DNA of 64,000 nucleotides, taken from positions 1,178,001 to 1,242,000 of the forward strand of contig OY725498.1 of assembly GCA_963281255.1 (NCBI GenBank), in the 5' to 3' direction. Origin of the DNA: Aphrocallistes beatrix (taxonomy: Eukaryota; Porifera; Hexactinellida; Sceptrulophora; Aphrocallistidae). The notes under the pieces are model-generated. The model was not told where the DNA came from. It was given only the letters and a program-made list of their open reading frames with translations, and searched no databases. A program made the position numbers and the translations under genes. This document shows positions 1-64,000 of the stretch, one piece after another (within the stretch, counting starts at the first letter, position 1; every line of letters begins with the position of its first letter).

Positions 1-173
1 ATCAATGGAATGTGTTTGTGGACAGTGCATATTCATTGTTTCCAAGTTTAGGCATATATAATATCGTACAAACATGATTTGCTAATTGTGAACAATTGAA
101 CAGTCATGTATGAATTTGGAAATATGCTCTATGCAATTCTTTATACTGGGAAAACTAGTCTAGGAATTTAATC

Positions 174-195
174 AGAGAGAGAGAGAGAGAGAGAG
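174..195. repeat. (AG)n microsatellite
   Basis: A 22-bp run of AG dinucleotides directly abuts the IMP4 start codon, so it would form the last part of the 5' UTR. The 170 bases before it show no gene. Confidence 0.9.
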
Positions 196-1154
196 ATGCT
201 GCGGAGGCAAGCAAGACTCCGAAGGGAGTATCTGTACAGGAAAAACTTGGAAGCACAGGAGCACAGTATTTTAGAGCGCAAACGCAAGTTCAAAAGAGCT
301 CTAGAGGAGGGCGCCTCCATTCCTACAGAGCTGAGGGGACAGGAGAGCCGATTGGTTTCTAAAATGGAGCTAGACGACCCTGATGTGCAAAAAGAGATCA
401 CACACGAGGTTAGTTGCTTAGTTCAATAATATACGATATTTTCCATAGATCTTTTTTTAAAATTTATTTCCAGGATGATGAGTATGCCTATGCTGGGGTG
501 GAAGACCCCAAGTTGGTTGTAACGACAAGCCACTCACCAAGTAGCAAACTGAAACAGTTTGCTAAAGAGCTGCGTCTCATCTTTCCAAACGCTCATCGCC
601 TGAATCGGGGCAATGCAGTGCTCTCACAACTCGTAGAGGCGTGTCAGGCTAACGGCGTCACTGACCTGATAATTGCACACGAACACCGCGGTGTGCCCGA
701 TGGATTGGTTGTGTCACACTTCCCGTATGGTCCCACTGCATACTTCTCATTGTCAGGTACCGTGATGCGTCACGATATTCCCGACATTGGTAAAATGTCA
801 GAACAGTATCCACATCTCATTTTTAACAATTTAACTTCTAAAGTCGGAAAGCGGCTTACGAATATACTAAAAAACCTTTTTCCTGTCCCAAAACCTGACT
901 CGAAGAGAATAATGACATTTTCCAACGATGCAGACTATATCTCATTCAGGCACCACACCTTCAAGCGTTTGCCGCGCAGTAAGAAGATTGAGTTGGACGA
1001 GGTCGGGCCGAGATTCGAGATGAAACCCTACCTCGTCCGACTGGGCACGGTGGACCAGACGGACGGGGAGGTAGAGTGGAGATTGCGTCCTTACATGAAC
1101 ACTGCGCTGAAGAGACTAGCGCTCAGTTCAGCCGAGCCCCCGACAGACATTTGA
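196..1154 (+). CDS. IMP4: U3 snoRNP protein IMP4 (Brix domain)
   Basis: IMP4 belongs to the U3 snoRNP/MPP10 complex that processes pre-18S rRNA in the nucleolus. The gene has two exons, 196-408 and 474-1154, joined in phase 0 across a 65-bp GT-AG intron (acceptor after a T-rich stretch at 473), giving 297 residues, close to the usual length of about 290. The first exon is a basic helical N-terminus (MLRRQARLRREYLYRK). The second is a full Brix domain with the recognisable segments TTSHSPSSKLKQFAKELR, HEHRGVPDGLVVSHFPYGPT and DYISFRHH. The start is an ATG directly after the AG repeat. I see no disruption. RPF1 and BRIX1 are related Brix proteins, but the whole-length similarity fits IMP4. Confidence 0.95.
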
Positions 1155-1978
1155 GATGAGTTAGATTCGATTTAACTGCAGTCATTTCAATTAGCAATTA
1201 TTTAAAATATACAGTATATTTCATAGATGAATTTATGCTGAAGAGACATAGTTTATGTGAGTTTATCTTGAACTGCATTACATATCGACCTTCCACTGTT
1301 TTCCAATCATGATTCCCAGAAGATATAATAAGTTGATTACACCCCCACCAATCCCTTTATTTGTTTGGTACACGGAATTATATTACTTCCTGCCATGTGA
1401 GACTGCAAGACGATATTCTATGTAAAAAACTAGTAGGAACAAATTAATGTTACTAAGACACCGGGTCTGAAATTAGACCCAGTTACTATCATTGCTGATT
1501 AGACACAACACAACCTAAATTGTATATACGTGCATTATTATCATAAATTACTTGGTTTTGTTTTTCCTCAAAATATATTTAGTATTGTAACTTCGAACTG
1601 AAAATTTCACATCAATTAAAAAATCTAACAACGCCATTACTAAGCCGTAGTAAGTACCTCCATTTCGCTATTATATCTAGAAACCTTTCTTTCCCCTAAT
1701 TTAGCTACAATTTGAGCTATTAATTAGTGCTGGTATATGCGGTGCATATAATAACGTCAGCTGTTATTGCATAATACTGTCTTTATATCCTCGTGAGTAC
1801 TAAATATGCTTTACTCGATACATAGGTCGATGTTATTTGCACTTTATATTGATTCATTCTTGTTCCAATCTGCTTATCTTTTGGCAGAATAACGAAGAGC
1901 ATAGATCACAATTTAAAGCCATTTCTTACACTAATCGCCTACAATATTAATGTAATTAAGAGCAAGTATAGTTCCATG
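1155..1978. other. Intergenic, no gene seen
   Basis: An AT-rich spacer between the convergent IMP4 and protease genes. I see no long ORF, tRNA or clear repeat. Both 3' UTRs must lie here, but no canonical AATAAA stands out. Confidence 0.7.
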
Positions 1979-3040
1979 TCACAGGTATGGTCCTGCCACT
2001 AGCCGGTTGATACCACAAGCATCCTTCCCTCGAATCAGGTAATAGTATCCACTTTCACCCCAATCTTTCCCCCAAGTATTTTTTATCTTCCAAAACTTGA
2101 CTCTTTCTTTTGTTTCTCCGTACCCGACTAAGAGGACCGCATGGTCGATCTCATCACCGCACAGCGTGTGACCTGGTTCACTGACTCCACTGACATAGAA
2201 ATGCATTGCTTTTGAATTGATTGCTCCTCCCACTGGTCCTACCTTATCCAGTAGTGCCATGATATACTCATCAGTAGGGTGGTTCACTAGCCAGTAGTTA
2301 CTGATCTTCACAGGCTTACTTCCTTGAGGGATTCCTTTCAGTTTGCATTTTCCTCTTTCTCCCGTATATTTATACGAGCTTGCTAGTGGTATGTTCCCGA
2401 TGTGAATAAGCAAAGCGTATTCGTAGTTATAAGACGATGCTTCCTCACAAACGTGTCTAGGACCGCAATCTAGACTCTCTTGCACTGCCAAATCGAACAG
2501 CTTACCATGTTTGATAGCCCAAGCTGATTCGATGCTGTCGATGGCAGAAAAAGCCGTGCATGAAAGGCAAGTGCCTTGGTCTTTGACTGCGGACACTTTA
2601 TTTTTCTTTGTCCAATCCACTTCTTTCGATCGTTGAGAAGATTTCAACTTGATTTTGTTTGGGGGAGAGATTGGGGGGCGTTCGTAAGGATTTTTGATAA
2701 CTGAATTCTCATTTTTGAGAGTTTTATCGAAATTAGTGAATTTCTGATTGAGTTCCTCTTGACTCAAGTCAGAAAATTGAGTTACCCCATAGGTTGCGGA
2801 TCCATTAGAGCAAGTGTTCATCTCTGCCACTTTCAATTTGTTAAAGTTATAAATGGCGAATCGGCTTTTAAATTCTTCAAAAGAATCATATTTTTTGTTA
2901 TAAGCTTTGGCGTAGTTCATGAATTCCTGCATACTTGTTTCGGTTAGTTTCGATTGGATTCCATCATAGCCTGCTACACTTTGCATTACAATGAACACTA
3001 AGCTTAGTAAAGCCATGCATTCAGTTCGCTTAAGTTGCAT
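1979..3040 (-). CDS. Papain-family (cathepsin L/F-like) cysteine protease
   Basis: A secreted or lysosomal C1A protease precursor of 353 residues in one exon. Residues 1-24 form a signal peptide (hydrophobic core ALLSLVFIVMQSVAG). Residues about 33-95 are an I29 inhibitory propeptide with an ERFNIN-like helix and TQFSDLS. The mature enzyme starts near VDWTKK (residue 141). The oxyanion glutamine (Q155), catalytic Cys161, His300 (IDHAVLLVGYG) and Asn321 (NTWG) are all present. The residue after the catalytic Cys, Trp in nearly all papain relatives (CWAFS), is Thr162 here (CTAFS), which may alter activity. It is transcribed divergently from the zinc-finger gene across a 295-bp spacer. Exact cathepsin subtype is uncertain. 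Confidence 0.92.
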   Translation of the reverse strand: MQLKRTECMALLSLVFIVMQSVAGYDGIQSKLTETSMQEFMNYAKAYNKKYDSFEEFKSRFAIYNFNKLKVAEMNTCSNGSATYGVTQFSDLSQEELNQKFTNFDKTLKNENSVIKNPYERPPISPPNKIKLKSSQRSKEVDWTKKNKVSAVKDQGTCLSCTAFSAIDSIESAWAIKHGKLFDLAVQESLDCGPRHVCEEASSYNYEYALLIHIGNIPLASSYKYTGERGKCKLKGIPQGSKPVKISNYWLVNHPTDEYIMALLDKVGPVGGAINSKAMHFYVSGVSEPGHTLCGDEIDHAVLLVGYGETKERVKFWKIKNTWGKDWGESGYYYLIRGKDACGINRLVAGPYL

Positions 3041-3335
3041 TGCTGCAGCTAATTAACTCGGATATATTCGATGCTATTCTGTTACTGCGTACTGGGTATA
3101 TTCATATATATGTATATGAATGTAGTTGAATTTATACTCTTAGAGTTTTTCATGTGCTTGATGAAGCCATCATACTCAAGTATATATAAAGACAAAATTC
3201 ATTTTGGTTAGTTGAGTATTTTATGCTATTTACACACGTGCTCTATATATCATTACTAGATACATAGCTTTTTTATTAATTTCAACTGTTAATTTCCTCT
3301 TCTTATTTTTTTGGATTTTTGAATACTGTTCTATA
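3041..3335. promoter_or_regulatory. Divergent promoter region
   Basis: A 295-bp spacer between the protease (minus) and zinc-finger gene (plus), which start back to back. It holds a TATA-like TATATATAAAG at 3181-3191, about 145 bp before the zinc-finger ATG, and a run of TATATATGTATAT near 3104-3117 toward the protease. Promoter use is inferred from gene orientation. Confidence 0.45.
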
Positions 3336-5954
3336 ATGAGTCAGTCAGGCGAAATTTCGATATGCGCACCACAGATTTTACAAAATGCAGTCAATCCATC
3401 AGTTGGACTTTTAATCTATTATTGTGGGATCTGTTCTCAAGGCTTCACGAGTGAGGCCGACGTAAATAAACATATTCCACAACATTTCGCATCAATTAAA
3501 ATTGACTCAGGGGCTACTCTCATTTCGAATCAGTCTCAAGATGCCCCTAGTCCTTCTCCCCAAACTATTGCTATTTCCTCTGAAGAAGTTAACATAGATG
3601 GAGAGAAACAGCAAGAAATCAAACAAATTTCCCCAGTCATTACGACAACTCAGCACCCCACAGTTCAGAACACAAATACGTACTACATCCTCATACCGCA
3701 GTCTCAAGTAATGGCCTCACAGCCTATAGCTCAGCAGGTAACTTCCTTACGTACTCTATACTGCTGTGTTTATAGTACACCGACCGGCTTAAATATAAAT
3801 AGCCGATTAGAGAATTAGTAATTCTGAATTTGTAGACAATTTTCCCTTCTACCTTGTTTTTAATCTTTTTTTGGTAAAGAAAATGAAGATTATTACCACA
3901 AAATATGAAATTAATTCCAGGTATATTTATATATTAGTTGGTTTATATGAAACTAATTCTCACAAATTAGCCAATTAATTTGTTCATATAATCATATCGG
4001 CAGTTGGAAAAATGTCATTATTAATATGGATACTCCGTAATTACTCTACACATGCGTTTATCTTAAATTCGTTTAGTTAATTTGTATCGTATGCTTAAAA
4101 TGAACTCTAAAACTAGTATAAATAATTCATTTAATTATTTGCAAAATATCTGATCACATTATATTATTTGCTTAAATCATCGGTGTTCAATCCTGTTCAC
4201 AAATACACGTCATTTCTGATGCTTTGAGATAATTATAAAATACGATGAAGTGTATATATACCTAATTCTTTGAGAACCAGCTTATTCCTCTCTGGAGCAT
4301 ACATTCCGATTAAATGATTTATACTATTTGCATCATACTAGTGAGAAGACATACCACAGGCGATTTTAACAATGGGCTGCATTGTAAAGATCCTTTCTAA
4401 TGCATGTGCTCAATGAAACATTAATAAAGTAATTAACCCATATTTCAAAAAGTTGATGTATTTTTGCCTAATTGGTTTATCGCTACCCACTTCTTTTTAA
4501 ATTGAATTGAGAAGGTTACGTTCCATATTTAATAGACTCTAGCCAATGGTCTCACCATATGGCATCAAATACTTCTTTATCCATTGAGAATATAACAGAT
4601 ACCATTTTTTATTTTATTTTGTACTTTCAACAATATTTCAGGAATGATAAAATATGAGTGGTCATTGGCATTATATTAATTGCCAGGTTAAACAGTTCAT
4701 ATTTTTTGACAGGAAAATCTTCGTAATAGTATAATACAATTAAATTTGAATTTCTTAGTTATTTGCGAAAATTGCTTCTAATTAGCACTCCAATTATTGG
4801 AACATACTGATGTATGTGTACATCCTACTTAAATCCTAATCAATATAAAATTGCTTATTACTCCGATTAAAAGAGAATGCAATTATCTTATTACAAATCC
4901 TACCATGACAATGTAGATAAACCAGGTAGATCATTACTCCCACTAGCTGACGTACTTTCACTATTTCCCTTGCAACCTCATGATTTAACAGTGTTTAATT
5001 CGGTTATTTTTCACTTTAATGCTTTAATTATTTACCAGATGTTCACTTTCCTTTCTTAATTTAATTTAGGAAGAAATATTAAAATATAGGATTATTATAT
5101 AGGAAATTAAATGTTTAAATACACATCGATATACCTCAATTTTTTGCTTATAGACAAATGCCGTATACATAAATGGTACAGCAAGCATGCCTGAGGGTGC
5201 TGCGTCACTGATATCAAACTCTACACCACTAACTCTCGCGGTTGATAACGCATCGGTACAAGGGTTACAGCATTCTTCTAACGGCACTGCATTATATCAA
5301 ATCATAGACCCTCAGTCAGTAGTCTCGAACTCAGAAAACATTTCAGTGAAGCAAGAGGCAGGAGAAAGAATGGAGTCGACATCCTCTGTGAGTGACTGTC
5401 AAATAGCTGAAGAGCCGAAGAGCAATAATTCTACTGAAACGAAAGCAATTGCTTTCCCCCAAGGCACCAATAGCCGCGTTTTATATACAACAGAACTCCC
5501 TATGGCTTCTGCTCAACCTTCGCAGCTTGCCCTGATTCCTCAGAACACTCGCGAAATTTCACACTCTGCCTTGCAGTTGGGGAGTTACAGCTCACACATT
5601 CCAGCCCACTTCAAGAAGAGACACGTGTGTGACATTTGTAACCGTGCATTCACACAGAGAGGCTCCCTCAAGTACCACCGGATGTTGCACACGGGCGAAA
5701 AACCTTTCCAATGCAACGTCTGCGACAAATCTTTCCGTATTCGCGCGCCTTTCGACGCTCACATGGACGTGCACAACGGCGTCCGCTACAGGTGCAGCAT
5801 CTGTTTGAAGTACTACAGCTCCAGAGCTACGTTACGCCAGCACTTGAAGGGGCAACACCCAAACATGCCACACCCACCCATCTCTTCCTGTGGGTTCCAA
5901 TGTAGTTCGATAAATCTAAGCTCTGACGAGGTTAGCAGTTTGGTCAAGCAATAA
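3336..5954 (+). CDS. C2H2 zinc-finger protein (1+3 fingers)
   Basis: A probable nuclear DNA-binding protein of 400 residues. Exons are 3336-3737 and 5154-5954, joined in phase 0 across a 1,416-bp intron (acceptor TTGCTTATAG at 5153). An isolated N-terminal finger has the pattern C-x2-C-x12-H-x3-H (CGICSQGF near residue 31). A long Gln/Ser/Thr-rich linker follows, with acidic patches typical of activation regions. Three adjacent C-terminal fingers (HVCDICNRAF, FQCNVCDKSF, YRCSICLKYY) span about residues 285-370, the first two joined by a TGEKP linker. No orthologue can be named from this pattern. The intron is AT-rich, with no tRNA or clear transposon seen in it. Confidence 0.85.
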
Positions 5955-7048
5955 TCACAGCCCGCGGCCTTTTTAACTCAGGTCTCAGTCACGACAGTGT
6001 GTATATTAGTTGACCTGCCACCGCAGGTCTTAGTGTCCGGTTGATTTGTAGATTGTATTATATATTGAGTTAACTAAGATTTTGACCGTTAACATATAAG
6101 TGTAATATTTTAGGCTTCGAATTCACTTAACTATTTCACTATATGTAGACCTTTCAAATGTACGTGTTGTATTCTCTGTATTCGTAATCTTGTTTATTAT
6201 ATTATTATTGTTATTATTATTATGCTGTATATTAGTAATATAGTATTTATAGTAATTCATTTATTAAGTGTTGACTATTTATTTGTTTAAATGCATCCGA
6301 AATAGTGTTTCCAATCTCTCTTAAACATTGTCTTCTACACGCAGTCTGCATTTTTAAACACTTTCTAATTTCCGAAATTAATTTCGCATTGAGTGTGAAT
6401 AGTTGAAGACAATACCTTCTAAATATGATCACTATCACTGCATTCATCCATTCATGATTTTGTCAGAAGTTTAGTGACGGACGGCATATTACTGCATGGA
6501 TGATGATAACTGTACTTTATTCAAAGACATATCCTATTATTTTCTTTAATGTATTTGGTCATCAATGTGAGAACTAGACGAGTTCTGATTAGGTTAGGAA
6601 CAAGCTTAACATATGGTTAACTTGTTGTTTCACACATGCTCGCCCTCAGAATTTATCTGTGTAAATTCATTGAGGCGGCCAGGTCATGTCTTGACCATCC
6701 TGGGTCCTGAATATTTCAGAACTCATCCCCATCCCCCATCCCCCATCCCCCCTGGATAGATAGTACAACCCCCAACCAACCTGGGGGGAGGGCTTAACAG
6801 TCTGAATCAGCTTGCTTCTATTGAACGGAGCTATTCTATACAATGTTAGTATGTTTATCGTAATATTTTGCTGTTGGAAATTTGACTATTGTTTTTTGCA
6901 TATGGGGCGAGTCTATACGAGTCCTCTTGTTCTTAAATCTACTTCTATTGTGCTACCCCTCAGATCCTTGGTCAGTACCAGCTAGCCAGTTTTATGGAAT
7001 TACCAAGATATTCCCGACTATTATAGTCTCTTGAATGTGTCAAATTAG
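5955..7048. other. Intergenic with C-rich tract
   Basis: An AT-rich spacer of 1.1 kb. The only notable sequence is a short C-rich tandem tract at about 6725-6752 (repeats of CATCCCC), followed by another C/G-rich stretch to about 6790. No gene was found. Confidence 0.6.
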
Positions 7049-9752
7049 ATGGAACCGGACTCCTCATTAGATGCACTTCAGATTGATATCGCAGATATCG
7101 ACTTCATCCCTAATGAACAGTTTTGCCACATCACATTGCACTCCATTTCCCCAGCTTCTGAATCGAGCTCTTACAAGGCTTTCTCCATTCTCGTCTCAGA
7201 TCCAGATCCATCCAGTCTGGTCCTCACAACGAATATCCTGACTGAAGACAGTATCACAGCACAGGATGACGTTAGTCTCGCTGCTTATTTTCCGCTTGAA
7301 CTTTCGCACGGTGAGAGATGGGTTCAAGTTTCAATATTTGATATGAATGCACATAAGTTAGTACTTTCAACCGCGATTGAGATTTCTTCGCTGGAACAGC
7401 TACATCCTTACCATTTGCTTGCGTCAACAGATCTCGTCTCTGCTAAGCTCTCAATCCTCAAGACACCCAGCCTACTCTACTACCACACTTTCAGTGGGTT
7501 AGAAGTTGCATTAGCTCCTGGGATTGCAGTATCTCCTACATCGATAATTCACACCTCTGAATGTGTCATTTCAATGGAAGTTTTGAGTTTAAAACCTCCA
7601 TCTTCTTACAAACCGAACATCAAATTCGCGGGCTATTCAAGACAGCACTCAAAAACGCAGACTTCCTATCTAGCGACACCTTCAGTTATCCCCAAATTAT
7701 CACGCAGCACAGCCCACTACGCGTTCCTACCAGATGACTGCTTTAAGTTCAGAATGGAGTCGCATTACGTTGTCGTCGCATTTTCAAGATACGATACCAA
7801 CAGTCCATGGTATAACCGGTCGCCAGATATTCTGTTCTATCTGGAGTTGGACTCGGGGACTCTATCCAGTCTGGCAAACAAATCGCTTATCAAAGACATG
7901 ACCGATCAAGTTGTGTATCTGAAAGGTAATCAATCGGCACATGGGTTCCGAACCTTGGTACGTATGAAGAGGAAAGATGATGCATTCATGACTCTTACAC
8001 CTTCACACCACACCCCCTCCACTATCCATCCTCCCCCTGCAGATATCAGCGTAAGCGAGATGGGCCAGATAAGAAAGGAATTGGATCAGGTGAGGCTACA
8101 AAGGGATGAGCTGAGACAACTGAATGATGAGTACGAGAAGAAGCTAGATGTTACTAAACCAGTACAACATCTTCCATCATTCTCTCTCAGCCTATTGGAA
8201 CAAACTAGCAAGTGCGATAGTGTAAACAAATCATATATTTATGTTGTTGTTTACCTTTCTAAATTCCTAGGCCAGAACTCATTCACAAATATGTAATGCT
8301 ACAGCAGGAGCGAGATCTGCTGAGTCGCAAACTCGATAAGTCGAAGGAACTAGTGGACAATCTGTACACTAGCCTGGAGGGGTACTCTGAACTCCAAGAG
8401 AGATTCTCTGAGGTTCAGGACTCCAATCTCATCCAGCAGGAGATCGTACGGCACCTACAGGAGAGAGCGGCTAGGTAAATAATACAGGTCATTTTCCGAT
8501 ATATTAGCAAAATTATCCTTTCTCTTCACTGCTCAGTTTGTGGATAGTTTTTTTAAATACAGTCGACTCCACTTAATAGGGTCACATCGGTCAGAGGACA
8601 TTCTTCCCCGATTAAGCGGAGAACCCTATTAACCGAAAATATTATGTATTAGCTTCTGTGTGTGAGAGCTATTCCGGTCCTGCCAAAAAAGTGGCCCGAT
8701 TAAGCGGAGTTGACTGTAAATGTAGAATACTGCCGAGTAGTTCCATTACTTGTGAATACAACGATTCTGCTGATAATAGAATTTGATGATTCAACAGAGT
8801 CATAAGTCGGAACATCTGCAGAAGGATCTGTTTAAATTCTGAAAAGTTCAACATGTGCTGGATTGTTACATGATACATTGTCTCGTTCAACGTTATTTTA
8901 GTCTAGTTGTATTTATCATATAATGGTTGTAGTGTTTTTTAATTAATTAACCTCGTATTGATTACCATGTGTCTCGAATTTAATTATGTTACATAGTCAC
9001 GATTTTCTCAATTCAATTTTATATAAATGATAAGGAGTGAAAAAAGCTAGTCATAACAAAAGTATAGCCTTATTATAATATGTGTGAATTTAGTGATAGT
9101 TTTTTATTCAAATAATATCTCATTCGTATTGGTGTTGATTAGAGCAAAAATTTTTTTCATGAATGATCGAAGAGCTGTGGATTTGATATCGGTTTGGGAT
9201 AGTATTTGTGAATTTTTATATCCTTTTCTTTTCTTTGATATAATTTATGCGAACTGTTGAGAATGTAATACTAAATTAAGATGATTTGAATTTTTACCAC
9301 TTAATAATTTATATGATTACAGGTACAAGAAACTGGCCAAGCTCTGTCAGAATCAGGAGAAAACGATCTACAGCTACGAAGAGCACTTTCAGAAGCTTTT
9401 AGAAACGCAAGTAGGACACTCTGCCATTTTCACACCTCCTCCTCCTCCTGTCGTTGAGTATGAATCAGTAAAAGAGTTGACAGAAATGGAGGGAAAATCA
9501 GATCGTCTTTTGTCCCGTCTTCAAGAAAGACTTCTTCAATCCTCTATAAATCAGAGGAACCCAGTTAACCACCAGAATTTCGAGACGAGGCGAGAAAATG
9601 AGCTATTCATGCCACTTTCTGGCCGTGATATTACAACTGGGTTGGATGGCAGAAATGAATTCTGCTATGATGATAGTAATACTGAAGCCCTGGCTAATGA
9701 CTTACGAGAAATCATTCAATCGATACCTAAACTAGATAAACTAATGTTTTGA
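7049..9752 (+). CDS. CCDC33: Coiled-coil protein, CCDC33-like
   Basis: Three exons, 7049-8130, 8271-8474 and 9323-9752, join in phase 2 at both introns (140 and 848 bp) to give 571 residues. Residues 1 to about 330 are a beta-rich region that could hold C2-like domains. From about residue 335 the protein is coiled coil (EMGQIRKELDQVRLQRDELR). The segment starting PELIHKYVMLQQERDLL and running through LQERFSEVQDSN matches my recollection of the conserved C-terminal block of animal CCDC33, a testis/cilia-associated protein of unknown mechanism. The second intron carries a pogo-like MITE. The assignment rests on this block, so the symbol is moderate confidence; the gene structure is firmer because all junctions keep frame and conserved sequence. 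Confidence 0.7.
8558..8718. mobile_element. pogo/Tigger-like MITE (copy 1)
   Basis: A 161-bp element in CCDC33 intron 2, bounded by TACAGT and ACTGTA. The ends are inverted repeats (ACAGTCGACTCCACTTAAT against ATTAAGCGGAGTTGACTGT) and a TA lies at each edge, as expected for Tc1/mariner-pogo target duplication. It has no coding capacity. It shares termini with copies at 26845 and 61016. Confidence 0.75.
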
Positions 9753-10910
9753 TAAGGATTGTTGTGCGAATTATAATCCTAAATGAGTTATCTAACATTA
9801 TACTTTATCAATCGACATCACTGGCATTTTTGGTAATGATTCTACTTGTATGGTTCAAATACCAATCGAGCTGCGATAAGATATCATTTTCATCAATGTG
9901 ATTAGTTCCCGTGTTGACTGTTGAGGTCGATAATTCCATAGTACGTATTACAGTACACACGCAACACGTGTAGATGATTAACGTACATGAAAAAATTGTA
10001 CATGTAGATGTACGTAAGGTATTAGTTAATTAATCGAGTCAGCGAATAAATCGTTTTATAAAACTGCTCAAGTCGAAGATCGAAACACTAGCTTTTCGTA
10101 CGTAGGATGTAGATAGTGGAAGAAATGCGTAAACGAAAAAAAAGTGCTTCTAAATGAGAAAGCAATTTTTCAATTCCCAATAACTTTGGTTGGATTAGTT
10201 CTGAGTGGAAGCCAATAAACTGTGTATCTCAATTTCAAAAACATCTAAAAGGAAACCTTTTGCCATCATCCTGCATTTCTGAGGATTACACAATGTTTTA
10301 TTTTGCATGCGTGTGACTATGAAAGGGGACGTCCACTTCAATATGTAAATTGGATATGTGATAATTAAATTTCAAAATTAGGTTTTGCCTAGTTCATAAA
10401 AGAAAACCAATCGGTCTAAAATGTATTTAATATAATCACTATGATTGTAGAGATTGACGTCATCTACATTAAACAATTCGGGGCAGGGGGATCACTCGGT
10501 GAAGGTACTAACCCATAGGGTACCTCATGGAAAAACATCATTTTTGGACCTTGATTTTAGTTTAAGTGCCTTTTGAGTGGACATACCTAATTTACGGAAT
10601 GGAATGGAACGGAACCATTCCGTAAATTAGGTATGTTCCATTTGAGTAGCCAGGAACACGAGATGCAAATGCGCAACCATAACGACTATTTAGGTCCAAT
10701 CAATCTGAAATTGAATTTGAATATTTGGAAAAAGCTGGAGAAATTATGAGCTATTAGCTGTGTCTTATTTGATTAATTAATCAACTCTGTATTATTTTTA
10801 TGTATCCCTAGTTTTATTAATTTTACGCTTGATTTTAAAAGCCACCACACTACTTTGAATTAGGCTAATAATCCATGGTTAGAAAGTCATATTTGCAGAA
10901 AGTCAAAAAG
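9753..10910. other. Intergenic with a perfect hairpin
   Basis: An AT-rich spacer without a gene. At 10582-10635 two perfect 21-nt inverted arms (CATACCTAATTTACGGAATGG and its complement) flank a 12-nt loop, able to form a cruciform or a stem-loop RNA. Confidence 0.7.
10582..10635. repeat. Perfect 21-bp inverted repeat
   Basis: The left arm at 10582-10602 is exactly complementary to the right arm at 10615-10635, with a 12-nt purine-rich loop. No flanking transposon ends or target duplication were recognised. Confidence 0.9.
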
Positions 10911-10983
10911 TGCCGTGACCCGGGATCGAACCGGGGACCTTTAGATCTTCAGTCTAACGCTCTCCCAACTGAGCTATCCCGGC
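10911..10983 (-). tRNA. tRNA-Phe (GAA)
   Basis: A complete 73-nt cloverleaf read on the minus strand: acceptor GCCGGGA, D arm AGCTCAGTTGGGAGAGC, anticodon loop CTGAAGA (anticodon GAA), T arm GGTTCGATCC and discriminator A. The body closely follows animal tRNA-Phe. The acceptor stem has one mismatch (G5 opposite A in TCACGGC); animal genes usually have GCCGAAA/TTTCGGC here. The CCA end is not encoded, as normal in eukaryotes. Confidence 0.93.
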
Positions 10984-11378
10984 GGCCATATGTTTTTTAT
11001 TTGTTTTACTCTTTTGCTGCTGGTTTTGGTACACATTCTTGTTCAAGAATTTAACCTTGAAAGGTAATACATGTGTAGTTTCTATGTTGGAAACTGAATT
11101 CGTTTCTGCTTTCTCAACAATGTATATAATTAACTACATATCTATGTATATTCTTGCTACCCTGTATTCTTGGTTGATAATTGAATCCACATTGTTCTAT
11201 ATTTAGCCTATTGATTGATCACAAGAGCTCTTATCATTCTCTACGTCTGATATCACGAAAGGATTTGAATCAAACAAATCACTTCTATTTTAAGCTATTT
11301 ATCCAACAGCTCTGCTCTATTTCGAATATAAATTGGAATCTTTGTATTATGTAATATTCATATAAACAATACCTTACA
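10984..11378. other. Intergenic, no gene seen
   Basis: 395 AT-rich bases between tRNA-Phe and the macrodomain gene, holding the promoter of the latter. I recognise no motif. Confidence 0.6.
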
Positions 11379-12188
11379 ATGGCTTCAGATCAACAACCTT
11401 CGGACCCCTCCCCTTCTCCCCAACCCGCATTCTCTCTCGACTCACTCCCTCGATGGGCTGAGAGCTACTTAGAGTTCCAGGTTCTCTTCAAGTTCCCTCA
11501 TCTCCAGAAACACTGGGAGCTCGCGATAGACAGACTGGATGAGGAGGATAAGAAGGAGTTGGACCAACTCGCGGCAGAGGTCGCGAATGAGACTTCTGGT
11601 TTTGACGCCGATACTCGTGAATTGATTGGAACTAAACTCCACCACAAGATAACTCTGCACTCGGGAGATATCACTGACCTGGCGGTGGATGCGATCGTGA
11701 ATGCCAGCAACGCGATGTTGTCCACTGGCGCAGGTGTGAACGGTGCCATCCACTCCAAGGCAGGGCCTGAGCTGCTGGATGAGTGCCAGGAGATCGGTGT
11801 CTGTGACGTAGGAGAAGCTGTGCTGACTAAGGGCTACAAGCTGCCTGCGAGGAATGTCATCCACACAGTAGGGCCTCATGGGGCAGAGCTGGGCAGGGAG
11901 GAGTCTCTTGCTGAGTGTTACAAGTCGTGTCTCCGTATCGCGAAAAAGTCCAAGCTACGCACGATCGCGTTCTGCTGCATTTCAACTGGCATCTCTAACT
12001 ACCCCTGTGTGGAGGCCGCGAACACGGCGGTCAATGCCGTGAGGAATTGGCTGTTGGAGTTGGAGGGAAACCGGAACGCAGTGGACAGGATAATATTCGT
12101 CGTCAGGAAGGCAGATGACCATGAATGCTACGCGAAACTCCTTTCATCTTACTTCCCAGTGAGAACTGGACAATGTCCTCTCGACTGA
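11379..12188 (+). CDS. MacroD-type ADP-ribosyl hydrolase
   Basis: An intronless 269-residue protein. MacroD-family enzymes remove mono-ADP-ribose from acidic protein residues and hydrolyse O-acetyl-ADP-ribose. The macrodomain covers about residues 85-262: GDITDLAVDAIVNASN (adenine and ribose binding), GAGVNGAIH (phosphate-binding loop 1), YKLPARNVIHTVGP and ISTGISNYP (loop 2). In human MacroD1/2 loop 1 reads GGGGVDG and its Asp is implicated in catalysis; here it is Asn, so activity may be weak or altered, leaving ADP-ribose reading possible. The N-terminal 80 residues are Ser/Pro-rich then acidic helical and are unassigned. It cannot be placed as MACROD1 or MACROD2. Confidence 0.9.
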   Translation: MASDQQPSDPSPSPQPAFSLDSLPRWAESYLEFQVLFKFPHLQKHWELAIDRLDEEDKKELDQLAAEVANETSGFDADTRELIGTKLHHKITLHSGDITDLAVDAIVNASNAMLSTGAGVNGAIHSKAGPELLDECQEIGVCDVGEAVLTKGYKLPARNVIHTVGPHGAELGREESLAECYKSCLRIAKKSKLRTIAFCCISTGISNYPCVEAANTAVNAVRNWLLELEGNRNAVDRIIFVVRKADDHECYAKLLSSYFPVRTGQCPLD

Positions 12189-13606
12189 GGAGGTTTCCGA
12201 ATTCAGCTATCAGGATTCAGTTTGTACATAGTATGCATGCTGTATGTTCTTTGTTTGAGTCAATATAGAGATGTATCTTTTATGCGTTCATTAATTAATC
12301 TTTTGGAACAGTCAGGAGCGGAAGGTGTCATTTAATTACACTTTCTACAAGTATAGTACTTGTAATTGGTTATTCATTTCTATGTTCTGTTGCTAAGATT
12401 TAGGGTTTTAGACAATGCTTACAAGTATTCTCCTAGGATAAAGGTATTTATCTACTTTTAACAAAGAAGAACACTTGATACTATCCGATATATAAACAAT
12501 GTTTCAATGAAAGTGAGTGATATAAATACAGTAGATATCAATATCTGCAATTTCACCTTTTGGGAGGGCATGCATTTCCTGTGATGATTTTCTTTCGTGG
12601 GCCGAGACGCCTATTATCATTGGTACACAATTTACTTTCGGTGGGCCTAGTCTCCTGTTACATTCATCGGACTCCTCACCGTCAGTGGAACCTAGCTTTC
12701 CCACGTTGATGTGCACGGTTATTTCGTTTGGCCATGACACTAGGATAATATAGATACGTACGTTATTTGAGTGGTTTTAGATATCAAGACAGCTATTCTT
12801 GTCCAGGAGAGAGACTTCACTGAAGTGTACTGTCATATACAATGCAGCCCTCCAGAGATACGCTCCTAGTCAAACCCCAAATTTTCAATATTCTAAATTT
12901 TCACGCTCCTAAACACTTTCGGGCTTAAAACCATACGCCTAAAGGAGCGTCTCGCACTCCTAGATAGTCCATTGTATATAACCAATTAAAACAAAAAATA
13001 CTAACATATAACTTTGCGATTTTGCATTATTAATAATTATTTTCACTTGGCTAGATAATGCACAATAATTTTACATTCAAATTATAATCATTATTATAAT
13101 TAACAATAACAACAAATTATAGTACTTTTGGTTATGAGTACAAGGTACTCACAACAAAGACCCAGATATCATGTTATCCTTAATTCTTATTCATTTATGT
13201 AGAATCCGCTAGAATCTGGTTATGACAAGTTCTCTGGTTACAAACATTTAGATTCAGAAACATTCCACCAGATAGTAACGCGACATACTTTCACACTAGA
13301 TAATTCAATATTGCATTTTCTACCGTCCTAAATGCTTGATATACATTATTCATCTAAACATACTTGTTTTGTTCTAAGCTCTTGTTTACCTCTGTTGTTT
13401 ACTCAAACTATACGATTGGAGAAGTGAAAACATGCTACGCCATAACCTCGATTAGAAATAGTCCATTGCGTAATATGTAGTCAGTCAGTCGATCATTTTG
13501 AATGTTACTATGATCCAAGCATCTACTTCTGACGAGCATCGTAAAAGCTATATAAACGAAACATTGAGTTTAGAGCCACATTTTTTTCTTAGCTAACTAC
13601 GTACAC
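12189..13606. other. Intergenic with a MITE
   Basis: A 1.4-kb spacer. It contains the inverted-repeat element at 12835-12980 and otherwise AT-rich sequence. A T-rich run ending TTTTTTTCTTAG lies about 16 bases before the centriolin ATG and resembles a 3' splice acceptor. Confidence 0.6.
12835..12980. mobile_element. MITE-like element with ATATACAATG termini
   Basis: The ends are inverted: ATATACAATG at the left and CATTGTATAT at the right. Imperfect inner arms follow, including ACGCTCCT on the left against AGGAGCGT on the right. About 146 bp, non-coding; superfamily unassigned. Confidence 0.55.
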
Positions 13607-16600
13607 ATGTCTGGAACTCCTCGCCCAAATCGAGTGGCAAAGTCGAATAGCATTCCAAGGAGGGTCCCCGTAGGCACTGGTGCCGCTCCCCAGACGTCTC
13701 TTGTCAAGCACCAGTCCTTCATTGGCAGTCCAAAGTCCGTCCGCAAGCCGCTACAGCTGGATAAAGGCTTGTCACGACGCGACTCAAAGATCCCCGCGGG
13801 GACGGACGACCCTGGCCCTCAAGAGCACTCTCTGCTCCGGTACATGGACGCGGACCTGTTCCGCCGAATAACCGGACAAACCAACCTCAAACTCATCACT
13901 CGCCTCGACCTGTCCTGCCCCCCCAACAACCCTAACAGCAGGAAGTTCCCCTACATCGACCACACGGACGCACTCACTAACCTCGTGGAGCTCAATCTGT
14001 GCGGCAACGCTCTCTCTCGCTGCGACCGACTGGGCAAACTCACTCAACTACAGAAGTTGTACATATCCAGCAACAAGCTGGAATCCCTAGACGGACTCTG
14101 GCCTCTGTTCAACCTCACCATCCTGGACGTGTCCTGCAACCAGATACAGAAGATCCCCAACTACCTCCCCAAGAAACTGACAGCCCTGAGAGAGCTGTAC
14201 CTCGACGGGAATAAGCTGATCTCTCTTCCTGACGTCATCAAACTCCGCTCCCTCACCGGCCTGGTGCACATGAGCATAGCAGAGAACCCCATCTCCCAGC
14301 TCCCGCACTGCAGGGGCATGGTGGTGTACGGGATCCCTACCCTCGAGCTGCTGGACGGAGACCCCGTCTCGGAGGAGGAGAAGGCGGAGGCGGGGGGCAT
14401 GTACGCTCGCGAGACGCTAGAGCTCCACGAGGCAGAGCTGCTGCAGCTGAGGGAACGCGTGTCCGGGCTGGAGCAAGATGTGGAGGAGGCGCTGAGGGGA
14501 AGGGAGCGACTGGAGAGGAACGAGACGCAGTCGCGGCAGGAACTGGTCGTGCGGACTCAGGAGAACGAGAGGCTGGACCAGGAGCTGGCCGCCCAGAGAC
14601 GGCTGGTGGAGCAGAAGACCGGAGAGCTGAACAAGGCGCTGGAGGGGCGGTACCAGCTGGAGAATGAACTGGCCCTCTACAAGCTCGACTACAAAGTGGA
14701 CGACTCCCGCTACACGGACCTGTTCCTGCCGACCTTCAATCCCGACTCGGAGAGTTCGGACATAGAAGAGATCCCCTACCTCGGACAAGCACGCTTCAAG
14801 CCTAACCAGACGGTGCACCGCACCACGCATCGAGACATGTCGCAACCAGCTCCGTACCAGGTGATGCCAGGTGTGCAGTATTCCGGCGAGGGGAGCGTTC
14901 ACACCCCGAACCCCTCCGACCCTGCCGTCCTGGCTCGGCAGGTGTACCGTAAAGAACAGGAAATACAGACGTCCGACCGGAGACTGGAAGACCTGCGTGT
15001 GAACTTGTCCCGCTCCAACCAGAACATCCAGACGTGCGAAGACGGACAGGGGGGAAGTCCGCTCAGCGACGAGGAGAGTGAGAGACTGAGAGCCCGCCTG
15101 TCCGCTGTGAAGGAGGAGCTGCGGGAGCTGAAGCGGCGCCAGGAGGAGCAGCACGACCTGTCTCAGATAATCGGCGCGTCCGACGAGGATACCGCCTCCC
15201 TGATCCGAGATTCGGAGGTGTTCGAGAGCGCAGACGCAGAGGACGTGAGCCACATCGCTGAGCTGATAGCAGAGAAGGAGGTGGCGACGCGTGAGATGGC
15301 ACAGCGGATAAGTGGCGGGGAACAGGTGGAGGTTATGAAGCTGGAGTCCTCCACCCTGACAGAGGAGCTGAGGAGGGAGAGGGGCCAGCAGGACAAGCTG
15401 GTGGCTGACAAGGCGCAGCTGGTAACCCTCCTGAACGAGGCACTGAACATACAGGGCGTGTCTGCCCCCGTGCACACCCCCGACACCGGCGAGCTGGAGG
15501 ACATGCGGGAGAGGGAAGCTCAGAGGGAGCAGGAGATGCAGGCCTTGCAGGAGGACATGGAGCGACTGATAGGAGAGAGGGACGGACTCTGGAGGAGGGC
15601 GCACAGGCAGACGGCAGAGGTCGGCGTGTCGGCAAGGTGTCACCTGATAGACCAGAGCACGAACACGCCGCACCCCCGTCCTAAGCTGAATGTATCGCTT
15701 GGCAGCAGTGTCAGCATTCCCTCAGGAGAGCAGGCGTGGGTGGACCGACTGACACAGCTGGGGCAGGACCTAGCGGAGAAGGAGCTAGTTAACCAGGTGC
15801 TCCAGGATGCCATCGATAGAATAAACCTCGAGAAAGACCGAGCCCTACAGGAGAGAGACCAGGCCAGGGAGGGGAAGGCGAGGTATGCAGCCGCGCTGCA
15901 GGACGCACAAGATCAAATCGATGAGCTGAAGCGGATGCTAGCCGAGGCGGGAGACGCGCTAGAGGGGCTGGAGCGTGTGGAGCGGGAGAGGGCCACGCTG
16001 GAGGAGCGCATGGGGCTAGAGGAGCAGGACCGCCACCAGGTGGAGGGAGAGAACAAGTGGCTCACGGACCAGGCCAACCAGATGAATCAGCGACTAGCGC
16101 AGTCAGAGGAGGTGAGGAGAGGTGTCAACAACCGTGCGCAAGAACTAGAGGAGGCACTGAGGGGAAAGGAATCAGAGATTCAAGAGCTGAGGGACTACAT
16201 CGCTCAGTTGGAGGATGCCAATGTCAAAAGTCCCCAGCACACCCAGCACACACAGACTCCAGCTCAGCCTAACTTTCCTCAGATGCTGGACCAGCTACAG
16301 ACCCTGATAGACGTCATCCCGGAAAACGGAGAACCGGAAGAAATCGCCACAGTGATACAGGAACTGCCTCAAACGCCTCCCGCCCAATTTCCTGCGGAGA
16401 GGATGGTCGGGGAGCTCGAGGACAAGCTGGTCGGACTGCTGGACAACGTGGGGGAGGAGCTGACACAGCTGCGGGACCAACTCGTGGCGGCGGAAGCGGA
16501 AAATGCCGACCTGAGAGAGCGCATGAACCCCACCCTGGTCAACCGGACCACTGAGACAGGCCCGGACCCTCGCCTCGAACGCTTGGCGCACGAACTGGAC

Positions 16601-19600
16601 AGCACACAGCGAGATTTAGACAACGCCACGCAGGAGATAGCGACGCTCCAGCGCTACAGAGGTGTGGACGTCTCCACTCAGGTCCGCCCCCGACTCAACA
16701 ACCAGCTCTCCCAGGCTAACCTCATGGACGCAGAGAACAGTGAGCTGCGTAGGCAGCTGGACCGTGCGGAGGGGGACAACGAAAACCTGCTGAAACAGCT
16801 GGAGCGAGCAGAGCGAGATGTGAGAACCTGCGAAGCCCATATCCAGACCTTGGCAGAGGATGTGCGAAACCTGGAAGAGGAGAACGCCCGGTTGGCACAA
16901 GCACTGCGTACCACAGTGGGGGTGCAGACAAGCGAGCAAGGGGAACAGCCGCCCTACGCCTACAACCAGCTGAGCGCTCTCGGCAGCGACGTGGCCAGGC
17001 TGCAGGGGATGATGGACAGGTACGAGAACGCAGATCCTCGCGACGGCTCTTCCGTGCTGACAGAGTCCATCGACCTGAATGAATTCGACCGGAGACCCCC
17101 GCACAGGAACGTGAGTCTGCAGGCCGACCTGTACGAGACGGAGAGCAGAGGGATGCAGACGGGGGGCACTGCCATGCACACGCAGACCTTCCCTCTCAAA
17201 GAGAGTCTGGGCACACAGACACATCCGCACACTCAGGAGAAAGAGTATCTGTTCCAATCCCCGCTCGATTCTCCTCTCTCTGTGAGTGAGAACTCAGTCT
17301 TTCCTAGCCATCGTGTGCGACCGCCGAACAGAACTGAGATACGCATTCCTGAAAGGGACAGGGGGGGCATACACGTGAAGAGTAAGTCGACACTCACTCG
17401 CAAACCCGGCGGTACGGGCAGGAGGAGAGAGGTGAGGGATATCTTCATCGACGAGGAGGTTATTTCTAGCGAGCCGGAGGTGTCTGTAGAGGAAGCGCCT
17501 CCTCTCCCCCCTCCTACTGATAGGACCACACGGGTGCACTATAGGACGACCCGCGGTGCTCAGACTGAGAAACCGAAAACTCACAAGAAATTCCAGGCTC
17601 TTTCCGACACTGAGTTGCACGATAAGATTTACATCTCCAAAAAGAAACGGAAGCATCGCGCAAATCGGACGAAGCATCCCCAGCAAACCCCAAGACACGC
17701 CTCCACTCAGAAAACCTTCATTGTCTTTTCGGAATCTGAGAGTGATACAGAGTCCGCAGCCTCTGCCCTGGAGTCGGGGGGAGATGCGGACTACATCTAC
17801 GTGCATGGGAAGCACAGGAGGCACAGACACCGGGACACCCAGGCAGGGAACGGCGGCTCTGATTACCACCGCATCCACGTGAGGAAGAGCGACCGGAGGC
17901 CAGCGGCTAAGCACCACTACACCACGGGGGAGCACGAGTACTTCTGTAATGTACCGCAGCATGCCGGCATGGAAGAGGAGATCGACAGACTGGAGGCTCT
18001 GCTGGACATCCCCAATCGCAGGAACAGGAGCACGCACGTGGACCTCACTGTACGCCACAGCGTGCTGGACCGCCTGGCCGATATCGAGCGGCTGCTGAAG
18101 GACAAGGTGGACCGGTTGGGCGACAAGCAGGAAGAGCAGGAGAGACTGAATCACCAGCTGTCTCGGGAGCAGCAGCACCTGTCTCGCACGGCGGCGGAGC
18201 TGTCCCGCGCAGGAAACGAGCTGCAGCAGATCAACGTGCAGCTGAGAGGGAGGAGTCAGCGCACGGATGACATCACAGGGCAGACCTCACACGGAGGCAT
18301 GACACCTCAACTTGACACGTTACATCGACGCATCGAGGGACTGACTGGGATCCTACACGAGGCAGAGACGCGAGGGAATGAGGAGGTCGCAGACCTGGTG
18401 GCCAGGAAGAACCGGCTACAGAGAGAGATTACTCAGCTCGGGGATGAGCTAGCCCTCGCGAAACGGAGCCTGCAAGAAGTGAACGAGCAGAAGAGGATTG
18501 CTCAGAGCGACTACTTTAGGTGCACCGAGGAGAAAGTAGATCTGGAAGATGAAATCAAGAATCTAACTTTGAGTCGAGTGAAGGAGGAAGGGAAACTGAG
18601 ACAACTGAGGGCGTTGACGCAAGAACTGAGGTCGTTACAATCAGCACCAGACTACTCGGATATCGCAGCACTTGAAGCTAAGCGAAGTGATCTGCAGTCT
18701 CAGATAAGGCAGTTACAACATGACGTGAGTAACTTCCCGTCTCAAGACGAGACGATGGAAAGGTTAAGGTACAGCCAGAATGAATGCGAGAAGTTGAAAG
18801 GTTTCGTGAAACGGTATAAGGAGCGAATCCGCGATTTAGATCATCAGTTGCGGAGGCATGGGGACCTGGAGAACAGCGAGCTCAGAGCTCAGCTAGGACG
18901 CAGACAGGACAACAGACAGCATCACTCCAAACACACACTCAACATTGACCAGCTGCTCCACGACCTCCAGTCTCAACTCGCCAACCTTCAGGGCAACATT
19001 TCCACGGAACTTTACAAAGATGATTTTAACCTTGCCTCCAGCCAGCCGCCTCCTCCCATGCACGATATGCTGCCTCCGGAAAACGCAGAAGTGCTGCCAG
19101 ACATGTTCTCCATGCGCGTCAATCGGCATCAGGCGACTCTTGATGAGATAAACAGGGAGCACGAATCCCTGGTCCAGATCCTACAGGTGAGCATGCAAGA
19201 GGGAGAGAAGAATGTGCTAGCAGCTCAACAGGAGACGATGCACGGGGTGGTGGACTTGAAGCAACAAATCGAACAGTTACAGGCGGTTCTGAATCAGCAC
19301 CAGATGGAGCCTCCGCCCGATAGCGCCTACCAGATGGAACTGGATATGAAGAGGCAGAGTGAACTGTTGTGCCAGGTAGATAAGAAGGTGGACCAAATAT
19401 CCAACCGCTATTTGACTAAACCGAGGCACACCCTCTCTCCAATCCCCAGAACCAATCCTTACCTGCACCCTCACTCTCTCAACAACTCGCAATTTGACAC
19501 CTGTCCTCTCCCCTACAGCTTCGACCCTCCTACGACCTACGACCCTCCCTCTCGAGATATACCCTTCCACCAATCCGACACTTCCTATTTCATGCAGCCT

Positions 19601-19948
19601 ACTGACCAGTCTACGAACAGTCTCAAGAAATCGTATGACTCCACTTTCGACAGGAACTCGCCTCCTTCCCCGCTCGCGCCGCCCGATAGCATCCTGTTTG
19701 AAGACCCTCCTGACCTGTCCCCCCCGTCTGACAGACGTATGCCTCGTGCCCCCGAGAGGAGGCACTCTCCTTACACCCTCCCTAGGACCAACAGGGACAT
19801 GAATGGTTCGATCTACCCGACTGAGCCGAAATCTCTGTCTACCCATTCCACTGCTAGCCTCCTCAGGTTACAGGCGCCGGATGAACACAAGATAAAGCTA
19901 CTCGAGCATAAGCGTGCTCAGGAAATGCACTCCCATCCGCATCACTAG
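13607..19948 (+). CDS. CNTRL: Centriolin (LRR plus coiled-coil centrosomal protein)
   Basis: A centrosome/midbody protein of 2,113 residues in one exon; human centriolin is about 2,300. After a basic N-terminus, residues about 90-245 form leucine-rich repeats (LVELNLCGNALSRCDRLGKL, LQKLYISSNKLESLDGL, LRELYLDGNKLISLPDV) with a cap ending LELLDGDPVSEEEKAEA. Coiled coil follows for most of the protein. The block starting ELNKALEGRYQLENELALYK and running through EEIPYLGQARFKPNQ matches human centriolin (KTIELTRACQKQYELEQELA region), which makes the call firm. A less helical middle section (about 1,100-1,400) carries repeated QT motifs and a basic RKHR-rich stretch; the C-terminus is Pro/Ser-rich. 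The gene is much richer in G+C than its flanks. Lack of introns over 6.3 kb is unusual. Confidence 0.92.
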   Translation: MSGTPRPNRVAKSNSIPRRVPVGTGAAPQTSLVKHQSFIGSPKSVRKPLQLDKGLSRRDSKIPAGTDDPGPQEHSLLRYMDADLFRRITGQTNLKLITRLDLSCPPNNPNSRKFPYIDHTDALTNLVELNLCGNALSRCDRLGKLTQLQKLYISSNKLESLDGLWPLFNLTILDVSCNQIQKIPNYLPKKLTALRELYLDGNKLISLPDVIKLRSLTGLVHMSIAENPISQLPHCRGMVVYGIPTLELLDGDPVSEEEKAEAGGMYARETLELHEAELLQLRERVSGLEQDVEEALRGRERLERNETQSRQELVVRTQENERLDQELAAQRRLVEQKTGELNKALEGRYQLENELALYKLDYKVDDSRYTDLFLPTFNPDSESSDIEEIPYLGQARFKPNQTVHRTTHRDMSQPAPYQVMPGVQYSGEGSVHTPNPSDPAVLARQVYRKEQEIQTSDRRLEDLRVNLSRSNQNIQTCEDGQGGSPLSDEESERLRARLSAVKEELRELKRRQEEQHDLSQIIGASDEDTASLIRDSEVFESADAEDVSHIAELIAEKEVATREMAQRISGGEQVEVMKLESSTLTEELRRERGQQDKLVADKAQLVTLLNEALNIQGVSAPVHTPDTGELEDMREREAQREQEMQALQEDMERLIGERDGLWRRAHRQTAEVGVSARCHLIDQSTNTPHPRPKLNVSLGSSVSIPSGEQAWVDRLTQLGQDLAEKELVNQVLQDAIDRINLEKDRALQERDQAREGKARYAAALQDAQDQIDELKRMLAEAGDALEGLERVERERATLEERMGLEEQDRHQVEGENKWLTDQANQMNQRLAQSEEVRRGVNNRAQELEEALRGKESEIQELRDYIAQLEDANVKSPQHTQHTQTPAQPNFPQMLDQLQTLIDVIPENGEPEEIATVIQELPQTPPAQFPAERMVGELEDKLVGLLDNVGEELTQLRDQLVAAEAENADLRERMNPTLVNRTTETGPDPRLERLAHELDSTQRDLDNATQEIATLQRYRGVDVSTQVRPRLNNQLSQANLMDAENSELRRQLDRAEGDNENLLKQLERAERDVRTCEAHIQTLAEDVRNLEEENARLAQALRTTVGVQTSEQGEQPPYAYNQLSALGSDVARLQGMMDRYENADPRDGSSVLTESIDLNEFDRRPPHRNVSLQADLYETESRGMQTGGTAMHTQTFPLKESLGTQTHPHTQEKEYLFQSPLDSPLSVSENSVFPSHRVRPPNRTEIRIPERDRGGIHVKSKSTLTRKPGGTGRRREVRDIFIDEEVISSEPEVSVEEAPPLPPPTDRTTRVHYRTTRGAQTEKPKTHKKFQALSDTELHDKIYISKKKRKHRANRTKHPQQTPRHASTQKTFIVFSESESDTESAASALESGGDADYIYVHGKHRRHRHRDTQAGNGGSDYHRIHVRKSDRRPAAKHHYTTGEHEYFCNVPQHAGMEEEIDRLEALLDIPNRRNRSTHVDLTVRHSVLDRLADIERLLKDKVDRLGDKQEEQERLNHQLSREQQHLSRTAAELSRAGNELQQINVQLRGRSQRTDDITGQTSHGGMTPQLDTLHRRIEGLTGILHEAETRGNEEVADLVARKNRLQREITQLGDELALAKRSLQEVNEQKRIAQSDYFRCTEEKVDLEDEIKNLTLSRVKEEGKLRQLRALTQELRSLQSAPDYSDIAALEAKRSDLQSQIRQLQHDVSNFPSQDETMERLRYSQNECEKLKGFVKRYKERIRDLDHQLRRHGDLENSELRAQLGRRQDNRQHHSKHTLNIDQLLHDLQSQLANLQGNISTELYKDDFNLASSQPPPPMHDMLPPENAEVLPDMFSMRVNRHQATLDEINREHESLVQILQVSMQEGEKNVLAAQQETMHGVVDLKQQIEQLQAVLNQHQMEPPPDSAYQMELDMKRQSELLCQVDKKVDQISNRYLTKPRHTLSPIPRTNPYLHPHSLNNSQFDTCPLPYSFDPPTTYDPPSRDIPFHQSDTSYFMQPTDQSTNSLKKSYDSTFDRNSPPSPLAPPDSILFEDPPDLSPPSDRRMPRAPERRHSPYTLPRTNRDMNGSIYPTEPKSLSTHSTASLLRLQAPDEHKIKLLEHKRAQEMHSHPHH

Positions 19949-20827
19949 CAATATTTCCCTGCCAACACATACTGCTACTGTATTATCCTATATTTCCCTC
20001 CATTAGCATACTTAATATTATTTTGTGATAATTACTGTGCAATGTGTACTTGTTTTGTGTTTCTGTTGGTTATTCAAGCTGTCTCTGTCATTCACAATCC
20101 ATGCCACTTTTTTGCTTGATGGAATTGGCTACATATTCTCACTACATACACACACGTAGCTGTTGTGTGTAGCGTACAACACAAGGTCAATACCACATTG
20201 AACCCTCCAAAGCCAATACAACAACATATTTAAGCTTGCTAATGTGTTCTAACATCTGTAGAATACGATTTCCACCAAGCACAAAATCTTCTAAGAACTT
20301 ATTAGCACTAGCTAGGATGGCGTCAGTCTAGTCTGCTTCTACATGTTCGATGTAACATAATCATATACATACGTGTGCTATAATTTAGGTGCTTTACCCT
20401 CTTTCTTTCAGGTTATCCCAACTTATGAAGTCCTGGCATGTGAGTTGGTTGGGAATTTCCTAACATTTTGTTTATTGACCAAATTCGATTGTTGCATTTA
20501 AATAATCATTTGATGAAGTAGCTACGTGATCCACATAAGGCCTGACCGTTAAGCATAATCAATTAAATCATCCCACAAACAAAATTATGGATCCTTAAGT
20601 ATAAACGAACTGCGAAGCAGTTTGAGGATGCATCGATGATGAAACTATTAACACCATCTTTCGGCTGATAAATCCATGATTGATGCAATATATTCTGAGA
20701 TGCGAATCAATGCTACTTCACGGAGTTTATGATGAGGCTGTGATATATGTTTGTGGATCTCAGTATGTAAAATGGTTTTAAACGGGCCATAATGTAATCA
20801 GCAATTTGCATAGTGGACTGACTAAAT

Positions 20828-20950
20828 CAGTGGTTCCCAACCTGGGGTCCACAGGGTTCGAAATTTTGCATTACGGTTAATGGGAGGGGGCCACAGAATA
20901 TAGGAATATTATATAGGGGGTCCAGGTCAAAAAAAGGTTGAAAAGAGTTG
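20828..20950. mobile_element. hAT-type MITE with perfect 8-bp TSD
   Basis: A 123-bp element beginning CAGTGGTTCCCAACCTGGGG and ending in the degenerate complement AAAAGGTTGAAAAGAGTTG. Flanking bases 20820-20827 and 20951-20958 are both GACTAAAT, an exact 8-bp target-site duplication. The CAGTGGTTC start and 8-bp TSD are hallmarks of hAT elements. Confidence 0.85.
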
Positions 20951-21685
20951 GACTAAATGTTGTATCATGTTTTTCCTATCCGATAAGTTGCCCCTCTGCT
21001 AAAACAGTCACATGCTTATTTATCCTCACAGACATTTAGACTCGTAGTATATAAGAAGGAATGTAGACTCAACTAGTAGGGGATCTGAGGCTTCGAAGAA
21101 AAAACACGAAATAGCAGAAATACTGGACCCCGATTGATAAGTTTTGGGTTGGAACCTGAGTGAATTCCCGATTAACTTGGTTTCTAGATTAGACAGCTGC
21201 TAAGGTACATCCCTTCAATCCATCATGATGGGAGAAGAGAAGGGGCTGTGAACCTGATAGATGGCTATTCAGGATTCACTAAGTGAAGGCCACTGTTGGT
21301 TTCAGAATTGTTTAGCTCCCTCACCCATACTAATCTTTGGTCATTGTTAGATCTGCTCCATATTAAAATTTGGATGTTATAAATTGCATATACGTATATA
21401 AGAATATTTGAGCAGCTGAAACAAATTCCGTATTAACAGTGGCCTAAGTTTATGAGGTATACTAATTTTCCCTTTAAAAGCCAATCAATTTGAATTTTGT
21501 CGGTATTAATAAAAACTACTTTATATAGTCCGATAGTTCTTGTTTATTTGGTTGTGTGAGATCCAAATCTTACCGAAAAGAGAACTGGTTGACACCAGTA
21601 AATTTACAAAGATTGGTACATGCTTCCTCCTAAGTAGGTTGTACCAGTGAATACTGCACCTAGATTTCAAATTGGTATTTTAGAG

Positions 21686-21774
21686 GGTGTCGCCACTGAC
21701 CCCAAATGGCCGGTCCCTCTCTAGCCTGAGAAATGTTTAGGTTGAATCCTACCGACCTGAATGGTGGTGACACC
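21686..21774. repeat. Inverted repeat upstream of dsRBD gene
   Basis: GGTGTCGCCAC at 21686-21696 is nearly complementary to GTGGTGACACC at 21764-21774, closing a loop of about 67 bases. It ends 58 bp before the start codon at 21833, so it may be a small MITE or a 5'-leader hairpin. Confidence 0.5.
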
Positions 21775-21832
21775 TTAATAAATATGTTGTATACCTATAG
21801 TGTCCTATTTCGAATTGTTTCGAACTCAAATT

Positions 21833-23239
21833 ATGTCGGATTCAGAATTGGTTATTGTCGACACTGATGACGTTGATCCCTTCCAAGCGGAAGGAGATTG
21901 CGATGATTTGTCAATCCATCATTCTGGAAATAGTGATCGGGAAATGAATACATTTTTCGATCTGCCTGAGGATTTAGGATCTGAAGAAAAGACGACTTTG
22001 ACACCTAATAGTAATAAAAAGAAGAAACGAGGGAGAAAGGGAAATCCTGTCCCAAATTTGACTTATGATAAAAATCCATGTACAATTTTGATAAAATCTG
22101 GATTCGAAGTCAAAAGCCATTTTGAGGTGATTCCAGATTCGACTGAGAAGAAATGTTATTTCTCTGTTGAGGGCTATGAGATAAGCCTAAAGTTCCCGAT
22201 GAGGGCAGATAACCGAAATTCTGAAAATATCAAGAAAATAGCGGCACAAAAGGCTATCAATTTCATAATGGGCTTAGATCGAGTTCCTGCTCGCTTGGCA
22301 GATTTTATGACCGTCCCCAATAAGTCGACACAGCTAGCTCTAAGAATTGGTGCAAAAAATCCAGTGAGTAGCACACCAGAATTCCAAATACGGACCAAAC
22401 AAGAAAACAAACGCCAAGTGCTCATTCGCAAAACCTCGACATACACATATGAAAACTTTCGTGATGTGTGTCAGGAGCTGGTAGATGCAGGTCTCGTTCC
22501 TGAAATAACATTTCTGAGGGAGCAAGATGCGAAAAATGGAGTAGATGCTCAGTTTGTGACACGCCTTCCAAACTATGAGATCGAGTTCTTCGGAGAAGGT
22601 TATAACCGGATGTCCGCTAAGCTGGCTTCGGTTTCTAAAGCGCTCAAATATGCTAAGAAACATGGATTCGGTAACTTTGTTCCAAACCCTCCTTCACTTT
22701 CGTTCGACAGTTCGATCCCAACTCCGACCCCCCACCACTATACCCCTCAATTCCGCCGTCCCTCTTCTCCTCACTTTAGCTCCTATGCCCCCCGGAGAGA
22801 AACTGGTGAGCACGATGTTTGGGAGCAACCACAGAAGAAACAACACATCTCTGTTCACTCACGGTTAGCTCCTCCACTCTCATCTCAGTCTAACACCTAT
22901 GGGAACGCCCCAACAGTGTTCCAGCAGCCGTACCCTACCCCTGACCATGTATATCCCTCCCCTTCAAACGAAACGTACGATCGGCTTATGGATAAAGTAC
23001 CCTATTTTGATCCCGCACCACCAGAAAGAGACCAAGGGCCTTTTCAACAAAACCCCTACCCTGACTACCCAATAGAAAACAGCATAGGTATGCCCTATGG
23101 GAATCCCTACAACATGCAATCTCACGGATTCCCTCCTTATGGTCATTGGAAACCGCCGTTTGAGAGAGGGTTTGAGACCCCTCGAGGCTTTAAACGAAGC
23201 TTGAGAAGAGGCAAAAAAGTCTACCTGAACAAACACTAA
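21833..23239 (+). CDS. Protein with two degenerate dsRNA-binding-like domains
   Basis: An intronless 468-residue protein. The start is the ATG at 21833 (MSDSELVIVD); the frame is open to 21800 but without another ATG. An acidic N-terminus and a basic patch (KKKKRGRKG) precede a dsRBD-like alpha-beta-alpha unit at about 80-148 (NPCTILIKSGF to IKKIAAQKAINFI). A second at about 206-278 runs NFRDVCQELVDAG to SAKLASVSKALKYAKK. Both have the dsRBD helix-strand-helix order but a poor version of the usual KKxAK RNA-binding motif. Residues about 285-450 are Pro/Tyr-rich and disordered, ending in a basic tail. I do not recognise an orthologue. The dsRBD assignment is from pattern only. Confidence 0.6.
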   Translation: MSDSELVIVDTDDVDPFQAEGDCDDLSIHHSGNSDREMNTFFDLPEDLGSEEKTTLTPNSNKKKKRGRKGNPVPNLTYDKNPCTILIKSGFEVKSHFEVIPDSTEKKCYFSVEGYEISLKFPMRADNRNSENIKKIAAQKAINFIMGLDRVPARLADFMTVPNKSTQLALRIGAKNPVSSTPEFQIRTKQENKRQVLIRKTSTYTYENFRDVCQELVDAGLVPEITFLREQDAKNGVDAQFVTRLPNYEIEFFGEGYNRMSAKLASVSKALKYAKKHGFGNFVPNPPSLSFDSSIPTPTPHHYTPQFRRPSSPHFSSYAPRRETGEHDVWEQPQKKQHISVHSRLAPPLSSQSNTYGNAPTVFQQPYPTPDHVYPSPSNETYDRLMDKVPYFDPAPPERDQGPFQQNPYPDYPIENSIGMPYGNPYNMQSHGFPPYGHWKPPFERGFETPRGFKRSLRRGKKVYLNKH

Positions 23240-24186
23240 GTTGCACTTGTACCCCATAACTTCCTTTTGAAAACTGATGCTACTGGTAGAATCGATAGTC
23301 GCTCATCATATCATAAATCCTGTGATGTCTTAGTTATAGTTGCTAGCTCTTTATTGAGGCTTATGTACCAATAAAAATATTAGTAGTAGCTGCGTAGTTT
23401 GTAACGGGAATCCTCCAAATGAGAGAGATACTAACTAAACTATAGTTATTTATTTAAACACACACCGTAGTACATTCCCAATAACATCGCTGCAAACGAG
23501 TTCCACCGTTGTATAAATTAGGATGTCTAATAGCAGAAAATTTGAGTGTGAAATTTACACTTCATTATGCCTCAAAAGCACTGTTCTTTAATACGACAGC
23601 AGGAGAAAATGGGAAATTTGCTCGTCCTATCCTGAGTTCATAATATTAACAAGATTTATTTTACATAAACAGATTTAATAAACCACTTGGAGTTGGTTCA
23701 CCTTCGCTCTCGTGTTATCATTCCACAGCAATGCTCCATGGTGGAAAACAAATGAGTTAGGAGGCTAGAACTTTTGTACTATCAATCAGGGGTCAAGGGT
23801 TCTTCTAGCTTTGAAATATTATGTTTTCAGAACCCAGTGTACGAAATCACAAATCGTGGATGATAGTTAAGACACGAAGTGTCCTTTTGAGTTGTATTGA
23901 CCATACAACAGTGCATTATTCGTTACGTAATGAAGTTTCTATCACTATGGAGATTTAAGTCATCAATCTATTTAGCTAGCATTGAGCTTTGGGTCAGAGC
24001 TGAATAGTGTGGTGATCTACAATTTCTAATCTAAGTATCATTAATTATCTGTAAAGAATTTTCTTGCATTTATAAATATTCAACTTTGTATTCACAGTAT
24101 TGTTTGTCGCTCTGTGATTAGATTACAGACATTCACAATCTGTTTCTGTTCACCTTCTTTTCCACTGTTCAATAAGGAAATGAGGG
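23240..24186. other. Intergenic, no gene seen
   Basis: An AT-rich spacer of about 950 bp. Apart from a polyadenylation signal at 23370, nothing was recognised. Confidence 0.6.
23370..23375 (+). terminator. AATAAA polyadenylation signal
   Basis: A canonical AATAAA 131 bp after the stop codon of the dsRBD-like gene. Confidence 0.6.
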
Positions 24187-25047
24187 ATGGCGAAAAGAAA
24201 GGAAGAAACTTTGCCGTTGATGCCTATGAATGAGGGTCGAATCGTACACAATGCAAAGGGAAAGAAAATACACATTCTCGGTTCAAACTCAGGTAAAGTG
24301 CTCCCCATCACTGCCTCAGACGAGGAGGTCCAGTTGGAGGTGGCGAGACCGCGTAGGTTCAAAGGCTCCAGGAAGCGTCATTCCAGCTCGTCGCAGAGAT
24401 ACACAATCATCACCGAGACGCTACAGCAGGGCGATACGCTTACTAACTTAGCGGCCAGATTCGGAACTCAGCCCTCGATTATAAAAAGCCTCAACAGACT
24501 CTACACCGATCAGGACTTCTACGCTCTAACTGAAGTTAAAGTTCCTATCCCTACATACGGCATTCTCTCAGACCCACAGGAGCGTTCGAAAATCAGAGAC
24601 ACTCATATATCCCCAGACTCCGGGGTCACTTCATCTGACCCCGACCAGATTAAGCCCAAGGTGCTAATGATGCAGATCGGAGACTCGTACTACAGCGATA
24701 GTGCCGAGGGAGATGTGGAGTCAGGGCCAGAGCATGAGACGGATGCGGTCTACCAGACTGTCAGTCTCAAGTCAGCTCTGAAATGGAAACACAGCACTAA
24801 CACCATCCTCGAACAGCTAGATCTCAACCTGGCAGAGATGAGATCGAATAACCAAACTCTGAAGTCTGATTTAACACAGGCGACAATTGCTCTGAAAGAG
24901 CCATGCATCTACCCACTCACCGAGGAGAAGATCCGTAGAGAACAGTCCCACTTCAGACTGAGCATCCTCACTGTCTTCTCCTTCGTCGCTGTCATTGGAC
25001 TCTCCATTGTTGTTTTAATTTTATATTTCACCCATCACTTGACATAG
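24187..25047 (+). CDS. LysM-domain membrane protein, LYSMD3/4-like
   Basis: A 286-residue, single-exon protein. One LysM domain lies at about residues 77-123 (YTIITETLQQGDTLTNLAARFG, then IIKSLNRLYTDQDFYALTEVKVPI). A single transmembrane helix near the C-terminus (about 258-280, ILTVFSFVAVIGLSIVVLIL) leaves a very short tail. This order (cytosolic or Golgi-luminal LysM, C-terminal anchor) is that of animal LYSMD3 and LYSMD4. LysM domains in other settings bind chitin or peptidoglycan; ligand binding here is not shown. The linker is acidic and Ser-rich. The next gene starts 184 bp downstream on the same strand. Confidence 0.85.
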   Translation: MAKRKEETLPLMPMNEGRIVHNAKGKKIHILGSNSGKVLPITASDEEVQLEVARPRRFKGSRKRHSSSSQRYTIITETLQQGDTLTNLAARFGTQPSIIKSLNRLYTDQDFYALTEVKVPIPTYGILSDPQERSKIRDTHISPDSGVTSSDPDQIKPKVLMMQIGDSYYSDSAEGDVESGPEHETDAVYQTVSLKSALKWKHSTNTILEQLDLNLAEMRSNNQTLKSDLTQATIALKEPCIYPLTEEKIRREQSHFRLSILTVFSFVAVIGLSIVVLILYFTHHLT

Positions 25048-25231
25048 TTATGGAGTTTATTCTTATCTAGCCCAATGCTTGTATCTACTGTTTAAATTAA
25101 ATTCCTTCCTGCTCCCTTTGTTTCAAATTAAAGTGTTTATATACTGTAAAAAAAGAAATATTACTCAGTTCTATTAACGCGATCATAGTTCTCATTCAGC
25201 ATAGATAATATACATATTTGCCAAATGAATA

Positions 25232-26665
25232 ATGTCGAAACCGCCGTTCGAACGCTCTCTAAACTCTCGGTCTGTAATCCAGCTAATCAACATTAACATT
25301 AACTGTGACTCGGATCAGGAGCTAGATGAGACGACTGAGTCACTGGATGATTCTAAGTGTGTGAATGACGGGGATGCTTCAGTTTGCAGATCTGAGTCTA
25401 CAACAGAGACGCACTCGAATACCATTCAGTTAAATGGGAACCCAATCACTCATGATGCTGAGAATAGACCCGCGCCTCCCTCCAATCCACAGACTCCACT
25501 AGTGAGCTAAGATAAATATTAATATTACATCAAATGACTTTTGTTTATATTTTTAGTACTGCTCCTAGTATGGAGATGCCTTATGTCATGATCAGCGTGT
25601 AATGTCTGTCGAATATTATTACTAATTTTTTCACAGGGCTCGAGCACTCCGTTCGCCCCCCATCCTCTCTCCCGCACTGCATCAGCTACACCTAGCTCAA
25701 CTCCTGTCCCCCAACGTACATTGAACTTATTCGCATCACACACAGGCCAGGTAGCGGAGAACACAACCCCGACCATTCCCACACAAACCAGCTGGCCTCC
25801 TCTAATGCTGCGCCCCATCGTGGTCAATAACACGCCCTATTACGCGGCGGGAGAGCTGGGGCGAGGCGCCACCAGCGTAGTACATAGAGTCTTGGATATG
25901 GATTGGAGACTTTACGCGCTCAAATCCGTCAACCTGGATGACGCTGATCAATTCATGCTTGACTGCTACCAGAATGAAATAGGCATTCTTCAGAAGCTGA
26001 AAGATCATTCGAACGTCATTCGTATGTTCGACTACGAGTATTGCCCAGCAACCAGCAGTCTCCACATGGTTATGGAATGTGGACAAACAGACCTGGCACA
26101 GATCTTAAAAGCTAACAATAACCAACCATTCGAGTTGTACAGAATACAGAGTTACTGGCATGACATCCTCTGCGGAGTGACTGCCATCCACTCGATGGGA
26201 ATAATACACAGCGATTTGAAGCCCAACAACTTCGTACTTGTTAACACGGAGTTGAAATTAATTGATTTCGGTATCGCCTATTCCCTCAACCACGACGCGA
26301 CCTCATTCGAGCGAGAGGGTAGGTGGGGGACTCCCAATTATATGGCGCCTGAAATGATATTGTCAATTCCAAAGTCTAATTCTATTCCTTCTCAACCGGA
26401 TGTGTGTAAAATATCACAAGCAGCTGATATTTGGTCTCTGGGGTGCATTCTCTATAAGCTTACTTACGGAATAACTCCATTCCAGCATAAAACGGATAGA
26501 ATTAAAAAGTGGATAGCAATAACCGATCCGAATGAGCCTATTGAGTTCCAGAAAGATATTCCAAGTTCTCTACTACAAGTGCTGACCAGCTGTCTGGATA
26601 GAAACCCTCGAGGACGTCCGACCGGATTGCAACTTCTCTCACAAAAATTTTTGACTAATAGTTAA
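25232..26665 (+). CDS. TTK: Dual-specificity kinase TTK/MPS1, short form
   Basis: TTK/MPS1 is the kinetochore kinase of the spindle-assembly checkpoint. Exons 25232-25501 and 25637-26665 join in phase 0 (135-bp intron) to give 432 residues. The kinase domain (about 153-430) has a GELGRGATSVV loop, YALKSVNLDDAD, MVMECGQTDL, the TTK-typical HSDLKPNN catalytic loop (HSD, not HRD), LIDFGIA, GTPNYMAPE and DIWSLGCILYKLTYGITPFQ. The N-terminal 150 residues are acidic then Ser/Thr/Pro-rich, with no TPR domain, although human TTK has 857 residues including TPRs; an upstream exon could be missed. The ATG at 25225 opens a 24-codon frame overlapping the start, a possible uORF. The intron contains a dispersed repeat (25555-25610). 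Confidence 0.9.
25555..25610 (+). repeat. Dispersed repeat, copy in TTK intron
   Basis: This segment shares GCTCCTAG-AT-GGAGATGCC, TGTCAT, CGT and GTCTG, in the same order and spacing, with 40453-40506. Both copies follow a TATTTTAG-like run. Family unknown. Confidence 0.6.
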
Positions 26666-26844
26666 ATGGAAACTCAAGAACTCACAAGCCATTTCAAATT
26701 ATATAAAAATTCTAGAACTTTTTTTTTCAATATTAAACAGCTGTAATAGAAGCGTTAGTATTCATGTCTGATCAACACTTGAACTAAGACTAATTAACCA
26801 TGACTCATGTCAGTTCTGGATATTTTGTGGCAGCATTTTACCAG

Positions 26845-27146
26845 TACAGTACACCCTCGGTTATCCGAACACCTCCGTTTGAAAGCTCAAAGATTGGTGT
26901 TCGGATAAGTGAAATCGTTCGGATAAGCGAAATACGTATTTTACGCTTTTAAATGCACATGTACCAACTTAGATGTTATTAAAGAACTTATTATGATTTA
27001 TCTGAACACTTTATTTCAGTTATCCGAACACATTATTTTCACAAATTCGATTGAAAAGTATTTGATAAAATGAGTGGTACTCGGACACACTTCGGATAAT
27101 TGAGGTGTCGGATAATCGAGGTTCGGATAATCGAGGGTCTACTGTA
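26845..27146. mobile_element. pogo/Tigger-like MITE (copy 2)
   Basis: A 302-bp element from TACAGT to ACTGTA. The ends are inverted (ACCCTCGGTTATCCGAAC against GTTCGGATAATCGAGGGT), a motif typical of pogo/Tigger elements. Internal GTTCGGATAA repeats resemble the termini. It lies between TTK and HS6ST; no transposase ORF is present. Confidence 0.82.
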
Positions 27147-27410
27147 CATACATAGGCAGTACGTACTAGCAGGGAGATTGAAATTAATTGTATTTCTAAT
27201 GTGTCATCGATTGAATCCATTCCAACTAGAAAATCTCAATGAAATTATTAATTATTCAGTAAGTAAACCGATAGAATCCTTGTGACAAGTATCCTATAAA
27301 ATTCAGATATAACCGAGCTATATATTTTATAATAGGCATAAGTGAGTAGCATGTAAATATCACAGATTCTGCTTATAATTTATCATATTCAGAGCTGTGA
27401 AATTATCTGA

Positions 27411-28442
27411 ATGAATCGCTGTATCTCAATTTCTTTAATATTCGCTCTATGCATTAACCTCATCTCAATTGTTATATTCATTTTGCTTGACACCGAGAGT
27501 GTGAACAAGGCACTTTTCATTTCCTATCCCGATCCCTCCAATTGTATGCAAAAATCGCGATTTAATATCAGTAAACCAGGTGACGTCATGGTGTTCTTCC
27601 ACATTCAGAAGACTGGAGGGAGTAGTTTCGAGTCAGACCTTGTTACGAACATTAAGGTTCACAACTGCTCAGGTGAGAAGATTAAGTTAAACAAAAGCCA
27701 ACGAATTGTGTCCAGAAACCACAAATGCTTTAAACGGAATTCCACTGAGCTTTGGTTGTTAACCCGCCGGACAGTTGGCTGGCCCTGCGGGGCACATCCA
27801 GACTATATAACACTCAAATTATGTGCGCCATTGCATCTATCTTCGTCATTTGAAAAGAGAGAATGGAACCTGTTCTTCATTACTTTATTGCGAAATCCTG
27901 TAACTCGGTTTATCAGTGAGTATTTGCACGTAACCCGAGGCGCTAACTGGCCTGTTTATAAGAAGAGTTGTTCTCACTCAGCCAGACATTCTTGGCTCAA
28001 TCTGGAAACACTCCCGTATCCATGCGAATTCATGGACAGGGATAGGGTGAACCTCACGCTAGACGAATTCCTCAGTTGTCCCAAGAATCCTGCTATAAAC
28101 CGCATGTCACGAATGCTGTCAGAAAACTTTAACTTCGGATGCACGCGTAACTCAAGTATTAAATCGAGAGAAAAGAAAAAATTGATGTTAGAGAGTGCTA
28201 AACTCAATCTTGAGAAAATGGATTACTTTGGTATTCTTGATTATTTTGTTGAGTCAAAGGAATTATTTGAAGCCACCTTCTCTTTCCAATATTCTAAAAC
28301 TTCACAGTATATTCCCTCGCATGGCGACTCTTATGAGCTCTCGAGTAAGCAGAGAAACGACATAGAAGTGGCTAACTATCTTGATGTACAATTGTATGAA
28401 TGGGCAGTGAAGTTATTTAAATGCAGACTGAGAGCACTCTGA
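27411..28442 (+). CDS. HS6ST: Heparan-sulfate 6-O-sulfotransferase
   Basis: A Golgi type II membrane enzyme that moves sulfate from PAPS to the 6-O position of glucosamine in heparan sulfate. It is a single exon of 343 residues. The transmembrane anchor is at residues 5-26 (ISISLIFALCINLISIVIFIL). The 5'-phosphosulfate loop is FFHIQKTGGSSF (about 62-73); the 3'-phosphate-binding segment is LLRNPVTRFISEYLHV. Family landmarks include WPCGAHPDY, RGANWP, a conserved Asn-rich region (NPAINRMSRML) and YFGILDYF, then LDVQLYEWAVKLF. It is shorter than vertebrate HS6STs at both ends. Several N-glycosylation sequons are visible. The paralogue number cannot be assigned. The acceptor-like TATCATATTCAG lies 18 bp before the ATG. 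Confidence 0.93.
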   Translation: MNRCISISLIFALCINLISIVIFILLDTESVNKALFISYPDPSNCMQKSRFNISKPGDVMVFFHIQKTGGSSFESDLVTNIKVHNCSGEKIKLNKSQRIVSRNHKCFKRNSTELWLLTRRTVGWPCGAHPDYITLKLCAPLHLSSSFEKREWNLFFITLLRNPVTRFISEYLHVTRGANWPVYKKSCSHSARHSWLNLETLPYPCEFMDRDRVNLTLDEFLSCPKNPAINRMSRMLSENFNFGCTRNSSIKSREKKKLMLESAKLNLEKMDYFGILDYFVESKELFEATFSFQYSKTSQYIPSHGDSYELSSKQRNDIEVANYLDVQLYEWAVKLFKCRLRAL

Positions 28443-28924
28443 AGTTAATATTTGGCATTTGTATAGTTTTATTATATTTTTGAGTAGAAATAAGATTCCA
28501 TCCCTGGTTGTAATGGTTGTCACATCGATCTGTATATGATTGCAGTTTATTAAATAAAAAACTATTTACTTTTGATTTATGTTTTGGATGGGGAACATTG
28601 TCACGGATGGGTATGCCTCAGCATTGCGAGGGCGTAGGTGGGCTCGAGCCTCCCGCTGAATTCGATAGTCCATAGACGCAAAATTTAGCCTCCCCCCCCC
28701 TTGGAACGCTTAGGTTCGTGCCTCTTTTTAACCTTGTAGAAAACCAATATTGTCAATTATTTTAGAATAAGGTAGAGCAGTATCCATCACTTTTAAACAA
28801 CACATTTAAGAATGCACAATCTTAGACATAGGCATTGCAAAGATTTAACAATAAAAACGCAAAAGCTAAAATTCTAACAAATATTATACCAAGTCCAACC
28901 ATTATTTTAATCCTGCGCTGACAT
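28443..28924. other. 3'-to-3' spacer with poly(C) tract
   Basis: A spacer between convergent HS6ST and PH-FERM genes. AATAAA at 28553-28558 serves HS6ST. A G+C-richer block at about 28595-28730 includes a short C run near 28692 and may be an old repeat; I could not identify it. Confidence 0.55.
28553..28558 (+). terminator. AATAAA polyadenylation signal
   Basis: A canonical signal about 111 bp after the HS6ST stop codon. Confidence 0.65.
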
Positions 28925-31045
28925 TTAATCATCGAAATGAGGCCCTTGCGGTTTGAGCGTGATATGTCCCATCGATTTATATTTTCCCACCCTCTTTTTA
29001 GAATTTTTGAAATTTTCAAGGAGCTGGTTTAAAATTTTATTCATTGGAGACTTGATGTGAAACTCGCAACTGCCCTCATCAAAGGGTTTTGAGAGTTTAA
29101 TAACCAGTACGTCTTTTGGAACTAGTACTTCAAAATCAGTGATATCATTCTGGTGCCACCAGTACATAAAGTTGCCATAGTCGATATTTTTCTCTGCTTT
29201 CACAATGCCTATGTGTTCTTTCGCGAATACGACTAAGATTTCAGTATGTTTCATCCGAAAATTTGTTTTTTCTGCCCTTTTTATAGGAAATGCAATTGTG
29301 TTAGCTGTTGGCCAGATGAGTATTCGATTCAAGAAGGTATTGCAGGCATCTTTTATGTTCGTTCCTTTTAGTTGTAGAGATTGTTCGCGTGTCTTCTTGA
29401 TGCATTCTTCTATCTCCCTTGCATTTCTTGGCAGGAATACTTCATGGTTAATGGTTTTCAAATCGTAGATTGTTTGGTAAACGAAATGGATATACCCTGA
29501 TAAATTGGCCACTTCTCTAAGGTCAGGGATTGAGAAATAACCTTTGACAAATGGAATCCACATATCGACGAACTTTTCTGTCAATTTCATCTCAGCTTTC
29601 TGATTGAGGTAATCTTCATAAAGCATCTTATCAATATCTTTGGTGGAAACGACTTGCAAGAATTTAGGAGTGGTTATACCTTGCTCAATAAACGACATGC
29701 TGTTATTTAACCTTAGGTCGCCCTTTCCTAAGTCTTTATCTGTCTTTTTAACTGTTTCATAGGTTTGATGAATATCCGATAAGACGTATAGGCTGAAAAT
29801 GTGGAGGTTATTATGTTGTCCGAAAAGCCGAGCTAATTTTTCAATGAGTACTTCAACAGGCAGTTCCAAATTTACCAATTCTTTTATCACTGTCTTGTTT
29901 GGCAGGTAAATATGCATGACCCAATAACTTTCAAGTAGTAATTGGAATTTTCCTACTTCCCCCCTTCTTAGTTCTTCAAGAACGGCCAGCCCTGAACCCT
30001 TTCGCGGTCTAATCGGTTGTTCCTCAGGTTCTTCAACTGCGATTGTATTTGCTCTCCCTTGACGGTAAAGGTCTATTGACTCCTCTTCATTCATTGCCTT
30101 ATAATTACAAATATCATCATACTCGCTCGTGGATTGTGATCTCATTTCAGCCCTTTTTCTTCGTAATTCTTCAGCCTTTTCTAGGTGTTCATTCAACAAG
30201 GCGAGATGATCATATCGATCCTTTTCCTCCTGGATCACTTCGTTTGATTCTGTGTTCCCGTCAGGCCCTTCTGCCTCTGCGATGTCCTGCCTCATTTTAG
30301 AGGTCATCGCTTCGTACACATCGTTGCTGGCGATTATTTTGGAATTTTCTATTTTAATTTCATCTGGATCTTCGTTTATATCGGGGGACTCACAATCTGG
30401 AGTATTTGGAGACGCTCCTTCTGCATTTAAGGCATGTAGGTTCATTGGCATGTAAATACCGTCATCTGAATCAATGGACTGTTTCCCTTCTAACCTTGGA
30501 TCGTAAACTTCATAAGGACCAACCTTGCTGACCCTATCCGTTGGTGTATCTAATGATTTAACGGGACTGATCGAATCGATATCACTGAATTGATAACTCT
30601 CAACAACATCTCTGTCATCCAGTATTTTGAGATATTTAGTCGAGTCCTCAGTATTTCTTTTTCTAATGTCATTAGTTGAAGCGATCTCCTCAACCTTAAT
30701 GTAGTCTACTTTGAGGACTGCTTCCAACGCTTTACCCCATGTCAACAGGGACTTCTCGTCTGCCGCTGCGAGTATATATTCTCTGTTGTACTCTTGTACG
30801 TTAATAGAGATAACCCAGGGGTGCTTTGGCAAGGCTATTGGATACTTCAAATCTGTAATATCTACTTTATCAAGCGGAATTGATCCTTTCTTCTTGGTAC
30901 AGCTGAAATCTTCGTAGTAATGAAACTCCTTATTCGACCAGAGTTTAAACCATCTCCATCGCCATTGCACGGTGAGTTTGGATATCAAACTTTCGTTTTT
31001 AGGTGGTGCTTTGAAAAGAAATCCAGAGTTAACGAGGCGAGTCAT
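28925..31045 (-). CDS. PH-domain adaptor with tyrosine motifs and FERM-like C-terminus
   Basis: A single-exon, 706-residue protein. Residues about 5-112 form a PH domain (SGFLFKAPP, then WRWRWFKLW, ending LLTWGKALEAVL with the conserved Trp). Residues 113-365 are acidic and disordered, with tyrosines in SH2-type contexts: PYEVYDP (178/181), IYMPM (198, the classic PI3-kinase p85 YxxM), VYEAM (244), YDHL (278), YDDI (309) and YKAM (315). Residues about 375-690 look like a FERM module: a ubiquitin-like start (MHIYLPNKTVIKELVNLELP), a helical middle and a PH-like end. PH plus YxxM linkers recall Gab/Dok/IRS adaptors; a FERM end recalls PLEKHH proteins. I know no family with this exact order. Membrane-proximal signalling is inferred. 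Confidence 0.7.
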   Translation of the reverse strand: MTRLVNSGFLFKAPPKNESLISKLTVQWRWRWFKLWSNKEFHYYEDFSCTKKKGSIPLDKVDITDLKYPIALPKHPWVISINVQEYNREYILAAADEKSLLTWGKALEAVLKVDYIKVEEIASTNDIRKRNTEDSTKYLKILDDRDVVESYQFSDIDSISPVKSLDTPTDRVSKVGPYEVYDPRLEGKQSIDSDDGIYMPMNLHALNAEGASPNTPDCESPDINEDPDEIKIENSKIIASNDVYEAMTSKMRQDIAEAEGPDGNTESNEVIQEEKDRYDHLALLNEHLEKAEELRRKRAEMRSQSTSEYDDICNYKAMNEEESIDLYRQGRANTIAVEEPEEQPIRPRKGSGLAVLEELRRGEVGKFQLLLESYWVMHIYLPNKTVIKELVNLELPVEVLIEKLARLFGQHNNLHIFSLYVLSDIHQTYETVKKTDKDLGKGDLRLNNSMSFIEQGITTPKFLQVVSTKDIDKMLYEDYLNQKAEMKLTEKFVDMWIPFVKGYFSIPDLREVANLSGYIHFVYQTIYDLKTINHEVFLPRNAREIEECIKKTREQSLQLKGTNIKDACNTFLNRILIWPTANTIAFPIKRAEKTNFRMKHTEILVVFAKEHIGIVKAEKNIDYGNFMYWWHQNDITDFEVLVPKDVLVIKLSKPFDEGSCEFHIKSPMNKILNQLLENFKNSKKRVGKYKSMGHITLKPQGPHFDD

Positions 31046-32768
31046 ACGATACGTTCTATTAGTATTATGATATTCCTTTTTATACTTCTTTTCGCTGGGA
31101 AATATACCGCTACGAATATATTAGAACTATTACTACGATTATGAGTCTAGTATCAGGTTGATTGTATAGATACAAATTCGTGTATGATATAATGCTGATA
31201 TCTCCACATGCATTGCATTGTGGCTATTTCTTCTGGGTTCAGATAGGTATCGAGTATCATGCATAAAGGAAGAAAGTACAATAACCTATAAACTAGATGT
31301 ATTTACAAGATACCCCCCTCTCAAACCCTAGATATAATCCCAGCTCTTTCCGCTTTTAACATTAAAATGTTATGCTAAGCGTTTTGTACTAGTAAGCTCA
31401 CTCAAATCGTGATTAATAAGCAGCTTAATAGAGGTTAATTACTGATAATTCGGAGATTTTATTGCAAGATTGTTCATGACTTAATTACTATTGATTAGCC
31501 ATCTTCAGTTATGTCAGCATAGACTTGGTGCAATAACACGTGTGGAGATACGAAAATAATTATTTTTGCTTTTTAGTTTGCCGACTGTGCCATATAGTGG
31601 CCAAACTCTGAAATGAGTGCCTCCCTATATATTTTTTGCAGAACCTACGATGGCAATAAGTAAATAAGTCTTCATTGTTCTTCAGATTACTGAATAATTA
31701 TTATAAAATTGTTAGAATGAAATATGGTTAGTATGTTCAAGAACTATGTCTTTTATACTTAATTTTTGCAAAAATCATTTAGTGATTTTGTCGTATTTCA
31801 AAGGTTTAAAAAATGCAGGCTGAATCTTATTCATTAAGTTTATTACCAGATCCATCCATTATAGAAGTTCACTATTCGTATCATCTTGTGACACTTTGTC
31901 TGCATAGGTCACCCTTCAGTCGCCTCTCTTCTACCTTTTCTTTATGTTAAACATTAGAATCCAATAAACAGATACAGATCACCTTTCTAACAATAAGAAC
32001 GAAATGAATTAGTGAATTTTTCCATTTAATTTAATCAACAAATTTATTCAACTTTTTTTGGTTGAATTATTTAAATGAATAAAATGGTATTTTACATTGA
32101 ACTTTTTCAGTAATGTTCCTTTGATCGATGTAGATGATACTCACATGTACAGATAATGAATTAGTATATCGTATCCGGTGGCGTAGTCAGTATTTAACGT
32201 GGTGGTATGCTGGTGGTGCACTGTCACATTGATGTGCAAATACAATTGAATGTGGCAATCATTAGACAAGCTTCTCGACTCTCCAATATATATAATCGTA
32301 TCACAGGATTTAAAACAAAATGTTACGATTTCACCACAAAACCTTCACTTCTCATGATACATACGCTATACCAGTCTAAATGTTTCGCACACCTCAGGTG
32401 GTGCACTGCACCACAGCGCACCACCTTGGCTACGCCTCTGATCTTATCAGAATGAAATCATTGGCTACTTTAAATAGTCATGAAATTATGATAATATTAT
32501 TGCTACAAAAGCGTCGCGACACTTTGTGAGATGTCATAATGATAATTGCATGAGAAAGACGGGGACAAACTGTGTATCTTTTTGATATTTTAACATTAGT
32601 TCCATTTACTTATTTGATATTACTCATTAAGTATTACTAATGTATTACTAATATGCTTTTTAAATGTTTGAACTAATATATCATATTCTATTTTTATTCC
32701 TACATTCTTACTATTTGCATCAATCATCTACAGTAGGTAAGTCTACGAAATCAAAGTTAACCGTTGCA
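31046..32768. other. Intergenic/5' region of the JmjC gene, repeat-like segment
   Basis: A 1.7-kb AT-rich spacer, the shared 5' side of the PH-FERM and JmjC genes. At about 32173-32443 GGCGTAGTCA and TGGCTACGCC form loose inverted ends around GGTGGTGCACTG and CAGTGCACCACC-like motifs, suggesting a degenerate DNA transposon. A pyrimidine-rich run ending CATCTACAG at 32733 could be a splice acceptor for the JmjC gene. Confidence 0.5.
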
Positions 32769-34889
32769 ATGTGTCAGAACAGTCTACCGCATGACTCCAG
32801 GCTAGAGTTGGTGGACGAGTTGCGGATGCAAGATATCCAGATAACCGGATTATCAGTACCTATCTTAGTGCGCATTGATCTAAGGAAGCCCTCCAGTAGG
32901 GCCTTGGTTGAGAATAGTGTCTGGCCTACCACTCTGAGGGGTTTGGTCGTCTTTACGGAATCACTCTGCGTGGGTTCTTCCCTAAATCTTACCTCTGTCC
33001 TCTACCAGCACAATTCGACTCCTCTCTTGAGCTACCTCTCTGGTCATGAAACTTCAAATATTAAAGCAGGTGGAACGAAGGAGGACGAGATATGCTCCAG
33101 GCTGTCTAACATTTTCTCACAGATCGCTGCACCCAATATTGTCAAGCAGTTGAGCTGGTTCTACATATTCGATCATAAACTATCATATATTATTCCAGGC
33201 TGGTCTCAGGCACCATTAGTCCAATACCTCCTCTACACAGTTAGTTCGAAGCCCAAGGGCTCCTCGAGCATTATGCCGTATTGCGAACCAGCGACCAAAT
33301 GGATCTATTGCCTTCGCGGGAAACTAATTGTGCATATATTACCTCCTACCTCTTCGAATATGGACGTGTTTAAGAACTTTTTAGATACAAATGATAAAAA
33401 TGAAATTTACAAACTCTTCCAAATTGATTCCACAGAGGCGCGGTTGACTCGTAACCAAATTATCTTCATTCCTGCTGGATGGATATTCTATTCTGAGCGG
33501 GACCCATACACTATTGAATATGGTGGCGAGTTCTTTCATAATTTCTCCATTGAAGTTCAACTTAGTGTTTGGCAGTTGTACAACAATTCCTACCTCAGAA
33601 GCTTAGAGTCTGGTCCTCCTTTATTCTATACATGCCACTGGCTAGTATTACACTCATATTTGTCCAGTTTCCAAGATACGATGCTCACCACTCAAGAAGT
33701 TCAGTTTAATCTTGAAAACCACCGATCTTTGTTACCTCATTTCTCCCCATTTGAATGTCGAGGTATGCTTTTCATTATCGAACTTATTCGTTCCGGAAGG
33801 TTGCCCATAATGCGACAATGCATTCCCTCATGCGTAAACTGTCCAATATCTCTATTGCAGAAGATGCAAACAATACTATTGCATAGATCTGTATTTTCAA
33901 TATTTTCATCTTCCTCTCCAAATGGTGTGATGTTCGTAGGAACCCCAAAAGAGACTCTAACTTCAATATTAGCCTCTGAATGCAATGTCAATGGTGTAAT
34001 GAACAAGCAACCATCTCTGCCTTTTGTTTCCTTTGCTAGTAATGCGCTTCAATCATCTGTCCAACCTTCAGCCAACCAAACTAAAGAAACGAGTGAGAAC
34101 ACCATTGTTCCTACAGACGCTAAATCGACTGAATCAGTTTATACGAACTCACCTGCAAAGGTTAATAACCCTACTCTCGACACCCCATTCCAATGTTTGT
34201 CTGTATCCATCCCACTCATAAAGGTGAATATGCGAAACGGGATTGATGATCCTCCATCAGACGCACCAAACCATATATTCCCGTCTCCTCTCGGTACGAA
34301 TACATCCTCCTTATACTACTCTGATACTATTAAATCTCTCAATGGACAAAACGAAAATTCAGATTCACAGCAATCCTACCAATCCTGCAGCACTAATAAC
34401 ATACACAACGATGACAATGCCACAGATGTACATCTCACCTGCACGCTGAGAGAATTTCTCACTACTTACATATCCAAATCCAAACTCAGATATTGTGGGG
34501 TTTGCCAGTATTGCACATTATCTCCTCAGAATATTTGTCCTAGTTGTACGGTCCAGTACGATAGGAACTGTTCTAGCTGTAACGACAGATTTTGCATTCT
34601 TTCTGGAATCGCAGATATAGACCTGACTCCAGAAATGCTTCTTAACGCTCCACCCATCTTCACTAAATTTGTCCAAATACTCTGCGCTTACACTCCTCTG
34701 TCTCTCGAAACCACTCTAGGTTACATTTTGAACGAAACTATCCAACTCTCTCGAGCCTCCTTTCTCCCGATAAAGAAATCAACGCTGAAAGATATCCAGG
34801 AAATATTGCTCAAGCTTCAAGCCTACGAGTTTGGACGACTAAGTGTACCGATTAACCAAAGTACGCCTCTAAACACGCCCTCGAAATGA
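32769..34889 (+). CDS. JmjC-domain protein, KDM2-like, probably inactive
   Basis: From the ATG at 32769 the protein is 706 residues; the frame is open with an earlier ATG at 32664, but that part looks like intron (T-rich, acceptor CATCTACAG at 32733). A JmjC fold is suggested at about residues 150-275 by WIYCLRGKLIVHILPPT, IIFIPAGWI and YGGEFFHNFSI, which align with KDM2 histone demethylases (WYHILRGKK, FIIPSGWI, FGGNFLHSFNI). In KDM2 the iron-binding HxD precedes the Trp; here the matching positions are in IMPYCEPATKW, with neither His nor Asp. Only the distal His (FFHNF) remains. A Cys-rich C-terminal segment at about 575-610 (CGVCQYC, CPSC, CSSC) recalls a broken CXXC finger. I infer a chromatin pseudoenzyme. 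Confidence 0.6.
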   Translation: MCQNSLPHDSRLELVDELRMQDIQITGLSVPILVRIDLRKPSSRALVENSVWPTTLRGLVVFTESLCVGSSLNLTSVLYQHNSTPLLSYLSGHETSNIKAGGTKEDEICSRLSNIFSQIAAPNIVKQLSWFYIFDHKLSYIIPGWSQAPLVQYLLYTVSSKPKGSSSIMPYCEPATKWIYCLRGKLIVHILPPTSSNMDVFKNFLDTNDKNEIYKLFQIDSTEARLTRNQIIFIPAGWIFYSERDPYTIEYGGEFFHNFSIEVQLSVWQLYNNSYLRSLESGPPLFYTCHWLVLHSYLSSFQDTMLTTQEVQFNLENHRSLLPHFSPFECRGMLFIIELIRSGRLPIMRQCIPSCVNCPISLLQKMQTILLHRSVFSIFSSSSPNGVMFVGTPKETLTSILASECNVNGVMNKQPSLPFVSFASNALQSSVQPSANQTKETSENTIVPTDAKSTESVYTNSPAKVNNPTLDTPFQCLSVSIPLIKVNMRNGIDDPPSDAPNHIFPSPLGTNTSSLYYSDTIKSLNGQNENSDSQQSYQSCSTNNIHNDDNATDVHLTCTLREFLTTYISKSKLRYCGVCQYCTLSPQNICPSCTVQYDRNCSSCNDRFCILSGIADIDLTPEMLLNAPPIFTKFVQILCAYTPLSLETTLGYILNETIQLSRASFLPIKKSTLKDIQEILLKLQAYEFGRLSVPINQSTPLNTPSK

Positions 34890-35629
34890 TCTATTGAATT
34901 CGCTTTGCTCTCACTTATTTTCGAATATTGTATTTATCTACGAGTAGTACATTTCTGCATAATGCAACGACTTGATGGTCAACTATTGTAGCGAAAGCTG
35001 TCAATTTTATTGAAGAATATAAATTAGAAATCATTTTTAAAAATGTTGATTATTTGAATACTAATTGCAGTAATACGTACATAATTATATTTTGAGAAAA
35101 AAACCCAGCAATATTCGGATATTCGTTCGAAATGAGCCCAGTGAATATTTGTTACTGTTAATTGAGATATTGCAAATGAATTTGATTGAGTTCTTCAAAC
35201 GATGAGAACTTTCTACATTTATTTTCAAAAAATTTGATAAAATAATCTTAGATATCATCGATTTTATTTTTGATTACTTCTCTAAAGTTTTTCATCTTTT
35301 CATAATACGTATTGAATTCACACTTAGCTCAGAATTGTATGCATATTTACATATGTATTACATACCTATATAATATTATCGCCTCAAGGCATGCAGCATT
35401 AATGAAATTACGGATTCAAAGTTCTACAAGTACGATTGCCACCATACTTAATCCAGATAATTATTAAGCCTGCGATTTATGAATATTTCATTCCGTATTG
35501 AGCCATAAACGCGAGTGATTTTGGTATGTAGGAGACCCTTAATCACTGACGTTTAATGGTCGGAAAAAACTAACCTCTTCTTTATGCTCATCCATGAATT
35601 TATGACTTGCCCACCTAATTACGTAGTAC
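34890..35629. other. Intergenic, no gene seen
   Basis: A very AT-rich 740-bp spacer. Three ATGs at 35584, 35594 and 35602 precede the TARS start and would act as upstream ATGs if transcribed. Confidence 0.6.
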
Positions 35630-37810
35630 ATGATAAGCTGTCATACATTATTTAGAAAGCTACCTCGCTTTATTCCTGTCTCTTTCAAAGTGAGTTCACT
35701 AATGTCTTCCAACGCCCCTGATGCAGCAACAAAAAATGGCGTTACAATCCAGGCTCCCCCTCCAGCCCCGCAACCAGGGGCTGAGAAATTGCCTCCGTAC
35801 CTGAGACCACGAGAGGAACTCTACGCACGTTTGAAAGCTGATAATGAAGAGGCTCTCAAAAAAATGGTACCTCAACAAATCGTGATCTCTCTCCCAGACG
35901 GGTCTAAAGTAGGAGGAGAGTCGTGGAAAACTACGCCCCTCGACATTGCTAGGGGAATCAGCCGTGGATTGGCTGATAACGCAGTCATATCTCGAGTAGA
36001 CGGTGAATTGTGGGACTTGTCTAGGCCATTTGAAAATGATGTCGGTTTGTTCGAAATTCTCAAGTTTGATAACCCCAAAGGGAAAGAAGTGTTCTGGCAC
36101 AGTACAGCTCACATAATGGGCCAGGCTATGGAGCTGCTCTACGGAGGATTGCTGTGCTATGGTCCTCCCATTGAAGAAGGGTTTTTCTATGACATGCAGA
36201 TGACTGACAAACAGCTGTCCGTATCAAGTAACGATTTTGAGAAATTGGAAAAGATAATGAATGATATTTGTAAAGAGAAACAGGAGTTTGAGCGTTTAGT
36301 GGTGAAGAAAGAGACTTTGTTGCAGTTATTCTCGTATAACGAGTTCAAGTGCAGGATTATCAATGCGAAGATAACCACTCCTTCTACCACCATCTATAGG
36401 AACGGCCCCTTCATCGATCTATGTCGTGGCCCTCACGTTACCAACACAGGAAAGATCAAAGCACTAGCTCTCACGAAGAACTCTTCCACATACTGGGAGG
36501 GAAAAGTAGATGCTGAAAAACTCCAGAGAATATACGGGGTATCTTTCCCCACTCCTAAACTCCTCAACGAATGGAAACATCTCCAAGAAGAAGCAGCTAA
36601 AAGAGATCATCGGAAGATCGGACGGGAACAAGAACTGTTTTTCTTCCATGAACTGTCTCCCGGCTCTTGTTTCTTCCTCCCGAAGGGCGCCATCATCTAC
36701 AACCGGCTGGTCGAGTTCATCAAGGAGGAGTACTGGGCCCGCGGGTACCAGGAGGTGATGTCTCCCAACATGTACAACTCCAGACTGTGGAAGACGAGCG
36801 GACACTGGGAGCACTACCAGGACAACATGTTCTTGTTCGAAGTGGAGAAGGAACAGTTCGCTCTGAAACCGATGAACTGTCCAGGACATTGTCTCATGTT
36901 CGACTTGCGGCCTCGCTCTTGGCGTGAGCTTCCGCTGAGAATGGCTGACTTTGGGGTTCTGCACCGTAACGAGATATCCGGCGCTCTCACCGGCCTGACT
37001 CGCGTGCGGCGTTTCCAGCAGGACGATGCACACATATTCTGCACCATGGATCAGATCCAAGGGGAGATAGCAGGGGTGCTGGACTTCTTGAGGAAGGTCT
37101 ACACCACATTTGGATTCTCCTTCCAGCTAAAGCTCAGCACGCGTCCGGAGTCGTTCATCGGGGACGTCGCCCTGTGGGATAACGCTGAGTCTGAGTTGAA
37201 GCGCGTGCTGGACGAGTTCGGACAGCCTTGGGAGCTGAACCCTGGAGACGGCGCATTCTACGGACCCAAGATAGACATCACGCTGCAGGACGCTATCCGC
37301 CGTCCCCACCAATGCGCTACCATCCAGCTCGACTTCAACCTCCCCGAGCGATTCAATCTCGTCTACATCTCAGGAGCTAATGAGCGCAAGAGACCCGTTA
37401 TGATACACAGGGCTATCCTCGGCTCGGTGGAGAGGATGATAGCAGTGCTAACTGAGAATTTCGCGGGGAAATGGCCCTTCTGGCTGTCCCCCCGTCAGTC
37501 CATTGTGATTCCAGTGGCTCCAGCATACAACGATAAAGCCTGCCAAGTTGAGGAAGAGATTCGGAAGGCAGGGTTCTTGTCAGAGTCAGATCTGGGGGAT
37601 GATAAGATGAACAAGAAGATTCGAGATGGCCAGCTAGCTCAGTACAACTACATCCTAGTTGTGGGAGAGAAGGAGGTGGAGAATAACACAGTGAGCGTGA
37701 GACTGCGGGATGGGCAGGATGTTACCACAGTCAATCTGCCTACACTCTTAGAACATTTCAGGGCACTGTCTCGCTCCCGTAGTAATCAAGACAATGGACC
37801 TAAATTTTAG
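35630..37810 (+). CDS. TARS1: Threonyl-tRNA synthetase
   Basis: A class II synthetase that charges tRNA-Thr. It is one exon of 726 residues (human TARS1 has 723). Domains in order: TGS (about 85-150), the editing/second additional domain with [10 protein letters not shown] and CRGPHV, the catalytic core with [12 protein letters not shown] and the zinc-binding MNCPGH, motif 2 ([24 protein letters not shown]), motif 3 ([16 protein letters not shown]) and a C-terminal anticodon-binding domain ([15 protein letters not shown] onward). The first ATG gives a basic, hydroxylated, acid-free start ([20 protein letters not shown]) resembling a mitochondrial presequence; a second ATG at 35702 starts MSSNAPD, giving a 702-residue cytosolic form. 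Both forms from one gene are plausible. Confidence 0.96.
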
Positions 37811-38597
37811 ATTTACTCTGTAGCCAATTAGATACAAGATTTGTCAGAAATTGAGATAGATATTGTTTAGATTGAAGAGTCTTTGATTACAATGGGAGCT
37901 AACATCGGGATTAACTGTTTATCCACCCTCAAATGAATGTCGCTATACACACCACTAAGTTACCTACTTTCACCCAATTATTCAGATATGTATTGCATAC
38001 ATGCCAACTTGAGCCATGATAATAATAATAATAATAAAACATGGAATAAAAAAGAGCGGGACATAATGGAGAAATTTCATGTAAAAACGGGACACTCGTG
38101 AAAATTAACTCAATAGAAGAGTGAAAAAGCGGGACGTCCCACCAAAAACGGGACAGTTGACATGTATGATATTGTCTTTGATAAAATCCATTCATAATCG
38201 GAGGACACCATATTTGTAGGAATTGAATTACCATGCAATTCTATTATCCTCTAACTAGATCTGAATATCTCAATATTCTATAAAACTTTTGTGGTCGAGC
38301 ATGTGCACATGATGTAAAATATTTTACATCTTCTCTTTTGTTAAATTTGAAAAGACCAAATTCCTACCTTAAATTACCTTAATTTTTATCACCTTTACCT
38401 TAAAAAGATAATTTTTATGAATTCATAAGTTAGCTTAATATAGTTACAATTCGTCATATGTTCTTTTTATTGAAATCTATAAATGAATAATTAAAAGTTT
38501 GTAACTATTCATAATCGAGTGCAGAATACCTTTTAAAACTTTATTTTTGCCTAAACCAAACCGTATTATTACACACGAACTAAATATAGGGTGCAAG
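37811..38597. other. Intergenic with TCCCG-type MITE
   Basis: A spacer between TARS and the sugar transporter, holding MITE copy 1 at 37996-38169. The remainder is AT-rich with no gene. Confidence 0.65.
37996..38169 (-). mobile_element. TCCCG-type MITE, copy 1
   Basis: A 174-bp element in the orientation opposite to the copies at 46429 and 49112. The ends are CATACATGCCAAC and GTTGACATGTATGA. It is flanked by TATTG on both sides (37991-37995 and 38170-38174), a 5-bp target duplication. Shared internal sequence includes GCGGGACGTCCC and the complement of CTCTTCTATTGAGCTAAT. It has no ORF. Confidence 0.85.
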
Positions 38598-40196
38598 ATG
38601 GTCTCACTACGCAGAGAATATTCTCCACTCCTGGGCCCACTAGACAGCAGTATTCTGTCCAGTAAAACCCGCTCTCTGTCCGACGTCACCGGCACCACAT
38701 ACTCACACACCATTTCCCTGCGAGAGGAGCCAACTTCTAAACGATGTTGTATCGGTCTCTGGGCCACTCTAATTCTAGCGATCGGCGGTTTGATATCTGG
38801 GCTCGGACTAGGCTACTCTTCTCCTGTGCAGTCTGAACTGTTTGAGTCAAAAGCCCTTGACAACACCACTTTCCCACTGTTTTCTTCTCTCTACAACCTA
38901 GGCGGGGCAGTGGGATCCATTATGAGTCTATTCACAGTTGACTTATTGGGCAGGAAGTTTTCAATCTATCTCAGCCTGGCTGGATTTCAAATCGGCTGGC
39001 TACTGATTGCGATGGTTGGTATGAACCAGTACTCACTAATAATTGGGAGGATTATTTCAGGGTTGGGCATGGGGATGTGTACCGCTGTCACTCCCACTTA
39101 TCTAGCTGAAATATCTCCTCCGAAGCTCAGGGGCTTCTTCGGCTCATTCTTTCAGCTATTTATTGCGTCTGGCATCTTTATTATGTTTGTGTTAGGTGTT
39201 GCTCTTGACAAAGTGTCTATATACTTTGAAAAGGCTTCACATTACTTACACTTTCATAATTTCATCTATCTGGCACTGTTTGTATGCATAATTGTGGCCA
39301 TACAGTCCATACTTCTATACCTGCTGTACCCCTCTCCGCACTGGCTCCTATCTAAGTCCATGGATGTGAAAGCTAACCGAGTATTCGCTTATTACTGGGG
39401 GTATAGTGAGAGGACGAACACAGAGATCTCACAAATTTTCAACCGTGTCAAATACACTGGAGGTAACAGCATGAGGAGCCTCTTACTGCCAGAGGTATTC
39501 TTGCCCTGTCTTCTCGGCTGCGTTATAATGCTGTTTCAGCAACTTACCGGAGTAAATGCTTTTGTGTTTTACCAATCCAGCATTCTGGAAACTTCCTTGC
39601 TTTCTTATAACTTAAGTGGGAATGTAGCAGCTTTGGTTCCCAGTTTCGTACAAGTAGCGTTCACTCTGGTAGCATCAGTTTTTGTTGATAAGTTTGGCAG
39701 AAAAATCCTTCTCATTCTGTCCAGCATTGGAATGGGCTTATCAACGGTAGGTCTTGGAATCCACTCCGTGCTAATTAGCGACCCTGCCTTGTACCAGAAC
39801 TGTACCTTTGCAAAGGACCCCATGGTCTCTCAGACTCCCTGTCTAGTGCTAGGCTGGGTTGCTATCCTGATCGTATGTGTATTCTTTGTTTGTTTTTCTC
39901 TCGGCTGGGGACCTGTACCTTGGATTGTGATTTCTGAGATTACTAACGTGAGGTGGAAGAATTTAACGATGGGTATTATCGTGTTTTCAAGTTGGTTTTC
40001 CTCCTTTCTCGTAACCTTACTATTTCCATACTACGCCTCACGTTTACCGGATTATTACGCATTTTTTACTTTCTTTTTAATGTGCATCGTATCTATTTTC
40101 ATCGTCGCAATTTTCTTACCGGAGACACGCAAGAAAACACTCATGGAAATCGAGAATTTGTTTGGAGGTCGACGTTACCCATTCTTTCGTTTTTAA
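38598..40196 (+). CDS. Facilitative sugar transporter, SLC2A6/8-like
   Basis: A major-facilitator hexose transporter of 532 residues, single exon, with about 12 hydrophobic helices. The ATG at 38598 is the first in frame; the open frame before it has none. The N-terminus carries an acidic dileucine-type signal (REYSPLLGPL), as in GLUT6 and GLUT8, which keeps those transporters in endosomes or lysosomes. Sugar-porter signatures are present: VDLLGRKFS, the loop PPKLRG, QQLTGVNAFVFYQ in helix 7, DKFGRK, GWGPVPWIVISEI and PETRKKTLMEIENLF. The loop after helix 1 is short; the larger extracellular loop lies between helices 9 and 10 (ALYQNCTFAKD, with a sequon), as in class III GLUTs. Substrate is not deducible. 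Confidence 0.88.
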   Translation: MVSLRREYSPLLGPLDSSILSSKTRSLSDVTGTTYSHTISLREEPTSKRCCIGLWATLILAIGGLISGLGLGYSSPVQSELFESKALDNTTFPLFSSLYNLGGAVGSIMSLFTVDLLGRKFSIYLSLAGFQIGWLLIAMVGMNQYSLIIGRIISGLGMGMCTAVTPTYLAEISPPKLRGFFGSFFQLFIASGIFIMFVLGVALDKVSIYFEKASHYLHFHNFIYLALFVCIIVAIQSILLYLLYPSPHWLLSKSMDVKANRVFAYYWGYSERTNTEISQIFNRVKYTGGNSMRSLLLPEVFLPCLLGCVIMLFQQLTGVNAFVFYQSSILETSLLSYNLSGNVAALVPSFVQVAFTLVASVFVDKFGRKILLILSSIGMGLSTVGLGIHSVLISDPALYQNCTFAKDPMVSQTPCLVLGWVAILIVCVFFVCFSLGWGPVPWIVISEITNVRWKNLTMGIIVFSSWFSSFLVTLLFPYYASRLPDYYAFFTFFLMCIVSIFIVAIFLPETRKKTLMEIENLFGGRRYPFFRF

Positions 40197-40452
40197 ATGC
40201 GAATTTTCTGTAATTTTCTTACATGTATTCCCATATTTTTGCTTTAGAATTTATGCTCTACACCTTGTTTTTTGTTTACATGTTATGTTTTTATTTTTCT
40301 ACATTTATTGATTAATTAAGGAAACCCAAACGAACATATATAGTCTGTTTAGTTTCTTAGCTTAATTATGTTTATTTTTGCTGTCAATTAGAAAGCTAAA
40401 AAAATCATTTTTTAAAATTATATAGATTAACAGTCCAACTTCTATCATATTT

Positions 40453-40506
40453 TAGTCCAGCTCCTAGCATAGGAGATGCCCTCTGTCATCGGCGTAGAAC
40501 GTCTGC
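40453..40506 (+). repeat. Dispersed repeat, second copy
   Basis: This matches the TTK-intron segment 25555-25610 over about 54 bases (GCTCCTAGCATAGGAGATGCC against GCTCCTAGTATGGAGATGCC). It begins the short ORF at 40476, arguing that the ORF is repeat-derived. Confidence 0.6.
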
Positions 40507-40589
40507 TCGCTCCTGGAAAGTATGTTCGACAAAATGTGAAATTTGGTACACAGGTAAATAATAATCACAGGGGAACTTCTGCGCAAATT

Positions 40590-40652
40590 GCTCAAATTAT
40601 TCTGAAAATATGCTCAAAATATGCTCAAATTATGCTCAAAATATGCTCACAC
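40590..40652 (+). repeat. Short tandem repeat, ATGCTCAAA units
   Basis: Four imperfect units ending in ATGCTCA (AAATATGCTCAAAATATGCT and close variants) at a spacing of about 13-14 bases. Confidence 0.7.
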
Positions 40653-41098
40653 AACAAAAATGGAAAAAAATTCACACATCACACTGGAAATCATTGTACG
40701 TCACTACAATAGATGTCATTGTTATACTTCAAATCTACAACTTATGTTTGAGATCTTAAATGCATCATAACGTATAGCAATAAAAAAAGATTATGTGCAT
40801 ATTTTCACACCATTTGACGAATCTTCAAAATATACTAGGCTAGCTTCCAACGGGTGATATAGGGTTTTTAGGGGTGTAGATTTCGAAAATAATATTTTCA
40901 GGTCTATATGATAAATTATTTGTTTACTTTTGTTTACAATAGGTACACAAAGTAAAATAAATCTCAAAAATATGTTAGAAACTAACTTTCAACGGTTAAC
41001 ATGGGGTTTTCAAGGGTCAATTTAATTTTTGTTGTTTAATTAACCATAATTTCTTTTCAGACTTTTATGTGTTAGATCTTTTGTGATTTAGTGATAAC

Positions 41099-41172
41099 AA
41101 GCGCGCTTCGCTTGCTTGCGCTGCGCGGCTGGCAGACACTTTGTGTCCGCCGGAGGCTCCCTTCGGTCGCCT
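41099..41172 (+). other. GC-rich block of consecutive hairpins
   Basis: About 74 bases of high G+C inside AT-rich DNA. Self-complementary parts are CGCGC with GCGCG, then GGCAGACAC-TTT-GTGTCCGCC (one mismatch), then AGGC around TCCCTTCGGTC with GCCT. This could be a structured RNA, a transposon end or foreign DNA; identity unknown. Confidence 0.5.
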
Positions 41173-41648
41173 GGGGTCACATTGTTAAATTGTAAGGGAG
41201 ATAACATCTCTAAATACGTCTGTCCTACTTTTAGAATCTACATCGCACGATAAATCACCAAATTTATCAATTTATAAAATTTTGATGCGTAATGATGATG
41301 TCATAACAGAGTGATGATAGTTGCATCATATGTGAAGTATATTAGAATACAGATTCTATCTAAAATTTCAGCATTCTATCTCCTATAATGGAGTTATGCT
41401 CGAATAACTCTGTTGCTTAACTTTTTAAAATGTGACAATGACGTCATAATTCCATGATGAGTCGACATTTTGCTCTGAGCTCAGAACTTACTGGAGCCAT
41501 AACCAAAAGACTCCCACATGCCAAAAATTAGCTTTCTATGACCGGCAGTTTCTTCAATCAATTCGTTACAGAGATATCTTATATATTAAGACTCTAGGAT
41601 TTTTGTTTGTTTGTTTGTCCGAATTGAAGAATTGGCAAGTCGTCGAGA

Positions 41649-42807
41649 CACGTGTAGCTACACATGTAGCTACACGTGTAGCTACACATGTGGCTACACG
41701 TGTAGCTACACATGTAGCTACACATGTAGCTACACATGTAGCTACACATGTAGCTACACGTGTAGCTACACATGTAGCTACACATGTAGCTACACATGTA
41801 GCTACACATGTAGCTACACATGTAGCTACACATGTAGCTACACGTGTAGCTACACATGTAGCTACACATGTAGCTACACATGTAGCTACACATGTAGCTA
41901 CACATGTAGCTACACATGTAGCTACACATGTGGCTACACGTGTAGCTACACATGTAGCTACACGTGTAGCTACACATGTAGCTACACATGTAGCTACACG
42001 TGTAGCTACACATGTAGCTACACATGTAGCTACACATGTAGCTACACATGTAGCTACACATGTAGCTACACGTGTAGCTACACATGTAGCTACACATGTA
42101 GCTACACATGTAGCTACACGTGTAGCTACACATGTAGCTACACATGTAGCTACACATGTAGCTACACGTGTAGCTACACATGTAGCTACACATGTAGCTA
42201 CACATGTAGCTACACATGTAGCTACACGTGTAGCTACACATGTAGCTACACATGTAGCTACACATGTAGCTACACATGTAGCTACACATGTAGCTACACA
42301 TGTAGCTACACGTGTAGCTACACATGTAGCTACACATGTAGCTACACATGTAGCTACACATGTAGCTACACATGTAGCTACACATGTAGCTACACATGTA
42401 GCTACACATGTAGCTACACGTGTAGCTACACATGTAGCTACACATGTAGCTACACGTGTAGCTACACGTGTAGCTACACGTGTAGCTACACGTGTAGCTA
42501 CACATGTAGCTACACATGTAGCTACACATGTAGCTACACGTGTAGCTACACATGTAGCTACACATGTAGCTACACATGTAGCTACACATGTAGCTACACG
42601 TGTAGCTACACATGTAGCTACACATGTAGCTACACATGTAGCTACACATGTAGCTACACATGTAGCTACACATGTAGCTACACGTGTAGCTACACATGTA
42701 GCTACACATGTAGCTACACATGTAGCTACACATGTAGCTACACATGTAGCTACACGTGTAGCTACACGTGTAGCTACACATGTAGCTACACATGTAGCTA
42801 CACGTGT
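41649..42807. repeat. 12-bp tandem array (GTAGCTACACAT/GT), about 96 units
   Basis: About 1,159 bp of head-to-tail 12-mers with no frame-breaking indel. Roughly a quarter of the units (about 24) carry CACGTG at the junction, the rest CACATG, and two carry TGGCTACA. CACGTG makes the unit junction a palindrome and CACATG is its CpG-decay product. Because 12 is a multiple of 3, two reading frames on each strand stay open throughout (repeats of VATH/VATR or CSYT), but codons are the trivial result of the repeat. Types of unit are not random: a block of one GT unit, four AT, one GT, six AT recurs near the start, middle and end. Confidence 0.97.
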
Positions 42808-43453
42808 CATTTCCAATGCATTTATACATATGTATGTAGCTTTCGGATCCATATGAGAAAATATTCGTAAATAACAACAAACTCACAATGAGATGGCTGA
42901 TATCAGGCGGTAAGATGGAATTGTTTATTAAAATATTTATATGAAGTAAAAAAATCCCAGAATAGGTTAGATTGAGTATTTCTAGGTGCCAGTAAGGATA
43001 TAGCATAGCATTCTATATAGTATATAGAACGTGTAGCTACATAGCATTCTATATAGTATATAGAATGCTATGCAATAAATTATTTCATTTATAAAAGTCG
43101 TTTTTCTGAAATGTAATATAACGTCGCCGGATCATCCTGAAATGAGGTACGGCAATGCTGTACCTCTCAGAAAAGTGGTACGGCGCTCACCTTACCGGGT
43201 ATGCCGCCCCTGCCCTTCCTTACGCTACTGGGGAGCTGACGATTAGATTATGTTATCGAAGTATATACGTATACATTATATTTTAATCAAGATCTCTTCA
43301 AAGGTAAACTAATTTTAGCAGAACTTGGAGGTAATTAATCAATTCATCAGCCTTCCTTTATTAGGTATTATATATTGATGAAACGGTTGAATTTCTCTAA
43401 AGTTCTATACTTAGAGTTTAAGCATATCCTATATAGTTAGTGTATCACAATTG
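42808..43453. other. Spacer with paired 24-bp repeats and one orphan 12-mer
   Basis: At 43006-43029 and 43042-43065 a 24-bp near-palindromic sequence (TAGCATTCTATATAGTATAT plus AGAA) occurs twice in direct orientation, separated by exactly one array unit CGTGTAGCTACA (43030-43041). A G+C-richer segment at about 43120-43225 may be another repeat. No gene before UXT. Confidence 0.75.
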
Positions 43454-43897
43454 ATGGCCAAATTAGCTAACAATCCTATCATATCAGAGTATGAAACTTT
43501 TCTGAACGAAAAGCTTCGTGGGGACCTAGAGAAACTAAACCATCAGTTAGATGTCCTCTACCAAGAGATAGCGGACTATCTAGAACTCCAGCTTATGCTG
43601 CATAAAACTGAGGCTGACCTAAGGATGGGGTTGAAATCACGGGTAGATCTTGGCTGTAATTTCTACGTCAAGGCTAAAACAGAGCCGATGAGGAGTGTAA
43701 TGGTGTGTGTAGGCTTGGGGCTGCATGTTGAAATGGAGAGAGATGAAGCAGTCAAATTCATTGACAAGAAAATAAATTTGTTAGAAGATAGGGTGTCACG
43801 AGTGAAGAAGGACTCCGCTAAAGTCAAAGCTCACATCAAACTCGTCCTCGAGATTCTTAGAGAGTTGCAGTTTGCAGAACGTACCAAGAAAGAATAA
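43454..43897 (+). CDS. UXT: Prefoldin-like protein UXT
   Basis: An alpha-type prefoldin-like subunit of the URI/R2TP-associated complex, also described as a transcriptional cofactor. A single exon of 147 residues (human 157); the start is the ATG at 43454, since the codon before it is TTG. The fold is two long helices joined by a beta hairpin: an N-terminal coiled coil (YETFLNEKLRGDLEKLNHQ, then LDVLYQEIADYLELQ), the central RVDLGCNFYVKAKTEP and VCVGLGLHVEM hairpins and a C-terminal coiled coil (EAVKFIDKKINLLEDRVSRV). It begins the dense + strand run that continues with GNL1. Confidence 0.9.
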   Translation: MAKLANNPIISEYETFLNEKLRGDLEKLNHQLDVLYQEIADYLELQLMLHKTEADLRMGLKSRVDLGCNFYVKAKTEPMRSVMVCVGLGLHVEMERDEAVKFIDKKINLLEDRVSRVKKDSAKVKAHIKLVLEILRELQFAERTKKE

Positions 43898-44215
43898 CAA
43901 TGTCCTAAATTATATTTTTAAGAATCTAGGGAATCCGTAATATTTAGTTACGAGTTGCTTTTTAATTAGCATGCTCGTAGAAGGAAGCTATTCAATTTAC
44001 TTGCATTCTTTTACTATAGTCTGATTGATACAATATTTGATTAAAATCTGACTTACATTGCAAGTATATAGCAGTTGACAGTTGATTTACTGATACGACG
44101 GGAGTTCAATTTACGAGTTAACTTATATTTAATTAAGATTGGTATAGCACGGAGTTAAACTAGAATCTTACCAATTTTCAGTGCTTTTTATTCCTAGTCT
44201 TTGATTTTATGTACA
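43898..44215. other. UXT-GNL1 spacer
   Basis: 318 AT-rich bases. Acceptor-like CCAATTTTCAG (ending 44180) and TTTTTATTCCTAG (ending 44197) lie just before the GNL1 ATG at 44216. No gene. Confidence 0.5.
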
Positions 44216-46259
44216 ATGCATCGCAAGCAACCTTACAGCAACAAAAAGAAGAAGCAACAACTTCAACAGAAGCGAAATAAGAAACAATCAAGCAAAGAAC
44301 CACCAACTAATGGTGATGCCACTAATGGCATTCTCATTTTCACTCCAGAAACCCTTTCTGAAAACGACTTTACTTCAGATGATCCTTCAACTCCTTTGGA
44401 TGGAGAGAACGGCCAAACAAGCAATAATTTAGACACAGTTAGCTTAGACAATAATAAAATCACGACCAGTCACGCTCTAAACCTAACAGAGTTAGGTACC
44501 TCATTGCAATTTGCTTCTCTCCCCAAGTATTCTCTCACTAAATTTCACACACAGCCTGGCTCTCAACAGAACTATAATAACCGATTTCAGCTGCATTTTG
44601 TGAGGGAATCCGAGGAAGAGATCGAAGCGAGGAAAGAGTTCTCCTGTCTTCCGATCACTTTTATTCCTGAGATTGAGTTGGAGTTGTCCGCTGCGGACGT
44701 TTATCCTCCCGGAACAGTTCTAGATATCCCGAAGCGGCCTCCATGGCGTGACAGCGATACGCGCGTGACGATAGAGCGAGCTGAGGAGAGAATGTTTGAG
44801 TCTTACCTGCAGGAGATCTCCTCACAATTTCCGGTGGATCAGCTCTCCTACTTCGAACACAACCTGGAGACATGGCGCCAGTTCTGGAGAGTATTGGAGA
44901 TATCACAGGTATACAAGTTAGACTCTCCTTATATTCAACCCGATACTTTATATATATAATGTAGACCAATAAAAACTGTTATAATTGCCCATCTCTTCCT
45001 GCTGGTAGGTGATAATGCTGATAACAGATGTGAGGCATCCAGTGCTCCACTTCTCCCCCTCCCTCTACTCGCACGTGGTGAAAGAGCGAGGAAAATCCCT
45101 GGTACTCGTTCTCAACAAGTCTGACCTCGTGCCAGCCAGCGTAGCCATCGCTTGGAAGCACTACTTCACGCGAAACTTCCCAGGCACCCATGTCATCTGT
45201 TTCTCCGCCTACCCTGACGACCAGGCCTCGTTGGAGCCGCAGAAGAAGATCAAATTGAAATTCCCTCGACATAGGAAGCGGCTCATCTCCGAGGCGGTGG
45301 GTGTGGAGGAGCTGTTCCAGTCTGTGAGGGAAATATACGCGGGAAAGAAAGACCTCGTCGACCTCAAGAAACCTGAGCCTGATGGGTATGAAGAAGTTCT
45401 TTCGAGCGATTCCTCAGATGAGGAGCATTCCTCTCTAATCGAACCCAGGAGAACCTCCAAACCGCACCTCCATCCCTCCGGAGATAACGTGCTCACGATT
45501 GGCATGGTGGGACACCCTAACGTCGGCAAGAGCTCTATCATTAACGGACTTATGGGGCGTAAGGTGGTGAGCGCTTCTAAGACACCTGGACACACCAAAC
45601 ACTTCCAAACGATCTTCATCACTCCCACAGTCTGTCTATGCGACTGTCCCGGGCTCGTGTTCCCCTCCCTCGTACCCAAACAGGTGCAGGTGCTCTCAGG
45701 CATGTACCCCCTCTCGCAGTTGCGGGAGCCGTACACCACTGTTGGCTACCTGATGGCGAGATACCCCACTCTCATACAGATGCTCAGGCTGGAGCACCCC
45801 AGGGAACCCCCCTGCAAGAAGGGGGCAGCTAAGCCGGAAGTGAAGTGGTCCCCTTTCGACCTGTGTGAAGCGTGGGCGCTGAAGAGAGGATTCAACACAG
45901 CCAAAGCAGCTCGTCCAGACCTGTACCGAGCGGCCAACCACCTCCTGCGACTAGCGACGGACGGGAGAATCTGCCTCTACTTCAGGCCGCCCGGCTACAC
46001 CGCAGAGAAGGCGGAGTGGGACAGCCATCCGGAGACACTGTCTCTCTTAGAGGTTCAGCACAAGTCCCTACAAGAGCTGGAGAGGAAACGGGTCCCAGTC
46101 GAGAAGAGACCCATAATCGACGACATCGCGATGGCAGAGATGATGATAGCTAGCAGTAAGGCTCAGAACCAGCGGGGTAAGAAGAAGCCAGACAGACAGA
46201 GAGGAGAGAATAAATTCGCCATTCTGATGGATGATGTCGAAGACGATGATTCTTTATAG
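44216..46259 (+). CDS. GNL1: Circularly permuted GTPase GNL1
   Basis: A YlqF/YawG-family GTPase; relatives (LSG1, GNL2, GNL3) act in ribosome maturation. Exons 44216-44908 and 45009-46259 join in phase 0 (100-bp intron) to give 647 residues (human 607). The basic N-terminus MHRKQPYSNKKKKQQLQQ and the segments PPGTVLDIPKRPPW and LSYFEHNLETWRQFWRVLE are GNL1-specific. GTPase motifs come in permuted order: G4 VLNKSDLVP, then G1 GHPNVGKSSI, then G3 DCPGLVFPS. C-terminal YRAANHLLRLATDGRICLYF and an acidic tail follow. An acidic Ser-rich insert (SSDSSDEEHSS) lies before G1, as in vertebrates. A MITE occupies most of the spacer to NPLOC4. Confidence 0.95.
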
Positions 46260-46714
46260 TTCTATTTTGATTGCAAGCATATAATTGAATATTTTGTTTT
46301 TCGATTGTATTTAGAGCCCTTTCTTTCCCATTTGAGTGTATTTAATTACTTTACGAAATGAAGGAGGATCGCAGATCGCAAAACTTGATATATTTGGCTC
46401 TTCAACAACTTGCTATGCCGAATCTTAGCATATATACCAACCGTCCCGATTTTGGCGGGACGTCCCGCTTTTTTCACTCTTCTATTGAGCTAATTTTCAC
46501 GAGTGTCCCGTTTTTACATGAATTTCTCCATTATGTCTTTTTTTGATTTGCTGGTATAATCTTTTTCTATTGCATCCCGCCATGTTCCGCGAAATTCAAC
46601 GCCACGTCCGCTATTATCATTGCTCAAGTTGGCATGTATGTCTTACATTAGTTCAGATAACTTTAAACACGGCTTACTTATCTCAATGCAACATTAGACA
46701 TATCACGTTACAAA
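46260..46714. other. GNL1-NPLOC4 spacer with MITE
   Basis: A 455-bp spacer, nearly half of it MITE copy 2 (46429-46641). Confidence 0.7.
46429..46641 (+). mobile_element. TCCCG-type MITE, copy 2
   Basis: A 213-bp element beginning CATATATACCAACCGTCCCG and ending GTTGGCATGTATGT. Flanks are CTTAG (46424-46428) and CTTAC (46642-46646), a 5-bp duplication with one change. The interior TCTTCTATTGAGCTAATTTT and GTCCCGTTTTTACATGAA match the other two copies. Confidence 0.85.
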
Positions 46715-49615
46715 ATGGCCTCAGCTCAGCGACTCAAGAACCGCTCCAAGAGCGGAGGGGAGTTGATCCTAGTGCGAGTTCGCAATGAGTCTGGGACGAA
46801 GCGTGTCCAGATAAAGAGCACCGCTCTCTGGGATGAGTTCCTAGTCCAAGTGAGGGCTGTGCTGTCTCTGCCCACTGAGTCGCTGGCCTTCAGTTTGGAG
46901 CCAAGTATCTCCCCTCAGATCAAGGGCTCGCGGAGGCATCTGACAGACCTGGGGATTGTGAATGGTGTGCTCCTCTATTTGAAAGTTTCGAGTGGTACCA
47001 CGGAGAGTGGAAACGGTGACAGTGAGATGGAATGTGCTTCTCCGATGGACACCACCCATGAAGGTCTGTTGAATACATTTATGCTCAAGAAATAAACTTA
47101 ATTTTTGATTAGTTTAGAGTAGCGATATAACAGTCGATATTCTCTAGTGAATGGAGTTATCCCAAAGCCACAGAACTCAGCTCCATTCGAGATATCTCCA
47201 CAGAAGTACAAGCCTCCGTACCTCCGCACTCTCTCTCTAAAGGGGTCACTTTTCACAGATCCAGTAGACCAGAAGCTAGCCACGGAAGACGGTCTCATTC
47301 CGAGGAAGAGGAACGCGCACCTCTGTCACCACGGGGCCAGGGGACAGTGCATCAACTGCGCTCCTCTCGAGCCATACAACCAGTCCTACCTAGACGGCCA
47401 TGATCCCCCGATCCGTCACCTCTCCTTTCACTCCTACCTGCGGAAGCTAGCCGGGGGGGCTGACAAAGGGAAGTTCGTCTCCCTCGAGGACCTGAGCTTC
47501 AAGCTGAAGCCCGGCTGCACCGAGCACCCTGCCTGGCCCAATGGCATCTGCTCCAAGTGCTCTCCTGGAGTGGTCACCCTCAAGCGGCAAGAGTACCGCC
47601 ACGTGGACCTAGTGCAGTTCCAGGTAGCCAATAGGTAGCAATGGAATGATGCGATTCATTCTATGGTGTTACATCACAGAACATACGTACTGTTAGAACT
47701 TGAGTTTTGTGTACTTGTCTATACACACAGTTCTCTGATACACTGCAACAGTAATACTAAACTGACGTCATTAATTAGAGTAATTTTGTACAAAATTACA
47801 CTCTTACATCTGATCCGCTGTAGGACCCTTCAATCGTGGACAGATTCATCTCCTACTGGCGGGAGACAGGCGCGCAGAGGGTGGGGTACCTGTACGGCCA
47901 GTACGAGGAGTACTCCGGGGTACCTCTAGGGATTAAGGCGACCGTCCTGGCCATATACGAGCCCCCCCAGATATCCGGAAAGGAGAGCGTGGAGCTGCTG
48001 GAGGACTCGAGGGAGCAGGTGGTGGAGTCACTGGCCGAGTGGTTGGGTATCCGTCGTGTCGGGTGGATTTTCACAGATCTAGAAGCGTCAGCTGAGTCAG
48101 GAAAAGTGCATTACAAGCGACACATGCACACCTTCTTCCTCTCAGCCGAGGAGTGCATAATGGGCGCCAACTTCCAGAACAAACACCCCAACCTGTGTAA
48201 GCTGGCTAGCATGGGGAAGTTCGGGAGTAAGTTCGTGACTGTGTGTGTAGGAGGGAACCAGGACAACGAGATAGAGATGAGAGGATACCAGGTGAGGGAG
48301 GATAGTGCGCGTATTTCTTAGATAAATTGACCCTTCATGAAATGATGTTAAACCCGATTTTGCCCAGGGGTCAATTTTATTGATAATATAGACCCCGCAC
48401 TTTTAAGGTTTCCCCACCCAAAACGGCTTAACCGGAAATGAGTTAGCAAAATCCATAGTCCGAATCGGGTTAAAATCCGAATTAGACTTATTTTGCTAAC
48501 TCATTTCCGGTTAAGCCATTTTGGGCGGGAAAGCAATTAAATGCGGATATTTACTATAAATATAATTGATCTCAAACTAATCCGGGGCTTCCTCACTGCA
48601 GGTGTCCAACCAGTGCATGGCGCTCGTACGAGACGACTGTCTGGTGCCGTGTCTAGACGCGCCAGAACTCGGCTACATCCGCGAATCCACCACCAAGCAG
48701 TACGTCCCTGACGTGTACTACAAAACGACTGTAGAGAAGAGGGAGATGACGTTAGAGGGCAAACCTCTCCCCATGGACTTTATGCTCCTGGACATTCCGG
48801 TGTCCGCCCCCCTACCCGATCAGCACCAACAGGGGATGAAGCTACTCGGCAAGGGGGACCCCTTCCCCATCGAGAACAGAGAGTCCGCCCAGCAGCTCCA
48901 GAACAATAACACGCTGATAGCACATCTCTCTCGCCAGCAGCCCACTCAGTTCATGGGCACCATCTCAGACTTCCATCTCCTGTTCTTTTTAACTGTGAGT
49001 TCTGGGTGAAAGTATCTTTCATATAGCTTCGCAGCGAAAAACCTTACAATCACATTTGCATTCGATAAACCAACGAAGAATGGAATGATTTGAATGATTA
49101 TATTTCTCTTCAATACTTGCCAACTGTCCCGTTTTTGGCGGGACGTCCCGCTTTTTTCACTCTTCTATTGAGCTAATGTTCTCGAGTGTCCCTCTTTTAC
49201 ATGAAATTTCCCCATTATGTCCCGCTTTTTTTTTACTCATGTATAATACTTTTCTATTGCGTCCCGCCATGTCCCGCGAAATTCAACGCTGCGTCCCGTT
49301 TTTATCATGGCTCAGGTTGACATGTATGATCTTCAGATGACAGATCTCACAGAGCTGAGCCCGCACTTGGAGGAGCTGTGCGCGGGAATCCGAGCACAAG
49401 ATGCCACCAGAGTATACACGTGGAAGGAAACCAACCCTGCGTGGAGAACTCTAGAAGAATGCGTCCGCATCACGTCTGAGACTCTGAGTCCCCGCGCTCT
49501 GCAGCAAGGATCCCAGAACTTCCCCTCCGGGGCTGCGGTCTGGTCCTGCAAGCAGTGCACCTATTTAAACAGTTCCGGGGGTGTGGCGTGCTCGATGTGT
49601 GGTACTAGGAAGTGA
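46715..49615 (+). CDS. NPLOC4: p97/VCP cofactor NPL4
   Basis: NPL4 forms the UFD1-NPL4 adaptor that delivers ubiquitylated proteins to p97 in ER-associated degradation. Exons are 46715-47063, 47148-47623, 47824-48291, 48602-48994 and 49337-49615; phases 1, 0, 0, 0; 654 residues (human 608). Residues about 1-95 are the ubiquitin-like domain. The zinc-binding NPL4 region has HLCHHGARGQCINCAP and HPAWPNGICSKCSP. The MPN-like domain includes DPSIVDRFISYW, VGYLYGQYEEY, AIYEPPQISG, VGWIFTDLE and GYQ/VSNQCMALVRDD. The C-terminal NZF finger is WSCKQCTYLN plus CSMCGTRK. Intron 3 holds a foldback repeat and intron 4 ends in a MITE; an alternative acceptor inside the MITE (exon from 49316) would add seven residues. 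Confidence 0.95.
48383..48560. repeat. Foldback element in NPLOC4 intron 3
   Basis: Inverted arms of 40 nt at 48413-48452 and 48490-48529 differ at only two positions (core AACGGCTTAACCGGAAATGA), around a 37-nt loop. Weaker complementarity extends outward on both sides to about 48383 and 48560. Probably a MITE; no target duplication could be fixed. Confidence 0.8.
49112..49329 (+). mobile_element. TCCCG-type MITE, copy 3, at the NPLOC4 intron 4 acceptor
   Basis: A 218-bp element from AATACTTGCCAACTGTCCCG to GGTTGACATGTATGA. TCTTC flanks it on both sides (49107-49111 and 49330-49334). The right-hand duplication plus AG at 49335-49336 forms TCTTCAG, the likely 3' splice site. Before insertion the intron would have ended TATTTCTCTTCAG. 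Confidence 0.88.
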
Positions 49616-50260
49616 GATAGTGTTTGAGTTAGCTCTAATGTCTAGTTTGTTTGATGATTAATTATCCTATCTGCCTGTCTTCTTCCACCGCTCAGTGATG
49701 TCCATATTCATGCCTGCACACTTCATTATAGTATATAGAATATGGGACTCTATTCGTATAACTTTCAATTACTGTTAAGTATCAATAGTTCAGGATCTGA
49801 AATAATTCGAATCATGTTATCTAGTTTGAAAATAAAAATGTCGGTCGACAGACCGATATTGCAGCTCCAGGAAAGTGCCTAGAGGGATGCGATACGGAAA
49901 TTCAATTATTGAAACATGAAATATTTGTATTAGAGCTTTCAGGATATGAAATTTGAATTTACATAGTGAATATATTAACCATCAAATCTCATTTCTACCG
50001 TAAACTATTGATTATTCTCAAAGATGTGAAAATATTATTATTATTTTGTGCGATAATATGCAGCTATAATTATTTTGTAAATACATTTTTATTTCAGCAA
50101 TCAGATTTCAACAATTTCCATGGATCTTCATACATTCATACAACTTTCCTTTCATTTATTGATGGATTAAGGGGGCAGTAGAGATTTATTCTGCTGATGT
50201 GTTCATTTGAATATTTCTTATTTATATTGTGTGATTACCATTACTGTTTAAGAAATACTC
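49616..50260. other. NPLOC4-EIF2B1 spacer
   Basis: 645 AT-rich bases with no gene or repeat recognised. Confidence 0.6.
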
Positions 50261-51466
50261 ATGGAACTTACCGATAAGATCTGCTACACTTACGAAGATG
50301 GAGTGGAGACGTTTAGAGAGCTTTTATCCAAAGAAGTGGAACACACTCCCCGAGCTCTTTGTGCCATCAAATCTCTGATTTACTTCCTCAAAGGCAACAA
50401 AGATCCCACCATATCTCAGGTTTGTATCTCAGACTCAATACTTGTAATAGCTCTATGGAATGAAAACTAGATTTATTAGATCCTAGAATCACTGTTAGAG
50501 ATGCAGAAGCGTATGGAGGCAGTGACGAATAGTATCAATGTGACATCTGGAAGCGAGATATTCCGTAGGTTTATCACACTCGCCAGCATGGACGCGTTGG
50601 ATGCAGAGAAGTCTCGAGCCAAGATGATCCACAGAGGAATGGTGTTCTACACTAGATGCTCCGAGGCACTGAACACCATCTCAAAACTCGGTGAGTTGAG
50701 TAGACTCAATTTCTTCAGAAACAGCTGTATTTAATGCATCAGTGTTAAAATCCTTGTTAACCGATTCAACCTGAACGCGTATTAAGAATCGCCTGCATTA
50801 TTGTAGGGATACCCTTCATCAGAGACGAGGTGAGGATTCTAACGCACGCCTATTCGCGAGTCGTGCTGAGTCTGCTCAGCGCAGCTACTCAGGCGCGCAA
50901 GAGAGTTCGAGTTGTGGTGACGCGAGCAGAAAGGGCCCCCGACAATGGCAGCTCCACTGACGCAGTAGGTCGAGGAGAAGAGATGGTTGAGAAGCTGAAA
51001 AGAATCGGAGTGCCGTGTGCTCTTATCCTGGACTCAGCAGTGGGATACATCATGGACAAGGTAGCTTCAAACTGCTCCTAGTTTAAAGTAACAGGATGGA
51101 TTATACTGGTTTGGTGTCTAGGTGGATATGGTGCTGGTGGGTGCAGAGGGAGTGGTGGAGAATGGAGGGATCATCAACCAGGTGGGGTCCTACCAGATGG
51201 CCGTGATGGCCAAAGCGTGCAACAAACCGTTCTATGCAGCGGTGGAGAGTTACAAGTTCATTCGGATCTACCCGCTGAAGCAGGATGACCTCAGTCACCT
51301 CAACCCTCCGGGTGCGGGGAGTTTGGGGAAGAACGACTCGACTCTCCCTCTCTGTCACCCATGGGTCGACTACACCCCTCCCTCCTACATCTCGCTCCTC
51401 TTCACAGACCTGGGCATACTCACACCCTCAGCTGTGTCTGATGAGCTCATTAAACTATATTCTTGA
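50261..51466 (+). CDS. EIF2B1: Translation initiation factor eIF2B subunit alpha
   Basis: The regulatory alpha subunit of the eIF2 guanine-nucleotide exchange factor, which mediates inhibition by phosphorylated eIF2 in the integrated stress response. Exons 50261-50419, 50480-50690, 50807-51060 and 51122-51466 (phases 0, 1, 0; introns of 60, 116 and 61 bp) give 322 residues (human 305). The N-terminal helical domain contains [16 protein letters not shown]. The Rossmann-like domain has [47 protein letters not shown] and [15 protein letters not shown], and ends [20 protein letters not shown]. Typical C-terminal [14 protein letters not shown] is intact. The next gene begins 267 bp downstream. Confidence 0.96.
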
Positions 51467-51733
51467 TTAGCTTCCTGCGTTAGAGTAGTGGAATATTATA
51501 TTTTAAGCCAAGATAGATACGCGAAATCAGCCTGTATTTCCATGTACGGATGTGTAATGACATTCCAATGGATTCAACCGTTACCATGTGAAAGGGTTTC
51601 TGGAATTGCAAAAACTACAAATAACTACGTGTATTTGCTTTTTTAGAAAATAATATCTATCAATCTAGTGAACTAACTATATTATAATTAGAATATTAAG
51701 TGCTATTTTCAGGATTACAAGCCGTCTTTGTTG
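51467..51733. other. Short spacer with acceptor-like site
   Basis: Only 267 bases separate EIF2B1 from the ARF fusion. TGCTATTTTCAG ends at 51712; the frame of the next gene is open from there, so an unseen 5' exon or trans-splice site is possible. Confidence 0.5.
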
Positions 51734-53272
51734 ATGTCTGCAATACAAGGTTGGGTGAACAAACTGTTCCATAGATCCCCTAAGGAGCATCGGTTGCTCT
51801 TCTTAGGTCTAGACGCGAGTGGACGTACCAGCACTCTCTACAAACTGATTCTAGGAGAGACCGTAACCACTATCCCCACGATAGGATTCAACGTCGAGAC
51901 CTACGTGTACAATAAGCACTCCATGACCATATGGGATGTAGGGGGGTGTGATAAGATTAGACCTCTCTGGAGGCACTATTTCCAGAACACACAAGCGATT
52001 GTCTTCTTCGTGGACAGCACTGACAGGGAGCGAATCGAAGAGTCGGAGTGGAGTCTTGGGCTACTTCTCACTGAGGATGAGTTGAGAGATATTCCTCTGT
52101 TAGTTTTCGCGAACAAACAAGATCTTCCTGACGCCATGACTGCAGAGGAGGTTACTGAAAAGCTGAAGTTGGGGCAGATAAGAGATCATCCTTGGTACAT
52201 CCAACCATCCTCTGCTATCAGAGGAGACGGGCTGTTTGAGGGGTTGGACTGGCTGCTGAGTGTGTTTGAGAGTTCCAAAGGTGAGACCAGGTCTGAGTCC
52301 AAACCTGCTGCGAAGGCGAGTAAAGGTGGAGGAGACCCGAGCAAAGACCTGGATGCCATCCTGGAGAGATGGCTGGAGATAGAGGATGAACCGGATGAGG
52401 AGTTCATAACCGCTCTGGAGAACTTCACACTTGATAATTGGGACCATCGCACCCATTTGAGGCTAGCGTGGGTCTACCTAACTCGGCACGGGAGGAGGGA
52501 AGGAATGAAAAAGATTTTCGCTAGCATCAAGAGTTTCATCGACAACAGTCCTAGAGCTCGTAAAACCACTTTCCACGAGACGATGACCTATTTCTGGACC
52601 CACATGGTTCACTATGCAATCGAAGCTACCAAGAACCCTAGCAACGACTTCAAAGGGTTCCTCCTGATGAACCCACAGCTTGCTAACGGCGGACTATTCC
52701 TAGACTACTTCACGAAGGATCTGATGCTAATGAAGATGGAGAGTCGTCAGAAAGTTGTTCTCCCAGATATCAAGCCACTGCCTAGCATTCTATCATCCCT
52801 GACCACACCTAGCAATCCTGTTGTTTTGAGCAAGAAGAAAGTTCTCTCTGATTTGGAGTTTTTACAGAAGTTTGAAGATAAAACTCTCGAACAGTGGAGC
52901 TTTGAAGATGAGTTGAGAGCAACTTATGTGAGCTTGTACACCAAAGGCAGGCGAAACGGAACAAAGATGGTTCATTCAGGAATGGAGAAATTCCAGGGCA
53001 GCGGTTACAACCTAACCATAACCTACTTCTGGATACAAATGGTCTGGTATTACATGTGCACGGAAGGACTGGACCAGAATGCTGGGTTGGAGGGCCCTGC
53101 ACCCTCTCCTATGGAGTTCTCTACCTTCATAGAGAAATACGCGCTCCTACTCGACCGTAAACTCCCTTTGAAATACTATTCCGAAAAAGTGCTCTACCGT
53201 GACCCCAAATCTGCCACAGAGTTCACGTTGCCAGATAAGAAGCAGCTGCCTTCTATTATACCGAAGAAATAG
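51734..53272 (+). CDS. ARF-like GTPase fused to two WxHxxHL-type domains
   Basis: A single-exon, 512-residue protein from the ATG at 51734 (the codons just before it are TTG). Residues 1 to about 180 are an ARF/ARL GTPase: P-loop [10 protein letters not shown] (25-34), [11 protein letters not shown] (switch I), [17 protein letters not shown] (67 on), NKQD (127) and SAIRGDG. Two key residues differ from ARF: P-loop Lys is Arg31, and the GTP-hydrolysis Gln is Cys72. No Gly follows the Met, so N-myristoylation is not expected from this start. Residues about 225-370 and 375-512 are two copies of one helical domain sharing GRRxG, TYFWxxMV and LPDxKxLPSI. Copy 1 keeps [15 protein letters not shown] and FHETMTYFW, resembling a bacterial family of unknown function; copy 2 has lost these His. 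Confidence 0.85.
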
Positions 53273-53887
53273 CTTTTACTAGTTCGGATTTTAGATTTTA
53301 TCGCCAGATATTTAATTCGTGAAAATGTTTTTTTTTTTTAGTTGATTTATTCGTTGTAAATAATTAGTATATTTTTGCATGATGCATGATGAGTTGGAGT
53401 TTGAATGATTATTAACGAACCCGTACGATGACAAGGGAAGGCCTAGAGGCTATTGTGCAATAGACAGGGTTTACTACGACACTGCAGACTCAGTGCAGTA
53501 GCTATGACACATTGTCAGCCAATCACGTAATCCGATTGATCATTCATATTTGGTCTTCATGGAATCATTCTATAATTCCGCATCTGCATCAAGGAGCTTA
53601 TTCTAGTATACGAGCCAATTTTAATGTATATCAAATCTTGTCATTTTAAATTTTCACCTCGTATATCAATAATTCAGTGTGCCCAATGCAATAGGAGAGC
53701 TAATTTGGTGAAAGGAAGTATTTCCCTAAATTCACATTCTCTCATTATTCTTTTCAAATCAATATCCTACCTTACTACCTTTTTGGAATGTGGACTTCCT
53801 CTAACTTTCAGTTTCATTCCCAATAAAAGTGCTCGATCGAACTTTCTTGGAATTGTTTTAAGTTGTCTGTGCGCATAGTTTAGCGGG
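53273..53887. other. Intergenic, no gene seen
   Basis: 615 bases before GRK; a T run at about 53328-53339, otherwise nothing recognised. Confidence 0.6.
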
Positions 53888-55992
53888 ATGGAGTTGGAGA
53901 ACATAGTCGCTAACACGGTGCTGATGAAAGCGAAGGAGAGCACGCGGGATGGGAGGGGAAGAAGCAGGAAGTGGAGAACCATGCTGCAATTCTCCGAACC
54001 CAGCGAGTGTGAGGACGTTAGGCAAAACCTGGAGATGAGTTATCAAAATATCGTCGAGCAGCAGCCTATCGGAGAGAAACTGTTTGAAGAGTTTTGTATG
54101 GAAGACAACCTCTTGGGCGTCTGCTGGGACTTCATTCGGCGGTTGGAAGACTATCGAGCACTTCCAAACGAAAAGCTCAAATACCGCGCTCGGGAATTAT
54201 TCGAAGAATTCCTACTCCCCACTTCTAAACCTGAGCCCCCTGTTTCCCCTACAGTCCCTGAATCGGTCCTGAAGGATAGTGAGACCCTCAGCAACTCCGT
54301 GGCAGAGGCAGGCGCTACCCCATCCCTCCAATCCCATTCTCTTTTAGAGGTATTTCGACTTGTACCACAAATGCAATTACGTATCAATATTCACTGCATT
54401 ATAGAGCAAAATGAAATACTAATGCAATATTCCGCCGTAATCCTAACTTGTTTGTACATAAAACGGTGTTGCACGAGCAAGTATAAACACATAGAAAATG
54501 AGTGAAGTACATATGATGATTTTCTGGAAATGAATCCTTTGATACTGATTTATTTCGCAGAATTTGTTGTTTATGCATTATTAGAGATGATATGCAATAG
54601 CCCAAAATAGAAATATTTAAAATTGGCCCAACTTTTTTGTATTTTTCTGACTTGTCTTCCAAACAGATTTTGCCGAGTGAAGATGTGGAAGAGGTCGAGA
54701 AGAGCATTTCAGAGCGAAGCCCAAGCAGCTGTGCGTTCGACAAGCTAGAGAAGACTTTGAAGGAACACTTCGTAGGAGAGCCGTTCCACCAGTTCCTGGA
54801 GAGCAGGTTCTTCCTCAGGTTCCTGCAGTGGAAGCACTTGGAGAGACAGCCTGTCACGGAGGAGAAGTTCCGATTGTTCCGTGTCCTCGGCAAGGGAGGC
54901 TTCGGAGAAGTATTCGCGTCGCAATCTAAGATCTCCGGCAAGATGTACGCGATCAAGAAACTGGAGAAGAAACGCGTCAAAAAGAAGAAGGCTGAAGACC
55001 TGGCACTGAACGAGCGTAAGATATTAGAACTCGTGGACTCTCTCTTCGTGATAAACTTAGCCTACGCGTACGAGACGAAGGACAGCCTGTGCATGGCGGT
55101 GACTCTGATGGGGGGAGGGGAGCTGAAGTACCACATCTACGAGATTGGGCACGCCGGTCTGTCGATGGATCGAGCAGTCTTCTACGCTGCGGAGATAGCA
55201 GCCGGACTCGGCCATCTCCACGATAAGCGCATCCTGTACAGAGACATGAAGCCTGAGAACATCCTGCTGGACGAGAGGGGGCACCTACGGATATCCGACC
55301 TGGGGCTGGCCATACGCATCCCCGAAGGTTCAAAGGTCAAAGGTCGCGTGGGGACAGCAGGGTACATGGCACCGGAGGTGCTAAAGAACGAGGCGTACCT
55401 CTTCTCGGTTGACTGGTGGGGTCTTGGCTGCGTGATCTATGAGATGATCGCCGGGAAGCCTCCGTTCCGAGATAAGAAGGAACGGGTGAGCAAGGACCTG
55501 CTGGACGAGAGGGTGCTGAAGAAACCGCAGCAGTACAACACGAAATTCACCCCAGAGGCCAGCCTCATCTGTACCCACCTCCTCGAGAAAGACCCCTCTG
55601 CTCGTCTCGGCGCCGGGAAGCGAGGGAAGCTGGACGTGTTCGAGCAGCCCTTTTTCCAGACCATCCACTGGCCGCAACTCGAGTCTGGGAAGATGGAGGC
55701 CCCCTACGCGATCGACCCTCGAGCCATCTACGCCAAAGATGTGATGGATATTGACCAGTTCTCCTCCGTGCGAGGGATCGGCCTAGACGAGACAGATCAG
55801 AGGTTTTATGAAAAGTTTGCGATCGGAGCTGTCCCATACGCCTGGCAGAAGGAGGTGATTGAGACGAGTGTCTATGATGACTTGAACAAGTTTGGAGAGG
55901 ATGGCTCTCTGATGCCAATCTCATATAATCGAAGGACAGGTGACTCCAGCTGGAGATCTTTGTGCTGTTGTTTCTGTGATTCCCAAAACTAA
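53888..55992 (+). CDS. GRK5: G-protein-coupled receptor kinase, GRK4/5/6 type
   Basis: It phosphorylates activated GPCRs to recruit arrestin. Exons 53888-54349 and 54667-55992 join in phase 0 (317-bp intron) to give 595 residues (human GRK5 590). The N-terminal MELENIVANTVLMKAKE is the diagnostic receptor-docking helix of GRK4/5/6. The RGS-homology domain spans about 50-185 (CEDVRQNLEMSYQ to GEPFHQFLESRFFLRFLQWK). The AGC kinase domain has RVLGKGGFGEVFA, MYAIKKL, YRDMKPENILL, SDLGLAIRIPEG (GRK-type DLG) and GTAGYMAPEVL. The C-tail FSSVRGIGLDETDQRFYEKF is the AGC hydrophobic-motif region. A Cys cluster near the end (SLCCCFC) suggests palmitoylation, as in GRK4/6. GRK5 is a subfamily label only. 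Confidence 0.94.
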
Positions 55993-56790
55993 AGATTAAT
56001 GATTGGTCCGTAGATCCTGGTTTTACCTCCGATAACATATTCTAATTCTGAGTTTTATAGCGCTCTATCACCATTACGTAGTAGATACAAATACAGTCAT
56101 TTCATGTGAGTAGCACATGTTTGTATATTTCTTTTTATAATGCTCTATTTTTAACTACAAATTATGTTGCTAATTATGTGAGTGACGTATACATTCATAA
56201 ATATGGTTATTACTGTCAATGTGTTGTTATAAAAAATAATTCTTATTTAGTTAAAATCGAGACCACAAAATCATGGAAATCGATGTAGGTATATTTCTTT
56301 GGTTCACTTGGAGTGGAGACTAATTTTTAGTGTGCTTCCTATGCATTGTATAGGATGTATGATCCTATAGTATAGGTGCACAGTTCTAAAATGAGTGCTG
56401 GTGTCCGGCCGGCCGTATTTCGTCTCTTACCAAGAGTTTGAAAGATGATCACCTGAAATTGTTTGTAAAGCTGCCTCTATATATGGATATTTGCACATAT
56501 CCCTTGGATTATTTGTACATGCTAAATCACCGTGATTACACAGCATTTTGTGATTTTATTTTTAATTATAACTCAAACTATTCGATATAACAATTCCAAA
56601 TTCATACCAAAGGTACACTATGGATGTTTCCGATTAACACAGCAAAAATCTGGATAAAATATTCAGTATGGATATTCCTGCAAAATTATGCTGGCGTCAT
56701 CATGATGGCGTCATGGGGACACATAAATTAGTAAAGCCACATCTATCTTAAAGTATGCCATACATTTATTAGTGGCGCAAAAAAGAAACG

Positions 56791-56885
56791 CAGACGGTGG
56801 GAGTGTGTTCCTCTTGAGTGATGACGCTACATAGATGTCGCGTCACCATCTCAGGAAATGTGGAAGCACACTTCCATCCTGTCTG
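56791..56885. mobile_element. CAGAC-type MITE, copy 1
   Basis: 95 bp with ends CAGACGGTGGGAGTGTGTTCC and (complement) CAGACAGGATGGAAGTGTGC. A second copy lies at 59262-59355 within an ADPRH intron. Confidence 0.75.
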
Positions 56886-56893
56886 TGGGCATA

Positions 56894-57210
56894 TATTTAA
56901 AAAGTAAGTAGCGCATGCAGCGCATTGCTAGTGGGAAGGTATGTAAAATTGTTGCTTGGCATAAATGTGATGAATGAATGCAATTTAATAACAGAATAGG
57001 CTTTTAATTTGCAGACTATTATTTAACCAGCCTTTTCACCCGTCTTGTCAAAATCAACTAGGAAATATAAGTCTCTTTAATTCAACTTTATATCTAGGAT
57101 TGTTCCGCCTTCACATTCATTTCTTTCACCTTCATTAGCAAAAATGCCTAAGTTCAAATACAGCGCATGCGCTACTCAAATGCAGCGCATGCGCTACTTA
57201 CTTTTAAATA
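56894..57210. mobile_element. MITE with GTAAGTAGCGCATGC inverted ends
   Basis: TATTTAAAAAGTAAGTAGCG plus CATGC at the left faces GCGCATGCGCTACTTACTTT plus TAAATA at the right. AGCGCATGCGCTACT also occurs a second time just inside the right end. About 317 bp, non-coding. Confidence 0.7.
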
Positions 57211-57341
57211 GCTCCTGTGGGGGGCTTTTTTTTAAACTGTGTGGCTTCCCGACCTTTTCACTGTCTATCTATTATTGGTTTTGAGAGTATCAATTGGGGG
57301 TTTTATAGTGAACTGTGTTAGATTTATTTATATTTAAAGAG

Positions 57342-60300
57342 ATGGCTGAAGATAAACATGTTAGTTTTGATCCGCAAACGAAATCTGAGGATGCGGATTT
57401 GCGAAAAGATCCTGCGCAGGATGAGTTAGAAGATATGGACACCTCCAGTCCTGAACACGATTCCTCTTGCAGAAACATGCTACAAGAATCTTCTCCTCCT
57501 CCAATGCTAGAGAGGTACAGAGCTTGCATGTTGCTAGCGGGAGTGGGGGATGCCCTCGGGTATAATATGGGGTATTGGGAGTTCTGTCCATCAGGTCCCA
57601 AGATTATGAACGTTATTGCTAAGAAGTATGAAGGAATAATTAATCTCAAACCTAAACAGAAGTCAAAGTTCATGCTGTCTGACGACACCATCATGCACAT
57701 CGCAACTGCTGAGGCATTACTCAGTGAGTGGAGAAGTGATTTCGAGTTGTTTCTTCGAATAGCACAGTGTTATGTAGAATGTATGCAAGACATGTCGGGG
57801 AGAGCTCCTGGAGGAGCCTGTTTGGGTGGGACGTGGGAGATAGCTAATAATCTGCGGAATAACAGATTTGATGAAGAAAATCCTCCCTACATCATCCAAT
57901 ACGGGATATCGAAGGGAGGATGTGGGGCAGCAATGAGGAGTGTGCCGATAGGACTTCTCTATTGTAAAGAAGACCAGATGGATCAGTTGATGAAGGTATG
58001 ATGTTAGATATTATTTATTTTTGCAAACATTTGCATGAAATGTACCGATTCAAAAAGAAATGAGCCTTGATTCTATTGTCCCCCAGCTACTAAGTAGGAA
58101 TGCTTTTTTAGCAATAGGTTAAAGCAAAAAGATTGAAATTTTTTGCATTAAATGTGAATGTTCATCGTTTTTCAGAAATATTTCATACATTAGGATGACA
58201 ATTGTTAGCAATTTTAGATGGATACTTTACAGAACCCCTATCAAGTAATTCTAATATTGAGAAATCCGTGTATCATTATAAACTTGAATATATTTGTTAA
58301 ATAAAAAATTATCGCAGTCTCGAACATTCTGTGGAAAATGCAAAAAGAGACGACCCAGGCAGGATTCGAACCTGCAATCTCCTGATCCGTAGTCAGACGC
58401 GTTATCCGTTGCGCCACTGGGCCATATCTATAAATATCTCTATGCATCATATAAAATTTTAAAATTTGTGAGTTTTTGTGCATTTTAAAAAAACTAGCAG
58501 CATACGTCGATTCGCACATATTCCTTGGATATTCTATACAGCTTATGTTAAATATTCATGATCTCTTAGCATTTTGCTGTATATTTTCTCCTTTTGCTTT
58601 AAACTATCCAACATGGATTTTGAGCCTATGCATGCCCCTTATCTTCACTTTAAGAATTTGGAACCACATGGTTGCTACTGCTAATTCATCCAGCTTCCTG
58701 GTAGGTATCGATTGAGTCAGGCCGAATGACTCATCACCAGAGCACAGGCTTCCTCGGCTCTCTAGCCACAGCTCTGCTCATACATCTAGCAGTAAGAGGC
58801 GTTCCCCCACTCAGCTGGGGGAGAGTAGTCCTGGAACAGTCCCAACTAGCGCTTAAATATTGCAAGGAAAACGATCGCTATCATAACAGTTATGGCGACA
58901 TATCTCAGGACTGGGGATACTTTCAGGAGAAATGGACAGAATACTTAATGAGGAGGAACATCTTTAAGGAAGATGGACCGATAGACTTTAAGAATGACTA
59001 TTGGAAAGATGGCGATCCACAGACGCCTTCGTACGAGAACCATGATGACTTCGTCCGCGAGGTAATTTTGTGTGCCTCCCATACAATTGTATTATAGCGA
59101 AGCCTCTACACTAATTGTTTGGATGGCCACTATTGAATGAGTAATGATGATTCGGCCGTGGTCACTCCTGACCAGAGTTTAAAAGATTTTTTTGTGAAGC
59201 ATCGTGAAGCGACCGAATCCAAAGGACTCATGATTTATAAGATGTGTGAAAAAAATCCTCACAAACGGGATGGAAGTATGCTTTTACATTATTAGGATGA
59301 TGACGCAATAATTGTGTCATTATCCAATGTTGGAAGCACACTCCCATCCTGTCTGTGTGGGAGGGCTTTACTTTGTGTCTATGCAGTGTGTCCTTTATTC
59401 ACTAACCCTTTACTTTGAACAATGCTTGCACAATATGATCAAAGCTTTGTCGTTGAGTTCTAAGCACTGCGTACTTGCCTATGTACAATGCGTGAAATAC
59501 TGAGAATAAATTCATGTTTAATTGATTCGTTGCTTGGATATTTGACATCCAAATGATTCAACGACTACTCGTCTAGGTATCATACTCAGGTTTTGGGGGC
59601 AGCAGTGGACACGACGCTCCCATGCTCGCATACGACGCAGTCCTCTTCGCTCTGAATGCACGAGAGAAGGAAGGTAGGACTAAAGCCTGGGAGATGTTAT
59701 GTACGTATGGTATGTTCCACTGTGGTGACTCTGACAGCACTGGGATAATCTCGGCTGCTATTTGGGGTGCAATGCATGGATTTGAAGCCTATGAATCTAA
59801 CTACGAAGATCTCGAATACAAATACAGACTACTGTCATTGGGAGAACAGTTATATTACAAAAGTGAAACATTAGTTGGGAATGTTGGAAACTTTGAATCG
59901 AAAAATACTGTTGAAGATATTGGAAAGGATTCGGAGTTATTGTCAGCTGAGAATAATCCACCAAATATTTTACCAGATCCTCCCTCGGAAGAGGAGTTAA
60001 AGGCTACCAAAAATAATGTAGAAGCAGGTTCCATTGTACCACTAGAGGGAAATGATGAGTTAAATGAGACTAAGGAACGTTTACTGTCAATGGAAAGAGA
60101 TTCACAAATAGGACCATCTGAAAATACCCCATCAGGCCCTTTAGAAAATCCTGCATCAGAAGAAGGATTAAAGGCTCTTGCAGATTCTACTGAACCTCGA
60201 AAAGAAATTGGTCAGTCGGATGGAACTGAGAGACTTTTGGCGTCAGTGGAGAGTGATTCTTCACAAATTGGACCATCTGAAAATAACCCATCAGGCCCTT

Positions 60301-60497
60301 TATCAAATCTTGCATCGGAAGAAGACTTGAAGGCTAGTGGAGACGATGTAAAAGCAGACTCCACTGAACCACTAAAGGAAATGGGGTCAGTAGGATCTAA
60401 AGAACAATCGTTATTAGTGGAGAGTGATTCACAAGCAGGAGCATATGAAGATAACCTTTCAGATACTTCGACAGATATTCTACCGGAAGTGATTTGA
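57342..60497 (+). CDS. ADPRH: ADP-ribosylarginine hydrolase (ARH1) with acidic repeat tail
   Basis: ARH1 removes ADP-ribose from protein arginine. Exons 57342-57995, 58705-59061 and 59577-60497 join in phase 0 to give 643 residues; human ADPRH has 357. The catalytic core, about 56-430, matches closely: LAGVGDALGYNMGYWEF, the metal-binding SDDTIMH, GRAPGGA, KGGCGAAMRS, SIESGRMTHHQSTG, GGSSGHDAPMLAYDAV and GDSDSTGI (second metal site). Extra parts are a 55-residue acidic N-terminus and a C-terminal tail of about 200 residues made of acidic imperfect repeats (GPSENTPSGPL, GPSENNPSGPL; LxSEEDLKA) of about 50 residues. The tail is in the same exon as the catalytic end. Intron 1 holds an antisense tRNA-Arg and intron 2 a MITE. 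Confidence 0.93.
58351..58423 (-). tRNA. tRNA-Arg (ACG), inside ADPRH intron 1
   Basis: A 73-nt cloverleaf on the minus strand: acceptor GGCCCAG/CTGGGTC (one G-U pair), D arm GGCGCAACGGATAACGC, anticodon loop CTACGGA (anticodon ACG, read as ICG), T arm GGTTCGAATCC, discriminator G. It runs opposite to the host gene within its 709-bp intron. Confidence 0.95.
59262..59355. mobile_element. CAGAC-type MITE, copy 2, ADPRH intron 2
   Basis: About 94 bp. The right part TGGAAGCACACTCCCATCCT plus GTCTG is nearly the same as in copy 1, and the left end CAAACGGGATGGAAGTATGC is its inverted partner. Confidence 0.7.
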
Positions 60498-61625
60498 AAC
60501 TCGAAAAAAGGAGTGAATTTTGTGAGAAATTCTGATTATATTTCGGGAGGTTTGTATTTTATATTTTTGTTGTATTAGAGTCGTAATTTAAAATATACTA
60601 CGTATTATTAATTAAGAACGACAAAGTGTCACCAACGCTACAAATAATTAGGGCATATATTTTTCCCCGAATTACTCCGATATTCCGTGGAAAGAAGTTC
60701 TCGGAGCTATTTATTGCTCATTCAATCTCCACCTCAAGTTTTGACGACCTTCCTCAAACATAGGAAATAGTGTGTTTGAGGAATATGGTCAAAAATTGAA
60801 AGGATAAGACGTTGTTAAATTCGTGGCTGCTCGAATGCAAATACATATTATTTCGTAGATCTAATTAGTAAATGTTGGAAGAAGTTTCCCTCCAGATCTA
60901 ATCATAGATATATTCCACTCAGTATTGCAGCCATCGAGTTAATAATTTTTGAAACCTGCTGGTGTGTACACGTGTAATAGTAACAACTTAACATGTCCTG
61001 CTTGTGCATTTGTAATACAGTGGATGCCGGTTATAAGAAGACCGTTGGGAACTTCTTATTATGTTCTTATAACTGGCATAAATTATATGGTATATGTCAA
61101 CCGTTTTCTAGTAGAATGTTCTTATATCCGGCATCTACTGTACTATTGAATAAATAGAGCAAGAAGCAGTTCAAATGATCAGTTAGGTCTATCCATTATT
61201 CCTGTGTGAAATGAGCAAAGATGGATACGTATCGACTATACTTATATGCGATACTATGAAGCTTAGTATTCTGATTTGAGGAAGTATTGTTAAGCTTATA
61301 TCTTGTTAGTTAATTCAATATTTAGCTGCAGATGTTTCGTTATTAATTGGAATAATTTAATTTATATGACTTGTCTAATGTAAGTTTAATTTAATTAAAA
61401 TGGTCATTATTATATCAGCTGTTCCTAATTTATGTATCTGCTGATGTTCCCGGCTCTATTCAGACATTCCACAGGTTCTGTGGGCAATCAGAAAATTTCA
61501 TTATTAAATTTCAACGGTGTAATGTAATAGCATTGTTACAATACCATTCAAGCAACTGTAATTCGAAGCTTAATGGATTGCTATAAAAGTAATAAACGTA
61601 CAATCAATTCAGAGCATATTTTTGA
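60498..61625. other. Intergenic with pogo-like MITE
   Basis: A 1.1-kb AT-rich spacer containing MITE copy 3 (61016-61142). TCAATTCAG ends at 61612, 13 bp before the sulfotransferase ATG, and looks like an acceptor. Confidence 0.6.
61016..61142. mobile_element. pogo/Tigger-like MITE (copy 3)
   Basis: A 127-bp element from TACAGT to ACTGTA with inverted ends GATGCCGGTTATAAGAA and TTCTTATATCCGGCATC, and TA at each edge. Only the outer TACAGT and the general layout are shared with copies 1 and 2, so it is a distinct subfamily. Confidence 0.8.
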
Positions 61626-62885
61626 ATGGATTTGTTATTATGCAAGAATAAGAGATGTGCTGTAGTACTGCTATTTCTTTTAGCCTCTTCATTGCTCTTT
61701 ATTTTCTCTATTGACCATTATGTGAAGTCAAGCGGAGAATTCGGGGCTGAGTTTGGGGCTACAGAGCAATCAGTAGGCAACTCATTTGATAATTTCATAA
61801 ACAAGAGCTGTATTAATCCGAGTTTGGGTAAGAAAGAAAAAACTTCTATCGCGCTACTCAAAGTCCATAAAACCGGCAGTACAACTCTCGCTAGCATTCT
61901 GTACAGGTATGGGGTACATAGAGGGTTAAGCTTTGTAATGCCACAAAAGCCCAAACTCCACCAGTTCTTTCCACAGACCATTGACCAAGCTAGACAGCTG
62001 TTCTATCCTCCCTGTAAAGAAAAGTACGACATACTGAACATCCACTCGAGATACAACGGTAGAGAAGTGTTAACTAAGTATATGCACCGAGATACATTCG
62101 TGATTGCAACGCTAAGGCATCCAGCGGAACAAATGATTTCTTGGTTCAGGTACTATGGTTACTCGAAGCAGCTTGAAATGGTGAAAGTGTCATTTTCTGA
62201 TTACTTAGACAATCCTAAGCAATACAGTCGCAATTTTAGTGGTGGAAATCCAATGGATTTGATGTGGAATGGCATGTCTAATGACATCGGACTTTCTGAA
62301 TTCAACATCCCCAAGGGTCTCACTATGTCACAACTGAAAAATGATCCTGAGCACATGAAAAGTGTAGAAAGATTTCTAGAATGGGCTGAGAGTGAGATCG
62401 ACTTTTTCCTCATCTCTGAAGTATTTGATGAGTCTTTGATATTATTGAAAGATATGTTGAACTGGAAACTGGAAGATTTGATGTATTTCAGTCAGAATGC
62501 TGCTGCTAATAAGATCAATGACGTTGATGATGATCTCAGAGATAAATTGATTCAGTTTTCCTACATAGACTATCTCCTCTATCAGAAAATGTTAAGCAAA
62601 TTCTTGACATTGAAAAGCGAGAAAGAAAAATATATAGAAGAAGAAGTTTTTGAGCTTCAGAAGTTGAACAAGGAATTTTCAGATTATTGTTTGGAAGAAA
62701 TAAAAATTAATCCCAAACTTTACGGAAGTGTTCCAATTCTCGGGAATAAACTGAGGATCGAGCGTGAAAATAACAAGTGTTGTTACGATGCAGCTATGGA
62801 TGAAGCTTCCTATGTGATGTTGCTGAAACAATATATGGCCCAATCCTGTGCAGTAACTGCGAGGGAGACTAGTCCTGGTTCATAG
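61626..62885 (+). CDS. Galactose-3-O-sulfotransferase family protein
   Basis: A Golgi type II membrane sulfotransferase of 419 residues in one exon; the family adds sulfate from PAPS to the 3-O position of galactose on glycolipids or glycoproteins. The membrane anchor is at about 11-28 (CAVVLLFLLASSLLFIFS). The 5'-phosphosulfate-binding loop is LLKVHKTGSTTLASIL; the 3'-phosphate site is ATLRHPAEQMISWFRYYG. Further family features are NIHSRYN, FFLISEVFDESLILLKDMLNW and the late SFIDYL-like helix (FSYIDYLLYQKMLSKF). The acceptor sugar and paralogue cannot be told. AATAAA at 63038 follows 153 bp after the stop. It is unrelated in detail to the HS6ST at 27 kb. Confidence 0.88.
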   Translation: MDLLLCKNKRCAVVLLFLLASSLLFIFSIDHYVKSSGEFGAEFGATEQSVGNSFDNFINKSCINPSLGKKEKTSIALLKVHKTGSTTLASILYRYGVHRGLSFVMPQKPKLHQFFPQTIDQARQLFYPPCKEKYDILNIHSRYNGREVLTKYMHRDTFVIATLRHPAEQMISWFRYYGYSKQLEMVKVSFSDYLDNPKQYSRNFSGGNPMDLMWNGMSNDIGLSEFNIPKGLTMSQLKNDPEHMKSVERFLEWAESEIDFFLISEVFDESLILLKDMLNWKLEDLMYFSQNAAANKINDVDDDLRDKLIQFSYIDYLLYQKMLSKFLTLKSEKEKYIEEEVFELQKLNKEFSDYCLEEIKINPKLYGSVPILGNKLRIERENNKCCYDAAMDEASYVMLLKQYMAQSCAVTARETSPGS

Positions 62886-63037
62886 CATGTCAGCTGAAAT
62901 GTTATTAATTCAACTATTTTATATGACCTGTCACGAGCATGGGCGTAGCGAGAAGGGTATTTTAGGTTAGAGTGGTAGAGAGAAAAGTGACCAGTGGGTG
63001 TAGGTGTTAATAATTTTATAATTGTTTTCCATAGTTT

Positions 63038-63043
63038 AATAAA
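63038..63043 (+). terminator. AATAAA polyadenylation signal
   Basis: A canonical signal about 153 bp after the Gal3ST-like stop codon. Confidence 0.6.
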
Positions 63044-63705
63044 TTATATTATAAACAGCTATTTGTTTACGGAATTTCCCCTGATGCGGCTGGGAGTTTC
63101 TGAAAGGTTGAGAATCCCTGCTCCATGACCCACTCCTATTCTTGACCCACGATTATGGTCTTAGGTCTTATTGACTACAGGTACGGCAATCGAAATACCA
63201 CTTTTAAAGTGCTCCGGTGTAGCTATACCACTTAGTTACACCACGACAAGGGCTTACAGTTCCGGGATTAATTACAGCTTATACGATTTGTAATATTCGA
63301 TACTAAATCGGTTCTAATTAGTAAATGAAGAAAATAGAGATACATACAATTCGTGACAGGATTATATGCAGTGCAGCATCGATTTCGTGATGTGTTGATG
63401 ACGGCGAAGACAAATAATGTTACTTGTTTCGTTGAAAATGTAAACCTTACCCAGAAAACATGACAATGTAACAATAGTATTTAATATACTATTTTACTAT
63501 TAAATTTACTATTAAAACTCGATTAATGAAAAGAAAAAATGATATCATTATATTCTTATTAGACAAAGAGTTTTTAAACTTTTGTCACTTCTAAATCTGT
63601 TGCAGAGGTATATACGTATATACTAAATAAGTAAACCCAATTGTCATTATTGATAAATCTTGTTATTCTTTAACACTGAATCCAAGTAACAATTGAAAAG
63701 GGGAG

Positions 63706-63766
63706 CACGACAACTCGCAACACGACAACTCGCATCACGACAACTCGCAACACCGACAACTCGTAA
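63706..63766. repeat. 15-bp minisatellite, four units
   Basis: Four units of CACGACAACTCGCAA: the first and third are identical, the second ends CAT and the fourth has an inserted C and GTAA. Confidence 0.9.
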
Positions 63767-64000
63767 CAAATCTGATTGGTCAAATTATAAGGAAAGTAAA
63801 TTTATTATTGCAAATTTATCATAAAACTGAAATACGTAATAATGATAATAATAATAGCTAGTATTTCTATACTAGCTTAGTCAGTCCCCATGCTGAAATG
63901 GTGTGCTACACCTCTTAAGAATTCTAGTCTGGGGCGGTGTAGATAGCTCCCAACTAAATGACTCAAGGCATTTTCATTAGCTTGTGACGTTTGCCGTTTA

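What the first reader, a model, noticed from the sequence alone, without database searches (positions are those of the whole stretch)
51734..53272. ARF-like GTPase with two altered catalytic positions fused to a duplicated bacterial-type domain
Seen: one ORF joins an ARF fold to two tandem copies of a helical domain. The ARF part has GLDASGRTS (Arg for the P-loop Lys) and WDVGGCD (Cys for the Gln needed for hydrolysis). Copy 1 keeps WDHRTHL and FHETMTYFW, like a bacterial family of unknown function that I recall as WTHxAHL...HETxTxFW; copy 2 keeps the scaffold but not those His. Known: in ARF1 loss of the Gln gives slow hydrolysis and P-loop Lys changes impair nucleotide binding. Inference: a switch-impaired ARF scaffold carrying one possibly active and one decoy domain, perhaps after bacterial gene capture.
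Basis: partly seen in the sequence, partly recalled or inferred. Interest (0 to 1): 0.78.

Follow-up and report, generated by a model that had tools for sequence, protein, structure and literature searches.

The report
Arl17-type GTPase with duplicated bacterial-type domain
A single gene joins a membrane-traffic switch protein to two copies of a little-known domain also found in bacteria; this combination was already described in scattered eukaryotes as Arl17, and the copy here is notable for its altered switch residues and its probable animal host.

Summary
ORF 51734-53272 (+, 512 aa) is an ARF-family GTPase followed by two diverged copies of one domain. ARF1-type motifs are kept except Arg31 (ARF1 Lys30) and Cys72 (ARF1 Gln71). 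The recalled bacterial family is real: a profile of 14 actinobacterial domains scores copy 1 at 71 bits and copy 2 at 39; the best shuffle scored 9.4. HxxH is in 14 of 14 of these, kept in copy 1, lost in copy 2.

'Bacterial gene capture' in this lineage is not supported. Vargova et al. [quoted passage not shown] This gene is very probably an Arl17. Possibly new are the host (probably an animal, by GC probably not a bdelloid) and the double loss of catalytic residues. I could not compare it with published Arl17 sequences, build a tree or name the species. Likely mechanism (inferred): a GTPase with impaired cycling that positions a ligand- or metal-binding domain.

The parts
51734..53272 (+). 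Whole ORF: Arl17-type protein, 512 aa, no intron in the coding region
51770..52261 (+). ARF-family GTPase domain (residues 13-176), closest to ARF1/ARF3 among solved structures
   Evidence: Pfam PF00025 E 9.9e-63; PDB rows led by ARF1-type chains
51734..51769 (+). N-terminal segment [12 protein letters not shown]; Ser at position 2, so no Gly2 for N-myristoylation; only moderately amphipathic
   Evidence: sequence; hydrophobic moment of residues 2-13 is 0.44, equalled or exceeded by 77 of 501 12-mers of the protein, itself included
51824..51826 (+). Arg31 codon at the P-loop Lys position (ARF1 Lys30)
51947..51949 (+). Cys72 codon at the switch II Gln position (ARF1 Gln71)
52262..52396 (+). Linker (residues 177-221), Ser/Lys-rich then acidic, by eye
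   Evidence: sequence; lies between the boundaries given
52397..52783 (+). C-terminal domain copy 1 (residues 222-350), keeps H238xxH241 and H281-E282
   Evidence: bacterial-only HMM, 66.0 bits for this stretch; conservation
52856..53251 (+). C-terminal domain copy 2 (residues 375-506), conserved His and Glu lost (F, E, N, L)
   Evidence: bacterial-only HMM, 30.0 bits for this stretch; conservation

Best explanation
The gene is a new Arl17-type member of the ARF family: an Arf1-related GTPase with two tandem copies of an unnamed domain shared with Actinomycetota. Most likely mechanism (inferred): the GTPase part still folds as an ARF and binds guanine nucleotide weakly or cycles abnormally, because the P-loop Lys is Arg and the catalytic Gln is Cys. 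It then acts as a membrane- or partner-directed platform with poor or no intrinsic hydrolysis. Copy 1 carries the binding site of the family (HxxH plus His-Glu, possibly a metal or small-ligand site), and copy 2 is a scaffold or dimerising copy. Shown: architecture, duplication, residue changes, bacterial homology. Inferred: nucleotide behaviour, membrane role, ligand site, division of labour. Separate estimates: Arl17-type identity 0.9; mechanism as a whole 0.3; the number given is between the two.
For: ARF domain; tandem homologous copies; tblastn match of copy 1 alone to a Streptomyces plasmid protein, E 3e-4, 25.4% identity over 88% of the query in 7.3 Gb; members in sampled Actinomycetota genomes; bacterial-only HMM scores; HxxH in 14 of 14 bacterial domains, H at 281 in 11 of 14, E at 282 in 11 of 14. 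The published Arl17 description fits on GTPase parentage, domain position, copy number, nonidentity of copies, lack of a known-domain match and bacterial occurrence. Loss of the switch II Gln has precedents in ARL10, ARL13A/B, ARL15 and ARL16, discussed as atypical or pseudoGTPase behaviour (PMC12722892, passages).
Against: No published Arl17 sequence could be fetched, so orthology was not tested by a tree, and I cannot show that the domain here is the paper's domain. The His-Glu half of the proposed site is not invariant: 3 of 14 bacterial members lack the Glu and 3 of 14 lack the His (N in 2, Q in 1), and all 14 were recruited by profiles that held copy 1, which favours its motifs. The structure model of copy 1 is poor (mean pLDDT 56.6, 4 rows) and matched nothing at E <= 0.001, so the site is only a conservation pattern. 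The N-terminus is not strongly amphipathic and lacks Gly2, which weakens the membrane role. Arg at the P-loop Lys may be tolerated (recalled for some NTPases).
Confidence: 0.6

Rival explanations
1. Independent fusion: this lineage itself joined an Arf1 duplicate to a domain captured from bacteria, so that it resembles Arl17 by convergence.
For: No tree was possible to exclude it.
Against: The same GTPase-plus-tandem-domain order is already reported across protists, certain fungi and rotifers, so inheritance or transfer of a ready-made fusion is simpler. GC3 of the GTPase part (0.568) and of the C-terminal part (0.583) agree.
Confidence: 0.07
2. Ordinary ARF switch: Arg31 and Cys72 are tolerated, and the protein still cycles with a GEF and a GAP; the C-terminal domains are effector-like modules.
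For: Switch [18 protein letters not shown] and an SA-type G5 motif are retained and the rest of the domain is very ARF1-like.
Against: Both changed positions are highly conserved in canonical family members (recalled for the Lys; for the Gln the review ties its loss to atypical behaviour).
Confidence: 0.25
3. Contaminant, pseudogene or mis-assembly.
For: Among the holozoans sampled by the 2021 paper only a rotifer had Arl17.
Against: The 512-codon frame is intact; flanks are eukaryotic genes, including a GRK4/5/6-type kinase just downstream and an eIF2B-alpha-like gene just upstream (read by eye); GC3 0.575 lies within the range 0.405-0.714 of the 13 other window ORFs measured.
Confidence: 0.04

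Closest known systems
Arl17 (Vargova et al. 2021, PMC8358228; by name only the same as the human ARL17A/B genes, recalled)
   Same: Arf1-related GTPase, C-terminal tandem nonidentical copies of a domain without a described family, domain also in bacteria
   Different: Rotifers were the only holozoan holders reported; this genome is probably an animal and by GC probably not a bdelloid (bdelloid GC recalled). The paper calls Arl17 GTPase domains very divergent; this one is close to ARF1 apart from the changed residues. Whether Arg31/Cys72 are shared with published Arl17 proteins was not tested
ARL10, ARL13A/B, ARL15, ARL16 (ARF-like proteins lacking the switch II Gln)
   Same: Loss of the switch II Gln
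   Different: No such C-terminal domain in the passages that I read; here the P-loop Lys is changed as well
Unnamed actinobacterial HxxH...HETxT family, e.g. WP_143599277.1 of Streptomyces sp. S1D4-14
   Same: Whole domain aligns to copy 1 and, more weakly, copy 2; HxxH kept in copy 1
   Different: Where its annotation was read it is a separate small gene without a GTPase; the others are ORFs found by profile, not annotated. No family in the Pfam, NCBIfam or PHROGs scans made

Membership tests
ARF family (Pfam PF00025) | ARF GTPase domain with WDxGG and NKxD motifs | tested here: met
   E 9.9e-63, 211 bits against cut-off 22.3; motifs
ARF family, canonical switch | P-loop GxxxxGK[S/T] and switch II Gln | tested here: not met
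   Arg31 and Cys72
Arl17 | GTPase domain related to Arf1 | tested here: met
   In the best 60 of 401 solved-structure rows, ARF1/ARF3-type chains lead, ahead of ARF6, ARL1 and ARL5 (46 rows)
[quoted passage not shown]
   Two homologous copies of about 130 residues; architecture as described
Arl17 | The C-terminal domain is the same domain family as in published Arl17 proteins | tested here: inconclusive
   Fits the description (no known-domain match; bacterial relatives), but no published Arl17 sequence could be compared
Arl17 | Very divergent GTPase domain (a tendency named by the paper) | tested here: inconclusive
   Divergent at two key positions, but otherwise close to ARF1
Arl17 | Groups with Arl17 in a phylogeny | not testable with these tools
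   No eukaryote sequence collection is offered; the paper itself found no support for Arl17 monophyly
Actinobacterial HxxH...HETxT family | Invariant HxxH | tested here: met
   H238 and H241 in copy 1; 14 of 14 bacterial members. Copy 2 does not meet it
Actinobacterial HxxH...HETxT family | Significant score to a profile built without the window's sequences | tested here: met
   70.6 bits (copy 1) and 39.3 bits (copy 2); best shuffle 9.4
Class I/II pseudoGTPase | No nucleotide binding, or binding without hydrolysis | not testable with these tools
   Needs purified protein; classes as given

The most novel reading that the evidence does not exclude
An animal lineage other than rotifers has kept or separately acquired Arl17 and turned its GTPase into a pseudoGTPase platform that holds a bacterial-type HxxH/His-Glu (possibly metal-dependent) domain together with an inactivated second copy: a pseudo-switch tethering an enzyme-like module and its decoy.
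Probability: 0.2. Interest if true: 0.65.

Novelty: new member of a known kind. Interest (0 to 1): 0.35.

Why it matters
Arl17 has no known function and is missing from the common model eukaryotes. A further holder, probably in an animal, would widen its distribution and give another species in which to study it. The 14-member bacterial alignment and the contrast between copy 1 and copy 2 point to specific residues (H238, H241, H281, E282) as a likely functional site of a domain that has no name in the libraries searched. The Lys/Gln double change makes it a clear test of whether an Arl17 works as a switch at all.

Tried and rejected
Whole genome of the window: none held. Viral contigs: no relative for the whole protein (5 stretches matched a pattern, none confirmed) or for the bacterial subgroup (13 stretches, none confirmed). 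The one scan of genome contigs gave 2 Streptomyces relatives out of 225 matching stretches. Phages: no match. Plasmids: one real relative, the Streptomyces sp. S1D4-14 protein. The Limosilactobacillus and Bacteroides rows had E 3 and 5 and were dropped. The Rhizobium row (E 0.02) lies antisense to a cobalamin gene and was dropped as chance. A further plasmid search with another bacterial member found nothing. Bacterial phyla other than Actinomycetota were not sampled by profile, because no genome handle outside that phylum was obtained.

Family libraries: Pfam, NCBIfam, PADLOC and PHROGs name nothing for the C-terminal domain; the weak rows (HSM3_C 0.054, Phage_T7_Gp5_9 0.22, TPR_14 0.031 and the like) are below cut-off. 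PDB by profile: only E 1.1 and 1.3. Structure: copy 1 model pLDDT 56.6, full-length single-sequence model pLDDT 38.5; Foldseek gave 0 of 78 rows at E <= 0.001, so no fold is claimed.

E-values are inflated, because the profile held a near-identical Streptomyces row; the same holds for members already in profile A2. The profile searches were seeded with window sequence; removes the window's own rows but its members were recruited by profiles that held them. Bacterial neighbours, listed as ORFs for 11 loci and not scanned against any library, show no single partner by eye, so gene neighbourhood gives no function. Paper searches gave nothing on this Arl17 beyond PMC8358228.

Full report
Observation. 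The ORF is at 51734-53272 on the + strand: 512 codons without a stop, ATG to TAG. It is one frame from an ARF GTPase (Pfam PF00025, residues 13-176, E 9.9e-63) through a Ser/Lys-rich linker into two copies of one domain. The copies align with 41 of 144 positions identical; a Smith-Waterman score of 152 compares with a best of 57 in 2000 shuffles. With the P-loops aligned, the ATG lies within one residue of the ARF1 start (numbering offset of one). A splice-acceptor-like ttttcag ends 21 bases before the ATG, so an upstream untranslated exon is possible.

GTPase residues. Against ARF1-type sequences the P-loop reads GLDASGRTS, with Arg31 where ARF1 has Lys30, and switch II reads WDVGGCD, with Cys72 where ARF1 has Gln71. 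Switch I (TIPTIGFN), NKQD and an SA-type G5 motif are kept. Residue 2 is Ser, so the glycine needed for N-myristoylation of classical ARFs (recalled) is missing. The N-terminal helix is only moderately amphipathic: 77 of 501 12-mers of the protein score as high or higher. Loss of the switch II Gln is known for ARL10, ARL13A/B, ARL15 and ARL16 and is discussed as part of atypical or pseudoGTPase behaviour (PMC12722892, passages only).

The bacterial family is real. tblastn of copy 1 against 72,556 plasmid records gave one significant row, a hypothetical protein of a Streptomyces plasmid, E 3e-4 over 88% of the query (annotation). Profiles then found further members. A phylum draw around a Streptomyces genome gave 5 of 296 genomes, the centre genome included. 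A second draw gave 4 of 396, all four already seen. Order draws gave 1 of 5 (the centre itself), 2 of 30 (the centre and one new) and 9 of 148 (two already seen and seven new). So the domain is uncommon among the Actinomycetota sampled; other phyla were not sampled this way. An alignment of 14 bacterial domains (two of them near-identical Streptomyces rows) shows HxxH in 14 of 14. At the later motif, H is found in 11 of 14 (N in 2, Q in 1) and the following E in 11 of 14 (A in 3); a PD pair near the end has P in 13 of 14 and D in 13 of 14 (the P0001 positions printed there are one too high, and the numbers used here are those checked). A profile from these 14 alone scores copy 1 at 70.6 bits and copy 2 at 39.3 bits; 5000 shuffles of each were given, and the 3903 and 3173 that were reported reached at most 9.4 and 6.2 bits. 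Copy 1 keeps H238, H241, H281 and E282; copy 2 has F, E, N and L there.

What it is. Vargova et al. 2021 (PMC8358228; section 6 part 1 of 2, sections 9 and 13 whole, and passages elsewhere) define Arl17 as an ARF-family paralogue related to Arf1. [quoted passage not shown] Arl17 has a very patchy distribution and a tendency to very divergent GTPase domains. [quoted passage not shown] they note that support for Arl17 monophyly is lacking. The architectural features that I could test agree. One point fits less well: apart from the two changed positions and Ser2 this GTPase part is close to ARF1 rather than very divergent. I could not compare sequences directly: no eukaryote collection is offered, and no supplementary look-ups were allowed. 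Identity as Arl17-type is therefore very likely (0.9) but not proven by a tree. Human ARL17A/B share the name only (recalled).

Host. The neighbours point to an animal or close relative: a kinase just downstream matches GRK5, GRK6 and GRK4 at E 4e-158 to 2e-152, with papain-type protease, macro-domain, sulfotransferase and sugar-transporter genes elsewhere in the window and an eIF2B-alpha-like gene just upstream (read by eye). GC of 2-kb blocks is 0.355-0.500 outside 14001-20000, where it is 0.539-0.615; the mean of the 32 blocks is about 0.42. That is higher than I recall for bdelloid rotifers (about 0.3). GC3 of the gene, 0.575, is inside the range 0.405-0.714 of the 13 other ORFs measured, so nothing marks it as a recent arrival. 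The species is unknown, and 'animal' is an inference. A literature search for Arl17 with rotifer found only this paper. Two wider searches listed 15 of 1,023 and 7 of 7 papers; the other listed papers that hold 'Arl17' have titles on human subjects and were not opened. Only an open-licence library was searched.

Mechanism. Shown: architecture, duplication, residue changes, homology. Inferred: weak or abnormal nucleotide cycling; positioning of the C-terminal modules on a membrane or partner; a ligand or metal site in copy 1; a structural role for copy 2. The models were too poor to test a site, and the His-Glu half is missing or altered in 3 of 14 bacterial members. The bacterial members show no constant gene partner by eye: the Streptomyces one follows a MarR gene, and L013 and L017 lie beside a divergent ORF that I read by eye as an Lrp/AsnC-like regulator.

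Verdict. A sound observation of something already described in kind. The new parts are a probable further holozoan holder, the Arg/Cys pair in the GTPase, the bacterial-family conservation that separates copy 1 from copy 2, and the absence of the domain from the family libraries searched.

Noticed in passing
41648-42807: Satellite-like array of a 12-base unit (ACACATGTAGCT), 96.7 copies at 96% match; it produces four long, probably meaningless ORFs on both strands (VATCVATR.., CSYMCSYT.. type).
   Followed up: partly
13607-19948: An intronless 2113-aa ORF with N-terminal leucine-rich repeats, GC-rich (GC 0.58, GC3 0.71) against about 0.4 around it; the rest looks coiled-coil by eye, centrosomal-protein-like.
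   Followed up: partly
L013:1423-2421 and L017:1435-2417; L001:2543-3435: Some bacterial members of the domain lie beside a transcription regulator: MarR upstream in L001 (annotated), Lrp/AsnC-like and divergent in L013 and L017 (read by eye). A hint at ligand-linked regulation.
   Followed up: partly
27411-28442 and 61626-62885: Two separate sulfotransferase-like ORFs without introns in one window (the first by Pfam Sulfotransfer_2; the second by eye).
   Followed up: no
11379-12188 and 57315-58001: A macro-domain gene and an ADP-ribosylglycohydrolase-type gene in the same window, both of ADP-ribose-processing kinds.
   Followed up: no
51075-51125: The eIF2B-alpha-like gene upstream seems to carry an intron of only about 50 bases, as does the LSG1-like gene near 44960-45010 (by eye): a compact genome with short introns.
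   Followed up: no
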